A program made the translations under genes and the position numbers. From assembly GCA_021272315.1 (NCBI GenBank), contig JAJSLI010000033.1:1-64000 (forward strand): a stretch of DNA of 64,000 nucleotides, in the 5' to 3' direction. Within the stretch, counting starts at the first letter, position 1. The number at the start of each line of letters is the position of its first letter. The notes under the pieces are model-generated. The model saw nothing but the letters and a program-made list of their open reading frames with translations, had not been told where the DNA came from and searched no databases. Positions 1 through 64,000 of the stretch are shown one piece after another. Source of the DNA: Methylacidiphilales bacterium (GTDB taxonomy: Bacteria; Verrucomicrobiota; Verrucomicrobiia; Methylacidiphilales; UBA1321).

Positions 1-1090
<1,090 letters not shown>

Positions 1091-1121
1091 CAGAAATACA
1101 GATACAAGGACCTACGTTGCT

Positions 1122-1400
1122 TTAGCGAAGGCGCAGGTCCTCCCACCCGGGATTCATTTCGAGAATAAGCCGTATCTTTTTTGCCCGGCTCCAGCCTTTT
1201 AACTGCTTCTCCCGCGCAATCGCGCTGAGCATGTCGGGGTAAACCTCGTAATAAACGAGCTGATTGATTTTATAAGTTTTGGTGAACCCTTCGATCCTGC
1301 CTTCTTTGTGCTCCCAAACACGATTTTCCAGGTTGCTCGTCACGCCGATATAAAGTCGGCGGGAGTGGCTGCTCAGGATGTAAACGTAGCCCGTTTTCAA
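1122..1400 (-). CDS. Small GIY-YIG nuclease-fold protein
   Basis: A 92-residue single-domain protein. The N-terminus carries the GIY-YIG signature as VYILSS followed by LYIGVT, then the conserved Arg of ENRVWEH and a Glu in AREKQLKGW. This matches the stand-alone UPF0213/YhbQ-like group of GIY-YIG proteins, which are usually 80-100 residues long and have poorly defined DNA-processing roles. Length and motif order are normal. It sits alone between an IS end and a glycosyltransferase on the same strand, with no sign of an operon. The family is clear; a physiological role cannot be given. Confidence 0.85.
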   Translation of the reverse strand: MKTGYVYILSSHSRRLYIGVTSNLENRVWEHKEGRIEGFTKTYKINQLVYYEVYPDMLSAIAREKQLKGWSRAKKIRLILEMNPGWEDLRLR

Positions 1401-1421
1401 AATTGAGAGGTTAAGAGGGCT

Positions 1422-1496
1422 GGGTCCTTCGACTTCGGCTCGGGTGGCCTCTGGGACAATAGATATCCTCCGGCTCGCCTCCGCTCAGGATGACAG
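1422..1496. repeat. REP-like non-coding segment
   Basis: The 238-base gap between the GIY-YIG gene and the next stop codon holds no gene. Within it, ggtccttcgacttcggctc (about 1423-1441) and cctccggctcgcctccgctc (about 1467-1486, followed by aggatgacag) are related half-copies of the same pattern. Such strings occur as dispersed repeats in many genomes. Only these two diverged copies are seen here, so the call is tentative. Confidence 0.25.
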
Positions 1497-1638
1497 ACTT
1501 TTTGACCGGCACGTTGAGCGTTTGATCCGTATTCATTGCACCAGCTTGAACCGGGAGGTTTGGGCCATCTGTTCTTTCCGAGCAACACCGTTTTTGCCTG
1601 CTTCCATCGCGCTGAATTTAGCAGGCTCTGATGGTCTC

Positions 1639-3069
1639 TCAGGTCGTCACCGGTTCGGGAACGGCGGCCCGTTGGGGCATCCAGTTGATCTGGCCGCGGA
1701 GAAAGGCGAGCCAACCGAAGACGGCGCCGAGCTGGCGCATGATCTGGAAGACGAACGGCTCGGTCAGGGTGGCGCCGATGGATTGGACCCAAAGCTTGCG
1801 GGAAAGCGGGATGCCGAGCCAGCGTTGATAGAGAACGATGGAGTAGGCATGGAGCGAAATGTCAAAAATTAGCTTAAAAATGATTAGTTTAACGATAAAG
1901 ATATCCAAAGAATGCCTCACAGACAGGATTGCGATCAAAACAACCGCCGTTGCCAAGGCGTAGATCGGCAGGAGCAAATCGAGCGTTTTCAGGCACATCA
2001 TGTACCGGCCAACCCCGCCGTAACGCTCATTGGCCACCATGTGATGGTACTTGAAATGGGTGGCAATGAATCCGGCGAACCAGCGGCGGCGTTGATTGAG
2101 GAAGGTGCGCACGGCGGCGGGCGCATCGGTCGTGCCACGCGCGCCGGAAAGGGTCTTCACGGTCACGCGCCGACCATGATCGTAGGCGTCACGGTAAACA
2201 CGGTGGGTGAGTTCGTAGTCCTCGACCCAGCTTGAGGTGTCGAATCCCCCGGCCGCTTCAAGAACGGAGCGGCGGTAGGCGGCGAACGCGCCGGAAATGA
2301 GCAGGAGCATGTCGTACTGCATCCAGGTCAGCCGCCAGAGAAAACCGCGCGCGTACTCGAAAGTCTGGAAGAACTGAAAGAACCCGGCCCACGGGGTCCG
2401 CCGGCAGACGGGCACGAGAACGCCACCGGCAATGCCGAGGTCGGGGTCTTCGATGAAGCCGTCCCGGATGGCGGCAAGCGCCCCGGGCTCGACATCGGTG
2501 TCGGCATCGAGGGTGATGATGATGTCGCCCTTGGCCATTTTCCAGCCGAGGTTGAGAGAATCGGCCTTGCCCGAGTTCGGTTTGCACAGGAGGCGCAGGC
2601 CGGGCCAGCTCAGGGAGGTTCCCAGCCGCGACGCGCCAAGCGGCTCGAAAGTGAAATCATACTCGGCGGTGAGCCAATCGACCATGGCGTCCGTCGAGCC
2701 GTCATCGACGATGAGGATTTCGTCGGCGGGTTCGGTTTGGGCGTCGAGCGCCCGCAGGCATTCGGGCAGGACGACCCGCTCGTTGCGCGCGCAGATGAGG
2801 ACGGTAACCGTGGGGCGCAAACCGGACCGGTCTGGCAGACCTGGCAGGCCCGGCGGATACGCGGGCGCGGCGCGCCGTTTGCGGTCCTGCCGGACGACGG
2901 CAACCTGGCTCGAAACAACCATGAACCCGAGCAGGAGCGAATCGTAGGCGATGTAGACGAGGCCGATCATCCAGGCGGCAACGCCACGAAAAGCAAATGA
3001 GGCGTAAAGCGTAAAGATCAACACGCCCAGGACGGCGCCAAAGAGGAGAGGCCAGCGGAGGGATTGCAC
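1639..3069 (-). CDS. Membrane GT2 family glycosyltransferase (BcsA/HasA-like fold)
   Basis: A 476-residue inverting glycosyltransferase of family GT2. Two N-terminal membrane segments (about residues 8-55) precede a catalytic domain with LIVDDGS, the DXD motif in LDADTD, GGFD followed by WVEDYELT (general base region) and QRRRWFAG, the Q(R/Q)xRW motif of processive synthases. Three or four further hydrophobic segments follow, so it probably polymerises or transfers sugar at the cytoplasmic face of the inner membrane. Its substrate is unknown. It starts at a GTG and lies 20 bases downstream of the polyprenyl synthase on the same strand, so the two may be cotranscribed. Confidence 0.88.
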   Translation of the reverse strand: MQSLRWPLLFGAVLGVLIFTLYASFAFRGVAAWMIGLVYIAYDSLLLGFMVVSSQVAVVRQDRKRRAAPAYPPGLPGLPDRSGLRPTVTVLICARNERVVLPECLRALDAQTEPADEILIVDDGSTDAMVDWLTAEYDFTFEPLGASRLGTSLSWPGLRLLCKPNSGKADSLNLGWKMAKGDIIITLDADTDVEPGALAAIRDGFIEDPDLGIAGGVLVPVCRRTPWAGFFQFFQTFEYARGFLWRLTWMQYDMLLLISGAFAAYRRSVLEAAGGFDTSSWVEDYELTHRVYRDAYDHGRRVTVKTLSGARGTTDAPAAVRTFLNQRRRWFAGFIATHFKYHHMVANERYGGVGRYMMCLKTLDLLLPIYALATAVVLIAILSVRHSLDIFIVKLIIFKLIFDISLHAYSIVLYQRWLGIPLSRKLWVQSIGATLTEPFVFQIMRQLGAVFGWLAFLRGQINWMPQRAAVPEPVTT

Positions 3070-3089
3070 AGATTAAGAGACCACGGAGA

Positions 3090-4151
3090 CTACGCCAGCG
3101 TGGCAACATGCTCGGCGACGGCGCGGGGGATGTCCTCCAGCGTCTCGCGGTAGGGTGTCTTGGGCAGGACTTGGAGCGACGCGATGGCCTGGTCGAGATA
3201 ACTCTGCACGCGCCGCACGGCATTCCTGAGCCCGCCCCGCTCGACGACCTGAGCGAGCAGTTCGGTGCGGTTCTCAGGCGTGCCGTGCAGAATGATGGAA
3301 TGGAGCCGTTCTTGTTCCGCCGGCCCGGCCTGGGCGAGAACGTGGAGCAGCGGCAGGGTGAGTTTGCCCTTGGCAAGGTCGGTGCCGACGGTTTTGCCGG
3401 TGGCGCCCTCGGTGCCGGCGAGGTCGAGGCAGTCGTCGTAAATCTGGTAGGCGATGCCGAGGTAATCGCCGTAATTGCGCAGGGCGAGCACTTCATCGGG
3501 GCGGCACCCGTTGAGCATGGCGGCCAGCTCCGTGCTGACACGGAAAAGAGCGCCCGTTTTCATGGAGATGAATTTGATGTATTCGGCGATGCTGAGCTTG
3601 AGATCGAAGCGGCGCTGGGTCTGGAGGATTTCGCCGCTGCAAACCTCGTTGGAAGCCTCGGCAATCTTGCGACCGATGGCGGGATCGGAAAAATTGGAGC
3701 TGATCTTGAGGGCGTGACAGAAGAGACAGTCGCCGAGCAGCACGGAAAGTTCCGCGCCCCACTTGGAAAAGGCGGTCGGTTTGCCGCGGCGCTTGGCCGC
3801 GCCGTCCATGATGTCGTCGTGAACGAGCGTGGCGAGGTGGATCAGTTCGACGACGACGGCGAGGTCAAGGTGCGACGGGGTTGACCCGCCGCTGGCGCGC
3901 GCGGCCAGAAGCACGAGGGCGGGGCGGATGCGCTTGCCGCTGCTGTCGAGAGCATAGCTGATGTAGCCGGAGATGCCGGGGTCAAATTCCTGGACCTGGA
4001 ATTTGATCCGCTCTTCGATGGTCTCGAGATCGGGTTTGATGGTGTTGAGCTGACGGTGGAGGTCGAGCTTGTGCGTCAGCGTGGGGAACGAACGGCGAAG
4101 GGATTCGAGGGATATGTCATCCGGTTCGAAAGAGGTCCTCGATTCGCTCAT
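3090..4151 (-). CDS. Polyprenyl (isoprenyl) diphosphate synthase
   Basis: A trans-isoprenyl diphosphate synthase that condenses isopentenyl diphosphate onto an allylic primer to make a quinone side chain or other long prenyl product. The first Asp-rich motif is VHDDIMD, the second is YDDCLD, and GKRIRPALVLL and KTGALF are also present, all in family order. Length (353 residues) is slightly above the usual 320-330 because of a polar N-terminal extension of about 35 residues. The ATG at 4151 is chosen over a GTG two codons upstream. Product chain length cannot be read with confidence; an octaprenyl synthase-like role is most likely. Confidence 0.9.
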   Translation of the reverse strand: MSESRTSFEPDDISLESLRRSFPTLTHKLDLHRQLNTIKPDLETIEERIKFQVQEFDPGISGYISYALDSSGKRIRPALVLLAARASGGSTPSHLDLAVVVELIHLATLVHDDIMDGAAKRRGKPTAFSKWGAELSVLLGDCLFCHALKISSNFSDPAIGRKIAEASNEVCSGEILQTQRRFDLKLSIAEYIKFISMKTGALFRVSTELAAMLNGCRPDEVLALRNYGDYLGIAYQIYDDCLDLAGTEGATGKTVGTDLAKGKLTLPLLHVLAQAGPAEQERLHSIILHGTPENRTELLAQVVERGGLRNAVRRVQSYLDQAIASLQVLPKTPYRETLEDIPRAVAEHVATLA

Positions 4152-4222
4152 GGCCACAAGCTAGGCGCATCAGAAGAGGCGGTCAAACCAAAGCACCTGA
4201 TACGCAAGCGGAAAGGGTCGTT

Positions 4223-4711
4223 TTACAACCCATGCTCCTGCCAAAAATCTTCCTCCTGGGTGGTGAGGTTGGGTATCCAGTAACCGGAGGCGTGGCGCGC
4301 ACCACGCCGGGTCCATTCGCGGTGGAAAGCGGCGAGATGGTCGAGTGAAACGGCGAAGGCGTCGTCGCCGGGATTGACGAGGAGCCCGGCAATACCATCG
4401 GCGCGGCGCTTAAGGCACCAGGTCATGGCGGCGGCAACCGGGATGGCGATGACGGGGAGAGGTCCGGCGGAGTCGCGGCCTTGCGGCAGGAGCTCCCCGA
4501 TGCGATCCGGGTCGGAGAAGACAAGGAGATGCCGGGAGCCGTCGAGACCGGCGTCAGCGGGACGGGGATTTTCAGCGGTGCCAAGATTGAGGAAGTGCCA
4601 GTGGCCGAGGGCGGCAAGAGCGCCGAAGACGTAATCGGCGGCGCGGTCGGGATCGGGGCATTCCTGCGCTTTGCGGACCCAGAGATCGAAGCGGTCGGGC
4701 AGGCGGGGCAT
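4223..4711 (-). CDS. Conserved-looking hypothetical protein at end of uronate operon
   Basis: A soluble protein of 162 residues I do not recognise. It has no signal peptide or membrane segment. It contains DRFDLWVRKAQECPD, the hydrophobic stretch PLPVIAIPVAAAMTWCL and a C-terminal NPGDDAFAVSLDHLAAFHREW. The ATG at 4711 is preferred because it lies 11 bases after the uxaC stop codon, whereas an ATG at 4756 would overlap uxaC by 35 bases. Its place directly after uxaC suggests cotranscription with the uronate genes, but nothing in the protein ties it to sugar metabolism. Confidence 0.6.
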   Translation of the reverse strand: MPRLPDRFDLWVRKAQECPDPDRAADYVFGALAALGHWHFLNLGTAENPRPADAGLDGSRHLLVFSDPDRIGELLPQGRDSAGPLPVIAIPVAAAMTWCLKRRADGIAGLLVNPGDDAFAVSLDHLAAFHREWTRRGARHASGYWIPNLTTQEEDFWQEHGL

Positions 4712-4721
4712 GAGATGGCGT

Positions 4722-6128
4722 TTACCGTGGTGGAAACGAAAAATAATCCCGGGCATTGCTGAAACAGATTTCCTTCACCATTTGGCCAACGAGAGTCGGA
4801 TCGTCGGGCAACTCGCCGGAGGCCATGCCCTGACCGAGGAGATTGCAAAGCACGCGCCGAAAATATTCGTGCCGTGGAAAAGAGAGAAAGTCGCGCGAAT
4901 CGGTGATCATGCCGACAAACCGGCGGAGCAGGCCCAGGTTGGAAAGGGCGTTGATCTGCCATTCCATCGCTTCCTTTTGGTCAAGGAACCACCAGCCGCT
5001 GCCGAGTTGAAGTTTCCCCGCGATGCTGCCGTCCTGAAAATTGCCGATCATCGACGCAAACAGATAATTATCGGCAGGATTCAGGTTATAGAGAATAACA
5101 CGGGGCAGTTCGCCGGTGCTATCAAGCGCGTTCAGGTAGGCGGCAAGCGCCCGGGCCTGCGGAAAGTCTCCGATGGAATCAAAACCGGTATCGGGCCCCA
5201 AGGTTCCGAACAACCGGCTGTTGTTATTGCGCATCGCACCGAGATGAAGCTGCTTGGTCCAGCCTTTGGCAGCATCCCACCGACCAAATTCGAGCATCAG
5301 GAATGAGGCAAAGACGGCCTGCTCTTCCACCGAGCATTCGCATCTCGAACGGGCCGCGCGGAAAATTCGACCGGCTTCGCCTAGGCTGCAAGGAGAGGCG
5401 TAACAAACCTCGAGCCCATGATCGGAGAGACGACAGCCCGCGGCATGGAAATCGTCATGACGTTTTTTGAGCGCATTGAGCAAGTCGTCGAAAGTTCCGA
5501 TGGTCGTGCCAGCCGTTTGTTCGAGACGTTCCAGCCAGGCGTTGAACGCCACGGGCCGGCGGATTTGCAGCGCCTTGTCCGGACGAAACGTGGGATAGAC
5601 GCGGGTCGGCAGTCCGCTTTGGCGGACGGCTTGATGATGATCAAGCGGCTCGGCTGGATCGTCGGTCGTGCAAAGAACCTGGACGTGATGACGCTTCAAT
5701 ATATCGTGCACGCGCAGGCCGGGGAGTTGGGCATTTGCCTCACGCCAGATCGTGGCCGCTGTCTCGGGATTCAACAGTTGGGTCAGGCCGAAATGACGCG
5801 CCAGCTCGAGATGCGCCCAATGATAGAGTGGATTGCGCATCGTGTAGGGAACGGTTGCCGCCCAAGCTTGAAATTTTTCCTGCGGGGGTGCATCCCCTGT
5901 GATGAAACGCTCCGCAATGCCATTCGTCCGCATGGCCCGCCACTTATAATGGTCTCCCGACAACCAGAGTTCGGCGAGATCTCCAAATTGATGGTTACCG
6001 GCGATGAGCGCCGGGGAGAGATGATTGTGAAAATCGATAATGGGTTGAGAGGCGGCATATTGATGATAAAGCACGCGCGCCGGTTCGTTGCTCAACAAAA
6101 AATCCTCGTGAATGAAGGGGTGGCTCAT
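4722..6128 (-). CDS. uxaC: Uronate isomerase (glucuronate isomerase)
   Basis: Catalyses D-glucuronate to D-fructuronate and D-galacturonate to D-tagaturonate, the entry step of hexuronate breakdown in the cytoplasm. The 468-residue protein matches the usual 465-475 length. It is an amidohydrolase-superfamily TIM barrel: the metal-binding HxH motif is in IIDFHNHLSP near residue 33, and the family's GDHYKWRAMRTNG and TDDPAEPLDHH stretches are present. Its ATG overlaps the uxuA stop codon as ATGA, so translation is probably coupled. With uxuA and the adjacent SDR it makes a short route from glucuronate to 2-keto-3-deoxygluconate; kdgK and kdgA are not in the window. Confidence 0.96.
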   Translation of the reverse strand: MSHPFIHEDFLLSNEPARVLYHQYAASQPIIDFHNHLSPALIAGNHQFGDLAELWLSGDHYKWRAMRTNGIAERFITGDAPPQEKFQAWAATVPYTMRNPLYHWAHLELARHFGLTQLLNPETAATIWREANAQLPGLRVHDILKRHHVQVLCTTDDPAEPLDHHQAVRQSGLPTRVYPTFRPDKALQIRRPVAFNAWLERLEQTAGTTIGTFDDLLNALKKRHDDFHAAGCRLSDHGLEVCYASPCSLGEAGRIFRAARSRCECSVEEQAVFASFLMLEFGRWDAAKGWTKQLHLGAMRNNNSRLFGTLGPDTGFDSIGDFPQARALAAYLNALDSTGELPRVILYNLNPADNYLFASMIGNFQDGSIAGKLQLGSGWWFLDQKEAMEWQINALSNLGLLRRFVGMITDSRDFLSFPRHEYFRRVLCNLLGQGMASGELPDDPTLVGQMVKEICFSNARDYFSFPPR

Positions 6129-7330
6129 GGTCTTGCTCCCAAATTGTGGCGAAGACCCCTCTCCAAACCGCGCAGTTCGGCCAGACCGCGCAGCCGCCCA
6201 ATAGCGGAATAGCCGGCATAAAAGCTGTGCTGAAGATCGCCCAGCATGCGGTGACCATGGTCCGGCCGCATGGGCAGAGGCTTGCGATCTCCCCGCGCCG
6301 CCCGCGCATCGAGTTCCTCGATGATGGCCTCCATCACTGCCGCCATATCGGTGCTGCCCTCCAGGTGTCCGGCCTCAAAAAAACTGCCGTCGGCTTCGCG
6401 CCGGACATTCCGAAGATGCAGAAAGTGGACGCGGGAGCCGAAGCGCCGGAACATGACGGGAAGATCGTTCGCCGGATGGGCGCCAAGTGACCCGGTGCAG
6501 AAGGTAATTCCATTGGCCGGTGAATCGATCGCGGCTAGAATCGACGCAAGGTCATCCGCCGTGCCGACGATCCGTGGCAAGCCGAAGATGGGAAAGGGCG
6601 GATCGTCCGGATGAATGCAGAGGGCAACGCCGCAGTCTTCCGCGATGGGAACAACGTGGCGGAGGAATGCAGCGTGGTTTTCACGCAAGCGAGCCGAGTC
6701 GATGTCCGCGTAAGGCCGCAGCTTTTCGCGAAACTCGTCCAAGGTCATATTGTCGACCGTGCCCGGCAGGCCAAGAAGGATCGTTCGCATCAACTCCTCC
6801 TTTTGTGCAGCTGAAATTTGTTCAAAACGCTTGGCGGCGTGCCGATGAATCTCCGGAGAATGATCTTTTTCCGCGTCCTGCCGTTGGAGGATGTGGAGAT
6901 CAAAGATGGCCGCATCAACAGCATCAAAACGCAACGCTTCCGCGCCGTCAGGCAGCAACCAGGCCGTTTGCGTGCGGGTCCAATCGAGCAAGGGCATAAA
7001 ATTATAGCAGACGACCCTGACGCCGCACATGGCGAGATTGCGCAGGCTTTGTCCGTAATTGACGAGATAGCCCGCGGCATTGCCCGTGGACTGCTTGATG
7101 TCCTCGTGCACGGGAACGCTTTCCACGACTGACCAGCACAATCCGGCGCGCTCAATCTCCGCCTTGCGCTTGCGAATTTCCTCCACCGGCCAAACAGCCC
7201 CGTTGAGGATGTGGTGCAAAGCCGTCACCACGCCGGTGGCGCCGGCCTGGCGGATGTGTTGCAGGGGAATCGGATCGGATGGTCCAAACCAGCGCCAGGT
7301 TTGTTCCAGCCATGGAGTGTGCTCAGCCAT
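6125..7330 (-). CDS. uxuA: Mannonate dehydratase
   Basis: Dehydrates D-mannonate to 2-keto-3-deoxy-D-gluconate, the third step of glucuronate catabolism. The protein of about 401 residues has typical UxuA stretches: WRWFGPSDPIPL and GATGVVTALHHI at the N-terminus, IHPDDPPFPIFGLPRI and FCTGSLGAHPANDLP in the middle, and MRPDHGHRMLGD near the C-terminus, which hold the His, Asp and Cys residues used for metal binding and catalysis. The ATG at 7330 lies 2 bases after the SDR stop; a TTG at 7336 is less likely. The 3' end overlaps uxaC by four bases (ATGA). Confidence 0.96.
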   Translation of the reverse strand: MAEHTPWLEQTWRWFGPSDPIPLQHIRQAGATGVVTALHHILNGAVWPVEEIRKRKAEIERAGLCWSVVESVPVHEDIKQSTGNAAGYLVNYGQSLRNLAMCGVRVVCYNFMPLLDWTRTQTAWLLPDGAEALRFDAVDAAIFDLHILQRQDAEKDHSPEIHRHAAKRFEQISAAQKEELMRTILLGLPGTVDNMTLDEFREKLRPYADIDSARLRENHAAFLRHVVPIAEDCGVALCIHPDDPPFPIFGLPRIVGTADDLASILAAIDSPANGITFCTGSLGAHPANDLPVMFRRFGSRVHFLHLRNVRREADGSFFEAGHLEGSTDMAAVMEAIIEELDARAARGDRKPLPMRPDHGHRMLGDLQHSFYAGYSAIGRLRGLAELRGLERGLRHNLGARP

Positions 7331-7332
7331 AA

Positions 7333-8091
7333 TCAAAAGCCGATCGAATTGCCGCCGTCTACAGGAAGGTTGACCCCGGTAATGAAGCTCGCGGCGTCTG
7401 AACAGAGAAAAAGAGCTGCCGCCGCGACTTCCTCCGTCTGGCCCATGCGGCCCATCGGGGTTCGTTCCATCACGCGTCGCTTGCGATCAGGATCGGAATC
7501 GAGGGCCTTTGCCGTCATATCCGAAAAGATGAACCCCGGAGCGATTGCATTCACGCGCACTCCACTGGGACCAAATTCAGCGGCCAGAACACGGGTCAAG
7601 CCGAGCACGGCGGTTTTGGAAGCGCTGTAGGCGGCGACTTTGGTGAGAGCGTACAAAGCCGCCATGGACGTGATATTCAAAATCGCACCCCGCCGACGGG
7701 CGACCATCCGCCGGCCTACCTCGCGCGTGAGGGCGAAGAGACCGTTGAGGTTTGTCTGGATAATCCGGCCGAATTCCTCATCCGTCACCTCGAGGGCGGC
7801 CTTTTTCAAATTGATACCTGCATTATTGACGAGGATATCGAGCGGGAACCGCTCGCTTTCAAGACCGTCCACAAGCGAGGGCAGGGTGGCGGTTTGGGAC
7901 ACATCGCAGACGCGATACGAGGCGTTTGCGCCGAGAGTCCGGCACGCCTCACGCAAAACATCCTCGCGCCGTCCGGTGATCGTCACCCGTGCTCCAGCTT
8001 CAATAAATTCGCGGCTGATCGCCAGACCGATGCCGGTTCCTCCCCCGGTGATGAGCGCACCTTTGCCGTTAAGAGATAAGAGGTCCTTCAT
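7333..8091 (-). CDS. SDR oxidoreductase, probable fructuronate reductase of the uronate operon
   Basis: A classical short-chain dehydrogenase of 252 residues. The Rossmann motif ITGGGTGIG binds NAD(P), NNAG is at 89-92, and the catalytic set is S142, Y155 and K159 (YSASK). C-terminal VDGG is typical. It resembles gluconate 5-dehydrogenase/mannonate oxidoreductase-type SDRs. As first gene of an operon with uxuA and uxaC, it most likely reduces D-fructuronate to D-mannonate, replacing the unrelated long-chain UxuB enzyme. That role is inferred from context. Its start lies 92 bases from the divergent isomerase gene, so the two probably share a control region. Confidence 0.85.
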   Translation of the reverse strand: MKDLLSLNGKGALITGGGTGIGLAISREFIEAGARVTITGRREDVLREACRTLGANASYRVCDVSQTATLPSLVDGLESERFPLDILVNNAGINLKKAALEVTDEEFGRIIQTNLNGLFALTREVGRRMVARRRGAILNITSMAALYALTKVAAYSASKTAVLGLTRVLAAEFGPSGVRVNAIAPGFIFSDMTAKALDSDPDRKRRVMERTPMGRMGQTEEVAAAALFLCSDAASFITGVNLPVDGGNSIGF

Positions 8092-8183
8092 GGGCTATCG
8101 ACGGGATTGTGCTTTTCATCCACACTAGGGCGTGTTTTTCAATACGACAAGGTTACGTCGGATCAGGCCAACTTAAAACGTCC
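8092..8183. promoter_or_regulatory. Divergent control region of the uronate operon
   Basis: This 92-base gap separates the minus-strand uronate operon from the plus-strand isomerase gene. It holds cgtgtttttcaatacgac from 8131, whose close relative sits just downstream of the isomerase gene near 9067-9093. The part tacgacaaggttacgtcgg has CGAC...GTCG dyad symmetry and could be an operator. No strong -35/-10 pair stands out. No regulator gene lies beside the operon. Confidence 0.4.
8136..8161. repeat. Direct repeat copy 1 flanking the isomerase gene
   Basis: The stretch starting ttttcaatacgacaagg is closely matched by ttttcaaatacgacagg at 9077-9093, differing by one inserted A and one deleted A. 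In addition CGACGGGATT at 8099-8108 is the exact reverse complement of AATCCCGTCG at 9060-9069. The isomerase gene is therefore bracketed by related sequence on both sides, either duplicated operators or traces of the gene's insertion. Confidence 0.55.
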
Positions 8184-9059
8184 ATGAACAATGTATTTTC
8201 AGGTTTTGCCGACGAAGCCGGAAGTGATCTGGCCACTCAAGTCCGCGCCACGCGCGAACTGGGCTGGCGAAACATCGAGATGAGAAATGTCACTGTTCCC
8301 GGATTTCCTTCCGGAAATCTCCATGACATTCCCGACGAAGCGTTTCACGTTGTGGCCGGAGAACTTGAACGGGCCGGTATCAACATCCATTGCTGGGGTT
8401 CCGCCATAGCCAATGGCAGCAAGAGCATTGAAAAGCCCTTTGAAATCGATCTCGAGCAGACCAAGCGTGCGGCCGCCCGCATGCCCAAAATCGGCAGCCG
8501 TTTCATTCGGATCATGAGCTATCCCATTCTTCCCGAAACAGTAGATCAGCAGGAAGTGGAGAGATTTCGGCGCCTGAGAGAGATTCAAAAGATCATGGAC
8601 GACGCAGGAGTCACGGTGCTGCACGAGAACTGCAGCAACTACGGCGGAATGGGATGGAGTTATTCGCTACGTCTCCTCGAAGAAGTTCCGGGCCTGAAAC
8701 TCGTCTTCGACACCGGCAACTGCGTCTTCGACCGCGATTTCACAAGATTAGATCCGGCTGCCTGCCAATCGACCTGGGAATTCTATTCCCACGTTCGTCC
8801 CTACATCGTTCACCTCCATATTAAGGACGGTGTGCACGGCCCGCAAGGAGAGCACATCCACGTTTTCCCGGGCGAAGGCACAGGTGACGTTCGCCGGGTC
8901 ATGATCGATCTTCTGGCCACCGGATACACCGGCGCGTTTTCCATTGAACCGCACCTGAAGATCGATGCCGCGACCTGTCCCGCCGGCTTGTCACTGGAGG
9001 AGCATCGTTATCAAAGCTACGTTGCCTACGGCAAACGGGCGATGGAACTTGTTCCATAA
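8184..9059 (+). CDS. Sugar isomerase/epimerase-like TIM-barrel protein
   Basis: A 291-residue member of the xylose isomerase-like TIM-barrel family (AP_endonuc_2), which includes hydroxypyruvate isomerases and ketose 3-epimerases. Metal-site candidates are E in LHENCSNYGG, D in LVFDTGNCVFD, H in HLHIKDG and the C-terminal E in FSIEPHLKI. The ATG at 8184 is chosen because the family's first strand (FSGFADEAG) starts right after it; the open frame extends upstream through the control region. Divergent from the uronate operon, it likely acts on a related sugar acid or keto-sugar, but the substrate is not known. Confidence 0.88.
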   Translation: MNNVFSGFADEAGSDLATQVRATRELGWRNIEMRNVTVPGFPSGNLHDIPDEAFHVVAGELERAGINIHCWGSAIANGSKSIEKPFEIDLEQTKRAAARMPKIGSRFIRIMSYPILPETVDQQEVERFRRLREIQKIMDDAGVTVLHENCSNYGGMGWSYSLRLLEEVPGLKLVFDTGNCVFDRDFTRLDPAACQSTWEFYSHVRPYIVHLHIKDGVHGPQGEHIHVFPGEGTGDVRRVMIDLLATGYTGAFSIEPHLKIDAATCPAGLSLEEHRYQSYVAYGKRAMELVP

Positions 9060-9076
9060 AATCCCGTCGTGGTTTG

Positions 9077-9103
9077 TTTTCAAATACGACAGGATCGCGC
9101 CGA
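9077..9103. repeat. Direct repeat copy 2 flanking the isomerase gene
   Basis: The second copy of the element at 8136-8161, lying 18 bases after the isomerase stop codon. The shared core is TACGACA-GG followed by a weaker CG-rich part. Confidence 0.55.
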
Positions 9104-9123
9104 ACGGCACCATAACAATATCC

Positions 9124-9151
9124 TTGAAGTAAACCGTGAGCGATTTAAGAT
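9124..9151 (+). promoter_or_regulatory. Possible promoter of tRNA-Leu
   Basis: TTGAAG (9124-9129) and TAAGAT (9146-9151) are separated by 16 bases and lie 30 bases before the mature tRNA 5' end. Each matches four of six sigma-70 consensus positions. Spacing and place are good, the hexamers only fair. Confidence 0.35.
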
Positions 9152-9181
9152 GCCTTCCCGCAAGTGGTTGGCTATCAACCT

Positions 9182-9264
9182 GCCGGTGTGGCGAAATGGC
9201 AGACGCGACAGACTCAAAATCTGTTATACGCAAGTATGTGTGGGTTCAAGTCCCTCCACCGGCA
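9182..9264 (+). tRNA. tRNA-Leu (anticodon CAA)
   Basis: A complete cloverleaf can be drawn. Acceptor GCCGGTG pairs with CACCGGC at 9257-9263 with discriminator A at 9264. The anticodon stem ACAGA/TCTGT encloses loop CTCAAAA, giving CAA, which reads UUG Leu. A long variable arm (ttatacgcaagtatgtg region) marks a class II tRNA, and GGTTCAAGTCC forms the T arm. The 3' CCA is not encoded, since the discriminator is followed by CCC. Confidence 0.95.
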
Positions 9265-9691
9265 CCCTCCCTTCCCCTGTAAGATGCTGAATTGTTAGTT
9301 TTGATTCTTGTTTCCACTTCTGGATCAAAATCTACAAACGTATCTTCGCCTGTAATAAAAAGCCCATTCCCCTATTTCTCAACTTTTATTCATTTGGAAG
9401 CATCCTCGGCTGACTCGATTTATTTTGAGATATGTTCCAAGTTACAATCGCTCACATCACGGCGATTTGTCTATAGTATCATTCGATTTTGCCCTCTCAT
9501 TTATTAAAATTTTCACCCTCATTTATTGGCAAAAATGCAATTGCACCGCCAATCCCGTCACAGTAATTTATTTAACATCCGTTTTCTTGAGTCTTATAGA
9601 TAGAAATTCCCTAGCCTTGTCTGACAATCGTTTTTAAACCCCTCCGGGGGAAAACGCTTAATCAGCAGGCACTTTCAAATAAAATCTCACC
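9265..9691. other. AT-rich intergenic stretch after tRNA-Leu
   Basis: 427 bases with no convincing gene. The base composition is clearly more AT-rich than both neighbours. Two plus-strand frames of about 70 codons exist (9292-9507 and 9425-9637) but have no Shine-Dalgarno and read as random hydrophobic peptide. A CCCC-tcc-GGGG hairpin lies near 9638-9650, just before the Gfo/Idh gene. The position behind a tRNA 3' end fits the remnant of an integrated element, but I find no direct repeat of the tRNA end in the window. Confidence 0.45.
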
Positions 9692-10972
9692 ATGCCGCCT
9701 GAAGCATCCAACCTTTCTTTGGAGAAAGCCGAATTGCCTACTCCATCCGCGGATGACAAGCTGCCGATGGCTCTTTTTGGGGCAAGCGGTTATGGCACGT
9801 TTCACCTCAATGCGCTCTTTTCGCTCGAAAAAAAGGGATTGATCGAGCTTGCCGCCGTCGCCGACCCGGCGATCTCTCGATTGGAGGAAGTACGCGCCAA
9901 CCTGGAAGAGCACCATGTCCCCTGGTATGAAGAGCCCGGGAGACTTTTTCAGCAGGAGCGGAAGATCAAGGCCGTCAGCATTGCGGCACCGATACCGTGG
10001 CATGAGGGGCTCTGTCGCGCGGCCTTGGAACAGGACCTTTATGTTTTTTTGGAAAAGCCGCCTGTGCCCCTGATCCAACAGTGGGACTCCCTCCTACGCC
10101 TGGATGCGTCCCGGAGAATCGCGGTGGCGTTTCAGAATATCGCCTCGCTGCCGATTCAGACGTTGAAGCATTGGTGTGTGGAAGGCCGCTTGGGAAAAAT
10201 CGAGACGATCCGCATCACCGCCGCCTGGCCACGGAAGACCAAGTATTATGAGCGCAACAGCTGGGCCGGGAAGCTCCATCTGGGGGATGTTCCCGTCTTT
10301 GACGGGCCGGCGACCAACGCGCTGGCCCATGTCCTCCATGACGCGATGTTTTTGGCCTCGCCCCAACCTTCGGGTTTTGCGGTTCCGCTGGAGGTGAAGG
10401 CGGAGCTCTATCGCGCCCGCCCCATCGAGAGCTACGACACCTGTTGTTTACGAGCCTTACTCGAGGGCGGGATCGAGCTGACGGCGGCCCTGACGCACGC
10501 CTGTGAAGAAACCAGTCCCTACAAGATTGTGGTGACCGGCAGTCGGGGCAAAGCTTGGATCAGCGCCGATGGAACCCGGTTGGAAAACAACCAGGGGTGG
10601 CCGGACATTGAGGAACCGTCGGCGCAATACCGGAGCCGCTGTTACGAGAACTTCATTCTGTATGCCTTGGGCCGGCGTCCAAGGCCGGACACCTTTTTTG
10701 CCGATACGCGGGGCTATGTTCTGCTCACCAATGGGATGATTCTTTCCTCGGGAGCGATCCACACCATTCCGACAGCGTACAAGTCGGTGGTGGACGCGGG
10801 GCAGGAGGCATCCTATGCCATTGCCGGAGTATTGCCGTTGCTACAGACGACCCTGGAACAGGGACTCTTATTTTCCGAACAGGGAGTGCCTTGGGCGGTT
10901 GGCTGCCAGATGCAATCGGTGCGCCAACTTTCCTCTCTATCCTTAAAGTCCTGCCTCCCTGCGCTCCTGTAG
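9692..10972 (+). CDS. Gfo/Idh/MocA family oxidoreductase
   Basis: An NAD(P)-dependent sugar dehydrogenase-like protein of 426 residues. After a polar leader of about 25 residues comes the Rossmann start MALFGASGYGTFHL, then AVADPA, and the family's EKPP motif (FLEKPP) that contacts nicotinamide and substrate. The C-terminal half is the usual alpha/beta substrate domain. The last 30 residues (QSVRQLSSLSLKSCLPALL) look like low-similarity tail. Members act on many sugars and inositols, and the substrate cannot be read here. It is monocistronic and convergent with rpoD. Confidence 0.85.
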   Translation: MPPEASNLSLEKAELPTPSADDKLPMALFGASGYGTFHLNALFSLEKKGLIELAAVADPAISRLEEVRANLEEHHVPWYEEPGRLFQQERKIKAVSIAAPIPWHEGLCRAALEQDLYVFLEKPPVPLIQQWDSLLRLDASRRIAVAFQNIASLPIQTLKHWCVEGRLGKIETIRITAAWPRKTKYYERNSWAGKLHLGDVPVFDGPATNALAHVLHDAMFLASPQPSGFAVPLEVKAELYRARPIESYDTCCLRALLEGGIELTAALTHACEETSPYKIVVTGSRGKAWISADGTRLENNQGWPDIEEPSAQYRSRCYENFILYALGRRPRPDTFFADTRGYVLLTNGMILSSGAIHTIPTAYKSVVDAGQEASYAIAGVLPLLQTTLEQGLLFSEQGVPWAVGCQMQSVRQLSSLSLKSCLPALL

Positions 10973-11047
10973 GGCAAATGGTCGCCAAGGCAGCACACTG
11001 ATGTCTCTAGTTTTACTTATTACGCTCCCGGCCCGGGAACGGGGACT

Positions 11048-12949
<1,902 letters not shown>

Positions 12950-13122
12950 AGGACGTGTGGAAATCGGTGGAAGACGCAGAACTTAGTAGTTTCCTGTAAA
13001 AAACACGCGAGGTCAAGGGATTCTTTAAACTCAACAAAATTATATTCCGGCGTGAAGAAGACCCGTTGGGGGGCCAGGACTACTGCAAATTAAGACCGCC
13101 CTATTTGAGGGCCATTTCAGGG
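12950..13122 (-). promoter_or_regulatory. rpoD upstream region with possible promoter
   Basis: 173 bases before rpoD. On the minus strand a perfect TATAAT lies at 13039-13044 and a TTGACC lies about 40 bases nearer to rpoD, near 13013-13018, but neither has a well-spaced good partner hexamer. A separate rpoD promoter is likely because the SGNH gene upstream appears to be unrelated in function. Confidence 0.3.
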
Positions 13123-14382
13123 TTAGGGTTCCGACTCAATCTTAATCGTATGATCGACGGGAATCACGAGGGCGGCGGCGGTCGCGAAGAGATTCTTTTC
13201 CCGTGCGGTTCCATCAGCGGCGACTTGGTCCAGCCCAGCGGTCGAGTTGGGCGCCATGCTTTTGAAAGCGGGCATGTAGTGCAGAAAAAACTTCACCAGC
13301 AAGGTTTCCTGGGCTTGCTGAGCTTGGACCGCGGCGGTGACCTTGTTGAACTGGTCGCAAAACGGATTAACCAGGAACTCGGCGGCTAGATTGATTCCCT
13401 TGGCCAGGTCGGCGGCGGAAAACTCCTTGGTCACCGAGCCCCACGTCACTTTTGCCTTGGAACCGTTGAGTCCCTTCACTACGAGGAGATAGCGGTTCAA
13501 ATCGTCGTTGAAGGGGAAAAATTTCAAGACACAGGCATCGTTTTGATCGGGTTTATCGGGATCGCCCTGGAAACAAAAAGGATAGCGGGTGCTTTCGATT
13601 TCAACCGTCCCATTTTGACAGGAAACAATCTTTTGGCCCGGAGTGCCCACGGCGGTGCCAGCACCGAGATCGACCGTGATCGTGCCAATGGCTCCGTCGC
13701 AACCGAGCGCCTTGAGGAAAGCGTAGGCCATGACGATATGGCCGTTGTTACCGGGATGAATGCCGCCGCCAGCGACAAATTGGTACTTATCCCCGTAAGC
13801 TGCTTTTGCCTTGGCGTTGACTTCCATCATGGGAGTAAAGACGTCGGCAAAACCAACCCCTTCCTTCTGGGCAATCTCCTGGGCGATTCCCCGCAGGGCA
13901 TCCAGAGTCTTGTTGTACTCCTCGGCGGTAACTTTCGGATTCAAAAAAGCAGCACCGTCCACGCAACCGGGAGAACCGACGATGACTGCCCTGACCCCGT
14001 CGGCCTTGAGCTTCTTCACCGAGGCAGTCATCGCCTGCCGATAGGCATCTCCGGTAGCCTGAGTCATGGCCATGTAGCCGCCGTCATTCATTCCGTAGCA
14101 GGTCGTAACCACCGTCGGCTTGAAGGGAAGCACGTCGCTGTCAATTCGCGCCAAAAATGCCCCGGCCTTCTCTCCACTCCACCCGAACTGGGCGCTGCGC
14201 AGTCCCTCGACCGGCTGGCACATCAGGAAATAATCTTCCATGAAGACCGAATACATCTTCTGTTCGGTAATCGAATCACCGCAGATCGCCACCATGTCGC
14301 TCGGCTGCAAGACAAGATCGGCTCGAAGCGGAGTGAGGACAAGAAGAAGAGTAGCTCCGAAGAGGATCAGGATCGATTTCAT
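13123..14382 (-). CDS. Secreted SGNH/GDSL-family hydrolase
   Basis: A secreted esterase/lipase-fold protein of about 419 residues. It starts with a signal peptide (MKSILILFGATLLLVLTPLRA). Block I is ICGDSIT with the nucleophile Ser, block III is YGMNDGG with the oxyanion Asn, and block V is GIHPGNNGH with the catalytic His. The last 170 residues form an additional domain of unknown fold after the hydrolase core. Likely substrates are esterified polysaccharides such as acetylated plant glycans, inferred only from family. The ATG at 14382 is chosen because the signal peptide starts there; the frame extends 32 codons upstream. It separates dnaG from rpoD. Confidence 0.88.
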   Translation of the reverse strand: MKSILILFGATLLLVLTPLRADLVLQPSDMVAICGDSITEQKMYSVFMEDYFLMCQPVEGLRSAQFGWSGEKAGAFLARIDSDVLPFKPTVVTTCYGMNDGGYMAMTQATGDAYRQAMTASVKKLKADGVRAVIVGSPGCVDGAAFLNPKVTAEEYNKTLDALRGIAQEIAQKEGVGFADVFTPMMEVNAKAKAAYGDKYQFVAGGGIHPGNNGHIVMAYAFLKALGCDGAIGTITVDLGAGTAVGTPGQKIVSCQNGTVEIESTRYPFCFQGDPDKPDQNDACVLKFFPFNDDLNRYLLVVKGLNGSKAKVTWGSVTKEFSAADLAKGINLAAEFLVNPFCDQFNKVTAAVQAQQAQETLLVKFFLHYMPAFKSMAPNSTAGLDQVAADGTAREKNLFATAAALVIPVDHTIKIESEP

Positions 14383-14467
14383 GAAGGGAGGTTGGGGTTG
14401 GCTATGATCCTTTATAGGGGCCTGAGCAACAGGCGCAAAGCTCTTGATGCAATGATTACTGTCGCCG

Positions 14468-16297
14468 TTATATTCCAAGACCGTGAAACTGGCGGCGAAT
14501 TTCCTGGATTTCCCTGAGATATTTCATCCGTTCTTCGACGGAAAGCTCGTCGGACTTGACGGCAAGGTTGAGGAACTGGAGCCGCTGCTGCTTCCAGCGT
14601 TGGTCAAAGTTCTGGACCAGTTTTTTGGTGTAGGCTTCGAGGGTTGATTCGGTCGGTGTTGGGATGGGCTCCATGAGGAGCCCGGAGAGATAATCGCGGG
14701 CACGGTCGTCGCACTCATCGAGGAACTGGGCGGCGTCCTGCCAGGCGTCGTGGGCATGGGCATCGAGCAATTGCAGGAGCACCTCCGCACCGTCGAGATT
14801 TTCGAGCCAGGCGGGGTTGAGTCGGCGGCTGACTTGCGGCACGAGATCGGGATTGTTGAGAAGAAGGGAGAGCAGCGTTTCGACCAGCTTGTCGGGCTGG
14901 AGCGGCTCGGGCGGTTCTGCCTCCGCGATGCCGTCTGCGGTTTCTCTGGTAGGGTCGGTTTGGGCGCGGTTCTGGAACGATTCAGCACGGCGCAACTGAG
15001 CCTCGGCCTTGCGGACTTCCTCCTCAATGGCGGCGCGGGGCACCTGAAGCCGGCGCGCGACTTCGATGAGAAAGGACTCGCGCTGGACGGCGTTGGGAAT
15101 CTTCGCGATGGCGACGGCAATTTTTTGCGCGATGGCGCCGCGTCCGCGCGGACTGGTGATGTCCTCCTGTTCGCAGGCGGTGTCGAGGAGGTGGCGGGTG
15201 TAGTCCTTGGCTTCGCGCAGGATGGTTTCAAAGACGGTGACCGGCTGCTTGCGCAGGAGGCTGTCGGGATCCTCACCCGGGGGAATGCGCGCGATGCGGA
15301 CCTGGAGCCCTTCCTTGAGGAGAACGTCAATGGCGCGTTGCGCGGCGGTCTGCCCGGCGTTGTCGGCGTCGAAGCAGATGACGACCTCCTTGGCGAGGCG
15401 CTTGAGGATGCGGGCCTGCTGATCGGTGAAGGCGGTGCCCTGCGGGGCGACGACGTTGCGAACCCCTTTTTGCCAGCAGCGCATGAGGTCGATCTGACCT
15501 TCGCAAAGGATGGCGCTTTCAGCCTCAATGATGGATCGCTTGGTTTTGTTCAGGCCGAAGAGGATGCGGCTTTTGACAAAGATGGGGGTCTCGTGTGAGT
15601 TGACGTACTTCTGCGCCTTGGCCTCGGGATCGAGAAGCCGTCCACTGAAGGCGACGACCTGACCCGATTCGTCGTGAATAGGGATCATGAGCCGGCCCCG
15701 AAAGAAATCGAAACGGCGGCCCGATTCGGACGTGGCGATGAGGCGGCCGGTTTCGAGCGCCTCCAAGCTGTAACCGTTCTTTTGCGCCCACTTCAGCGTG
15801 GTGTCCCACCCCTCGGGCGCGTAACCGAGGCCGAATTCCTCGGCGAGTGTCTCGGGAAAATCGCGGCTCTTGAGATAGGCGCGGGCCGGTTCGGCTGCGG
15901 GATCGTTTTTGAGCAGCTTCTGCCACCAAGCGGCGACGGCGACGTAGAGCGCGTGCAGTTCCTCCTTCTGGCTGCGCGCCCGGGGGTCGTAGTCGCCGCC
16001 CTCAGGGATGACAATGCCGGCGCGTTGGGCGAGCCGCCGCACGGCCTCGGGGAAGGTCATGTTCTCGTGGAGCATGAGGAACTTGAAGACGTCGCCGCCG
16101 TGGCCGCTGCTGAAGCATTTGAACATCTGGCGGCCCGGATCGACGAAGAAGGAGGGGGTCTTTTCCTTGTTGAAGGGGCTGAGCGCCTTGTATTTCGCGC
16201 CCGCCTTTTTCAGCGGCACGTAGCTGCCGATGAGGTCGACGATGTCCGTGGCGTGGCGCACCTGTTCGACGACTTCGGGGGGGATGATGCCGGGCAT
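14468..16297 (-). CDS. dnaG: DNA primase with degenerate zinc-binding motif
   Basis: Synthesises RNA primers at the replication fork. The order is N-terminal zinc-ribbon-like domain (about 5-100), RNA polymerase/TOPRIM domain (ILCEGQIDLMRC with catalytic Glu, VVICFDADNAGQTAA with the Asp pair) and a C-terminal helicase-binding part, 609 residues in all. The zinc motif is unusual: the family CxxH...CxxC reads here as SPFN (S40, N43) and CFSS (C61, S64), so three of four ligands are missing, while EKTPSFFVDP and GGDVFKF around them are kept. The ATG at 16297 is used, where the conserved PGIIPPEVVEQV begins. Confidence 0.95.
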   Translation of the reverse strand: MPGIIPPEVVEQVRHATDIVDLIGSYVPLKKAGAKYKALSPFNKEKTPSFFVDPGRQMFKCFSSGHGGDVFKFLMLHENMTFPEAVRRLAQRAGIVIPEGGDYDPRARSQKEELHALYVAVAAWWQKLLKNDPAAEPARAYLKSRDFPETLAEEFGLGYAPEGWDTTLKWAQKNGYSLEALETGRLIATSESGRRFDFFRGRLMIPIHDESGQVVAFSGRLLDPEAKAQKYVNSHETPIFVKSRILFGLNKTKRSIIEAESAILCEGQIDLMRCWQKGVRNVVAPQGTAFTDQQARILKRLAKEVVICFDADNAGQTAAQRAIDVLLKEGLQVRIARIPPGEDPDSLLRKQPVTVFETILREAKDYTRHLLDTACEQEDITSPRGRGAIAQKIAVAIAKIPNAVQRESFLIEVARRLQVPRAAIEEEVRKAEAQLRRAESFQNRAQTDPTRETADGIAEAEPPEPLQPDKLVETLLSLLLNNPDLVPQVSRRLNPAWLENLDGAEVLLQLLDAHAHDAWQDAAQFLDECDDRARDYLSGLLMEPIPTPTESTLEAYTKKLVQNFDQRWKQQRLQFLNLAVKSDELSVEERMKYLREIQEIRRQFHGLGI

Positions 16298-16456
16298 GGA
16301 AGATGTTTCCTCGTCACCGCCCATTTTACCAGAACCTTGCGGAAAGAAAGGCTGGAGCGGGCAAAAAATGAATTAGATGATCGCAAGCCGTTGCAAGCCG
16401 AACTCGATTCGCCGGCAAGGACATCAGCGGCCGAGCCGCCTGGCACGGGAAAGCGA

Positions 16457-17497
16457 CTAGGCGGCTGCCGGGCGCGTGCCGGGCAGCGGCGCGACGTGCT
16501 GATAGCCGGGATCGGTTTCCTGGATCTTGAGAATCGCGGCGATCTCCCGCCACGTCGCGACGATGCCCTTTGGGCACGGGGCAAGGTCGTGCTTGATGAG
16601 TCGATGCAGCCGCCCCAGGTTGTAGCAGGGCACGGCAGCGTACATGTGGTGCTCGATGTGATAATTCATGTGCCAGTAGAGAAACTGGACAACCGGATTG
16701 AGCGTGAAAGTGCGGCAGCAGAGCCGGAAATCGGACACGTCGTCCTGCAGGCCGACGTGCTGTGTGTTATTGCAAAAAAAGAAGAGCCACGAGCCGTAAC
16801 AGGGCGCCAGCGTAATCAGCACGGGCAGCATCCAGAGGTGAAACCAGATGGAAAGAAGGAGGATCAGCCCGTGCCCCGCGAGCAGGGTGCGCGCCCAGTT
16901 CATCGGCGCGCGGCGTTCGGGACCACCTTCCGGGAAGAGGGCGAGTTCCCAGTTGCCTTCAAACCGGCCGTAGGCGATCCGGACGGTTTGCTTCAGGGTC
17001 CACCAGACCCACATGGGGTTGATGAAACCCGTCTTGAAAACATGTACGATGATCAATTTAATCGGCAGGACGACTTCGAGATCGTCGGGGGCGTGGAGGG
17101 TGTAGCGATGGTGGCGGGCATGGCTGGCCTGGAACATCTCGAAATTGATCCAGCCCAGGAAGGCAAAAATACGGAGAAAGAGCGCGTTGAGAAGTTTTGT
17201 CTTGAAGACCGTATTGTGGCAAAGCTCGTGGACCGCGTTAATTTGAAACGCGAAGCAGGTGCCGTGAAGAAAGAGAAGGGCCATCGTCACCCACCAAGGC
17301 CAGTGCTCTGCCGCATAGAACGCGGTGCTTCCCGTCAGGACGAGCACGCCCAGATAGCCAAGGCTCTGAAGCCAGCCGAAAACATCGCTCTTTTCATGGA
17401 GCTTTTTGAATTCCCCGGAATCGATCGGCGTGCGGTACCATGAGATGGGACGCGGCGGGGCGGCGGCGGGTTCCTGGATAAAGGCTTCAGTTTCCAT
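16457..17497 (-). CDS. Membrane fatty acid desaturase family protein
   Basis: A di-iron membrane desaturase/hydroxylase of 346 residues. The three histidine boxes are HELCH, HARHH and HIEHH, with an additional NNTQHVG, and at least four hydrophobic segments are present in the usual pairs. It would introduce a double bond into fatty acyl chains at the inner membrane with an electron donor not encoded here; a sterol or carotenoid-type substrate cannot be excluded. The start METEAF at 17497 is chosen because the 64 codons before it overlap the divergent regulator gene and read as non-protein sequence. It is divergent from, and may be controlled by, the AraC gene. Confidence 0.9.
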   Translation of the reverse strand: METEAFIQEPAAAPPRPISWYRTPIDSGEFKKLHEKSDVFGWLQSLGYLGVLVLTGSTAFYAAEHWPWWVTMALLFLHGTCFAFQINAVHELCHNTVFKTKLLNALFLRIFAFLGWINFEMFQASHARHHRYTLHAPDDLEVVLPIKLIIVHVFKTGFINPMWVWWTLKQTVRIAYGRFEGNWELALFPEGGPERRAPMNWARTLLAGHGLILLLSIWFHLWMLPVLITLAPCYGSWLFFFCNNTQHVGLQDDVSDFRLCCRTFTLNPVVQFLYWHMNYHIEHHMYAAVPCYNLGRLHRLIKHDLAPCPKGIVATWREIAAILKIQETDPGYQHVAPLPGTRPAAA

Positions 17498-17562
17498 GCT
17501 CCCTTTTACTCCGGCTTGTGTGATGGATGCTTTCAATCTTATGCTGTAATACAAAATCGAAC

Positions 17563-18468
17563 ATGGCCTCCTCACCATTTTTCCGTTCCAGATGGGTCTT
17601 TCTTCAGCCTGATCTGCGCCTGCCGGGCCTGGTGATGTTCGGGCGGTACCAGATCGCTGCATCGCAATCGGGCTTGCTCCCCCACTCACATCCTAATGCC
17701 ATCGAGATCTGTTTCCTTGAACGGGGTGAACAGACCTACCGGGTCGGGAGACGCATCTACCGGCTGCGCGGCAACGATCAATTCTTCACTCTGCCGGGGG
17801 AAATTCACGACACGGCACGGTTGCCGCAGGAACGGGGAATTCTTTACTGGCTGATCTTGAAGCTGGAGCCGGTGGAAAAATTCCTCGGCCTTTCGGAAAC
17901 GATGGCTCGGCAGCTTCGGCGCGAATTGCAACGGATGCCCACCCGCCATTTTCGCGCCCATCCCAACTGCTCGCGCATCCTCGGGCAAATGATCGAACTT
18001 TTGTCAAAAAGGAAACCAGCTCCATTCCCGGCGCTTCGCCTGCTGCGCCTGCAAACGCTGCTGCTCGACTATCTCACCCTCACCATTGAGTCCTCCCACA
18101 GCGGGGCGCGAGAATTGGCCACGCCGCTGATCCAGCGGGTGCTCCGACACGTCGAGCAGCGGCTTGAGGAACCGATCCAGGTGGCCCGGCTGGCCGACGT
18201 AGCGCGGCTTTCGGAATCGCGGTTCAAAGCCCGATTCAAACGCGAGACGGGCGTGCCACCAGCAGAATTTTGGCTCCGGAAAAAGATCGAGCGAGCGACC
18301 TCACTCCTAAAAACCCGCAGCGTTACGGAAGTGGCCCACGCGCTCGGTTTTTCCTCCTCGCAATATTTTGCCACGACCTTCAAACGCTACACCCTGACCA
18401 GCCCACGCGACTTCCTTGCCCAGGCGGGAAGATCGGCCCGCCATGCGCGGGATAGGTTCGCAGTCTGA
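17563..18468 (+). CDS. AraC-family transcriptional regulator with cupin sensor
   Basis: A 301-residue one-component regulator. The N-terminal half is a cupin-type AraC ligand domain (SHPNAIEICFLERGEQTYRV in the first strands, LPGEIHD further on). The C-terminal 100 residues hold two helix-turn-helix motifs, QVARLADVARLSESRFKARF and SVTEVAHALGFSSSQYFATT, ending with the family signature TLTSPRDF. Such regulators often answer to sugars. Its start is 65 bases from the divergent desaturase; it is also upstream of the GH5 gene on the same strand, which may be the more natural target. Confidence 0.9.
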   Translation: MASSPFFRSRWVFLQPDLRLPGLVMFGRYQIAASQSGLLPHSHPNAIEICFLERGEQTYRVGRRIYRLRGNDQFFTLPGEIHDTARLPQERGILYWLILKLEPVEKFLGLSETMARQLRRELQRMPTRHFRAHPNCSRILGQMIELLSKRKPAPFPALRLLRLQTLLLDYLTLTIESSHSGARELATPLIQRVLRHVEQRLEEPIQVARLADVARLSESRFKARFKRETGVPPAEFWLRKKIERATSLLKTRSVTEVAHALGFSSSQYFATTFKRYTLTSPRDFLAQAGRSARHARDRFAV

Positions 18469-18618
18469 CCGGGCGGCAAAAGTCTCTAAGAAGTTTTCAG
18501 AATCTTCCGCTGTGTTTACTCGAGATCGTGAATTATCTTACCGCTCACCCGAACCCCGCTTTCCGCAAGGTATCTCGTAAAGCTTGTCCACTCTTCTCCT
18601 ATTTGTATCGTAATCTTT

Positions 18619-20187
18619 GTGCCTATAGGAAACAATTGGAGAAAGCCGCTATTCGCGGTTACTTTCATTAGATCACTCGTCATCCTTGCAGGTCTGGCGA
18701 TTTCGGCCCAGCTCCTCCTGGGCGATGCCACCAATAATGCTCCACCTTCCTCGGTTGGAATTGTTGCCAACCTCCCCGCGTTGAAGGTTAAGGGCAACCA
18801 AATCGTGGCCAATGGCCGGCCCATTCGCCTGCGCGGTATTGACTGGGGATGGTGGCATTTGTCCGGAACCCGTTATACGGAAGCCGATATGCAGAATGTG
18901 GCGAAATGGGGAGCCAACACCGTCCGGCTTGCGTTCTCGTACTACGACCTTGAGACCGACGCCAATCCCCCCGTCTGGAAGGAAGACGGCTTTAAGGACC
19001 TCGACGACGTGGTCCAATGGGGAAAGCGTTACGGCGTCCATGTCATTTTAGATATGCACGTCGTTCCGGGAGGCCAAAGTACGCTCCCCTATTGTGCGGG
19101 CGGCCACAATCTCCTCTGGACAGATACGGGCGCGCAGGACCGTTTTGTTGCCCTGTGGAGTGAGATCGCCCGGCGCTACCACGGTCGTACGGAGGTCGCC
19201 GCTTACGAACTGATGAACGAACCCGACACGACACAAAAAACGCCGAATGCGCTCGTTAACATCGATCAGCGTGCAATAACCGCCATTCGGGCCGTGGATC
19301 CCGATAAAATCATTGTGGTGGGAGGCGATCACGGATCGGGATCGGACAATCTCACGGATGCGATGAAGTTCTCTGACAATAATATCCTCTACACCTTCCA
19401 TTTTTATGAAGCGTCGGGGCATTACCATGACGATTGGATCAGTACGGACACACAGGACAATAAAAGCTCCGGCAGTCAGGATTGGGTCAAGATCGAGTAC
19501 ACTTTCACAGCTCCCCCCGCCTCAGACGAAATGTGCGTCTTGCTGCGGTCGGACAACAACTCCGGGTCGGCCTGGTTCGATGACGTCGAGGTGGACGATC
19601 CTTCCTCAGAGAAGGTTTTGCAGTCCTCAAGTTTCGACGCAGATACGGACGATTATCGGCCCGAGAGGGGAACGTCCACCGCCCTGACATTCGACTCGTC
19701 GACCGGGCACGATAAACCGGGTAGCCTCAAAGTCAGCGGTACCACCGATTATGGTGGCTGGTCGGGGCAGTATATCGGGATTCAGCCGGGCCAGAGCTAT
19801 CATGTCTCCGCATGGTTGAAGCTCGATCAGGCGACGGGGGAGACGTATCTGGCGGCGGCCTTCTTCCACAATAAAGGCGATATCGATCACGATGCGTTTC
19901 AAAAGAAAATGGCCCAGGCCACGGCCTTCGCCGACAAATTCCAAGTCCCGGTATGGGTGGGTGAATTTGGGTGCGAAGCCGTAGACAAGGCTTACCAAAG
20001 TCAATGGGTCGGCACGTGCACTTCCCTCTTTGAAGATTCCGGCTTTGGCTGGACCTATTGGAACGATAAATCAACCGATTCTCCGCAAGGCATGGGATTG
20101 CAAACCGAAAATAGTGACGGGAGCGACCGTCGAATAAATGACAGTCTTCTGGCGGCGCTCCAAGCGGGCTGGGCGCTGAATCAATAA
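18619..20187 (+). CDS. Secreted GH5-family glycoside hydrolase with an inserted carbohydrate-binding-like domain
   Basis: An endo-acting glycosidase of 522 residues, exported by an N-terminal hydrophobic signal (about residues 10-35). The GH5 TIM barrel shows LRGIDWGWWH, the acid/base Glu in YELMNEPDT (E201), HFYEASGH and the nucleophile in PVWVGEFG (E449). Between about 273 and 421, inside the barrel, lies a jelly-roll-like module. Its first half (DWVKIEYTFTAP and WFDDVEV) looks like the C-terminal half of a CBM4/9-like domain, and its second half (GSLKVS, QPGQSYHVSAWLKL) like the N-terminal half. A cellulase or mannanase role is plausible, but the substrate is unknown. The start codon is a GTG without a clear Shine-Dalgarno. 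Confidence 0.9.
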   Translation: MPIGNNWRKPLFAVTFIRSLVILAGLAISAQLLLGDATNNAPPSSVGIVANLPALKVKGNQIVANGRPIRLRGIDWGWWHLSGTRYTEADMQNVAKWGANTVRLAFSYYDLETDANPPVWKEDGFKDLDDVVQWGKRYGVHVILDMHVVPGGQSTLPYCAGGHNLLWTDTGAQDRFVALWSEIARRYHGRTEVAAYELMNEPDTTQKTPNALVNIDQRAITAIRAVDPDKIIVVGGDHGSGSDNLTDAMKFSDNNILYTFHFYEASGHYHDDWISTDTQDNKSSGSQDWVKIEYTFTAPPASDEMCVLLRSDNNSGSAWFDDVEVDDPSSEKVLQSSSFDADTDDYRPERGTSTALTFDSSTGHDKPGSLKVSGTTDYGGWSGQYIGIQPGQSYHVSAWLKLDQATGETYLAAAFFHNKGDIDHDAFQKKMAQATAFADKFQVPVWVGEFGCEAVDKAYQSQWVGTCTSLFEDSGFGWTYWNDKSTDSPQGMGLQTENSDGSDRRINDSLLAALQAGWALNQ

Positions 20188-20257
20188 TTCTGAAGAGCAG
20201 CGGCTCGGGATTCACCGACCAGATTCCATGGCACGTTACAAAGGAGCCTGAGAAACG

Positions 20258-20330
20258 TGCCAGAGGGGGGAATCGAACCCCCGACCAAGGGCTTATGAGT
20301 CCCCTGCTCTACCGCTGAGCTACCCTGGCA
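20258..20330 (-). tRNA. tRNA-Met (anticodon CAU, elongator type)
   Basis: A 73-base cloverleaf on the minus strand. Acceptor TGCCAGG pairs with the 3' CTCTGGCA arm. The anticodon loop CTCATAA on a GGGG/CCCC stem gives CAU, with an A-G mismatch at the loop-closing position. The D arm TAGCTCAGCGGTAGAGCA and T arm GGGGGTTCGATTCCCCC are regular. The acceptor begins with a pairing base, unlike initiator tRNA, so it is elongator Met or a lysidine-modified Ile tRNA. CCA is not encoded. Confidence 0.93.
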
Positions 20331-20456
20331 ATTGCTCGACTCGCAACGAATCGATGTTGAGCGAAACGGCCTTTCGGCTTCATCGGTTTCGTCTCAAGCT
20401 GAGCCGGTGATATTAGAATTTCTCCGACCGTCGCAGCAAGCAGAAATCCGCCTTGA

Positions 20457-21674
20457 TCACTCGCCGATGACGTTGCCGAGCGGAACCCAGTCCTTAGCGT
20501 TGAATTGGATGAGATAAAGTTGCTTGATCGGTTGATAATCGGTCGGACTCGTCGTGATGCGGATTCCGGGACGGAGCATCCCCAGTTCCAAATCGAGGTG
20601 CATGGCCTGATTTAGGACGTTTTCGCGCGTTAGTTCATCACCGCATTTCTTCAGGACTTCAACGGTCGTCTGCGCGACTTCATAGCCATACACATAATTG
20701 GCATCGCGAAGGCTCGCTTCCGGATTGTACTTGTTCATCCAGTCGAGAAATTCACGCACGGCGGGGTCACTTTGGGATCGCGGGCTCAGCCAGCCTTTGG
20801 AGCGGGCACTGGTAATGATTCCGACGGCTTTTTCCAAACCTGCCGGTTCCAGGAAAGAAGAAATGGAAAGGGACGCATTTGGGATGAACTGGAGCGGATG
20901 CCAGTCGATGTCGTAAGCCTCGCGTATTGCCCGCGTCGCAAACCTGCCCACCGCCAGATTCATGAAGACATCGGCGCCCGAACTTTTAAGCGCTACGAGC
21001 TGTGTATCGATCGTCATTGGATCGGAATAAGCAAAGGGAACCTCCTTGATGATCATGGCCGACGCCTTGTCCCCAAGACCGTCGCGCAGGCCCTGAAGCC
21101 ACTCCTGATCGGACGGACCATCTGGATAGAGCACACCGATTTTCGCCTCAGGCTTGGTCTGCAAGATGTATCTGCCATAAATAGTTCCCTCCACTCGCTT
21201 GCTGGGCTGAAATCCCATCGTCCACGGGAAATGGGACGGATCGTTCAGCGACGCATCCGTTGACGCAACGAAGAGTTGCGGCACCTTCTGCTCGTTCATG
21301 TAGGGACGGATCGCCAGATTGACGGGAGCGCCCCAAATGCCGACGGTCAGCAGGACCTGCTCCTGTTCCACGAGCTGGCGGGCCAAGGCCACGGCTTTGC
21401 CGTTATCGGACCCGGAATCGAGGCTTACAAAGTTGATTTTGCGACCATTGATTCCGCCGAGATCGTTGATCATCTGAAAGTAGGCCGCCTCGGCGCGCCC
21501 GGTCGCGCCATATTCCGAGAACGACCCGGTGTAAGGCATGATGGTGCCGATCTTGATTTCGGTGTCTGTCGCGCCCGGATCGTACTTTTTTTGCGCCACG
21601 ACTGGCACGGCGGCAACCGCGAACGAAACCAGTATCGCCGCGTGAATTCGAAGAATGTGCGTGTGCCTGTTCAC
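20457..21674 (-). CDS. Orphan periplasmic branched-chain amino acid-type binding protein
   Basis: A periplasmic type I substrate-binding protein of the Leu/Ile/Val (LivJ) family, 405 residues. After a signal peptide (about 1-30, ending near VVAQ) comes IKIGTIMPYTGSFSEYG, the typical opening of the first lobe, then GGINGRKINFVSLDSGSD and an N-terminal-domain pattern through to YVYGYEVAQTTVEVLKKCG. The GTG at 21674 is the start because a GGGAGGAA ribosome site lies just before it; the longer frame from TTG at 21737 has none. No permease or ATPase genes accompany it, so it may act as a ligand sensor or serve a distant transporter. It follows the TIR-repeat gene by 131 bases on the same strand. 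Confidence 0.88.
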   Translation of the reverse strand: MNRHTHILRIHAAILVSFAVAAVPVVAQKKYDPGATDTEIKIGTIMPYTGSFSEYGATGRAEAAYFQMINDLGGINGRKINFVSLDSGSDNGKAVALARQLVEQEQVLLTVGIWGAPVNLAIRPYMNEQKVPQLFVASTDASLNDPSHFPWTMGFQPSKRVEGTIYGRYILQTKPEAKIGVLYPDGPSDQEWLQGLRDGLGDKASAMIIKEVPFAYSDPMTIDTQLVALKSSGADVFMNLAVGRFATRAIREAYDIDWHPLQFIPNASLSISSFLEPAGLEKAVGIITSARSKGWLSPRSQSDPAVREFLDWMNKYNPEASLRDANYVYGYEVAQTTVEVLKKCGDELTRENVLNQAMHLDLELGMLRPGIRITTSPTDYQPIKQLYLIQFNAKDWVPLGNVIGE

Positions 21675-21805
21675 GGCTTCCTCCCGGTTATCATCATCCC
21701 GCTTCGCGTTGAAAATGACGGTTGGCGTATCCGCCAACTTTACGAATTTTCATCCTTTTGACAATTGCCCAAATTGTCCGGGCCGCGGCCGCCTCGCGAC
21801 GATGA

Positions 21806-24800
21806 TTATGGAATGGGGACAAGTTGACCGTTCGTGTCGAAACGGTCGGTTTTGATGATCTTGCCGGTCGCATCATAAGTGTAGACGATGCGGCACGCGC
21901 CTCCAATTTCGACCGGCCGGCCATCGGCACCAAAGCAGGCCCCCTCGATGATGCGGCCACGCTCGTCATACTTGAAGGTCTCTCTGGCAAAGCCCGCATT
22001 GCCAAGCACCGGACGGCCATCGACGCCGAAGCAGGCCCCTTCGATTATGCGGTCGCGCTCGTCATATTTAAAGGTCTCCCTGGCAAAGCCGTCTTTGTCG
22101 AGTACCGGCTGGCCATCAACACCAAAATAGTCAGCTTCGATCTTATTGCCCCGTGCGTCATACTTGACCGTCTCTTTGGCAAAGCCCTCTGCGCCAAACA
22201 TCGGCTGGCCGTCGACATCGAAATAGTCGGCTTCGATGTTATGGCCCTGTTCATCATACTTGAACAGCGCCATGGCAACACCGTCTTTGCCGAGCACCAG
22301 CTGGCCATCGACGCCGTAACAGGCCGCTTCAATGACGTTGTCGTGCTCGTCATACTTGAATGTTTCTTTGGCAAGGCCGTTTTTATCGAGTACCGGCCCG
22401 CCATCGATGCCGAAGCAGGCCGTCTCGATGACATTGCCTCGCTCGTCATACTTGAAAGTTTCCTTGGCAAGACCGTTTTTATCGAGCACCGGCCCGCCAT
22501 CGATGCCGAAGCAGGCCGCCTCAATGACGTTGCCGCGCTCGTCATACTTGGCCGTCAATTTGGCAGCGCCGTCTTTGTTACACACCGGCTTGCCCTCGAC
22601 ACCGAAGTAGGATTGCTCGATGACGTTGCCCCGCTGGTCATACTTGTCCGCTTCTTTGGCAAAGCCGTCTTTGTTGAACACCGGCTTGCCATCAACGCCA
22701 AAATAGTCCGTTTCAATTTTATTACCCTGCTCATCATATTTAAAAACTGCTTTGGCAACGCCCTCCTTGTCGAGCACCGGTCGGCCATCGACGCCGAAGC
22801 AAGCCGTCTCGATGACGTTGCCGCGCTCGTCATACTTGGCCGTCAATTTGGCAGCGCCGTCTTTGTCGGACACCGGCTTGCCCTCAACGCCGAAATAGGA
22901 CTGCTCAATGACGTTGCCCCGTTGATCATACTTTAGAGTCTTTTTGGCAAGGCCCTCTTTGTCGATGACCGGTTGGCTGGTAACATCAAAGTAGTCCTCT
23001 TCGATTTTATTACCCTGTTCGTCATACTTGAACGTTACTTTGGCAACGCCATCCTTGCCGGGCGCCAGCCGGTCATCGATATCGAAGCGCGCCCGCTCTA
23101 TGATATTGCCTCGCTCGTCATATTTGTCCGTCTCTTTGGCAAGGCCGTCATTGTTGAATACCGGCTTGTCCTCAACGTCAAAATAGTCGGCTTCGATTTT
23201 ATTGCCCTGCTCATCATATTTGAAAACCGCCTTGGCAACGCCCTCTTTGTCGAACACCGGTCTGCCATCGACGCCGAAACAGGCCGTCTCGATGACGTTG
23301 CCGCGTTCATCATACTTGGCGGTTAATTTGGCAACGCCCTCTTTGTCAAACACCGGCCTGCCCTTGATGCCAAAACAGGCTGCTTCTATTTTATTGCCCC
23401 GCTCATCATACTTGAATACCGCTTTGGCAACGCCCCCTTTGTCGAGCGTCGGTCGGCCGACAGCGTCGAAGTTGTCTTCCTCGATTTTATTACCCCACTC
23501 ATCATACTTGGAAATGGCTTTGGCTACGCCATCTCGATCCGGCACCGGTCGGCCGTCGACACCGAAACAAGACTCCTCGATTGGGTTGCCAGAAGCATTG
23601 AAGGTCCAAATTTTAATCACCACGCCGCGTTTATCAGGCAACATTTTGCCATCCAACCCCAGATTTGAAATTTTGATCGTGAGCCCCGATGGGGCATATC
23701 CAAAGTACCTGCCAAAAATACCCTCGCTGTTGGGTCTCTGAGTGGCGCTGCTATTGCTGTATTGGACGCGCGCTATTCGTCCCTCGGCAGAGTAGTCTAT
23801 AACTTCACCCCTGATGTCTGATTTGGCGTTCGTCCCGCTCTCTTTGTCGTGGGAACCCCGACTCAAAAGAGAGAAGTCATCAGCCAAGGCGGCTTGGACG
23901 TTTTGGTCATGACGCTCAAAAACTATCCAATGACGCTTGCCCCCTGTGCTATCGCTGCCGGGCAGATCGCTGTAGGTTTCCCGAAACACTTCGCGCCCGC
24001 CATGGTTCAGGTAGGTGATAAAATCGACGTTACCGTTTTTCCGATAGTGGATTTCCTCCGTGGAAGCATCGTGTCTGTCGGGATCATCCACCGGATAGCC
24101 GGAGCCGTTGATTTCCATCATCCGCCGGACCTTGCCTCGGCTCGACTCGATTTGGTAACTGGTGGTCCGATGCTGTACTTTGTCGTAAGATAACTTTTCA
24201 ATCCCCTCCGGCACACTGTAGCGAGTGCTGATTTGCTGATAATAAGCGGTCTGAATACGGGTGTGGTCCCACCACCAAAAGGCGACACCCAGGCAGAAAA
24301 GAGCCGCCAAGCCCAGCCCGATGAAGCCTGCCGCAGCCTTGAGCGAAGAATGGGCCTTGCCGGAATTGCCGGTACGCAGGTCGCCCACAATCAGTTCGGC
24401 CCGTTCTTTGGTCAATCGGCCACGCTCATCCACCTTATAGCGCAAGGCCGGCGCGAAACATTCCATCTCCTGATCGGCAGCTTGGCCGCTTGCATTCGGC
24501 ACACCCGCGGCAACAATTGCCAAAATGCGGTCCGCCCGGCCCAAGGATTTAAAGTAGCGTATTTCTTCGTTGACCCAAATGGATTTGGCGGAATTCGGGG
24601 TGCAAATAACGATCAGGTAACCGGAAGCGCGCAGAGCATTGACGGTGGCGGCAAGATCTGAAACGGGCCGCAGCTCGCCACAATCACGGTAGCAGGGGAA
24701 GAATTTCTCCGGCATTGGCCCCTCACTTCCGGCCTGTCCCACGAGGCCACTCGAAATGGCGTAGGTTTCCAAACGGCGAAAAAGCCGTTTATTCAGGGCG

Positions 24801-24865
24801 ACGTCCTTCGAGGAGGAGGAGATAAAGGCCCAGTAACGATACTCTGTCGCGGGGGTCTCATTCAT
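21806..24865 (-). CDS. TIR domain-transmembrane-tandem repeat protein, receptor-like
   Basis: A 1019-residue protein. Residues 10-125 form a TIR domain of the bacterial TIR_2 type: WAFISSSSKD, FFPCYRDCGEL, YLIVICTPNSAKSIWVNEEI (E100/E101 in the place of the TIR NADase glutamate) and RILAIVAAGVP. A single membrane segment follows at 178-199 (FIGLGLAALFCLGVAFWWW). Next is a 200-residue region of unknown fold, then 18 tandem 32-residue repeats plus a half repeat to the C-terminus, with consensus KYDERGNxIExxxFGVDG then RPVxDKDGxAK. The predicted topology is TIR in the cytoplasm and repeats outside. The ATG at 24865 is preferred over a TTG at 24886. It lies 127 bases after the LGFP gene on the same strand. 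TIR enzymes cleave NAD+ or make signalling nucleotides; activity here is inferred. Confidence 0.85.
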   Translation of the reverse strand: MNETPATEYRYWAFISSSSKDVALNKRLFRRLETYAISSGLVGQAGSEGPMPEKFFPCYRDCGELRPVSDLAATVNALRASGYLIVICTPNSAKSIWVNEEIRYFKSLGRADRILAIVAAGVPNASGQAADQEMECFAPALRYKVDERGRLTKERAELIVGDLRTGNSGKAHSSLKAAAGFIGLGLAALFCLGVAFWWWDHTRIQTAYYQQISTRYSVPEGIEKLSYDKVQHRTTSYQIESSRGKVRRMMEINGSGYPVDDPDRHDASTEEIHYRKNGNVDFITYLNHGGREVFRETYSDLPGSDSTGGKRHWIVFERHDQNVQAALADDFSLLSRGSHDKESGTNAKSDIRGEVIDYSAEGRIARVQYSNSSATQRPNSEGIFGRYFGYAPSGLTIKISNLGLDGKMLPDKRGVVIKIWTFNASGNPIEESCFGVDGRPVPDRDGVAKAISKYDEWGNKIEEDNFDAVGRPTLDKGGVAKAVFKYDERGNKIEAACFGIKGRPVFDKEGVAKLTAKYDERGNVIETACFGVDGRPVFDKEGVAKAVFKYDEQGNKIEADYFDVEDKPVFNNDGLAKETDKYDERGNIIERARFDIDDRLAPGKDGVAKVTFKYDEQGNKIEEDYFDVTSQPVIDKEGLAKKTLKYDQRGNVIEQSYFGVEGKPVSDKDGAAKLTAKYDERGNVIETACFGVDGRPVLDKEGVAKAVFKYDEQGNKIETDYFGVDGKPVFNKDGFAKEADKYDQRGNVIEQSYFGVEGKPVCNKDGAAKLTAKYDERGNVIEAACFGIDGGPVLDKNGLAKETFKYDERGNVIETACFGIDGGPVLDKNGLAKETFKYDEHDNVIEAACYGVDGQLVLGKDGVAMALFKYDEQGHNIEADYFDVDGQPMFGAEGFAKETVKYDARGNKIEADYFGVDGQPVLDKDGFARETFKYDERDRIIEGACFGVDGRPVLGNAGFARETFKYDERGRIIEGACFGADGRPVEIGGACRIVYTYDATGKIIKTDRFDTNGQLVPIP
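21809..23605 (-). repeat. 96-bp tandem repeats (18 full copies) within the TIR gene
   Basis: In-frame 32-codon units with recurring KYDERGN. Two subtypes alternate: one reads N(V/K)IE-ACFG and the other NKIE-DYFD. Copies 12 and 13 are nearly identical in protein (one Ala/Thr change) and close in DNA, and copies 8-10 repeat the subtype order of copies 3-5. This shows expansion by unequal recombination. The YD-x-x-GN core is reminiscent of RHS/YD repeats, but the 32-residue period is longer. Confidence 0.93.
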
Positions 24866-24962
24866 GACAATGAACTCTTTAGACAAAACAAATTAAATAA
24901 CAGCCTGTTAAAAATGGAAAGACTACTGATTCCCAAGCCGATTCCGGAGCGAAGGCAAAAGT

Positions 24963-24980
24963 TCGCTTCAGCGAAAGGTT
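24963..24980 (-). terminator. Weak hairpin between the LGFP and TIR genes
   Basis: On the minus strand TTCGC-TGAA-GCGAA is followed by CTTTTG. A 5-bp stem with a short T-run is a weak intrinsic terminator at best; read-through into the TIR gene is likely. Confidence 0.25.
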
Positions 24981-25012
24981 AGTCAGAGTCGAGAAAAAAC
25001 TTGATCCAACAT

Positions 25013-26017
25013 TCAAAGACATCGGATGCATGCAACAATTACGGCAACAATTCCCATGATTAGTGCAGCGTATGAGATAAGCCTTGTTCGCCGAATTTGC
25101 CCCATGGATTTGACATCATTCAGCACTTTTGAAAGCAGCGCCCTGGAAAGTTCTTGCTCTGCCTGCGATGTTTTCGATTGGAGCGTAACGACCTCATCGC
25201 GCAAACTTATAATGTTATTTTTCATGCCTGAAAGACTTTCATCTGCCTGTACAGTTCCCGTCTGAAGCGCCTCGATACCATCGCGCAAATTCATCATTTC
25301 ATCCAACAGTCGACATTCGCTCTGAGTCAGCAATTTTGTGGTCTGGGTCGAGCTTTCAACAATTCCCTTCACCTTTTCATGAAGTTCCACAACTTGCGCT
25401 CTAAGCAATTCGTTGATTTTGTCCCGATCTTCTCCCAAGCGGGCTTTTTTTGATATTTTTGATCTACTATAATTAGGAAGAGCCTTGCCAAGCTTCGGAA
25501 TATAGTATTGCCCGGCTTTCAACCAAATCCATACATCTGATTCTTTGGGCGGCTGGATGTTTTGCCACCAGGTAATGCAACCATGCTCGAATTTCGACCA
25601 GCGCCCAAGTTTTTCAAAATCGCTGTGAATTATTTCTTTATCCAGCCATAGGCCCAATTCAAATTCCGGATAGGTCCACTTAATATAATCGGTCGGCAAC
25701 ATGTCCCAGAGATCATACGCAGCCCAGTCCATTTCATCAGAAATAGGGTATCCCAAGGGTCCCGCTTCCCAGCCGCTCTGAGACCACTTTTCTCGTATAG
25801 GGCCATGTGTTTCATAGGCCCCGCCGGCGGGATTCCAATGAATGGATCCATGCGTAAAACCACGGTATTTCCCAATTCTATCGGGACAATAATTCTCAGA
25901 CTCAAGTGGAGAACCTAAAAAACCAGATGGCCCGCCAAGAGAGCTATATTTATCCTCTATGCTGCAGGCGCACACGCAGTTGATTTTTAGCAAGAGTCGG
26001 TTTTGCGGCAAGTTCAT
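25013..26017 (-). CDS. Tail-anchored LGFP-repeat and coiled-coil protein
   Basis: A 334-residue protein. The N-terminal half holds LGFP-type repeats: LGGPSGFLGSP (27-37), HGSIHWNPAGGAYETHGPI (56-74), GPLGYPISDE (86-95), then a more diverged pair around FEKLGRWSKFEHGCITW (134-150). Residues about 195-300 are heptad-rich coiled coil. A single membrane segment (313-332, LISYAALIMGIVAVIVACI) ends two residues before the C-terminus, so it is a tail-anchored protein without a signal peptide and its LGFP part probably faces the cytoplasm. LGFP repeats are better known from exported cell-wall proteins of Actinobacteria. Codon use is more AT-rich than the chromosomal background. Its start lies only 11 bases from the divergent O-antigen ligase-like gene. 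Function unknown. Confidence 0.75.
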   Translation of the reverse strand: MNLPQNRLLLKINCVCACSIEDKYSSLGGPSGFLGSPLESENYCPDRIGKYRGFTHGSIHWNPAGGAYETHGPIREKWSQSGWEAGPLGYPISDEMDWAAYDLWDMLPTDYIKWTYPEFELGLWLDKEIIHSDFEKLGRWSKFEHGCITWWQNIQPPKESDVWIWLKAGQYYIPKLGKALPNYSRSKISKKARLGEDRDKINELLRAQVVELHEKVKGIVESSTQTTKLLTQSECRLLDEMMNLRDGIEALQTGTVQADESLSGMKNNIISLRDEVVTLQSKTSQAEQELSRALLSKVLNDVKSMGQIRRTRLISYAALIMGIVAVIVACIRCL

Positions 26018-26028
26018 TTTTTAGATTG

Positions 26029-27543
26029 ATGGCTGTGGTAAAGCCCGAATCCTTCCAACAGGTTTTGATTTTTTTTCCAATTGTTTTAGTCTGGTTTCCC
26101 GTGTCCGCGTTAAACTTGAAATATATCAGGCAGCGATATCGAGATGTCGTTGTTGAGCGGACTTTTTTTCAGACGCTGGCGCGGTATCTTTTGCTGGCTC
26201 TGCTTTTTTATGCCCCCTGGGCTTACGGCAGCACCCGTCCCACGTTGGTGAATATTCTTGATGATGGACTCCTGCTTTGCTTTGGGCTCCATCTTTCTAG
26301 CTTGGTTTTGGAAGGTCGATTTCCCCGCTATCCCCTCATTCCCACCGTTTGTCTTGCCCTGCTAGTTTTGCAGGGCTTGTGGATGTGCTTCAATGCGCGG
26401 TCTTATCTGGATGATGATTTTTGGGAGTTTGTTCCACTGATCCAACCTTTCCCTCATCTGCCTGGCACTTGGGATAAGGCTGCCAGTCTTTTCACGCTTA
26501 AAACTCTTTGCGCAATGACTGCGGCTTTTCTGGTGGCTTGCGATTTGATGGCCAATGAGATTTGGAAATTGCGGCTTTGGCGCACCATGGGAATAGCCGG
26601 CTGCTCGATTATCGTCTATGGACTGATTCAAAAGGGATTGGGCCCCGACTCAATTATATCGATGTACCAGGACCCGTACATTCTCCCGACATTTTTCGGG
26701 CCTTATCGTTATCACGCAAACGCGGGCGCGTATCTTAACCTTGTCTGGCCCGTTTTACTCTCCCTATTCATTCATAGCTGGCGCAAGGGTTATGCCTATG
26801 TGGAACGGGCCATCTGGTCATGTGCCCTGGTCATGGGCTTGGCGGCTTGTTTTGTCAACACCTCCAAAGCCGCCGCCGCCATTACGGTTTTGATGATGTT
26901 TGCCGCTGTTTTAAGTTTTGCCTCCTTCTTTCGAAACAATTTAATTCGATCACGTTATGCCGCACGAATTCTGACCGCCGCTTTCATTCTGGGTTTCGTC
27001 GCAATCTTAATTTACGGCGGCATCACCAACCAATTGCAAGGGCGCTGGGATAAGATGTTTAATCCAAACAATTCAAGTGATACCGAGGGTCGACTTTTGG
27101 TTTACGGGGCTTGTATCCGCATGATTCCAGAAGCGGGCTGGCTCGGCTTTGGTCCGGGCACTTTTTCGAGGGTGTTTCCCTTTCACACTCTCTATCTTGG
27201 AGATCAAATTAAAGGATTCTGGGTCTATGCCCATGAGGACTATCTTCAGACGGTGGTGGAATATGGCTACTTGGGGTCGCTCTTTTGGTCGGTCCTTTTA
27301 TTTGGGAGTATTATTATGGCGATCCTCCGGGGATTACGGTCTTCCCTAAGAACCCATGACCGCATCATTTATCGGACTGCCGGCCTGGCTTTGGGAGGCC
27401 TTGCTCTTCACAGTTTTGTCGATTTCCCCCTGCAAGTGGCTTCAATTCAGCTTTATGCCGTCATTTTCTTCGCTTATGCCTGGAGCACGGCGAACGACTC
27501 GAAACGGCTTCAAAATTCCCAGGAAATATTACAGCCCCGGTAA
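26029..27543 (+). CDS. O-antigen ligase/polymerase-family membrane protein (Wzy_C)
   Basis: A polytopic inner-membrane protein of 504 residues with about ten hydrophobic segments. A large periplasmic loop near the C-terminal third contains SSDTEGRLLVYGACIRM and GWLGFGPGTFSRVFP, then YAHEDYLQTVVEYGYLGS, the conserved H-x-D/E-x(n)-E-xG pattern of the Wzy_C (O-antigen ligase WaaL/polymerase) family. It would transfer or polymerise lipid-linked glycan at the periplasmic face. The ATG at 26029 is used; the upstream TTG is adjacent. It is the only plus-strand gene at this end of the polysaccharide locus and is convergent with the Wzc-like gene. Confidence 0.88.
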   Translation: MAVVKPESFQQVLIFFPIVLVWFPVSALNLKYIRQRYRDVVVERTFFQTLARYLLLALLFYAPWAYGSTRPTLVNILDDGLLLCFGLHLSSLVLEGRFPRYPLIPTVCLALLVLQGLWMCFNARSYLDDDFWEFVPLIQPFPHLPGTWDKAASLFTLKTLCAMTAAFLVACDLMANEIWKLRLWRTMGIAGCSIIVYGLIQKGLGPDSIISMYQDPYILPTFFGPYRYHANAGAYLNLVWPVLLSLFIHSWRKGYAYVERAIWSCALVMGLAACFVNTSKAAAAITVLMMFAAVLSFASFFRNNLIRSRYAARILTAAFILGFVAILIYGGITNQLQGRWDKMFNPNNSSDTEGRLLVYGACIRMIPEAGWLGFGPGTFSRVFPFHTLYLGDQIKGFWVYAHEDYLQTVVEYGYLGSLFWSVLLFGSIIMAILRGLRSSLRTHDRIIYRTAGLALGGLALHSFVDFPLQVASIQLYAVIFFAYAWSTANDSKRLQNSQEILQPR

Positions 27544-27549
27544 AGACGG

Positions 27550-29622
27550 TTACTTGCTCTCACCATATGCCTCTCCGTATTTGTATTTTCCGGAGTAGGA
27601 ATAGCCGTGGTATTCATCAATGCTCCATGAGGGAACACAATTATAAATAATTCCAACAGGCCTGGCACGGGCCATCTCCAAAAAGGAGAGAGCCCGTCGA
27701 ACGGCATGCCGGGACGTGCTTTCAGCTTTCACCACAAGGCATATGGTTTGAACATAAGGAGCAATAAGTCGAGTATCACAAACCAAGATGATAGGTGGTG
27801 AATCGACCACCACGCGGTCATATTTGAGCAAGGCGCCTTCCAGCGTTTCGATGAATCCTTTGCCGCTGAGGAATTCCGCAGGGTTTGGACATTTGCCCCC
27901 CGTAAGCATAATGTCAAGATTCTCGACAACATTCCTATGAACAACCTCGCTCAGATTCACGCCTTTTGCCACATGCTCGGTGAGTCCTGGTCGATTATTT
28001 TCCAAATGAAACCGTGTCGGCACCCCTGGACGACGCAAATCCGCATCGATCAGCAAGGTCTTCAATCCGTGCTGCGCCAGAGATACGGCGTAATTGCAAC
28101 TGGTAAAGGTTTTACCTTCACCGGGTAGGGCGCTGCTAAACAAAGTGATGCGACGATCTTCCTCCTTGCCCACGAGTTCCAGTGCCGCCCAGAGATTCCG
28201 AATATTTTCGGCGGCAATGCCGGAGGGGTCGTCTATCAGCACGATGTCCTCGTATCTTTTGTCACCTGACGGGAAATTGCCGTCGGCTTTAGCCTCTCGT
28301 CGGGGACGCTTGGCCGCATTCGACCTCGAAATGAGCGGGATGGTCGCGATGACGGGCAGGTCGGTAAACTGCTCAACGTCTTCTGCGCTGCTGAATGTGG
28401 AATCAAGACGCTGCAACAACATGACGACGGCCATGCCCAAAATAAACCCGCCAAGGATACCACTGCAAATGACGCTGGGCGGGTTGGGATAAACGGGATG
28501 TGCCGGCAGATTGGCCGGATCCACCACCTTCACTTCAATCGGGGCCGATTCCGTTTGCACATCCTCTTCGCGCATCTGTTTTAGAAGACCGTCAAAGAGA
28601 GCTTGTTCCGTATCGACCTCGCTCTGAAGCACACTCGTACGGGCTTCGACCAACTTGAGTTCCGAGGCAATCAGATCATCCTGCGACTCCGGTGTCTGTG
28701 AATTTTCATTTTGAGTCCAATACGCCGCTTCGGTCGGAGAACTGGCGATCACTTTTTTTATTTCCGCGTCAAACCCAAGCTTGAGGTCGGCCATCAGGGA
28801 ACGCGCTTGGATGAGTTTGGGGTGCGCTTCTAGGTAACGTTGGGACAAATCATCGACAACCTTCTGCTGGTCATCGACCCGCTGCTTTTGTCGAAGCGCT
28901 TCCTTATAAATTTCCAGTCCATCCGCAGACTTTTGTAGGCTGAGTTTGGTGCGATTCACCTCATCAAGCAAAAACGTTCTTTTGGCGCTCGACGTTCCGA
29001 TGTCGGTTTCCGCGCTTGACGCAATAAACTGGTTGACCACGCTCATCGCCAGCTTCTGCGCAGCCTCCGGAACGGGATTTTTCACGCTGACATCAATCAA
29101 TCGCGTTCCCCGTCGGAGGACTACGGAAGTTGCCGTTTGTATCTTGTTGGCCAACTCTTCGTTGGATGGGCGCGCAGCTCCCGAATCCTGGGCCGGAACA
29201 ATATTGGTATCTTGCAGGATGGCGGGATCGTTTGCCACTCGGTCATAGAGACTGTCCAACTTTAAACTTTGCGTGATGGTATTGAGAATGTCGTCACCCC
29301 TGAGATCGTCTTCACCGTTACTGGCATTGTTCGGGTTATAATCACGCTCTTCTTGCTGGGCTACCCGCAGAACAATTGTTGATTGATAAATAGGGGTGGC
29401 CTTCATCACGTAACCAATGGCAATAAGGAGGCCCGCTATGACAGAGAGACCGATGATCCAGAGGTGTCTGAAAACAAAATGAAATTTCGAGAGCAAGCTG
29501 CGCTCCGGCCGGATATCCGGTTGTTCCGGACTGTCCGCAATTTCCATTGCGGCGGGATCAGGTTCCGGGGATCCCGCCTTGGCGCGCGCCAAGGGCAAAT
29601 GATTTCGTTTGTTCAGGGCCAT
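27550..29622 (-). CDS. Wzc-like polysaccharide co-polymerase/tyrosine autokinase
   Basis: An inner-membrane protein of 690 residues controlling polymer length and export. A Wzz domain begins after the first membrane segment (about 52-72), followed by a long periplasmic coiled-coil region, then PAHPVYPNPP and a second membrane segment. The cytoplasmic BY-kinase domain has Walker A in SALPGEGKTF, Walker A' in TLLIDADLRRPG and Walker B in VVVDSPP. The C-terminus is a tyrosine cluster (YHGYSYSGKYKYGEAYGESK) for autophosphorylation. The ATG at 29622 comes one base after the upstream gene's stop codon, so translation is coupled with the Wza-like gene. Confidence 0.93.
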   Translation of the reverse strand: MALNKRNHLPLARAKAGSPEPDPAAMEIADSPEQPDIRPERSLLSKFHFVFRHLWIIGLSVIAGLLIAIGYVMKATPIYQSTIVLRVAQQEERDYNPNNASNGEDDLRGDDILNTITQSLKLDSLYDRVANDPAILQDTNIVPAQDSGAARPSNEELANKIQTATSVVLRRGTRLIDVSVKNPVPEAAQKLAMSVVNQFIASSAETDIGTSSAKRTFLLDEVNRTKLSLQKSADGLEIYKEALRQKQRVDDQQKVVDDLSQRYLEAHPKLIQARSLMADLKLGFDAEIKKVIASSPTEAAYWTQNENSQTPESQDDLIASELKLVEARTSVLQSEVDTEQALFDGLLKQMREEDVQTESAPIEVKVVDPANLPAHPVYPNPPSVICSGILGGFILGMAVVMLLQRLDSTFSSAEDVEQFTDLPVIATIPLISRSNAAKRPRREAKADGNFPSGDKRYEDIVLIDDPSGIAAENIRNLWAALELVGKEEDRRITLFSSALPGEGKTFTSCNYAVSLAQHGLKTLLIDADLRRPGVPTRFHLENNRPGLTEHVAKGVNLSEVVHRNVVENLDIMLTGGKCPNPAEFLSGKGFIETLEGALLKYDRVVVDSPPIILVCDTRLIAPYVQTICLVVKAESTSRHAVRRALSFLEMARARPVGIIYNCVPSWSIDEYHGYSYSGKYKYGEAYGESK

Positions 29623-29623
29623 T

Positions 29624-30271
29624 TTAGAAAATCCTCTGTCGAACCGTGATGGTATCGCCTGGTTGCACGTAAAACGGCTTGACCGTGCTGTCATGCGCCA
29701 GCTTTCTGGCATCGACCTCAAGAATTTCATCCTTGCCGTTGACTAATCGTCTTACGATGACGCGAAGATCGGCCAGATCGGTAAATCCACCCGCCAGCGC
29801 GATGGCCCCCAACAAATCCAAGCTCCCTTCCTGCGGAATTTCAATTTCGCCCGGCTTTTTAACTTCGCCCAGAATGGTGACCGTCTGTATGGCGTAACTT
29901 GAAACCGTGAGGGTTACCTGCGGATTTCTGATGAAGCGTTCGTCCACCAGCAGTCGGCGAATTTCCTCCGTCGCCTGTCCAATCGTCCTGCCCGCCAACG
30001 GCACAGCGCCCAAAAGAGGAAACCGGATGGTGCCGTTCTTTTCGATCCGCGTTTCCGTCGTCAAATCATCTTCCCCATAAACCGTGATTTTAACCACGTC
30101 GTCGCAACGCAGCAGCACGCCCTCATCGACACTGAGCATTCTCGGCTGACTTGCCTCCGGAAGAGATGGCGCGGAATTGGTACTTTGAGCGATAACCGAA
30201 GCAGCGGGGAAAAGATATGGCAAGGCGCAGAGAACTCTCAATGCCACATGGCCGATTCTTGTTTTGATCAT
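29624..30271 (-). CDS. Wza-like polysaccharide export protein
   Basis: A periplasmic/outer-membrane export protein of 215 residues with an N-terminal signal peptide (to about residue 28). It contains the Poly_export domain (VLLRCDDVVKITVYGEDDL, then GTIRFPLLGAVPLAGRT) and an SLBB domain (ILGEVKKPGEIEIP, then LLGAIALAGGFTDLADL), ending in FYVQPGDTITVRQRIF. It lacks the C-terminal transmembrane helix of E. coli Wza and is shorter, as is common in this type of cluster. No lipobox Cys is evident. With the downstream Wzc-like kinase and the upstream beta-barrel protein it would form the export channel. Confidence 0.9.
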   Translation of the reverse strand: MIKTRIGHVALRVLCALPYLFPAASVIAQSTNSAPSLPEASQPRMLSVDEGVLLRCDDVVKITVYGEDDLTTETRIEKNGTIRFPLLGAVPLAGRTIGQATEEIRRLLVDERFIRNPQVTLTVSSYAIQTVTILGEVKKPGEIEIPQEGSLDLLGAIALAGGFTDLADLRVIVRRLVNGKDEILEVDARKLAHDSTVKPFYVQPGDTITVRQRIF

Positions 30272-30323
30272 GATTCAAGCGGGAACCTAATTCAATTGAC
30301 CATGATTAGCAGGCTTAAAATCA

Positions 30324-30346
30324 GCATTCATTAAAAAAATAAATGC
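30324..30346 (-). other. Stem-loop between fecR-domain and wza-like genes
   Basis: GCATTTATT and AATGAATGC pair over nine positions (one T-G wobble) around a five-T loop. It lies in the 122-base gap downstream of the FecR-domain gene. No T-run follows the stem, so this may protect or process the transcript rather than end it. Confidence 0.35.
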
Positions 30347-30393
30347 CTGAGTCAACCCCTTGGACCTAGGCCCTCATTCTTGCGAGAGCAGGC

Positions 30394-31182
30394 TTATGTG
30401 GGGCCGGGGGGGCCGGGAGGGGCGGGAGGGGCGGGAGGAGCGCCCGTGCTACCGTTGGGGGACACCGTTTCGTTACTGGAAGTATTGGCCGGATTGCTAT
30501 TATTGCTATCGACCGGATTGATCGTGAAAGTGCCTCCACCGCCGCCGCCATTACTACCACCCCCAAGCGCGGCCACGATCTCAGCGATCTCGCCCTGGGA
30601 AAGTTTGCCTGTAACGATGGTGACTCCGTCCGGCGAAGTTGTGACCTGACCTCCGGGAACCAGAACGATTTTACCATTGGGAAGGGTTATCCGCACAACG
30701 CCGTCAACCGTCTCGACCGAAACACCGGCGCTGGGCGTAAAGCTGATCACCCAGTCCGTGCCGATAGCTTTCGACGTTCCCATTGGCGTCGCGACGCGAA
30801 AATCGGAGTTGCCATCATGCTTGGCCAAGTGGCAAAGAAGCTTCCCCTCCTTGAGGGTGAGCCTGATTTTGCGGGTCTTGACTCCACTCGCTGATTGCGA
30901 ATATTCGAGAGAGGAAATGACCACGTCAGTTCCCGGAGTGACGACCGTGGTTGCGCCCGGCATCAATTTCAAGAGGGCACTGCTGTCCGCGTTCGCATGG
31001 ACCAGGCTTCCAGTCGCGATGATATCGCCCGCCTTTATTCTTTTAGACTTTCCCGAGGAGTCGGTCGCATAGACGTTGCCGCTCACCTTGTCAACGGTGG
31101 CGGCGACAGTCTCGGCATGCAGCACAATCCCGGATGCGCCCAAAATTAGGAATAGAACCCAGATCGCGGATTTTAATTTCAT
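30394..31182 (-). CDS. Exported FecR-domain protein with Gly/Pro-rich tail
   Basis: A 262-residue protein with a signal peptide (about 1-23). Residues 30-170 resemble a FecR domain: VDKVSGNVYATD, ALLKLMPGATTVVTPGTDVVI, LKEGKLLCHL, DFRVATPMGTSKAIGTDWVI and VETVDGVVRITLPNG. The C-terminal 60 residues are low complexity: GGGSNGGGGGG, then an Asn/Ser-rich linker, then PPAPPAPPGPPGPT at the end. Here FecR is not paired with a FecI sigma factor. Such stand-alone periplasmic FecR proteins often occur in polysaccharide export clusters, perhaps binding the glycan or peptidoglycan; this role is inference. Confidence 0.85.
   Translation of the reverse strand: MKLKSAIWVLFLILGASGIVLHAETVAATVDKVSGNVYATDSSGKSKRIKAGDIIATGSLVHANADSSALLKLMPGATTVVTPGTDVVISSLEYSQSASGVKTRKIRLTLKEGKLLCHLAKHDGNSDFRVATPMGTSKAIGTDWVISFTPSAGVSVETVDGVVRITLPNGKIVLVPGGQVTTSPDGVTIVTGKLSQGEIAEIVAALGGGSNGGGGGGTFTINPVDSNNSNPANTSSNETVSPNGSTGAPPAPPAPPGPPGPT
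30400..30436 (+). other. Potential G-quadruplex in the 3' end of the FecR-domain gene
   Basis: At least seven runs of three or more G, separated by one or two bases, lie on the plus strand, which is the template strand of the gene. They encode the Pro-rich tail. The pattern satisfies the usual G3+N1-7 rule several times over. Confidence 0.5.
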
Positions 31183-31202
31183 AAGTTTATTATGTTTGGC
31201 GA

Positions 31203-32543
31203 CTAGTACGAAAACGAAGCCGAGACTCCAACTTGATTGTCAGTGAAGGAAAAGTTGCTAAAACTGGAGTCGTCCTTTTGGTATTTGTAGAAAATCGAAG
31301 CCTTCAGCCACGAATTGGGATCCCAGTCGAACCCGGTGGTCGCATAATAGTAGTCATCGTCGCGAGCCGGCCCGGTTAAATCGATGCCTGCGCCTTGATA
31401 ACTATCATTCTCGTATCCAAATCCGACATTATAATAAAATTTTTGGAGAAACCGTTGACGTCCGATGAGCGAAACGCTGGTGGCGATGTAATCCTGGCCG
31501 TAGAAATTGTAGGACGGGTCAAATTGACGCTGCCCGACTAATGTTATGTTTGTGTTGATAAAAGGCTGATAGGTCCCGGAAAGGGAAAACACCGGCTCAA
31601 CCGTATCCCCGGTAACTGATCCTGAATATTCACGGACTTCCGCTCCGGCGGACAGGTTAAAGGAAAGCTTTCCACTATAGAGATAGTTTACCCGGGCAAG
31701 CATCTGTTGGTAAGTTTGGCTGGGAGCCCCGTAGCCGAGATCCAGCCAACCAACCGTCGGACCGAAACCTATGCTTAACTTGGGATCGAGTTGATAGAGG
31801 AAATAGGCATCTGCGGCCCATTCGTTGCTGTAAGAAAATCCAGCCGTCTCATAGTCGGTAAGCGTTTGGGTAAAATCACCAATAACGGACAGCTTGTCGG
31901 AATAATTGTAGTCCGCTGATGCCTTGGTTACATAGACGCTGCTGGTCACCAGGTTGCCTGCTGCGGCGGAGGTGGCGCTTTCGCGCGCATAGGTCTGCTC
32001 CAGTCCCAAGGCAAGTTTGGAAAAGCGATACTGGTAGAGGAGGCCTGCTCTCTGGTTAAAGGAATCCTGTCCGGAGTGATCGGCGTATATGTCAACCGAA
32101 GGCGCATAGAAAATATCGAAATAACTTGCGTCGATGGCCTTGTCGTTGCCGATTTTGTATTCGCCCAAGAGACTTATTTGGGTGATGAAGTCTGAAACTT
32201 TGTTGGGCTGAACGAAAATGTTGTCGTCATAAACCTCAGATACGGTTGCTATGAACAGAATGGGCAAGTGTCCGCTTTCCATAAAGGGGGCGGAACTGGG
32301 GGAGGTTGTCGGAGCCAAGGCATTTGACGGGGAGGCGTAGGTTCCTGAAGGAGCCACGATGCCTTCTGGCGACGAATAGGTCCCTGAAGGCGCCGCGATG
32401 CCGGTACCTGTGTCTGGTACGTCCGCAAAGAGAGAAGAAAAGAAGCCAAGCAAGACACCGGAAACCAGGCAGGTCATTCCCCTGCGCCACGAGATCCCAA
32501 GACGGTGTTGGCCATTAATCATCCATTTGCTTGTTTTTTTCAT
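31203..32543 (-). CDS. Outer-membrane beta-barrel protein of the polysaccharide locus
   Basis: A protein of about 446 residues with a signal peptide ending near SLFA. A short low-complexity part follows with two copies of APSGTY(S/A)SP. The remaining 350 residues alternate in the pattern of beta-strands (VSEVYDDNIFVQPN, YRFSKLALGLEQTYARES, and so on) and end in VGVSASFSY, a C-terminal aromatic BAM recognition signal. It resembles the outer-membrane beta-barrel proteins found beside Wza/Wzc genes in exopolysaccharide clusters and may form or assist the outer channel. An AGGAG sequence favours the ATG at 32543 (9-base spacing) over one at 32549. Confidence 0.82.
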   Translation of the reverse strand: MKKTSKWMINGQHRLGISWRRGMTCLVSGVLLGFFSSLFADVPDTGTGIAAPSGTYSSPEGIVAPSGTYASPSNALAPTTSPSSAPFMESGHLPILFIATVSEVYDDNIFVQPNKVSDFITQISLLGEYKIGNDKAIDASYFDIFYAPSVDIYADHSGQDSFNQRAGLLYQYRFSKLALGLEQTYARESATSAAAGNLVTSSVYVTKASADYNYSDKLSVIGDFTQTLTDYETAGFSYSNEWAADAYFLYQLDPKLSIGFGPTVGWLDLGYGAPSQTYQQMLARVNYLYSGKLSFNLSAGAEVREYSGSVTGDTVEPVFSLSGTYQPFINTNITLVGQRQFDPSYNFYGQDYIATSVSLIGRQRFLQKFYYNVGFGYENDSYQGAGIDLTGPARDDDYYYATTGFDWDPNSWLKASIFYKYQKDDSSFSNFSFTDNQVGVSASFSY

Positions 32544-32597
32544 ATTCATTTTCTCCTCTGTCCGCCCGAAATTCAACCCTGCGGGGAGCTAGGTGAC

Positions 32598-32614
32598 CAC
32601 TCTTTTGAAGAGTG
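32598..32614. promoter_or_regulatory. Stem-loop in the leader of the beta-barrel gene
   Basis: CACTCTT-TTG-AAGAGTG is a perfect 7-bp stem in the gap between the WecA-like and beta-barrel genes, about 55 bases before the latter's start. On the plus strand it is followed by a T-run (catttttt). It could act as a leader hairpin or partial terminator. Confidence 0.35.
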
Positions 32615-32717
32615 TGCAAGCATTTTTTGGGCTTACTTTTCATCAGGGGGTGGTTTTGTTGATTTATCAGGCTGTTTTATTACGTAATACGTTTAAGAAC
32701 AATAAGATGCGATTTAT

Positions 32718-34292
32718 TCATTCGGTGAATTCGAGCTTGCGATCCAATGATTTTGGCCGTGCCGGGGCATACAAACGAACAAATTTCTTTTGCGGAGAAC
32801 TTCCAGGGATAGGAGCCTTCGATAGAAACTCCACCGGGGTCTTGTTTATCATCCACCAGCGTGAGGCGGCCTTGTACCAAGTTTCGGACGCCAAGTCGCT
32901 GAGCAGATCGAAGAGCATTTCCGACATGACTGTTTTATCCGCATCAAACTCAATCACCGTACCATGGTTTAGCTCATGGGAGCCATGGCGCATTTCGGCC
33001 GCCCTCTCTTGAAAATCCTCTGACTCCCAAATTTTGATGCCATCGGGCAGGACAAGCTTCACCCTCGAGAACCCGAGCTTGCAAACCACAAACTGGTAAT
33101 CCCGCCAAAGTTCTTCGACCGAGCCCTGTCTTTCGACTTCCATTTCGAGCCATCGGCTCAGGGTGAGCGCGTAGCGGGTTTCCTTCCGCAAGGCGAGTGA
33201 TTTACCCAGGCGACTACCGATTGTAAACCAGTTTCTAGTGTACCCGGAAAGATGGCCGGAAACGATCAAAACTAAAAAAAGCAACCCCGTGAAGAGAGGC
33301 AACAGGCGTCCTTGCCAGTAGAAAACGCTTAGGGCCAGAACCAGGCAAACCAAGGAAACCGTGTATAGGCTCAAAACAGCCCGTTCACGTGAAAATCCCA
33401 CGGTTATCAAATGGTGGTGAATGTGCTTCCTGTCCGGACGAAAAACAGGCAACCCGGGCAAACCGCGGCGCAGGACCGCAAGACTGGCGTCGACCAAGGG
33501 CAAAGCCAAGGCGAAGGTGGGTGCGATGAGGGCGGCGACCACCGTGCCCTTGTTAGAGTTTACAATTGAGAGGATGCCGATCAAAAAGCCGATAAAATAA
33601 GCGCCGCCGTCTCCCATGTAAATTTTGGCCGGGGGATAATTGAATTTGAGAAAGCCGAGCAAAGCTCCTGCGACGCCGACGGCCAGCAGCATGACAAAGC
33701 TTGAGTTGGCACTTCCCAGATTTGCCAGCAGGACCATCAACATGAGGCAGATACCGCCAGCCAGCCCGTCAATGCCATCGATCAGGTTGATCAGGTTCGT
33801 AAGCGTGACAAGCCATAAAACCGTGGCAATAAAACTAAAGACAACTCCCAAGGCAAGATCGGTCTCTGTAACCGGATTTTTTATAATCTCAATTCGGATG
33901 TCACTGAAATAAACGGCCGCGGCAATGGCAATTTGCGCAATTAATTTCCATTGGGCGCGCAGGGAGCGCAAATCATCCCAAAAACCAAGCGCAAACATGG
34001 CGAGTGAACTCAAGACAATAATGCCCAGGGTGGTCGCGCCGGATGAAGACGGTCTCTGCCAAAAATAGACGGCCAGAGCAACGACAACAAAGGCAAGAAC
34101 CAAGCCGACCCCTCCCAAGCGGGGCACCGTTGTCTGGTTGGCATGATGAAAATCTCTTCCACCCTGTGCGTTATCACGGGCGCTGAACCAATAACAAAGA
34201 ATATAGGAGATTGTGCCCCAGCAAATGCAGAATCCCAGGGCGAGAAAAACTGTTAGTTCCAACCAGTTGACGTGTGCGAATGATCCCATCAT
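32718..34292 (-). CDS. WecA/MraY-family lipid-phosphate sugar-1-phosphate transferase with C-terminal extension
   Basis: Initiates glycan synthesis by moving a HexNAc-1-phosphate from a UDP-sugar to undecaprenyl phosphate. The core (about 1-350) has around ten membrane segments and the family motifs: ALGFWDDL with the Asp pair, NLIDGIDGLAGG, YMGDGGAYFIG and PDRKHIHHHL (HxHHH). After the last membrane segment a soluble extension of about 175 residues follows that WecA lacks; it contains SRWLEMEVERQGSVEELWRD and KTVMSEMLFDLLSDL and is probably cytoplasmic. The ATG at 34292 is chosen because an AGGAG sits 7 bases upstream. It heads the minus-strand group beta-barrel, FecR, Wza, Wzc. Confidence 0.92.
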   Translation of the reverse strand: MMGSFAHVNWLELTVFLALGFCICWGTISYILCYWFSARDNAQGGRDFHHANQTTVPRLGGVGLVLAFVVVALAVYFWQRPSSSGATTLGIIVLSSLAMFALGFWDDLRSLRAQWKLIAQIAIAAAVYFSDIRIEIIKNPVTETDLALGVVFSFIATVLWLVTLTNLINLIDGIDGLAGGICLMLMVLLANLGSANSSFVMLLAVGVAGALLGFLKFNYPPAKIYMGDGGAYFIGFLIGILSIVNSNKGTVVAALIAPTFALALPLVDASLAVLRRGLPGLPVFRPDRKHIHHHLITVGFSRERAVLSLYTVSLVCLVLALSVFYWQGRLLPLFTGLLFLVLIVSGHLSGYTRNWFTIGSRLGKSLALRKETRYALTLSRWLEMEVERQGSVEELWRDYQFVVCKLGFSRVKLVLPDGIKIWESEDFQERAAEMRHGSHELNHGTVIEFDADKTVMSEMLFDLLSDLASETWYKAASRWWMINKTPVEFLSKAPIPGSSPQKKFVRLYAPARPKSLDRKLEFTE

Positions 34293-34645
34293 TTGTAATC
34301 TCCTGCCCGACATGAAAGGTGCTAACACGGCACTAGCCGGAAAGTTTTACTTCTTCAGCAAATTAAACAAGTTAAGATTTATCGCTAGCCAAAAATCATT
34401 AAGGTTTATTAGATTTTCAAAATGCGGCCATGCTGGCATAAAAGGATGATAGGGAAATGAACCGAGGCGCGAACAACGGACCTGCAGTGGCAGGAGGCAA
34501 GGCTAAGTGAGGAATGAGCAACGAAAAGCTCGGTCTAAATACCCTGAGCCTCCTTTCCAGACACCCCCTCAAGACATAGCCTTGACCGCTCCCCAGCGAC
34601 GGAAAACAATCACTTATGTCATCGTCCGCATCGCCGAAAAGCCTG
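34293..34645. other. Intergenic control region between wecA-like and nusG-like genes
   Basis: About 350 bases with no gene on either strand, AT-rich in its left half. It must hold promoters for two divergent units: the WecA-to-Wzc group on the minus strand and the NusG-like gene on the plus strand. I do not see an ops/JUMPstart-type element of the E. coli kind. Confidence 0.5.
34582..34610 (+). promoter_or_regulatory. Probable promoter of the nusG-like gene
   Basis: TTGACC (34582-34587) and AACAAT (34605-34610) are spaced by 17 bases. Transcription would begin near 34617, which makes the ATG at 34616 unlikely and favours the one at 34646. Confidence 0.45.
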
Positions 34646-35200
34646 ATGGAAAATGTGAACGAGGTTGCCAACCCCAACCAGGCTTGGTTTTGCCTTCATT
34701 CCCAAGCCAAGCACGAGCATATCGTAGCGGCGCATCTGAGGAAGATGGAGAACGTCGACGTTTTCCTACCGCGGATTCGCTTTAAACGGGCAACCCGTCA
34801 AGGCATGGTTTGGGTCACGGAAGCCCTGTTTCCAGGGTACCTCTTTACGCGTTTCGATTGGAAGACCTCCCTGCGCCAGGTGCAGGCCGTCTCCGGCGCC
34901 CGGGGCATTGTTCATTTTGGCGACCATTGGCCGGTGATTCCCGAGCAAACCATGGAGGAACTCCGCCAAGTCATCGGGCCAGCCGAACTGCATACCATTA
35001 CCCAGGGATTCGCCCCCGGCGACACGGTGCGTGTTGCCGATGGCACATTGCGCGGTTTACATGCCGTGATTTCGCGCGTCCTGCCCGGACGGGAACGGGT
35101 GGCTGTCCTGATGGAACTGCTGGGACGGCAGACCATGGTCGAACTCAAGACGAGTTCGGTGATCAAGGAAGGCGATAAACGGGCGGAGATTTTGTTATAG
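34646..35200 (+). CDS. NusG paralogue (RfaH/LoaP-like antitermination factor)
   Basis: A specialised NusG-family elongation factor of about 184 residues. The N-terminal NGN domain starts WFCLHSQAKHEHIVAAHL and includes LFPGYLFTRFD; the C-terminal KOW domain is FAPGDTVRVADGTLRGLHAV. Such paralogues (RfaH, UpxY, LoaP) keep RNA polymerase running through long polysaccharide operons, and its place inside this locus fits that role. It stands alone on the plus strand between two minus-strand gene groups. The start at 34646 rather than 34616 follows from the promoter position; this is not certain. Confidence 0.88.
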   Translation: MENVNEVANPNQAWFCLHSQAKHEHIVAAHLRKMENVDVFLPRIRFKRATRQGMVWVTEALFPGYLFTRFDWKTSLRQVQAVSGARGIVHFGDHWPVIPEQTMEELRQVIGPAELHTITQGFAPGDTVRVADGTLRGLHAVISRVLPGRERVAVLMELLGRQTMVELKTSSVIKEGDKRAEILL

Positions 35201-35236
35201 CCGCATTGTCGCCGGCGCTCGTGACCGGAGAGAAAG

Positions 35237-36325
35237 CTACTTGCTTAAAATAGCCTCCCATCGATCAACTGCCTGCTGACGGACGAAGTTTGTGGCTGTG
35301 GGCTCGACTGGTTGATCGTGAGATTCCCGTTCAAATATTCCCTGTAGCCACGCGGAGATCGCCTCAGCCTCGTCAACGGCAAAAACGCCATGCCGCCTTT
35401 CCAGGGAAAGTCTTTGAGCGGTCTTGCCATCGGTGTCGCCAATCCAAAGAATCCTTCTCCCGGAGATCTCGGCAAGCGTGAGCTTGCTCGGCAAAAGAAG
35501 CCCTTTCATGTCCATCCGACGGGTGACGACGAGAACCTCGGATTGCGTGAGAGATTCCCCGAGCTTTGCCAGAGGGACGGGAGCGCGCCATTGCACCTGG
35601 AGCAACCCCAGGTTGGCCGCCGCGTCCTGGCTGGGAAGAAACTGCGGGCCTTGGCCTTGGAGTATGAGATCAGCCTGAACCCGCCGGTCCTCAAGCTTCT
35701 TCTGAATTTGAAGCAAAACCTGAATCTCATGGGCCCGCCCAAAGTTTCCGGAATAGAGCCAGCAGCGGTTTGTTTTTTGGCCGTTTTTGATGGAAGGCCA
35801 GATGACTTCCGGAGGGAAAGGTCCGATCACGACAGAATCAATCCCGTAGACCTCCCGGAGATAATCGCGCATATCCTCATCGAGAGTGATGACCTGACTT
35901 GCTCCCCGATAGGCCCGGCGTATCAAAACGCTGAGCAAATGCGCCAGGGTTCCGTCCTTCAATTCTCCCAGGCGCACGCCGACGTCGGGATAAACATCCA
36001 TGACCCAATGAAAGTGTTTGGCCCGATGCATCTTGGCCGCGATCCCGGCCGTAACCGCCAGACACGCGGGCGAGGTCATCGAAATGACGGCGTCCACCTT
36101 GGGATGCCCAAGACTTCGGCACAATAAAATCAAATGGGACAAACCCTCTTGAAGAAGCCGCCCAAGCCCTCGTCGCGGCTTCCCGTAGGAAGCGCCGGTG
36201 ACAAGCACTCGCACCACATGTCCGCGCTTCTCAAGCTCTGCTCCAAGTTCGGCGAGAATACGTCCGGTCGGCGCTCCCGAGGCAAAGCCAAACTGGTTGA
36301 TTAAAAGCAGCTTCATCAGCAGCAT
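35237..36325 (-). CDS. Family 4-like glycosyltransferase
   Basis: A GT-B fold transferase of about 362 residues. It opens KLLLINQFGFASGAPTGRIL, typical of the GT4 N-terminal Rossmann domain, has YSGNFGRAHEIQVLL at the interdomain start and GLLLPSKLTLAEISGRRILW in the donor-binding part, which resembles WbuB-type transferases. The frame runs 120 codons further upstream, but that part overlaps the ElyC-like gene and is not protein-like, so the ATG at 36325 (or 36316) is the start. Acceptor and donor sugars are unknown. Last gene of the long minus-strand operon. Confidence 0.85.
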   Translation of the reverse strand: MLLMKLLLINQFGFASGAPTGRILAELGAELEKRGHVVRVLVTGASYGKPRRGLGRLLQEGLSHLILLCRSLGHPKVDAVISMTSPACLAVTAGIAAKMHRAKHFHWVMDVYPDVGVRLGELKDGTLAHLLSVLIRRAYRGASQVITLDEDMRDYLREVYGIDSVVIGPFPPEVIWPSIKNGQKTNRCWLYSGNFGRAHEIQVLLQIQKKLEDRRVQADLILQGQGPQFLPSQDAAANLGLLQVQWRAPVPLAKLGESLTQSEVLVVTRRMDMKGLLLPSKLTLAEISGRRILWIGDTDGKTAQRLSLERRHGVFAVDEAEAISAWLQGIFERESHDQPVEPTATNFVRQQAVDRWEAILSK

Positions 36326-36336
36326 CCGGACGCCCG

Positions 36337-36921
36337 CTACAAGGAATACGGACAAATGCCGTGGCAGACCCAGTAGCCGGGTAATTTCACCAACTCGGCC
36401 AGGACGTGATCTCCAACATCCCGACGATTCCAATCTTTGCGCTGGTAGCCGAAGTAGGACGGCCGCGAATAAAACGTGATGTCCGGCGCAAAATGCTCGA
36501 AGCAGGCCAACGCACGTCGTGAATGATACCACGTCGTCACGAGGATAACGCGGCGCGCGCCCATTTGATGCAGCAATGGAACGGACAATTTCGCATTTTC
36601 CAACGTGTTGGTCGAACGGTCTTCCCGCATGATGGCAGACGCGGGTACGCCGCTTTTCTCCAGCATGGCCACATTTAACTCGCAATCACCAGCTCCACTG
36701 ACGAGGATTTTCTGTGCAGCGCCCGCCTTGAACAATTCCACCGCGCGTTCGGGACGCTCATCCGAGCCGCCGCCGAGGACAACCAGCACATCCGCCTTCA
36801 CCTCCCCGCTGTCCACGGTCAGCAGTCGTTGCGAATTCCGCACAATCTCAATTCCGAATATAAAAGCAACCGCGGCGAGCGCGGCCGCAGCCGGCCAAAA
36901 GACAAGATGAAAGCGGCGCAT
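36337..36921 (-). CDS. ElyC/SanA/YdcF-family (DUF218) membrane-anchored protein
   Basis: A 194-residue protein with one N-terminal membrane anchor (about 5-27) and a DUF218 domain: ADVLVVLGGGSDERPERAVELF, KILVSGAGDCE, EDRSTNTLENA and ILVTTWYHSRRAL. The family (ElyC, SanA, YdcF) is linked to envelope integrity and lipid carrier-dependent glycan synthesis, with uncertain chemistry. Its start codon overlaps the stop codon of the acyltransferase gene as TAATG. Confidence 0.88.
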   Translation of the reverse strand: MRRFHLVFWPAAAALAAVAFIFGIEIVRNSQRLLTVDSGEVKADVLVVLGGGSDERPERAVELFKAGAAQKILVSGAGDCELNVAMLEKSGVPASAIMREDRSTNTLENAKLSVPLLHQMGARRVILVTTWYHSRRALACFEHFAPDITFYSRPSYFGYQRKDWNRRDVGDHVLAELVKLPGYWVCHGICPYSL

Positions 36922-37490
36922 TAGGAATTTGGGTCTGTGGGCGAAGAAATGACCCGGTGTTTGACGAAAATCGCCGGATTGCCCTGATAAATGCCAAAAG
37001 GCGGCAGGTCATCCGTGGCCACGGAACCTGCTGTTAAAACCGCATGCGAGCCAACCTTGACCCCGGGTGCCACGAACGCATCAGCGCCGATCCACGCACC
37101 TTCTTCAAGATGAATGGGTCTTGTTATCAGGTCAAATTGCGGTGACTTGTAATTGTGATTGCCTGTGCAGAGGAAAGCGCGTTGCGAGATGCACACGTTG
37201 TTTTCAATCGTGATCTTTTCCAGATTCAACAGCCAGCATTCCTCGCCCAGCCAGACGTCGTCACCCAGGGCGAGTTTCCATGGAAATGTGATTTTTACCC
37301 CCGGTTTGATGGATACGTTCCGGCCGATTTTTGCGCCAAATCGCCGGAGAACAAAGCATTTCAGCCCGGACAATTTCATGGGGCATGCTTGAAATAGCAG
37401 CAGGTTGGCGACCAGCCATAATCCCTCGCGCCACCCGCTTGCGCCGCGATCGAACTTGGCTGCCGAATATCGGGAGAGATCAACCTTCAT
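36921..37490 (-). CDS. WcaF-like hexapeptide-repeat acetyltransferase
   Basis: A left-handed beta-helix acyltransferase of 189 residues. Hexapeptide repeats run through GRNVSIKPGVKITFPWKLAL, CISQRAFLCTGNHNY and GADAFVAPGVKVGSHAVLTA, with the catalytic His in CTGNHNY. It matches WcaF-type O-acetyltransferases that decorate exopolysaccharide sugars with acetyl-CoA. The ATG at 37490 overlaps the upstream gene's stop codon (ATGA), so translation is coupled; the longer frame from 37550 is inside that gene. Confidence 0.9.
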   Translation of the reverse strand: MKVDLSRYSAAKFDRGASGWREGLWLVANLLLFQACPMKLSGLKCFVLRRFGAKIGRNVSIKPGVKITFPWKLALGDDVWLGEECWLLNLEKITIENNVCISQRAFLCTGNHNYKSPQFDLITRPIHLEEGAWIGADAFVAPGVKVGSHAVLTAGSVATDDLPPFGIYQGNPAIFVKHRVISSPTDPNS

Positions 37491-38692
37491 CGAGAAAACT
37501 CTTCCATGATTGTCACACACTTGGGCCTGGAACCGCCACCCAGCAGCCATTCATGGACGGAACGCATCTGGATGGCGATCTTCGACCAGGTAAACCGGTC
37601 TTTCACCAAGGTAAGTCCGCGCTGTCCCATCGACTGTCGCTCGGTATCGGACATCTTCAAAAGTTGTCTCAATCCCTCGGCAATGCTTTCCGTCCCCGGC
37701 TCGATGCGCAAAGCGGCATGAGCGGTAAAGCCTTCCGGAAGGTTGCATTGCGAAGTCATCAACACGGGCTTTCCATAAGACCATGCTTCCAAAACAACCA
37801 GGGGCAAGCCTTCGCTGAGGGAGGGCAAAATAAAAGCATCACAATTTTGGTAACACGCGGATTTTGCCTCGTCAAACTGAGGGCCGGTAAAAATCACCGA
37901 TGACTGCAAATGGAGTTTGGCAACTATTTCCCGAAGTTCCTCTTGATGGCCCAACTGATCCCAGCCGGCAAGGGCAAGCATCCAAGCCGGCTCCCGACTT
38001 TCCTCCTCCTTGACCCGCGCCCAGGCTTGCAACAAATTGATCAGTCCCTTCTTCGGATGAAGGCGACCGAGATAGAGAAGTATCTTTTGCCCCTTCCCGA
38101 CCTGTTCTTCCCAAGCCGGCTTCCGACTTTCGCCTTCGAGATTCGGATGGTTCGGAATGTCCACTCCGTTGGGAATGATCGCGATGGGATTCTCTAATCC
38201 GTAGCATCGGAAGTTTTCCGCCTCGGATGCGCAGAGCGCATGGAGACAGGAAGCGGTGCGCAGGTTTTTCTTTTCAAATGCGCAGGCGGCGAGCTGTTTC
38301 TTCCAACGCGCATTTTTAAGCGCCCACGGTTCCAGCATCCCGTGCGGTGAAACGATCCGGACGGCTCCGGTTGCTTCGGACAGTTTTCTGGCCAGCCAAC
38401 CCGGATACATCCATAAGCCATGCACTTGGATCAGGGTGTCCTTTCGTACGCAGCGGCGCAACTGACGGGCAAGCTCTGGAGAATAGCCGAAAGCCGTTGG
38501 GCCCGTGATCCGGCCTGTCACGACAGGCCAATCAGAGGGAAAAACGGGCGGCGCGCCCGTTGGGTCGACGAGCCCGGCGACGAGGCCGTCGAGATGCTGC
38601 CGTCGATACTCTGTGGTCAGGGCCTGAATGACCGGGGGAATCCCCCCGCCGGCACTGGAAAGCCATGAAGTCAGATGCAGAAAAGTTGACAT
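37487..38692 (-). CDS. GT4 family glycosyltransferase
   Basis: A 401-residue GT-B transferase. The N-terminal domain includes VHGLWMYPGWLARKL and SPHGMLEPWAL; the C-terminal Glycos_transf_1 domain has LLYLGRLHPKKGLINLL and the donor-binding ILPSLSEGLPLVVLEAWSYG with the family E-x7-E pattern. The combination of an HGLWMYPG and SPHGML motif is common in transferases that add later sugars of exopolysaccharide units. Substrates unknown. The stop codon overlaps the acetyltransferase start. Confidence 0.92.
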   Translation of the reverse strand: MSTFLHLTSWLSSAGGGIPPVIQALTTEYRRQHLDGLVAGLVDPTGAPPVFPSDWPVVTGRITGPTAFGYSPELARQLRRCVRKDTLIQVHGLWMYPGWLARKLSEATGAVRIVSPHGMLEPWALKNARWKKQLAACAFEKKNLRTASCLHALCASEAENFRCYGLENPIAIIPNGVDIPNHPNLEGESRKPAWEEQVGKGQKILLYLGRLHPKKGLINLLQAWARVKEEESREPAWMLALAGWDQLGHQEELREIVAKLHLQSSVIFTGPQFDEAKSACYQNCDAFILPSLSEGLPLVVLEAWSYGKPVLMTSQCNLPEGFTAHAALRIEPGTESIAEGLRQLLKMSDTERQSMGQRGLTLVKDRFTWSKIAIQMRSVHEWLLGGGSRPKCVTIMEEFSR

Positions 38693-38709
38693 CCTGTTGT
38701 CACCTGCTG

Positions 38710-39924
38710 TTAACGATGGCTCAAAGCCTTGAGCAGAACACGGTCAAAAAGGCCGGCGCGTTTGGCTCCGACTTTCAGGGCGCATTCCGCGGCGGCCTTC
38801 ATGCCCGAAGCGAACCGTTCCGGCCCCCAATTCGTGATGATCTTGCGGCTCGTCAAACCAAATTCAGAAAGTGGAAAGTCATCGGTGGAAATTTTTATCA
38901 TCAATTGCGCGAGAGCTTCGACGTCGTAGGGATCAAAGGTGAATCCGTTTTTTCCTTCCCAAACCAGGTCCGTGACACAACCGCAACGATTCGAGACCAA
39001 TACCGGCAATCCCGAAGCCATCGCCTCATTAACCACCAAGCCCCATTGTTCGGTCGTACTGGCGTGGATGAGCGCGCCGGCCAAGGCATAATACGCCGGC
39101 AAAACGTCATAAGGCTTGGCTCCAACCAAATGTACCGAGTGAATAACGCCAAAACGTTGAACGACCTCTTCAATAAGAGGGCGCAACTCACCGTCTCCAA
39201 CAATCACCAGATCCCAGATTTTTTGGCTTTTAGAACTTCGTTTTTTGTAAAGAGCAAAGGCTTCGATTAACCGTGGAATATTTTTTTTTCCGGCAAAACG
39301 GCTACAGGCGATGAAATACCTGGCGGGAAGTTTTAGCTCCCTGCGCAGTTCATCATCCCGCCTGCGCGCCGTTTCAGAACCCTTGCAAAAATGGCTGTTA
39401 TCCACGGCATCATAGCCGCTGAAGACGGTTTCTTTGGGCAGCCCCAGTTCGACAAGGTAGTCCGCCTGCGGCCTGCCGCCTGCCATGCCGGCGGAGCTTA
39501 ATCCAATCACTCTTCGCTTGACCCACTCCTTGACCCGGTTTCGATCCGAGTCAAGGCGGTTGCTCTCACTACACATCACGACCGGGATGGAATGGGCTGC
39601 GGCCCATTGCAGGGCAACAAGATTGGGAAGGAGGGAATAGCCGTTCACACAGATAACATCCGGATTTAATTCGGTGAGCGCCCGCTCAACGGCCGCGGCT
39701 ACCCGGGCGTTGGGTATACCCTCGCCCGTAGCCTCGCGAAAAAGCGTTTGTCTCCGATAGGAAGCGATTCCTCCAGCGTATTCCAGTACCGCAAACTCAT
39801 CCCGACCGGCTAATTCCAGCACCGTGCAACGAAATCCTCCCAGGACGGCGAAGGCCTCCCACCGAGCGTGGTGATAGGGCACCATGTTGATCAGCAAGGC
39901 GACGAGATGGGGAGTGTTCCGCAA
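38710..39924 (-). CDS. GT4 family glycosyltransferase
   Basis: A 404-residue GT-B transferase. VICVNGYSLLPNLVALQWA and PVVMCSESNRLD lie in the acceptor domain; FIACSRFAGKKNIPRLIEAF and ASTTEQWGLVVNEAMASGLP in the donor domain carry the Glu pair of the family. The start appears to be a TTG at 39924 (four bases after the previous stop codon); the next Met is 13 codons in. Its specificity cannot be read from the sequence. Confidence 0.9.
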   Translation of the reverse strand: MRNTPHLVALLINMVPYHHARWEAFAVLGGFRCTVLELAGRDEFAVLEYAGGIASYRRQTLFREATGEGIPNARVAAAVERALTELNPDVICVNGYSLLPNLVALQWAAAHSIPVVMCSESNRLDSDRNRVKEWVKRRVIGLSSAGMAGGRPQADYLVELGLPKETVFSGYDAVDNSHFCKGSETARRRDDELRRELKLPARYFIACSRFAGKKNIPRLIEAFALYKKRSSKSQKIWDLVIVGDGELRPLIEEVVQRFGVIHSVHLVGAKPYDVLPAYYALAGALIHASTTEQWGLVVNEAMASGLPVLVSNRCGCVTDLVWEGKNGFTFDPYDVEALAQLMIKISTDDFPLSEFGLTSRKIITNWGPERFASGMKAAAECALKVGAKRAGLFDRVLLKALSHR

Positions 39925-39928
39925 GGGG

Positions 39929-41089
39929 TTAAAGCAGGTTAAAATCAGCCTCGTGAAAAGCCTTAACCGCGTCTTGATTGGGAATATCCGATAACTTGAA
40001 GCCCATGGTTTTCAAAACACGTAAAGTGTGGATTTTCGGGTTGCCAACCTCTTTAATCCGCCCCCGGCCTGCCAAGCCCAATACCCTCGCCGCTTCTCGA
40101 TCATTGAGCAACCTGACCACCGCGTCCGCCAACTGAACGACGTTATGGGTGGGAGAAAAGAAAGCGTAGCGTGAATCGTCCAGAATTTCCCGCAAACCGC
40201 CGTGGGTTACCGACGCCACGGTGGGAATGCCATAGGCCATGGCCTCGAGAGGGGTGCGCCCCATCGCATCCCAATCGGAATTAAAAAGCATCACGTCGAG
40301 ACTGTGGAAAAAATCGGTCAGGTCCTTTTGCCAACCCAGCCAATGAATCCGGTTCTGGATGCCTTGCGCGCTGGCCCGGGCCTCCATCGCCTCCCGTTGA
40401 GGGCCATCCCCGGCGATGAGAAAACGGGCTTGGGGAACGCGAGAGGCCACCTTACCCGCCACGTCGATAAAGATGTCCCATCGCTTGCGAGGTATCAGCC
40501 AGCCGGCATTACCAATTACCAGCGCATCAGAAGCAATCCCGAGGCTCTGACGTGCTGCCATTCGGGTTTTATCTGTAGGCAATTCTGGAAGAGGAAAAGG
40601 ATAGTAGATGACACGCGACAGGCCTGCCAAGGCGGGAACGATGTCGACCGCTTCATCACGAATGAAGCTGGAGGCGAAGATGATGGCGCGAAACCGTTTG
40701 GCGGCCAGCCGGTAAATGATTCGCCAAGCCCAGTCAGGCTTCACGTTGCGATGGTGGTAGTGAATGAAAAGCGCGCGCTTCCCTTTGCACAGCCTGCCCA
40801 TTGCCGCAAAGGCCATCAGATTATGCCCGGACATCAACAAGCCGTCGGCCCGAATCGATTGCATCATCCGGCGGGCTTGCCAGAAACTACGCCAGCCGCC
40901 ATAGCCGCGATAAGACAGGTCGCGCGCGGAAATGCCCCGCGCATCAAGCAGTGCCTTTAGTTCACCGAACCGATTGAGAGAAAGCACTTCGCTTTCAATA
41001 CCCAATTTTTTAAGTTCATCCATGAACAGCAGGACGTATTGCTCCATGCCGCCTAAATTCGTGCACTGAATTACATTGAGAATTTTCAT
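39929..41089 (-). CDS. GT4 family glycosyltransferase
   Basis: A 386-residue GT-B transferase opening with MKILNVIQCTNLGGMEQYV, the glycine-rich first loop of GT4. The donor domain has IGNAGWLIPRKRWDIFIDVA and FNSDWDAMGRTPLEAMAYGI (Glu motif). It is separated from the polymerase gene upstream by 225 bases, the longest gap in this part of the operon, which contains a stem-loop. Confidence 0.92.
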   Translation of the reverse strand: MKILNVIQCTNLGGMEQYVLLFMDELKKLGIESEVLSLNRFGELKALLDARGISARDLSYRGYGGWRSFWQARRMMQSIRADGLLMSGHNLMAFAAMGRLCKGKRALFIHYHHRNVKPDWAWRIIYRLAAKRFRAIIFASSFIRDEAVDIVPALAGLSRVIYYPFPLPELPTDKTRMAARQSLGIASDALVIGNAGWLIPRKRWDIFIDVAGKVASRVPQARFLIAGDGPQREAMEARASAQGIQNRIHWLGWQKDLTDFFHSLDVMLFNSDWDAMGRTPLEAMAYGIPTVASVTHGGLREILDDSRYAFFSPTHNVVQLADAVVRLLNDREAARVLGLAGRGRIKEVGNPKIHTLRVLKTMGFKLSDIPNQDAVKAFHEADFNLL

Positions 41090-41220
41090 GCGACTCCCAA
41101 GTCAACCGAAAAGATCACCCAATCTCCACAATCCTGAACCATGCGTGCTTTGGTTGAATCCCTAATCGTCCGCTCTCGTTTAAATTCTGGTTGTGCTCAG
41201 GTTGATTCGAGGGGGAAACG

Positions 41221-41264
41221 GCAAATATGCAAATAGTGGTCCTTGCGAACCATCCTATATTTGC
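41221..41264. other. Nested stem-loop in the polymerase-glycosyltransferase gap
   Basis: GCAAATAT (41221-41228) is perfectly complementary to ATATTTGC (41257-41264), and between them TGGT and ACCA can pair around ccttgcga. The 225-base gap has no gene. The structure could be an intercistronic processing or regulatory element; function is unknown. Confidence 0.3.
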
Positions 41265-41314
41265 TTGGCGCGCGTCTTTTGCTGTTTCTCAAACGCCCCA
41301 TCGCTTCGAATTCT

Positions 41315-42697
41315 TTAAGGCTGTTTTCGGATTTGCTTCTTTTGTAGACGACCCACGCACCACAGGATCACATAGCCAAAAACAAACGTATAAAGGGTGA
41401 TCAGCGTGATGTCCCGCCCCAGATTGAAGGTCAGGACAAGTCCCAAACCATATAACGGTATGCGGCCAACTTCCTGTCCATGTAAATCCAACCGCGCTAG
41501 TACGGCCACCCAAATACTCATCAACAACGCCGCAAAGGCCGGGCCTAAAACCCGCCCAAAATTAACCACTCCCTGCCCGATCATGCCGGTCGAAATGCTG
41601 GCTGTCACCAAACCCGAACCGGCCGTGTAGGATTGTCCGCGCAAGATGGCATAATCAACTCCAATGAGTGGTTTGTCCGGCCATAATACGCGTGGAATCG
41701 GGTTGGCCAATTCCGCAAGGTAACCCTGTCCCCAATTGGGTTGGTAAAGGCCGTTCGCTATGAAAGTGTTGATCCAGCATAACTCCTCATACATGTTCAA
41801 GCCTTCGTGGTGCACGCCCTCGTTGCTTTGCCAATCAAACCCCCTTTCTTCGAGTGCCCCCGTAATGGAGGAAGTTGAACGGTTGGCGATGACAAATCCA
41901 AACCACGCGTTTATCAATAAAAAGAACCCGGCCAAAATGATGGCTTTTTGCAGTACGCCGCCACGCAAGCGCAGGAACACCCAGGCTAAAATCGCGGGCC
42001 CCATGACCACCAGCATGGTGTTGCGTGTCCCGGCAAATATGAAGTAGGGCCATGTGATCAGGCATCCGGCCAGGGTAAAGGCCCGCAGCAGACGGTCTCG
42101 CATCAAGGCGGCCATAATGCCAAACATCGCCGCGACGAACATTTGCAAATAGCCGGCAAGCGACAACAACGAATCCATTCCCGTGCCGATTCTCTCCCGA
42201 CTCCACGGATCCGCCCGATGACCCAGAAAAGGGAAAAAATAATAGGCGGTTTCTCCTTCCAATCGAAAGGCCGCCACCACGGAGGTCAACGCCCATAAAA
42301 CAACACAGGGCCAAAATATCCGCAACAACCCGGATTGAAACAGCGGTTGCTCGACACCTGCTTGCATCATCTGGCTTACCTGGCCGGGACGCTTTAATTC
42401 GCGCCGATTGATCCAACGATGTGTTACCGGAGTCAAGGCAAGAAAGACCGTGACAAAAAGGGCCACTTCCCACCAAGCGTCATCCAGCACGGCAGGAGTA
42501 AACTCAGCGGTGTAGGTGCCTGCATAATCGTTGTAAAGCGCATCGCCAACGTACCATGCGGTGACTGTACCCAGCACCGCCATCACCGGTAGTCCCAAGC
42601 CATTGCGGAGGTGCCTCCCCGCCCAAGTCACGCCATAAGCAAAAAGAGCCAGCGCTATCCAGAACGAGGGCGGCAGAACAGCTAACGTTTCAATCAT
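41315..42697 (-). CDS. Wzy-like oligosaccharide repeat-unit polymerase
   Basis: A polytopic membrane protein of 460 residues with about eleven hydrophobic segments. The large loop contains PIPRVLWPDKPLIGVD, the PR-x-x-WP-x-KP motif seen in O-antigen/oligosaccharide repeat-unit polymerases. It would join lipid-linked repeat units at the periplasmic face. It is a second polymerase/ligase-type protein of this locus besides the one at 26029-27543. There is no Wzx flippase gene near it. Confidence 0.85.
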   Translation of the reverse strand: MIETLAVLPPSFWIALALFAYGVTWAGRHLRNGLGLPVMAVLGTVTAWYVGDALYNDYAGTYTAEFTPAVLDDAWWEVALFVTVFLALTPVTHRWINRRELKRPGQVSQMMQAGVEQPLFQSGLLRIFWPCVVLWALTSVVAAFRLEGETAYYFFPFLGHRADPWSRERIGTGMDSLLSLAGYLQMFVAAMFGIMAALMRDRLLRAFTLAGCLITWPYFIFAGTRNTMLVVMGPAILAWVFLRLRGGVLQKAIILAGFFLLINAWFGFVIANRSTSSITGALEERGFDWQSNEGVHHEGLNMYEELCWINTFIANGLYQPNWGQGYLAELANPIPRVLWPDKPLIGVDYAILRGQSYTAGSGLVTASISTGMIGQGVVNFGRVLGPAFAALLMSIWVAVLARLDLHGQEVGRIPLYGLGLVLTFNLGRDITLITLYTFVFGYVILWCVGRLQKKQIRKQP

Positions 42698-42888
42698 GTG
42701 GATGGAAAAATATAGACCTGGAAATTAAAGCAGGAAGTTGCAAAGGCCGATCCCAGAGTGCTTTTCTCATGAAAACCAGATCGCTCCATGCCTTGGCACG
42801 ATAAGTCCATTCATTACAATTTCAGGATTCAAACATTATCATCGAACTCGGAATTTCAGATTTAAACTCAAGGCTCAAGATCGCATTT

Positions 42889-44136
42889 TTAACGATCCTC
42901 ACTGGAAGAAAATGAATTGCCCAATTTTTGGCGCAACTTTATCCGAAAGACCAGCCAACTGAACCGGCTTGCGCAAGCGTGCGCGGCGCGGCGCGTTTTA
43001 CGTTCCGCCGGCAAAAGCCGGGAAAGCCTTTCGAGTTGTGCCGATAATTCCCGCACATTGCCCGGTTCCACAAGAAAAATTCCGTCCGATTCGTTCCCAA
43101 GATCCGGCAATCCCGTGTTGGGCGTGCCAAGCACAGGACAACCATGGGCCAATGCCTCCAAAAAGACCTGCCCGAAGCCTTCCACAAGCGACGGCATCGC
43201 AAATAGTGAACTTGCGAAGTAGATATCCCTCAGTGTCCCTGCGTCGGCTCCTTGAATCAACTCAACGCGAGGCGAGGCGGCAACCATGCGCTCGATCCCG
43301 CGGTCCATCACGCGGCAAACGAGCGTGAGTTTGCTCGACGCCGGCAAGGAGGCCTGTTGCCATGCCAGCAGGAGATGATGCAAGCCCTTGCGCTGCCCGC
43401 CCGATCCGACAAACAGAACTTTGAATGCATCTTCCGCTGGTTGATTTTCCAAAAATTGAGGGACTTCAATGCCATAGGGCACAACGCAGCATTTCTTTTC
43501 ATCCGCTCCATTTTCGAGCAACGATTGCTTTGTGAATGTACTGGCGCAAAAAATCAAATCCGCGTGTTTCCAGGCGTCATAGTCGCGTTCCCCTTGCGCT
43601 TCGGGCACCTCTCCAGGTTGTACGCCCGAGTAGGATTCGCCCACGCCTGGATGCCGGGCATGGTCCTCCACGATCAGACGCCGCAACAAGCTGGGATGAG
43701 GGTGGTATTGAAAGAGAACTTTATGCGGCCTATGCGTGTAGCGCGCGGTAAATGCCTCCCATGCATAGGAGTGATAGAGAAACAAATGAGACTTCGTTTG
43801 TTCCGCCCGCCGCGCCGCCGCCCATGAAAAGCGCCGATCAAGTTTATTGAAAGTAACCGCCGGCGCACAGCCCAGACGGTGCCGAAAGTGTTCGAGCACC
43901 GTTGTGCCCCAGAGACAATGCACCCGATCCATCGGAATCCCCGGATCGAATCTGGCCGCCAATTTAGCGCGTACCGATGCCGGAGCAATGCGCGTTGCGG
44001 CGCGCAACCAAGGCATGGCATAGCCATCGGTGATAAACCCATCGAGCATTCCGCCCTCAGCCAGCGCCAGAGGCACCTGATAAGCATCGCGCCGCCCGCG
44101 AAATGCGCAGACATATTGCTGTGTTATGGAGGTCAC
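42889..44136 (-). CDS. GT4 family glycosyltransferase
   Basis: A 415-residue GT-B transferase. LFLYHSYAWEAF and VLFQYHPHPSLLRRL lie in the N-terminal domain; VLFVGSGGQRKGLHHLLLAW and FAMPSLVEGFGQVFLEALAH in the C-terminal donor domain hold the Glu pair. The start is a GTG at 44136, four bases after the preceding gene's stop codon. The downstream gap of 191 bases before the polymerase gene is without genes. Confidence 0.9.
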   Translation of the reverse strand: MTSITQQYVCAFRGRRDAYQVPLALAEGGMLDGFITDGYAMPWLRAATRIAPASVRAKLAARFDPGIPMDRVHCLWGTTVLEHFRHRLGCAPAVTFNKLDRRFSWAAARRAEQTKSHLFLYHSYAWEAFTARYTHRPHKVLFQYHPHPSLLRRLIVEDHARHPGVGESYSGVQPGEVPEAQGERDYDAWKHADLIFCASTFTKQSLLENGADEKKCCVVPYGIEVPQFLENQPAEDAFKVLFVGSGGQRKGLHHLLLAWQQASLPASSKLTLVCRVMDRGIERMVAASPRVELIQGADAGTLRDIYFASSLFAMPSLVEGFGQVFLEALAHGCPVLGTPNTGLPDLGNESDGIFLVEPGNVRELSAQLERLSRLLPAERKTRRAAHACASRFSWLVFRIKLRQKLGNSFSSSEDR

Positions 44137-44140
44137 TATA

Positions 44141-44995
44141 CTAGCGCAGGCGCAGCCAGGTTAAATAGCGCGACCAGGGAATTGGATTTCGCTTTTTCAA
44201 GTAATAAGCAATGCCTGCGACGGCTTGGCACCACCAGACCGGTTCGCGTATGGTCCAGGAAAGGCCGCGTTTCCAAGCGCAGCAAAATTGCGAGGCTATT
44301 CGGTAACTGATCAGTACCGGCAAGTAGGGAAAAGGACACCGCATCAACGTGCTCCAGAATTCATTGCGGGCATGACGGTGATGATTTCGCATCTCGTTAC
44401 GGTCTTGCCTCGAAAAATGATGCCGGATTGTCACAACCGGGGTAAAAAGCACTTCGTAGCCGGCAGCCATGCATTGCAGGGCGTAATCAGGTTCTTCGTA
44501 CATATGGAAAAAACCGGGCTCAAAGCCATCGAGTTGAAGATAAATCGATCGTTTTAGCACAGCCCCGGAGTTGGCAAACGACCGTGTTGGATGGGCCGGC
44601 CCAAAATCCGCCTGCCTTAGCGACTCTGGATACTCATCGGTTCTCTGTGGAAAGTGGGCGATGGCCAGGCGGGGGTTCCCCTCAAACAAGAGAGCGAGCC
44701 GGGCCAGACCATCCAATTGTTCCGGGTAACTATCGTCGTCCAGAGACAGAACCAATTCGCCTTTGGCCTCGCGCATCATGCGGTCCCGGGACGCGACTGA
44801 ACCGAGTCCCGGAGTGTTGATGATGATTCGCGCGCGGGGCAATTCAGCGCGCACAACCTCAGCGGTTTGATCCGTGCACCCGTCCGCCGTGATGATAATT
44901 TCGAGAGGAGGCGGGTCCAACTTCTGCAACACGCGACAGGTCCGGCTTATATCTTCAGCCCGGTTTTTGGTCGTGATCATAACGGAGATTGTCAT
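44141..44995 (-). CDS. GT2 family glycosyltransferase
   Basis: A 284-residue GT-A transferase. MTISVMITTKNRAEDISRTC is the usual opening, IIITADGCTD the first Asp motif, ELVLSLDDDSYP the DXD-type metal-binding motif, and GFFHMYEEPDYALQC the catalytic-base region resembling rhamnosyltransferases. A hydrophobic C-terminus (about 230-260) may lie on the membrane. Sugar specificity unknown. Confidence 0.92.
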   Translation of the reverse strand: MTISVMITTKNRAEDISRTCRVLQKLDPPPLEIIITADGCTDQTAEVVRAELPRARIIINTPGLGSVASRDRMMREAKGELVLSLDDDSYPEQLDGLARLALLFEGNPRLAIAHFPQRTDEYPESLRQADFGPAHPTRSFANSGAVLKRSIYLQLDGFEPGFFHMYEEPDYALQCMAAGYEVLFTPVVTIRHHFSRQDRNEMRNHHRHARNEFWSTLMRCPFPYLPVLISYRIASQFCCAWKRGLSWTIREPVWWCQAVAGIAYYLKKRNPIPWSRYLTWLRLR

Positions 44996-45025
44996 GGCGT
45001 ATTGCGGGGAAGATTTCGTCCAGGC

Positions 45026-45916
45026 TCATCGGGCCTTGCCAAACAACGCCATCAGCGGAAAGCCCGCCAGGCACTTCCACCGTCCCAGCCGCAAGTGCCA
45101 GCTAAAAGTAGCTCGGTACAAGTCCCACGCTTCGCGCCGCCGCCCCCGCTTAAGGCATTCCAGCATCACGGGGCGGATGTGGCGTGTAAGAATCCTCCAT
45201 CGCTCCCGTGCCCGTGTCGGGCCGCCCGGAAAGTCCCCATTGCGCTCGGAAGTGATGAGTAACATCGCGCCGCTGAACTGGTAATTCAACTCATCCTTGA
45301 GAGAATTCACATGATTTCGGTAAGCAAAAGTTTGGGGTTGCTGGATATGCACAAACCCAGGAGAACAGCCGAGCTTCATGGCCAGATGAGCGTCTTCCAT
45401 TCCCCCCTTTTCTTGGAACCCACCCACCGCTAAAAATACATCTTTCCGAATGACAAAGGTCGGGGTGCCGAACCAATGCCAGTTATCGCTGGACGCATAG
45501 TAATCGGCAAGACTTTCAACCGAAACATCCTTGTCTCTCGTCCCCGGCAATTTTGCGTCCGTGGTAAAAACCAACGGCGTGCCGGTAATAAAGCCGGGTG
45601 AAGCGTGCTGCAAGGCAACCTGCTGATAAACTCCGAGCGTCCATGGAAACCACAGATCATCACTGTCCAGAAACGCGAGGTATTGGCCGGACGACCGGCT
45701 GACGCCATGATTCCTTGCCGCGCCCGGTCCGCGATTGGTTTGCGTCAACACTTTCACCCTTGGGTAGCCACGCAGGATTTCAACTGTATGGTCCGTCGAG
45801 CCGTCATCGACGACGATCACTTCATAATCCTCGAACGTCTGGGCAAACACCGATTCCAACGTTTCCCGCAACATATCGGCGCGGTTGTAGGTGGGGATGA
45901 TGACGGAAAAGAACAC
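45026..45916 (-). CDS. GT2 family glycosyltransferase
   Basis: A 296-residue GT-A transferase with SVIIPTYNRADMLRETLESV, VIVVDDGSTD, LAFLDSDDLW (DXD) and GGMEDAHLAMKL (ED base motif). It has a GTG start, three bases after the next upstream gene's stop codon, so the two GT2 genes are tightly linked. It lies in a run of three GT2 genes, consistent with stepwise assembly of a repeat unit. Confidence 0.92.
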   Translation of the reverse strand: MFFSVIIPTYNRADMLRETLESVFAQTFEDYEVIVVDDGSTDHTVEILRGYPRVKVLTQTNRGPGAARNHGVSRSSGQYLAFLDSDDLWFPWTLGVYQQVALQHASPGFITGTPLVFTTDAKLPGTRDKDVSVESLADYYASSDNWHWFGTPTFVIRKDVFLAVGGFQEKGGMEDAHLAMKLGCSPGFVHIQQPQTFAYRNHVNSLKDELNYQFSGAMLLITSERNGDFPGGPTRARERWRILTRHIRPVMLECLKRGRRREAWDLYRATFSWHLRLGRWKCLAGFPLMALFGKAR

Positions 45917-45919
45917 GTT

Positions 45920-46873
45920 TTAACCAGATGATGGTGTTAGAAATTGGCGAAGCCAACCCGCGAGTATTTCAGTCGCACGGAAGCCCAAAGCGCGGTAAAC
46001 TATCCGATAGCGTGCCGGCGCCGTGATTCCCGCGGGCTGAAAGCCCGGATCCGACCGATGGATAATCTCCATGATACCCAGGGCTTCGGCATGGTCATGG
46101 GACCAGGCGGAGCGCGCCGCATCGAAACGTCCCTGGTTGATGGCCCGGCGCCGCGGAGCGTTTAGTACGTTGTGCTCCTTCAAAAAAGATTCCGCCCGCT
46201 GCGCGATGAGAAGACATTGCCGCCGCGCCTCGGCCTTGTCGCGGTTGTAGACGGTTTGCTCGCTCCATTGCCGGTAAACCGACCCGTTGTGCGGACAATA
46301 AGTCAATTGCTTGCCTGCCATGAGGAGGCGCAAATACAACTCGTACTCCTGAAAACAAGGCTGGTCGGGTTTCCATCCTCCCACTTCAAGCAGCGATTTT
46401 TTGCGCCAAAGCGGCGCCCCGGTTTGCGGCAGGTGCCCGCGGCCTAATAGTTCCCAGGGGTCATGGGGTTCGGGAATGGGCGCCAACTCGCGGCGAATTT
46501 CCTTTTCCGACCAGTACTCTCTTGTATTCGGGCCAAACACGAGGTCTGTATCAGGGTGCGTGGCGAGAAATTCCATCTGTTGGGCCACTTTCCCGGCCAG
46601 CAAGTAATCGTCCGCGTCCAGATACTGGAGCCATTCGCCGCGAGCGAGCTCGAGCAGGCGATTGCGTGCGACATTGCCGCCGCGGTTCGGACCCGTCTCC
46701 CAGCAGATACGGTCGCCAAAGCTCTGGATCACCGCCAGGCTGCCGTCCGTTGAGCCGTCGTTCACCACGATGACTTCCTTCTCCGGCCAGGTCTGCCCAA
46801 GCGCGCTCTCAATGGCCTGCCCCACCCAACGTTCGGCATTGTAACAGGGAATGAGAATAGATACGACTTTCAT
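45920..46873 (-). CDS. GT2 family glycosyltransferase
   Basis: A 317-residue GT-A transferase with SILIPCYNAERWVGQAIESA, VIVVNDGSTDGS, LQYLDADDYL (DXD) and PCFQEYELYLRLL in the catalytic-base region. Sequence layout is close to the neighbouring GT2 protein. A 180-base gap with a stem-loop just before the ATG separates it from the upstream gene, so it may start a translational sub-unit of the operon. Confidence 0.92.
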   Translation of the reverse strand: MKVVSILIPCYNAERWVGQAIESALGQTWPEKEVIVVNDGSTDGSLAVIQSFGDRICWETGPNRGGNVARNRLLELARGEWLQYLDADDYLLAGKVAQQMEFLATHPDTDLVFGPNTREYWSEKEIRRELAPIPEPHDPWELLGRGHLPQTGAPLWRKKSLLEVGGWKPDQPCFQEYELYLRLLMAGKQLTYCPHNGSVYRQWSEQTVYNRDKAEARRQCLLIAQRAESFLKEHNVLNAPRRRAINQGRFDAARSAWSHDHAEALGIMEIIHRSDPGFQPAGITAPARYRIVYRALGFRATEILAGWLRQFLTPSSG

Positions 46874-46883
46874 GGATTACTTC

Positions 46884-46906
46884 ATCATTTCGACCGGAGA
46901 AATGAT
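46884..46906 (-). promoter_or_regulatory. Leader stem-loop upstream of a GT2 gene
   Basis: ATCATTTC and GAAATGAT form a perfect 8-bp stem around a 7-base loop, ending 11 bases before the ATG at 46873. Its closeness to the start codon suggests an effect on translation initiation. Confidence 0.35.
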
Positions 46907-47053
46907 CAAACTCGAATCTGTTTGGCTTAAAATTGACCCCGGACAACGATAGACCGGTTTGGAGAACCGCGTCCAATCCTTGACGCTTCGGGCGACTTTA
47001 ACAGCAGAACAAGAACGAGTAAGGGATAAAGTCCGAACCTGACTCTATGCGAA

Positions 47054-48352
47054 TCAGGTTTGTTGGATTGCTCGCAAATTGGTCAGCACACGCGAAAAAT
47101 TTGTCTCGAAGCAATAATGCTTTTTGTAGCACGCGTAGGCGCCTTGCGCGTACGAATCATAATCAGATAGTATTTTTTCAACGGCTGCGGATATTTCTTC
47201 AATATGATCGACTAAAACGCCCGCCTTTTCATACTCAATATGTTCATAAGATGGATAGCGAAACGAGATCAATGGAATTCCACATTTGAAATACATGGCG
47301 ATTTTTTCGGATGCGAATCCGGTAAGCTTGTCGTTCAATGAATTATTATCGTAAAAAGCCAGACCGACATGAGCAGATCTAACCACCGCTTCCCTCTCCC
47401 TATCCGGAACCAAACGCAAGGACATCCTGGTTTTTTTCAGCCTGTCTATTTGACGAATTTTTGTAATTTCCAACGGGATTCCGCGGCCATGGAAAACCAA
47501 CCGCCAGTTCTCAGGGAATAATTGGGCTGCTTCAGCAAGCTTACCGCAAAATCTGCTCTCCCAGATGTGCCCAAAATAGAGAATAATTACCGTTTCTGGA
47601 GCAAGCCCAAGTTCATTCTGAAGCCACTGAGATTTATCCGAGCTTACTCCACCAGCTATGGATACGGGTAAATAAGCCATTCTCATAGGCCGTCGGACTC
47701 GATTATCCGATAGCAAAATAGCCCCTCGTTCGACGTCTTGCACAATAGTCAAGGCGCATTTGCGATGATTCCTTTCTTCAAGTGGCTTGAGACGCCTAAA
47801 TCTGGCATCAAACTTTGTCGCAGCATGACTTCGTGTAAAAAGCTCCAAGCTATAGTAAACTAAGGGAATATTTGTTTGTTTCGCCACTTCTCCCGCCCAA
47901 AAAAGACCTCCTTTTTCAACGCCTATGAGCGCACTATAAGGATTTTGCCTGGCCATGGCGATGACCTTTCGTTGCATCGCCCGCGGAACAAGACCGGATT
48001 TTGGAAATAGCTTGATGAGAAGGTATTTTAACGCATCCAAAATTCCGCGACGAGACCAAGCAGGCAGGAACATTCTGGCCAAATGCCAAACCTTTTTTGT
48101 GGTGGCGTTACATTGCTCATAGCTCATCCCGCTGTCGATTGGAGTTGCGCCGCCCAGTCGATGGATTTTTATCATTACAGAATCCTTCAATAAATCGTCG
48201 CAAAAAGATTCATCAGCCGCATAGAGAAAAATATCCACATAATAGCCCTCCTTCTCCAAACAGGAAGCCATGTAGCAGATGCTCGATTGCACCCGCCAAT
48301 TTGCATTCAGGATCGCAATTCGGCGACTTGAAACAGGCGCTGAATTTAACAT
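47054..48352 (-). CDS. GT4-like glycosyltransferase
   Basis: A 432-residue protein with a GT-B layout: RRIAILNANWRVQSSICYMA at the N-terminus, VIILYFGHIWESRFCGKLAE at the start of the donor domain, and GFASEKIAMYFKCGIPLISF near the C-terminus where GT4 proteins hold their donor-binding Glu. The match is weaker than for its neighbours and codon use is more AT-rich, hinting at a separate origin. It overlaps the aminotransferase gene by seven bases. Confidence 0.78.
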   Translation of the reverse strand: MLNSAPVSSRRIAILNANWRVQSSICYMASCLEKEGYYVDIFLYAADESFCDDLLKDSVMIKIHRLGGATPIDSGMSYEQCNATTKKVWHLARMFLPAWSRRGILDALKYLLIKLFPKSGLVPRAMQRKVIAMARQNPYSALIGVEKGGLFWAGEVAKQTNIPLVYYSLELFTRSHAATKFDARFRRLKPLEERNHRKCALTIVQDVERGAILLSDNRVRRPMRMAYLPVSIAGGVSSDKSQWLQNELGLAPETVIILYFGHIWESRFCGKLAEAAQLFPENWRLVFHGRGIPLEITKIRQIDRLKKTRMSLRLVPDREREAVVRSAHVGLAFYDNNSLNDKLTGFASEKIAMYFKCGIPLISFRYPSYEHIEYEKAGVLVDHIEEISAAVEKILSDYDSYAQGAYACYKKHYCFETNFSRVLTNLRAIQQT

Positions 48353-49476
48353 GCGGTGGATTTTAACAGTCTTCCTACTTGGTCGGCCGCGGATTCGATT
48401 TGCGCATTCGTGAGAGCCAGACCGCTTGGCAGATAAAACCCGCGCCGCGCGATTCTTTCAGCGACGGGGCATTCTATGCCCTTGAATAATCCCATCCTTT
48501 TGAACACGGGTTGCTCATGCATCGGCCAAAAGAAGGGTCTTGTGCCAACTCCGCGCTCAGCGAGCCTTTGCATGGCTTGTTCCGCGTCGAACGGTACCTC
48601 ATCCTTGAGCACGACCCCATAAACCCAGTAAACATTCTCGGCATAATCCGTCGCAGGAAGCGGCAATCGCAACCCGGGAACATCCTGCAGCAGTCCGGTG
48701 TAGCGCTTGCCCATATCCCGCTTGCGTCTCACGAATTCATCCAGCCTCTCCAACTGGGCCACGCCGAGCGCGGCTTGGAGATTGGACATGCGAAAATTCC
48801 AACCCAATTTCTCATGAACAAAACGTTTTTTTTGGAAGCATAGATTGCGCAGCGAGCGACATTTCTCGGCAAGTTCCGCGTCGTTGGTCAGCACCATTCC
48901 CCCTTCGCCGGTCGTCATGTGCTTATTGGGATAAAAGCTCAGCGTGCCGATGTCTCCCAGGCTTCCGCAAGGGCGGCCTTTATAGGTTTGCCCTATCATT
49001 TCGGCGGCGTCCTCAATGATCTTCAGCCCGTGTTTTTCAGCCAGGGACAGAATCGGATCCATATCCACAGGCAACCCGTAAATATGCACCACCATAATCG
49101 CCTTGGTGCGGGGCGTGATCTTGGCCGAGACTTGATTCACATCCATGTTCCAGGTGACCGGATCGCTGTCCACCACCACCGGCGTCGCGCCCGTCCGCAC
49201 AATTGCCGCCGCGCAGGAAATAATCGTAAACGTGGGAAGAATAACCTCATCGCCAGCACCCAACCCCAGAACGGTCACCGCCACATCCAAAGCCGCCGAG
49301 CCATTGCATACGGCAACGCCAAATTTTCGTTCCATTTTCCTGGCCATCTCTTGCTCCAGGCGAAGCACGAAGGGACCGTCGGAAGAAACCCACCCCGTAT
49401 CAATGCACTCGACCAGATACTTCTTTTCGTTGCCATCAAGCAACGGCTCGTTCACCGGTATAATAGAATGGTGCAT
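48346..49476 (-). CDS. DegT/DnrJ/EryC1 sugar aminotransferase, perosamine synthase-like
   Basis: A PLP-dependent aminotransferase of 376 residues acting on a nucleotide-linked keto-sugar. GSAALDVAV binds the PLP phosphate, IIEDAAEMIGQTYKG holds the ring-stacking Asp region, and FYPNKHMTTGEGGM carries the Schiff-base lysine (K185). Overall layout is nearest to GDP-perosamine synthase and related 4-aminotransferases. The matching GDP-mannose 4,6-dehydratase is not in the window. The product would be an amino sugar of the polysaccharide, possibly modified by the neighbouring genes. Confidence 0.9.
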   Translation of the reverse strand: MHHSIIPVNEPLLDGNEKKYLVECIDTGWVSSDGPFVLRLEQEMARKMERKFGVAVCNGSAALDVAVTVLGLGAGDEVILPTFTIISCAAAIVRTGATPVVVDSDPVTWNMDVNQVSAKITPRTKAIMVVHIYGLPVDMDPILSLAEKHGLKIIEDAAEMIGQTYKGRPCGSLGDIGTLSFYPNKHMTTGEGGMVLTNDAELAEKCRSLRNLCFQKKRFVHEKLGWNFRMSNLQAALGVAQLERLDEFVRRKRDMGKRYTGLLQDVPGLRLPLPATDYAENVYWVYGVVLKDEVPFDAEQAMQRLAERGVGTRPFFWPMHEQPVFKRMGLFKGIECPVAERIARRGFYLPSGLALTNAQIESAADQVGRLLKSTAC

Positions 49477-49481
49477 GGGAT

Positions 49482-50264
49482 TCAGCCGCGCTTGCGCAGC
49501 AGGTAGGCCACGCCCCAGGTGTTGACTGAAGGTTCTTTGCCTGAAAGGTATTCCTCCATTCGTTCGATTTCAAAGCCGCTTTGCCCGGCGAGGGCGGTGA
49601 TTTCAGTCGGAAATAAATAGCGCATGCGGTGTTCCTCGTGAAAAGTGGTGAGTTGCCCGCTCTTTTTCGATTCGGCAAGCATCGTATAACGCACAGTAAC
49701 GACGCCGGCGTTTGCATCCAGTTCAGGTTCCGCGATTCGAGTCAGCCGTGTGGTGTCATCTTCAACCCGCTTGACCCGCACCGAAGGGCGCTCCGAAAGG
49801 ACGGCGGGGCCATGCCACACATCAAACAAAAAGACGCCGCCTTTCTGCAAATGCCGGGCCGCACCGGCAAAGGTGAGCAGCAGATCGTCGTTGCTGGTTT
49901 GATAGCTTACCACGTGAAAGAGCGCGATTACCGCGTCAAACGTCCGCTCCAGGTCCACGGTGCGGACATCGCCCTGCCGACAATCAAACTTTCCGCTTGG
50001 GGTCGTTTGGTTGCCGCTCGATGCCCGACGCTTTGCCGCGGATACCATTGCCTCACTTTTTTCTATGCCAAAAATATCAAGACCCTGCTCAGTCAAGAGG
50101 TGTCCATGCCGACCGGTGCCCGAACCAAACTCAAGCACGATGCGGACGGTGGGGATGGCGCTTCGCAGCAACCGAAGAACATACTCAACCTCTGCGCGAT
50201 AGTCCTTGTCCCGGTAAAGAAGATCATAATAGCTGCTGTAGCATCCGAAAACATCCTCACTCAT
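49482..50264 (-). CDS. Class I SAM-dependent methyltransferase
   Basis: A 260-residue methyltransferase. Motif I is VLEFGSGTGRHGHLL, the acidic residue of motif II is in DIFGIEKSEAM, and VIALFHVVSYQ is in the motif IV place. It resembles small-molecule or sugar methyltransferases. It overlaps the cupin-like gene by an ATGA and is five bases from the aminotransferase, so it probably methylates an amino sugar or nucleotide sugar in the same pathway. Confidence 0.9.
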   Translation of the reverse strand: MSEDVFGCYSSYYDLLYRDKDYRAEVEYVLRLLRSAIPTVRIVLEFGSGTGRHGHLLTEQGLDIFGIEKSEAMVSAAKRRASSGNQTTPSGKFDCRQGDVRTVDLERTFDAVIALFHVVSYQTSNDDLLLTFAGAARHLQKGGVFLFDVWHGPAVLSERPSVRVKRVEDDTTRLTRIAEPELDANAGVVTVRYTMLAESKKSGQLTTFHEEHRMRYLFPTEITALAGQSGFEIERMEEYLSGKEPSVNTWGVAYLLRKRG

Positions 50265-50710
50265 GACGCCGTCTCCGTGCCGAAATTAAATTCTTCCGGC
50301 AACTTGGTGAGCAGGCGCAACTTGTCCTGATCACCGGCATAAGGCCCTTGCTTGACCTCAAACATTTCGAGCTCCTCAAGAACTTCGAAGCCATGCCCGC
50401 CTTGCACAAGCAGGATGACATCCCCGGCCTCTAGAATCCTGCTTTCAAAATAAATCTGGTTTTCATCGTAAAAATCGACCCGCAATTTTCCGCGCTTGAT
50501 CAGCAGGGTTTCCTGCGTGTAATGCACTTCCCGCGCCACGGGCTTGTGAACATGGGCGTCAATCATCTTGCCCGCGGGATGCCGCATGTAAGCAAGTTGC
50601 TGGGACAAATCGTTGGAGGTAAAAAAACTGATGCCCGGCTTGTCATAGCGATGCGACACGATCAGGGCGAATAAACAACCCGGCTTCTGGATGATTTCAA
50701 CGTTTTGCAT
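50261..50710 (-). CDS. Cupin-like protein of the amino sugar gene group
   Basis: A 149-residue protein that looks like a single beta-barrel domain: AGKMIDAHVHKPVAREV, QETLLIKRGKLRVDFYDE and AGDVILLVQGGHGFEVLEEL, the last being typical of cupins with a late His. It resembles the WxcM/FdtA-like cupin proteins found in nucleotide-sugar clusters, some of which are isomerases or accessory proteins. Direct linkage to methyltransferase and DegT genes supports a sugar modification role. Activity not known. Confidence 0.75.
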   Translation of the reverse strand: MQNVEIIQKPGCLFALIVSHRYDKPGISFFTSNDLSQQLAYMRHPAGKMIDAHVHKPVAREVHYTQETLLIKRGKLRVDFYDENQIYFESRILEAGDVILLVQGGHGFEVLEELEMFEVKQGPYAGDQDKLRLLTKLPEEFNFGTETAS

Positions 50711-50813
50711 GTTAAGGTCGATCCTTGACGATCAAAAATTCTCCCAGACAGCAATCACCCTGGCATTGGCAACTTCGGCCACCGATGCTTTGGTTGACGC
50801 TTTGACATTCACT

Positions 50814-51566
50814 TTATCCCCCTTGAGAGTTAGTTGGGCCGCCCTTTCGTAATATAAAATATGTAGAGAAAGCAGCGTGGTATGGCGCATTAAAACGGCC
50901 AACACAAGTCAATCCATACCTCATTAAAAATTCCTCAATTAATTCCTCTGAGATTATAACTGGAAAATCCCAATGATAGGAATCATTTTGCCACTGTTCT
51001 AGCACGTCGACATTGAAATATCGAGTGAGAAAGCAATCGAAAATAATCCATCCGCCTGGTTTTGCTACTCTTGTTATTTCTTCCCAATATCCAAAAGTCT
51101 TTATCACCGGCAAATAGACAAAAACTCCATGGCTAAAGACCGCATCAACAGATTCAGAAGCCGTTTGTCTCAGGCTCGAACCGTCGGCATTATAACATTT
51201 TAGGCCGGTCTTTCCCGCATACGTTTGATTCAGATACTTCACCCACTCCCAGGAAGTCTCATACACTTCGTAACGGGTTGGCGAATGATTTTCCACGATT
51301 TTTTCAAGGTACATTCCTGTCCCTGCTCCAATTTCCAATACGTTTTGCAGCTTGGGGGGCAAATACTGCCGCAGGGTGTTGATGATTAAATCTCGACGTT
51401 TTCCCACCCCGCCAACGTTGTTCTTTTCCAAGTATTCGCACAAACTAAGATTACTCTCGTGTGCTTTTCGGACAACGTTTTCAGGAGAAAAATACCCGAA
51501 ACCTTTGGGGATTGCCTTATAGCCCCAAAAATTAAGCATCCGATTCAATACGCCATTAATTGTCAT
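50814..51566 (-). CDS. SAM-dependent methyltransferase next to wzt
   Basis: A 250-residue class I methyltransferase with VLEIGAGTGMYLEKIV (motif I), CYNADGSSLRQTASESVDAV (motif II-III region) and PGGWIIFDCFLTRYF (post-motif region). Its ATG overlaps the wzt stop codon (ATGA), so it is coupled to the exporter ATPase. In ABC-dependent O-antigen systems a methyl or phosphomethyl cap ends the chain and is recognised by the Wzt C-terminal domain. The gene order suggests that kind of role, which is inference. Confidence 0.87.
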   Translation of the reverse strand: MTINGVLNRMLNFWGYKAIPKGFGYFSPENVVRKAHESNLSLCEYLEKNNVGGVGKRRDLIINTLRQYLPPKLQNVLEIGAGTGMYLEKIVENHSPTRYEVYETSWEWVKYLNQTYAGKTGLKCYNADGSSLRQTASESVDAVFSHGVFVYLPVIKTFGYWEEITRVAKPGGWIIFDCFLTRYFNVDVLEQWQNDSYHWDFPVIISEELIEEFLMRYGLTCVGRFNAPYHAAFSTYFILRKGGPTNSQGG

Positions 51567-52867
51567 TCTTCACTTTTCAGCGCATGCGGTTTGATGATTT
51601 GAATGGCGCATGAGGTTGCAATAAATGAAATGCCCTGGTTAGCATTGATGTTCGCGCCTGAAAGAAAATTTGAACCAGTCGTGACTACAAATGCCATGGC
51701 ATCATGAACCCAGTCAAATACAGAAAAACCAGCCTCGTCGGTTACCCACGGCTCAATAACATAGGTTTTTGGATATAACATTAGCGCTTCAATTCTCATG
51801 TGGTATTCCAAATCTCCCGTTATCAGCCCCAGCTTCACATTGGAATGAGACGATCTGCAATCGGCTACCATGATGCCTGTATCGGTCATGAGGTTGAATC
51901 CAAGGAGCGGATTCCTGACTTGCGAGAAGAAATGAACGCGCACAACGACATTGAGGGGCTCTCCCATTCTGAAGTGAGTGCATGGATTCGAAGCATCGTC
52001 CATCAGTCGGATACTTTTTATTTGAGCCTCGCCCGTACCCTGGCGAGCTACGCCTTCCAAAGTATCAACATGAACCTGCGGTATTTGGGTTTGCAAGTAC
52101 CGGCTGACTGCATCCTTTACTTCACCTTCAAAACCGACCCGGCCCTTGCTGAGCAGAATAACCCTGCCGCACAGGGACTGAATCGCCCCCATGTTGTGAC
52201 TGACGAAAAGAATGGTCCGTCCCTCCTTGGTCGACACATCCCGCATTTTGCCCAGGCATTTTTTTTGAAATTCCGCATCCCCCACGGCCAGCACCTCGTC
52301 CACAATGAGAATTTCCGGTTCCAGATGCGCGGCAACCGCGAAGGCCAGGCGCACAAACATGCCGCTGCTATAGTGCTTCACCGGCGTGTCCAGAAACTTT
52401 TCCACCTCGGCGAAGGCGACGATTTCATCGAACTTTTTTTTGATTTCCGCCCGGCTCATGCCGAGGATCGTGCCGTTGAGGTAGATGTTTTCACGACCGG
52501 TCAATTCGGGGTGAAAACCAGTGCCCACTTCCAGCAAACTCGCCACGCGGCCCTTGATCCGCACCCGGCCTTCCGACGGTTCAGTGATGCGACTGAGGAT
52601 TTTCAGCAGCGTGCTTTTACCTGCGCCGTTGCGTCCAATGATGCCGATGACTTCGCCCTGCCTGACTTCAAAACTGACATTTTTAAGCGCCCAAAACTCT
52701 TCCGTGGAGGAGAAACGATGGGATTGCCGGCTTCGGGGACGAAATAATTCCCGGAATTTATCGGCGATAACGTCGCGGAGCGCATTGTACCGCCGAAGCT
52801 CGGCCTGATGGCTGAGACAGTAGCTCTTGCCGAGGTTTTCGACGGAAATGACGGTCCGACTGCTCAT
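51563..52867 (-). CDS. wzt: Wzt-like polysaccharide ABC exporter ATPase with carbohydrate-binding C-terminus
   Basis: A 434-residue ATP-binding subunit. Walker A is GRNGAGKST, the Q-loop region is near LLEVGTGFHPELTGREN (the Wzt/TagH-type signature), the ABC signature is YSSGM, Walker B is ILIVDEVLAVGD and the switch His is in LFVSHNMG. After about residue 245 comes an additional beta-rich domain of 190 residues matching the Wzt_C fold, which in E. coli O8/O9a reads the chain terminus. It works with the permease encoded just upstream (15-base gap). Confidence 0.94.
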   Translation of the reverse strand: MSSRTVISVENLGKSYCLSHQAELRRYNALRDVIADKFRELFRPRSRQSHRFSSTEEFWALKNVSFEVRQGEVIGIIGRNGAGKSTLLKILSRITEPSEGRVRIKGRVASLLEVGTGFHPELTGRENIYLNGTILGMSRAEIKKKFDEIVAFAEVEKFLDTPVKHYSSGMFVRLAFAVAAHLEPEILIVDEVLAVGDAEFQKKCLGKMRDVSTKEGRTILFVSHNMGAIQSLCGRVILLSKGRVGFEGEVKDAVSRYLQTQIPQVHVDTLEGVARQGTGEAQIKSIRLMDDASNPCTHFRMGEPLNVVVRVHFFSQVRNPLLGFNLMTDTGIMVADCRSSHSNVKLGLITGDLEYHMRIEALMLYPKTYVIEPWVTDEAGFSVFDWVHDAMAFVVTTGSNFLSGANINANQGISFIATSCAIQIIKPHALKSEE

Positions 52868-52882
52868 GATTGCCGGCGAACT

Positions 52883-53830
52883 CTAAATGACGTCCGCAAA
52901 ACTCCTTTCCGTTTTTCGAAAATACCAGACTCCCAAAATGAGAAATAGACCCACAACCAGCAGGGAGAGAAAGAAGCCGGGAAGATAGATGGGCGAGTTG
53001 TGGCCCAGAATCGCCCAGCGGAACCCGTCGATGACACCGACCATCGGATTGAGCGAATAGAGGAGGAAAAGTGCTTCTCCCAGTTTTTCGCGTATCACGG
53101 GACTACTGCAGGCAGCCGGCAGTCTGGTGGTGGTATTCGCCCATAGCAGAAGTTTCTCGTGGATTACCGTACTACTGAATCCCACTGGGCTGACATAAAG
53201 CCCGAACTGAACCAAAAAGGGAATGACATAGCGGAAATCCCTATATTTAACATTGAGGGCGGTAATATAGAGTCCCGGCCCCAGGGCCGCGAGAAAGCTG
53301 ATCCCGATAAAGATCGGCAGGGTCAGAATGTTCCAGGCGGGCGCAAACCGGTACCAAATCATCATGGCGATCAGGATGAGGAACGAGACGAAAAAATCGA
53401 CCAAAGCGGTAACGACCGTGCTGGAAGGAATAATCAGGCGCGGAAAGTAGACTTTGGAGATCAGGTTGGCATTGCTGACCATGCTCTGGCTTGCGTAGGA
53501 AAGCGCCGAACTGAAAAACATCCAGGGAAGCATTGCGGCGAAGACCATGATCGCGTAGGGAGCGCCTCCCTCAGAGTGGAGCCCGGCCACCTTGCTGAAG
53601 ATGACCGTCATGATCACCATGGTGAGAAATGGCTGCAGCAGGGCCCACGCGATGCCAATGACCGTTTGTTTGTAGCGGACAGAGATGTCACGCAGAGCAA
53701 GAATGATGAAGAGTTCGCGATATCGCCACAGGTCGTGCCAATAGTGTTTCTCGGTCCGGCCCGCTTCAAGAATCAGGTCGAAATCGTCGGCGCTGCTCGC
53801 GGGAGGAATCGCGTCCGGTTGGGCGGTCAT
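52883..53830 (-). CDS. wzm: Wzm-like polysaccharide ABC exporter permease
   Basis: An inner-membrane permease of about 315 residues. After a cytoplasmic N-terminus (LWRYRELFIILALRDISVRY, the amphipathic gate-helix region) come six hydrophobic segments of the ABC2_membrane type, with VIGIAWALLQPFLTMVIMTV and YVSPVGFSSTVI as family landmarks. The frame is open for 70 codons further upstream, but the ATG at 53830 matches the usual start of the family. With Wzt it moves lipid-linked polymer across the inner membrane. Confidence 0.94.
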   Translation of the reverse strand: MTAQPDAIPPASSADDFDLILEAGRTEKHYWHDLWRYRELFIILALRDISVRYKQTVIGIAWALLQPFLTMVIMTVIFSKVAGLHSEGGAPYAIMVFAAMLPWMFFSSALSYASQSMVSNANLISKVYFPRLIIPSSTVVTALVDFFVSFLILIAMMIWYRFAPAWNILTLPIFIGISFLAALGPGLYITALNVKYRDFRYVIPFLVQFGLYVSPVGFSSTVIHEKLLLWANTTTRLPAACSSPVIREKLGEALFLLYSLNPMVGVIDGFRWAILGHNSPIYLPGFFLSLLVVGLFLILGVWYFRKTERSFADVI

Positions 53831-53976
53831 AGCAAAAGAAAGGGATGGTTCGCCTGGCCGCCCCGGCATCCGGGCAAGCTGCCGCACTTGGCCTTCCTGC
53901 GATTTTCGCCGGAAACCCTCGTCTTCATCGTGATATCTTTCTGCCGAGGCAAGTTGCGCCTCTCCAAGGTGGGGGA

Positions 53977-54510
53977 TTAGATGCCGTCCCCCAGTATTTT
54001 CAAGACAAACGGCAGCACGCGCCGGACGTTTCGTCCCCAACTGCGGAGCATCTTGACCCGCGCGTTGATGTGTTTCCTTTGTTCGCCTGAAAGTTTTTGC
54101 GCCTGCGCCGCGATGCGATTCAGGCGGATTTCGCCTCCCTCAAAAGGGGTCAAAATCTGCCGGCGCAGGAAACGACCGGCCAGGTTGCGCAATTCGGCAA
54201 CGGCTTTGTAGTGACTGCGCCGTTCGCCGGCCACATAAACCGTCTGCACCGCGCCGAGATCCTGGAGATACTTCAGGCCCTGGCTGGCGGAGCCTTTGCT
54301 CAAATTGAGGCGCTCGATCAGTGTGTCCATCGGCAGCGGCTCGTGGGATATGAAAAGGAGCCCGTAAATTTCAGCCAGGGAACGGGGCTGCCCCAAGGCG
54401 CGGGAGAATTGGACGAAGATCTGAATGATCTCAATTTCCACGGGGTTGAGCAGCGGAACGGGGCTGTTCGCCTTGGCGCCGCCCTCGGTTTTTTCGGTCA
54501 AAGTCTCCAT
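53977..54510 (-). CDS. GbsR/MarR-family transcriptional regulator
   Basis: A 177-residue winged-helix regulator. NPVEIEIIQIFVQFSRALGQ leads in; the helix-turn-helix is PMDTLIERLNLSKGSASQGL and the wing contains VYVAGERRSHYKAV. The rest is a helical dimerisation part. It matches the GbsR group. It is the first gene of the minus-strand polysaccharide operon and lies next to a perfect 13-bp inverted repeat, so it probably controls itself and the operon. The start is the ATG at 54510, next to a GTG at 54513, with GGAAG upstream. Confidence 0.9.
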   Translation of the reverse strand: METLTEKTEGGAKANSPVPLLNPVEIEIIQIFVQFSRALGQPRSLAEIYGLLFISHEPLPMDTLIERLNLSKGSASQGLKYLQDLGAVQTVYVAGERRSHYKAVAELRNLAGRFLRRQILTPFEGGEIRLNRIAAQAQKLSGEQRKHINARVKMLRSWGRNVRRVLPFVLKILGDGI

Positions 54511-54534
54511 CACAAACTTCCTTTTAACAAAGGA

Positions 54535-54568
54535 CCTATTTTGTTCAATATAAAATGAACAAAATAGG
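54535..54568. promoter_or_regulatory. Perfect 13-bp inverted repeat upstream of the GbsR gene
   Basis: CCTATTTTGTTCA (54535-54547) and TGAACAAAATAGG (54556-54568) are exact reverse complements around the 8-base spacer ATATAAAA. The site lies 25 bases before the regulator start and 31 bases after the PocR/AraC gene's stop codon. Its symmetry and size fit an operator for a dimeric winged-helix protein, with a TATATT-like -10 in its centre on the minus strand. It could also form a hairpin in RNA. Confidence 0.65.
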
Positions 54569-54598
54569 CCGCCGCTTGAACCAACCGCCGTTCTGGCA

Positions 54599-55504
54599 TT
54601 ATGAATTCCCTGTTTTTTTCAGCGAATGCCGGAACTCGTGCGGCGTCTTGCCGGTCAACTTGCGAAACCAGCGGTTGAACGCCGCCACCGAGTTGAAGCC
54701 GGCCTTAAAGGCAACATCGACGCACTTCGCCGAGGAATATTCAATCAACACCTTGGCCTCCTCAACATGAGTCCGGGCCACATAGATATGGAAGGGCACA
54801 CCCACAAGAAGGTGAAATTTGCGGCTCAAGTGCGCCGCACTGACATGAAGCTGCTGCGCCGTGCTTTTGAGCGATATTTTCCCGTCACCATGGCTCTGGA
54901 TTAATTGGAGGGCACGGTCAACCAGGACGGGCGATTCGGGGTGTTCCAAAGGTTTGGCGGGGGCGGATGATGCGAAAGAACGCGCGCCAAGAAACCCCGC
55001 CAAATCCGGCAGCAGGCTCGTAAGCGCTTTCATTTTGCCCGCCCGGAAAACGGGAATTCTGTTGTAACAACCCCAAAGCGATTGGCGATCCTGGGGCGGG
55101 ATCGCTTGATTCAGACCTCCCAGCATGCGCTGGAAGCACTCCCGGGTTGGCTTCTCAATCGTCATCGGCCCGCAACTCAGCACCCCACAAAACAACCCGT
55201 TGGCAAAGACCGGCGTGACCAGTTTGACCGACCCATTGATGCAGGGGAAACGCGTCGCCGCCATGCTGATTCGCTTCCCCTGACCACGCCGGAAGCAGGC
55301 CGATGCGCAACGCCGGCAGATTTCACGCCGTCGATTCAGACACCGGCAGAAGGGGTTGCTCCTGACGCTCCGATCAAAGGAGACCGAGTCCGTGCGATCA
55401 GCCCGGGAAAAGCGCAGCGGAACATCAAGCGCCCCGGCCAATTTTGTCGTCAGCAACAAGATGCTCTTCTCTCTTCGCTTGGTAATAATGGCCTGCTTCT
55501 TCAT
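54599..55504 (-). CDS. PocR-domain AraC-family regulator
   Basis: A 301-residue regulator. The N-terminal PocR-type sensory domain has the Cys-rich stretch FCRCLNRRREICRRCASACF and later VTPVFANGLFCGVLSCGPM. The C-terminal AraC domain has SLKSTAQQLHVSAAHLSRKF and CVDVAFKAGFNSVAAFNRWF as its two helix-turn-helix motifs and ends in GKTPHEFR. PocR domains bind small metabolites such as hydrocarbon derivatives. Its target is unknown; it may act on the polysaccharide operon downstream or be independent. Confidence 0.9.
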   Translation of the reverse strand: MKKQAIITKRREKSILLLTTKLAGALDVPLRFSRADRTDSVSFDRSVRSNPFCRCLNRRREICRRCASACFRRGQGKRISMAATRFPCINGSVKLVTPVFANGLFCGVLSCGPMTIEKPTRECFQRMLGGLNQAIPPQDRQSLWGCYNRIPVFRAGKMKALTSLLPDLAGFLGARSFASSAPAKPLEHPESPVLVDRALQLIQSHGDGKISLKSTAQQLHVSAAHLSRKFHLLVGVPFHIYVARTHVEEAKVLIEYSSAKCVDVAFKAGFNSVAAFNRWFRKLTGKTPHEFRHSLKKTGNS

Positions 55505-55683
55505 GAATGTGTCGCGCAGCCTGCACGAGCCGAACGGTCAATTTGCACCCCAGTTGAGTCTCAACAACCAGATTATTTTAGCTGATCTTGTTTGACGGCT
55601 CAAGCTCGGACGCGGCAAGCACAACATGAGCGACTTGTAACGTTGCCTGACAAGGGATTATGTTAGGTTATCTCGAGTACTCC

Positions 55684-56361
55684 ATGAAAATTCTCCTGCT
55701 GGAAGATGACGCGAAAATAGCCTCCTTTGTCGCCAAGGGGCTGCGTGAGGCCGGTTACGCCGTCGACATCAGCATCAACGGCGAGGAAGGCCTCGCGTTG
55801 GGCCGCCAGAACAGCTATGACGCTGCGGTCGTCGATATCATGCTGCCCAAGCTCGACGGGCTCAGCGTTATCGAACGGTGGCGCGCGGAAAGCCTCAAGC
55901 TGCCTGTGCTCATTCTCAGCGCCAAACGCGCGCTCGACGACCGCATCAAGGGCCTCCAGCGCGGTGGCGACGACTATCTCACCAAGCCTTTCTCCTTCGC
56001 CGAGCTCATGGCGCGCCTTCAAGCCCTCATTCGCCGCGCCGGGTCGAGCGCCATTGTCACCAGCCTGAGCTACGCCGACCTCAAGATGGACCTCCTGACC
56101 CGCGAAGTCTGGCGCGGCACGGTAAAGATCGACCTCCAGGCGCGCGAATTTCTGCTTCTGGAATATCTCCTGCGCAATCAGAACAAGGTGGTGTCCAAGA
56201 CAATGATTCTCGAGCACGTCTGGAATTATCACTTCGATCCGCAGACCAATGTCGTTGACGTGCTCGTCTGCCGGCTGCGCAACAAAATCGACCGCGATTT
56301 CGAGCCGAAGCTCATCCACACCCTGCGCGGGGCCGGTTACAGTTTGCGCCTGCCGGCTTAA
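55684..56361 (+). CDS. OmpR-family response regulator (CusR/QseB-like)
   Basis: A 225-residue two-component regulator. The receiver domain has D8/D9 in LLEDDAK, the phosphoacceptor D51 in AAVVDIMLPKLDG, S79 and K101 in YLTKPFSF. The C-terminal winged helix contains REFLLLEYLLRNQNKVVSKT and VDVLVCRLRNKID. The ATG at 55684 begins the conserved MKILLLEDD; the eight codons before it are not conserved. It is followed after 50 bases by its likely histidine kinase. The signal is unknown; heavy metal or envelope stress is typical of the subgroup. Confidence 0.95.
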   Translation: MKILLLEDDAKIASFVAKGLREAGYAVDISINGEEGLALGRQNSYDAAVVDIMLPKLDGLSVIERWRAESLKLPVLILSAKRALDDRIKGLQRGGDDYLTKPFSFAELMARLQALIRRAGSSAIVTSLSYADLKMDLLTREVWRGTVKIDLQAREFLLLEYLLRNQNKVVSKTMILEHVWNYHFDPQTNVVDVLVCRLRNKIDRDFEPKLIHTLRGAGYSLRLPA

Positions 56362-56411
56362 AATCTAGACGGGTATAAACCCCGAAAATGGGATAGGCTT
56401 TTGCCAATCGC

Positions 56412-57869
56412 ATGCACGCCCCCGTTGAGAGCCAGGAGGTAGCCGTACCACCGCAGCCGAAAGACCGTCCGCGCCGGTCCCTTCTCAAAAGACTCCTCTT
56501 TTTCAAGCCCCTCGGCTTCAGCCTGCGGCTCAACCTTTGGTACGCCGGCTTCTTTGTCTTCGGCGCGTTCGTCCTCTTTTCCCTCGCCTACCTCCTCCTC
56601 ACGCGGGAGCTGCGCGAAAGCGATCGCGAGATCGTTCGCGCCAAGCTTTTCGACTACCGCGCCTGGTACCTGCAGGGTGGCCGCGACGCCCTGCAGGACC
56701 ACTTCGTCAGTGAAAGTCAATGGGAACAGGATTCGTCCTTCCTCGTGGTCCTGAATCCCAACCTGCAGCTCATCTACATTCAGGCTCCCCAGCGCGATTT
56801 TGATACCCTCAGCCGACTTGCCACGAGCCAGAACTTCGGCCAGATCGACTGGCGCAGCGTTCCCGCCGCCGAGGCGCACATGGTTTGGATCATCGGGTGC
56901 ACCCGCCTCGCCGATGGCTCGATCATGGCCGTTGGCCGCACCACCGAGGACCGCGAACTTCTCCTGCGCCATTTCCGCATCGTTTTCCTCTTTGCCATCA
57001 TTCCCATGGTCGTGCTCGGTTTTTGCGCCGGGGCCTTCATCACCCACCGCGCCCTCGGGCCGATCCGCGGCATCATCGCCGCGGTCCGCTCCATCATCCA
57101 GACCGGCGACATGAGCGCCCGCGTCACCGATCCCCGCACCCGGGACGAAATCAACGAACTGGTTATCCTCTTCAACCGGATGCTCGCGCGCAACGAGGCG
57201 CTCATCGGCGCCATGCGCGACTCTCTCGACAACGTCGCACACGACCTGCGCACCCCGCTCACCCGCCTGCAGGCCGGCGCCGAACTCGCCCTCCAGCAGG
57301 AAAATCCCGCGCAGATCAAGGAATCCCTCGCCGATGCCGTCGAGGAAGCCGAGCGCCTCAACGCCATGCTGCGCACCATCATGGACATCTCCGAGGTGGA
57401 GGCGGGTGCGCTCAAACTCGACCTTGAGACGTTCACCTTGGGCCCCGTCGTCGCGGGACTCGTCGAGCTTTATGACGCCGTCGCCGAGGACAAGAACATC
57501 TCCGTCCGGACCGACATTGACCCCGCCGGGCAGATCACCGCCGACCGCAACCGGCTCCAGCTTCTCCTGAGCAACCTGCTCGACAACGCCCTCAAGTACA
57601 CCCCGAATGGCGGTGAGGTGAAAATCGCCGCCGTCTTTGCGCCCAACGAAGTTCGCATCACCGTTGCTGACACGGGCATCGGCATCGACGAGGCCGACCT
57701 GCCTCGCATCTGGGACCGTCTCTATCGCGGGGACAAAAGCCGCTCCCAGCGCGGCCTCGGGCTCGGGCTCAGCCTCGTCAAGGCCTTTGTCGAGGCCCAC
57801 CACGGCAGTGCCACGGTGGAAAGCCGCGCCGGTCGCGGCTCCGTTTTCACCGTTGCATTTCCGCAATAA
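56412..57869 (+). CDS. Sensor histidine kinase partner of the OmpR regulator
   Basis: A 485-residue membrane kinase. Membrane segments at about 43-64 and 189-210 bound a periplasmic sensor of about 125 residues; a HAMP linker follows ([14 protein letters not shown]). The H-box is [13 protein letters not shown] with H277, then the N-box [15 protein letters not shown]1 [10 protein letters not shown]-box-like IWDRLYRG and G2 [18 protein letters not shown]. It pairs with the regulator just upstream. Its last 23 bases overlap the end of the convergent sulfotransferase gene. Confidence 0.95.
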
Positions 57870-58638
57870 GGGGAAGCTGCCTGGGATGGGATGAAGGATT
57901 GGCGGGCATCTGCGCTTTTCGGGACGGGCGAATTGAATCCGTCGAAGCAGCGTCCGGTTCAGGCATGGCATAGCCATACCGGACATAGGCGGCATATTCC
58001 AATCGATACGTTTTCTGTTTCAACTTCGGGTCCCACTCGGGACAGTGAATAGTCGGGGGCGATACGTTCATCTCCGGGAACGTCTCGATCTCCGCGACGT
58101 CAGTCTTCATCCTCATCAGGGACAAGGCTTCGAGCAGATCCCGGCGGAGATTTTCCTGCTTGCCGACGAAAGCGACGCTGGGTCTGGCGTACCAGCCATA
58201 CATTTCGGTCACGAACCCCGGGCGTTTCCGATTCACGTTATCAACGAAGGTATTGAAGTCGTGACTTCCCAAGCCGTTCAGCATTTCGACCGGCGACTTG
58301 TGGTAAGGATTTTTTTCGTCGCCTTGGGATCTCCATTTCCGGCATTCCATGAAACGCCACCACGAGACGTACCAACTCAAGGGCTCGCGGACGAAGCAGA
58401 ACTTGAAGCAGCCGGGATTGATGTGGGGCAGCCAACCCAGACGGCGGCGTATCAGGTTGCGGAAGACTTTTTCGTCGCGATGAAAACGATCATACCAGAA
58501 GAGCCGCTCAAAATCGGTACGGGAGCCGCCCACCGGCGTTTTTACCAACCCGAGATGCTTCAAAAGCTCGGCGACCCAGGTGCCACCCGTTTTCGGCACA
58601 TGCAGGAAAACCGCGTTATTTTTTAATAATAAGGCCAT
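57847..58638 (-). CDS. Sulfotransferase family protein
   Basis: A 263-residue protein with the PAPS 5'-phosphosulfate loop in [17 protein letters not shown] and a 3'-phosphate-type motif in [17 protein letters not shown]. It would move sulfate from PAPS to a sugar or other hydroxyl. A variable Pro/Ser-rich C-terminus of about 40 residues follows the fold. It stands outside the polysaccharide operon but could sulfate its product; this is a guess. The 3' end overlaps the convergent histidine kinase gene by 23 bases. Confidence 0.85.
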
Positions 58639-58798
58639 GATGCAAGAGCCCTTTCAACAGGCCGGTATTGCGGAGAGAGCGGGGAATACGAATTTTGTTC
58701 TGCGCGATTGACGGGGCTATCTTGAATCCTAGAAAGACGTATAACTACTTCTTCCATTAAGCTTATAAGACGCACTGTTTCAGGAGTGGTTACATCAT

Positions 58799-58823
58799 AT
58801 TAATTAAGCGTGACTTAATTGAT
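58799..58823. promoter_or_regulatory. Imperfect 25-bp palindrome upstream of the MFS gene
   Basis: ATTAATTAAG and CTTAATTGAT match in nine of ten positions as inverted repeats around CGTGA. It lies in the AT-rich divergent region between the sulfotransferase and MFS genes, followed by a long pyrimidine tract. It looks like an operator for a dimeric regulator. Confidence 0.5.
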
Positions 58824-58915
58824 TATTTCTCTTTTCTTTCCTTTCTCTTTTTCAATTTTTAGTTTTGAAAAATTCTTCCTCGCGCCCATCTTCACCTCCG
58901 CTTAAATCGCAAAGA

Positions 58916-60172
58916 ATGACCGACCGCAACGAACCGAGCCGGCACACCAGCGGCGAAATCGCCTCCGCGCTGCTTCATCCCGCCGTCATCGTCGGCGCAC
59001 TCGGTTACTTCGTCGACATCTACGACCTCGTACTTTTTCTTATCATTCGTAAACCGAGCCTCGCCAGCCTCGGCTTGAGTGGCGATCAACTGATCTCCGA
59101 AGGCGCCTGGCTTTTTAATTGGCAGATGGGCGGCATGATGCTCGGCGGCCTTCTCTGGGGCCTTCTTGGCGACCGCTTTGGGCGTCTCAAAATCCTCTTC
59201 GGCTCGATTATCCTTTATTCCCTGGCCAATATCGCCAACGCCTTTGTCCACGATCTCGACACCTACACCCTCTGCCGTTTTCTTGCCGGCATCGGCTTGG
59301 CGGGCGAGCTTGGTGGCAGCATCACTCTTGTCTCCGAAGTTCTTCCCCGCACCCTGCGCGGTTTCGGCACCATGATGGTTTCGGCCATCGGCGTCCTCGG
59401 TGCTGTCGTCGGTGGAACGCTTGGACTTTGGTGCGATTGGCGCGTCATGTTCCTCATCGGCGGCGGTCTCGGCCTGCTGCTTCTCTTTCTTCGCGCCACG
59501 GTGAGTGAATCGGGCATTTACACCGTCCTGGCGGGCGTCAACCGTCCAAGCTTTGCGTCGCAACTTGGGCTGCTTGCCGCGCCGAAGCGCCTGGGCCGCT
59601 ACGTTTGCTGTATCCTCATCGGCCTTCCCTGCTGGTATGTCATCGGTCTTGTCATTGCCTTCAGCCCGGAATTCGGCAAGGCGCTTGGCGCCACCGGCCC
59701 CGTCGTCGCAGGCATCGCCGTCTCATGGGCGTATGGAGGCATTTGCATCGGCGACCTCGCCAGCAACATCCTCTGCCAGTATGCCCGCTCTCGCAAAGGC
59801 GTTCTCCTTTCTTTTCTCATCGCCGCCTTCATTCTCTCCAACCTCTATTTCTTCCTCAATCATCCCAACCCCTGCATCATTTACGCGCTCGCCTTCCTGC
59901 TTGGCATCTCGTCTGGTTACTGGTCGGTCTTTGTCACCATCGCCGCGGAACATTTTGGCACCAACATGCGCGCCACGGTCGCCACCACCGTCCCCAATTT
60001 CGTGCGCGGCGCCGTTATCCCCATCACCGCCCTCTACCCGGTCCTTAAACCCCATTTCGGCTCTCTCTCCAGCGGCCTAGCCCTCGGCTGGGTCTCTTTT
60101 GCCCTCGCCCTCATCGGCTGGATTGGCCTGAGGGAGACGTTTCACGACGACCTTGATTATGTCGAGTCGTAG
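58916..60172 (+). CDS. MFS transporter (sugar/metabolite proton symporter type)
   Basis: An inner-membrane carrier of about 418 residues with twelve predicted segments. The loop 2-3 signature is [15 protein letters not shown], and [20 protein letters not shown] plus [12 protein letters not shown] match the sugar/metabolite:H+ symporter branch. The second half has a shorter charged motif around YARSRKG. Substrate unknown; relatives carry aromatic acids, sialate or small organic acids. The ATG at 58916 is taken as start; the frame extends to a TTG at 58865 with a Ser-rich leader. Confidence 0.9.
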
Positions 60173-60273
60173 ACCTTGGGCTCAATAAGCCTCGTCATCA
60201 AAAAATCGTCGTTGCCGACCGCCATTCGGCCTTTATAAACGACGGAGCCGCGTTATCCTCAAACGCCCGACGT

Positions 60274-63585
<3,312 letters not shown>

Positions 63586-63608
63586 GGTAGTCGCGATGGG
63601 CAATTTTC

Positions 63609-63968
63609 ATGTCATCAGAAAGCCCCACCTTGCAACCGCGCTCATCAGCCCTGAGATTTCTGGCATGGTTGCCTGGAATCAGTAGCTTCATTTTCTATTG
63701 GTGGCTTCTTCCTCACCTTTGCCATGAGTGGCCGACACTATCTCCCTTCATGCGAAATTTTATTTTCCGTCTGACGCAAAAAGACGCCCTAATCCTTCTC
63801 GCGTTTACTTTCGCGCTGTCCTTATCCGGTCTTGTGTATCAGGTGCGGATGCGCCGTTCGTGGTGGGACGTGCCTTTCATGCTTTTCAACCTGGCATTTG
63901 TCATCCTTGGGGGACTTGTGCTGACACTTGACCTGTTGGGCATAGATTTTATGCCTCGTCAATTATAG
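63609..63968 (+). CDS. Small membrane protein of unknown function
   Basis: A 119-residue protein I do not recognise. Three hydrophobic segments are visible (about 19-38, 60-78 and 90-112), with a conserved-looking YQVRMRRSWWDVPFMLFNL between the last two. It follows carB by 23 bases on the same strand and may be cotranscribed. Composition is more AT-rich than carB. No function can be given. Confidence 0.65.
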   Translation: MSSESPTLQPRSSALRFLAWLPGISSFIFYWWLLPHLCHEWPTLSPFMRNFIFRLTQKDALILLAFTFALSLSGLVYQVRMRRSWWDVPFMLFNLAFVILGGLVLTLDLLGIDFMPRQL

Positions 63969-64000
63969 TATTCGAGCATTTTAAAATAAAGCGCGCATCA

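What the first reader, a model, noticed from the sequence alone, without database searches (positions are those of the whole stretch)
21806..24865. TIR protein built like a membrane receptor: cytoplasmic TIR, one membrane helix, 18.5 extracytoplasmic 32-residue repeats
The sequence shows a TIR_2-type domain at 10-125, one clear membrane helix at 178-199, a 200-residue spacer and about 600 residues of tandem repeats. Most bacterial TIR proteins are soluble. Here the likely topology puts an enzymatic or signalling TIR domain inside and a long repeat array outside, a mirror image of Toll receptors (N-terminal TIR instead of C-terminal). Bacterial TIR domains are known NADases or nucleotide-signal producers in defence. 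A membrane-spanning version could report surface events such as phage binding or matrix contact.
Basis: partly seen in the sequence, partly recalled or inferred. Interest (0 to 1): 0.78.

Follow-up and report, generated by a model that had tools for sequence, protein, structure and literature searches.

The report
Membrane TIR receptor with swappable ectodomain
A freshwater-type bacterium encodes a membrane receptor whose inner part is a Toll-like (TIR) signalling domain and whose outer part is a long ribbon of repeats, and the same outer part turns up in other bacteria joined to protein kinases or to STAND ATPases instead, so this is a modular family of bacterial surveillance receptors.

Summary
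Window 24865..21806 (-) is an intact 1019-aa ORF: TIR domain (about 8-165), one membrane helix (about 176-198), a 150-residue membrane-proximal region, and 32-residue repeats to the end (18.7 canonical units). The AF2 TIR model matches solved TIR domains, and Glu101 of the WxxxE motif is conserved in all relatives with this architecture. The 'spacer' is a conserved domain ([YF]x8-VPEG-x3-L-x6-HR-x2-S[YW]); with the repeats it forms a regular beta-hairpin ribbon (pLDDT 86) locally like RHS/YD and MORN repeats.

A profile of that domain found the same ectodomain sporadically (about 1% of genomes) in Verrucomicrobiota and Bacteroidota, behind one helix. The cytoplasmic part is interchangeable: TIR (8 complete proteins, 1 truncated), Ser/Thr kinase with PP2C/FHA neighbours (2), nSTAND1 NTPase (2, one in an operon with TIR and TPR-S genes), or none. 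Some end in PDZ domains; a signal-peptide paralogue with related repeats lies in the same genome. This supports N-in/C-out topology and a sensor role.

Corrections: N-terminal TIR-helix-C-terminal repeats is common, and 'outside' means periplasm. Ligand, NADase activity and defence role are inferred. No description was found in the papers held. New variant of a known kind.

The parts
21806..24865 (-). TIR receptor gene, 1019 aa (ATG 24865; alternative TTG 24886)
24371..24844 (-). TIR domain, residues about 8-165
   Evidence: Pfam TIR_2 weak; 42-52% identical to TIR domains of related membrane TIR proteins; AF2 + Foldseek to solved TIR domains
24563..24565 (-). codon of Glu101, the WxxxE (candidate catalytic) Glu
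   Evidence: conserved in all 8 TIR-type members with this ectodomain
24272..24340 (-). single membrane helix, residues about 176-198
   Evidence: hydropathy 2.22; N side net +3, C side net 0
   Evidence: profile hits across two phyla
24155..24241 (-). signature [YF]x8-VPEG-x3-L-x6-HR-x2-S[YW] of the membrane-proximal domain
   Evidence: unique in the window, expected 0.00 by chance; in genome contigs 10 matches, of which 8 are family members and 2 chance
21821..23809 (-). array of 32-residue beta-hairpin repeats, about residues 353-1015 (18.7 canonical units plus degenerate leading ones)
25013..26017 (-). upstream neighbour, same strand: LGFP domain + coiled coil + C-terminal membrane helix (334 aa); possible partner
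   Evidence: LGFP 72 bits; no relative in the 19 relatives searched; GC3 0.46 against 0.54-0.68 around it
20457..21737 (-). downstream neighbour, same strand, 68 bp away: Peripla_BP_6 periplasmic binding protein, no transporter genes recognised among the neighbours examined; possible ligand-binding partner
   Evidence: 171.6 bits; no close relative in congeners

Best explanation
A type II inner-membrane receptor of a modular surveillance family. The N-terminal TIR domain lies in the cytoplasm, one helix crosses the membrane, and a conserved membrane-proximal domain followed by a ribbon of 32-residue RHS/MORN-like beta hairpins extends into the periplasm as the ligand- or damage-sensing part. 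Ligand binding or envelope perturbation brings receptors together; their TIR domains self-associate and, through Glu101, consume or cyclise NAD+ to signal or to arrest the cell. The same ectodomain is coupled in relatives to a Ser/Thr kinase or to an nSTAND1 NTPase, so the outside module reads one kind of signal and lineages swap the output. Shown here: anatomy, homology, module swapping, predicted fold. Inferred from several concordant lines: topology. Inferred only: ligand, oligomerisation, NAD+ chemistry, defence role.
For: Same TIR-helix-domain-repeat order in eight complete proteins from eight genomes in two phyla: the window, G516, G509, G580, G301 (Verrucomicrobiota), G634, G1017, G632 (Bacteroidales), plus G495 truncated at a contig edge. 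Ectodomain on kinases with neighbouring FHA and PP2C genes (L082, L104), on nSTAND1 (G1124 318 bits in an operon TIR / receptor / abhydrolase-TPR-S / MAP3K_TRAF_bd-TPR-S; G632 nSTAND1 + PDZ; profile matches 97, 104). TIR-less forms with only a signal-anchor and a C-terminal PDZ (G563/G589). One helix just before the motif in nearly all, inside flank +3 to +6, outside flank -2 to +2. Own-genome paralogue: signal peptide + related repeats. Structure predictions. Glu conserved. TIR-WD40 genes beside two of the TIR receptors (G580, G632).
Against: No experiment places the repeats outside; the window's own inside flank is weak (3 K/R) because a 24-residue basic linker of its relatives is missing. 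The nSTAND1 members match the membrane-proximal profile only moderately (hhalign prob 65-87) and are long branches in the tree. No known effector that reads a TIR product was found in the neighbours examined; PADLOC gives only a weak ThsB-like hit. No member was found in IMG/VR by pattern and no island of known defence genes was seen, so a defence role rests on domain logic. The family may equally sense envelope stress or a glycan.
Confidence: 0.66

Rival explanations
1. Envelope-stress or nutrient/glycan sensor, not defence: the receptor lies at the edge of an exopolysaccharide cluster and next to a periplasmic binding protein, and TIR output tunes physiology rather than killing the cell.
For: EPS genes Wzy/Wzz/Poly_export/GT flank it; orphan Peripla_BP_6 68 bp downstream; in G509 the receptor directly follows an operon whose sequence reads as a peptide transporter (by eye); kinase relatives sit with PP2C/FHA housekeeping-style signalling genes.
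Against: The EPS block is conserved in congeners without the TIR block, so the link is positional; other family members have unrelated neighbours. The nSTAND1 relative sits in a TIR/TPR-S operon typical of conflict systems.
Confidence: 0.3
2. The TIR domain is a non-catalytic scaffold that recruits partners by TIR-TIR contacts, as in animal Toll adaptors.
For: Window TIR is divergent (below the Pfam cut-off); box 1 Tyr changed (SSSS for SYSH) and FRDRDELP reads YRDCGELR; Foldseek top hit is a TLR TIR; other TIR genes lie beside relatives.
Against: WxxxE Glu and the surrounding YLIVICTPNSA..WVNEE block are kept.
Confidence: 0.25
3. A polymorphic-toxin/RHS-type secreted protein whose N-terminal TIR is the cargo or a marker.
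For: RHS/YD repeat profiles match and Foldseek finds RHS shells locally.
Against: No RHS core, no C-terminal toxin, period 32 rather than about 20, global TM-score 0.1-0.4 to RHS shells, N-terminal domains are signalling modules on the other side of a membrane helix, array ends without a variable tip.
Confidence: 0.04

Closest known systems
Bacterial TIR-TM-WD40 / TIR-TM-TPR proteins (annotated toll/interleukin-1 receptor domain-containing)
   Same: Same TIR subfamily (42-48% identity over residues 1-199), N-terminal TIR, basic linker, one helix, C-terminal repeats
   Different: C-terminal part is WD40, TPR or other repeats; none has the VPEG domain plus 32-residue hairpins
Conflict-system sensors with exchangeable TIR / Pkinase / nSTAND1 parts (PMC10907252; PMC7159879; PMC8195603)
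   Same: The same set of cytoplasmic modules is exchanged behind one sensor; TPR-S and TIR genes in one operon
   Different: There the sensor is a C-lectin/FGE domain diversified by retroelements, often cytoplasmic; here a probably periplasmic hairpin ribbon, not mentioned in the passages read or found in the library searches
Animal Toll / TLR receptors
   Same: Cytoplasmic TIR, one helix, long extracytoplasmic repeat array
   Different: Opposite order (TIR at N terminus, type II), RHS/MORN-like instead of leucine-rich repeats, no evidence of common descent of the whole
Thoeris ThsB
   Same: TIR with candidate catalytic Glu; weak ThsB_TIR match (18.4 bits)
   Different: ThsB is soluble and paired with ThsA; neither holds here
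RHS/YD-repeat and MORN_2 repeats
   Same: YDxxGN hairpin motif; local 3Di match E 1e-13
   Different: Strict 32-residue period, extended ribbon, no shell, no toxin

Membership tests
TIR domain (Pfam TIR_2) | profile score above curated cut-off | tested here: not met
   window 20.3 bits against 28; seven relatives with the same architecture pass at 35-51 bits
TIR domain (Pfam TIR_2) | TIR fold | tested here: met
   AF2 pLDDT 82; matches to TLR15, SPARTA, RPP1, AbTir TIR structures
TIR domain, enzymatic class | WxxxE glutamate | tested here: met
   E101, kept in all 8
TIR domain, enzymatic class | NAD+ cleavage or cyclisation | not testable with these tools
   needs an enzyme assay
Thoeris | adjacent ThsA (SIR2/SLOG, macro or membrane effector) | tested here: not met
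   Pfam of immediate neighbours and ten other genes of the window gives no such protein
Thoeris | ThsB_TIR score above cut-off | tested here: not met
   18.4 against 21.2 bits
Toll/IL-1 receptor | N-terminal LRR or Ig ectodomain and C-terminal TIR | tested here: not met
   order reversed; repeats are RHS/MORN-like
RHS polymorphic toxin | RHS repeats | tested here: met
   48.6 bits against 22
RHS polymorphic toxin | RHS core and C-terminal toxin | tested here: not met
   array runs to the C terminus; no other domain
Modular VPEG/32-residue-repeat receptors (family defined here) | membrane-proximal VPEG domain directly after one helix | tested here: met
Modular VPEG/32-residue-repeat receptors (family defined here) | ectodomain outside the cytoplasm | tested here: inconclusive
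   strong sequence-based support, no experiment
Conflict-system sensors | same sensor on exchangeable effectors | tested here: met
   TIR, Pkinase, nSTAND1, none; tree needs at least 4 effector changes
Conflict-system sensors | protects against phage or invader | not testable with these tools
   needs a phage challenge

The most novel reading that the evidence does not exclude
A true bacterial counterpart of cell-surface pattern-recognition receptors: one periplasmic hairpin-ribbon ectodomain, whose repeat number and sequence turn over quickly, detects invading material (for example phage at injection) in the envelope, and lineages plug the same detector into TIR, kinase or STAND outputs, so that immune sensing happens before the invader reaches the cytoplasm.
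Probability: 0.25. Interest if true: 0.88.

Novelty: new variant of a known kind. Interest (0 to 1): 0.66.

Why it matters
To my knowledge most characterised bacterial TIR and STAND immune proteins sense inside the cell. A receptor family with one conserved outside module wired to TIR, kinase or STAND outputs would show that bacteria build Toll-like membrane surveillance by module swapping, and it gives a concrete way to find the signal: bind the shared ectodomain once, read out in whichever output is easiest to assay. The kinase versions, with PP2C and FHA partners, make ligand discovery practical.

Tried and rejected
Plasmid tblastn with the membrane-proximal domain found nothing; the full protein found only generic RHS proteins and TIR genes on separate records. 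Viral contigs: no match to the pattern. PADLOC: only weak ThsB-like or unrelated hits. Considered and rejected: RHS toxin; cytoplasmic WD40-like scaffold; misassembled fusion of two genes (rejected because the same fusion recurs in eight genomes and a congener, G007, has the same array at 56-66% identity). The tree of the membrane-proximal domain has few strongly supported branches and long nSTAND1 branches, so the number of effector swaps is uncertain.

Full report
What is in the sequence. Window 24865..21806 on the minus strand encodes an intact 1019-aa protein. The array has 192- and 288-nt higher-order periods and pN/pS 0.40 between units, so it has expanded by duplication but is held as protein.

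TIR domain. The window's own TIR scores only 20 bits against TIR_2, so the family call needed other support. It is 51-52% identical to the TIR of G516/G509 and 43-48% to TIR domains of TIR-helix-repeat proteins of the same class. AF2 gives pLDDT 82, and Foldseek's best PDB matches include TLR15, MAL, SPARTA, plant RPP1/L6/RUN1 and AbTir TIR domains. A profile search of PDB sequences gives plant TNL and bacterial TIR proteins. Glu101 is the WxxxE Glu and is kept in all eight members with this ectodomain (in G1017 the Trp is Tyr). The segment between TIR and helix has lost about 24 residues, including the basic cluster of relatives.

The ectodomain is a family of its own. The membrane-proximal region recurs with the motif [YF]x8-VPEG-x3-L-x6-HR-x2-S[YW]; a degenerate DNA pattern of it is unique in the window with none expected by chance. 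Profile searches and the pattern scan of 84,980 species genomes give a sporadic set: 4 of 97 genomes in the Akkermansia-like family, 5 of 286 genomes of the class (counting only those with the unique domain rather than repeats alone), 2 of 338 across the phylum, 4 of 393 in Bacteroidales (a fifth, marginal hit was not confirmed), 2 of 296 in Bacteroidota. Named records are Verrucomicrobia MAGs and rumen Bacteroidales MAGs. AF2 of residues 200-620 with 13 sequences gives pLDDT 86.5 and pTM 0.83: one two-stranded hairpin every 32 residues; reading this as one continuous extended ribbon is an inference from the strand pattern and the poor global fit to closed shells. Foldseek finds RHS, teneurin and related YD-repeat shells with E down to 1e-13 but TM-score 0.1-0.4, so the resemblance is local; OspA and viral MORN-repeat models also match.

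The inside part is swapped. With this ectodomain: TIR in the window, G516, G509, G580, G301, G634, G1017, G632, and probably in G495, which is cut at a contig edge; Ser/Thr protein kinase in L082 and L104 (Pkinase 147-153 bits), with neighbouring FHA and PP2C genes (Pfam-tested for L104, read by eye for L082); nSTAND1 NTPase in G1124 (318 bits) and G632 (91 bits, with a C-terminal PDZ), where the membrane-proximal domain is recognisable but divergent (hhalign E 4e-6 and 6e-5); a bare signal anchor plus C-terminal PDZ in G563/G589, and a multi-helix N terminus in G876. A tree of the domain needs at least 4 effector changes over 15 sequences; support is modest.

Topology. Eleven of 14 members have a helix above the threshold ending shortly before the motif; G516, G509 and G563 have one at 1.3-1.4. 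The inside flank carries net +3 to +6 and the outside flank -2 to +2. Kinase and NTPase domains must lie with ATP in the cytoplasm. PDZ domains, common in envelope proteases (own knowledge), occur at the far end. In the same genome a paralogue with an N-terminal sequence that reads as a signal peptide carries related repeats, and a secreted-looking relative follows the G632 nSTAND1 receptor. Together these make N-in/C-out, periplasmic repeats, very likely, though not proven.

Surroundings. The gene lies in a minus-strand run LGFP-coiled coil-helix (25013-26017), TIR receptor, Peripla_BP_6 (20457-21737), at the edge of an exopolysaccharide cluster (Wzy, Wzz, Poly_export, glycosyltransferases). 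The cluster core is conserved in G002, G003 and G005 but the three-gene block is not, so the block is accessory. G007 of the same genus has a 56-66% identical array cut by a contig end, beside a gene that reads as a transaldolase. Elsewhere, TIR receptors sit beside a cyclase-like TPR gene and a TIR-WD40 gene (G580) or beside a TIR-WD40 gene (G632), and the G1124 nSTAND1 receptor lies in an operon TIR / receptor / abhydrolase-TPR-S / MAP3K_TRAF_bd-TPR-S.

How it most likely works. Inference from anatomy: the periplasmic ribbon and membrane-proximal domain bind a ligand or partner, possibly the adjacent periplasmic binding protein; receptors cluster; TIR domains associate and act on NAD+ through Glu101, giving a signal or growth arrest. 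The swap of outputs behind one ectodomain argues for a shared input. Whether the input is an invader or an envelope state is open; TPR-S/TIR/nSTAND1 company favours conflict, and PP2C/FHA company and the EPS setting allow physiology.

Known or new. TIR, kinase and nSTAND1 occur with a shared type of sensor in published conflict systems (PMC10907252; see also PMC7159879, PMC8195603), and N-terminal TIR - helix - repeats is common. The TIR survey PMC7075850, in the passages found, mentions N-terminal TIR with TPR repeats but not this family, and searches of the held papers for RHS repeats with TIR and STAND found nothing. The held library lacks most subscription journals, so novelty is provisional. 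Filed as a new variant of a known kind: a new receptor family defined by its ectodomain.

Noticed in passing
25013-26017 (-): LGFP-domain protein with coiled coil and a C-terminal membrane helix, no signal peptide seen; low GC3 (0.46) and no relative in 19 related genomes, so probably acquired.
   Followed up: partly
20457-21737 (-): Periplasmic binding protein (Peripla_BP_6) without transporter genes recognised among the neighbours examined, directly behind the receptor; might be a LuxP-like partner.
   Followed up: partly
L002 736-2913 (own genome, C155): Exported repeat protein with a C-terminal multi-helix domain, conserved in at least five species of the genus (also L011, L012, L013, L016); function unknown.
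   Followed up: no
L134 626-8040: Bacteroidota operon: TIR protein, nSTAND1-helix-repeat receptor, alpha/beta hydrolase-TPR-S, MAP3K_TRAF_bd-TPR-S.
   Followed up: partly
L104 2570-2572: In-frame TAG splits the kinase receptor into 718- and 506-aa frames inside the repeats; pseudogene, assembly error or strain variation.
   Followed up: no
L108 1273-8143: nSTAND1-helix-repeat-PDZ receptor followed at once by a secreted-looking protein with the same kind of repeats and PDZ-like ends; a similar pair may exist at L109.
   Followed up: partly
L077 72-6492: Three genes: TIR receptor, TPR protein with cyclase-like C terminus, TIR-helix-WD40 protein.
   Followed up: partly
L075 110-842: G495 receptor is broken by a frameshift in the membrane-proximal domain and cut at the contig end.
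   Followed up: no
26026-34328: Exopolysaccharide block Wzy / Wzz-kinase / Poly_export / porin-like / Glycos_transf_4, conserved in congeners.
   Followed up: yes
L106 4435-5880: Unknown 481-aa membrane protein directly upstream of the G1017 TIR receptor, no Pfam match.
   Followed up: no
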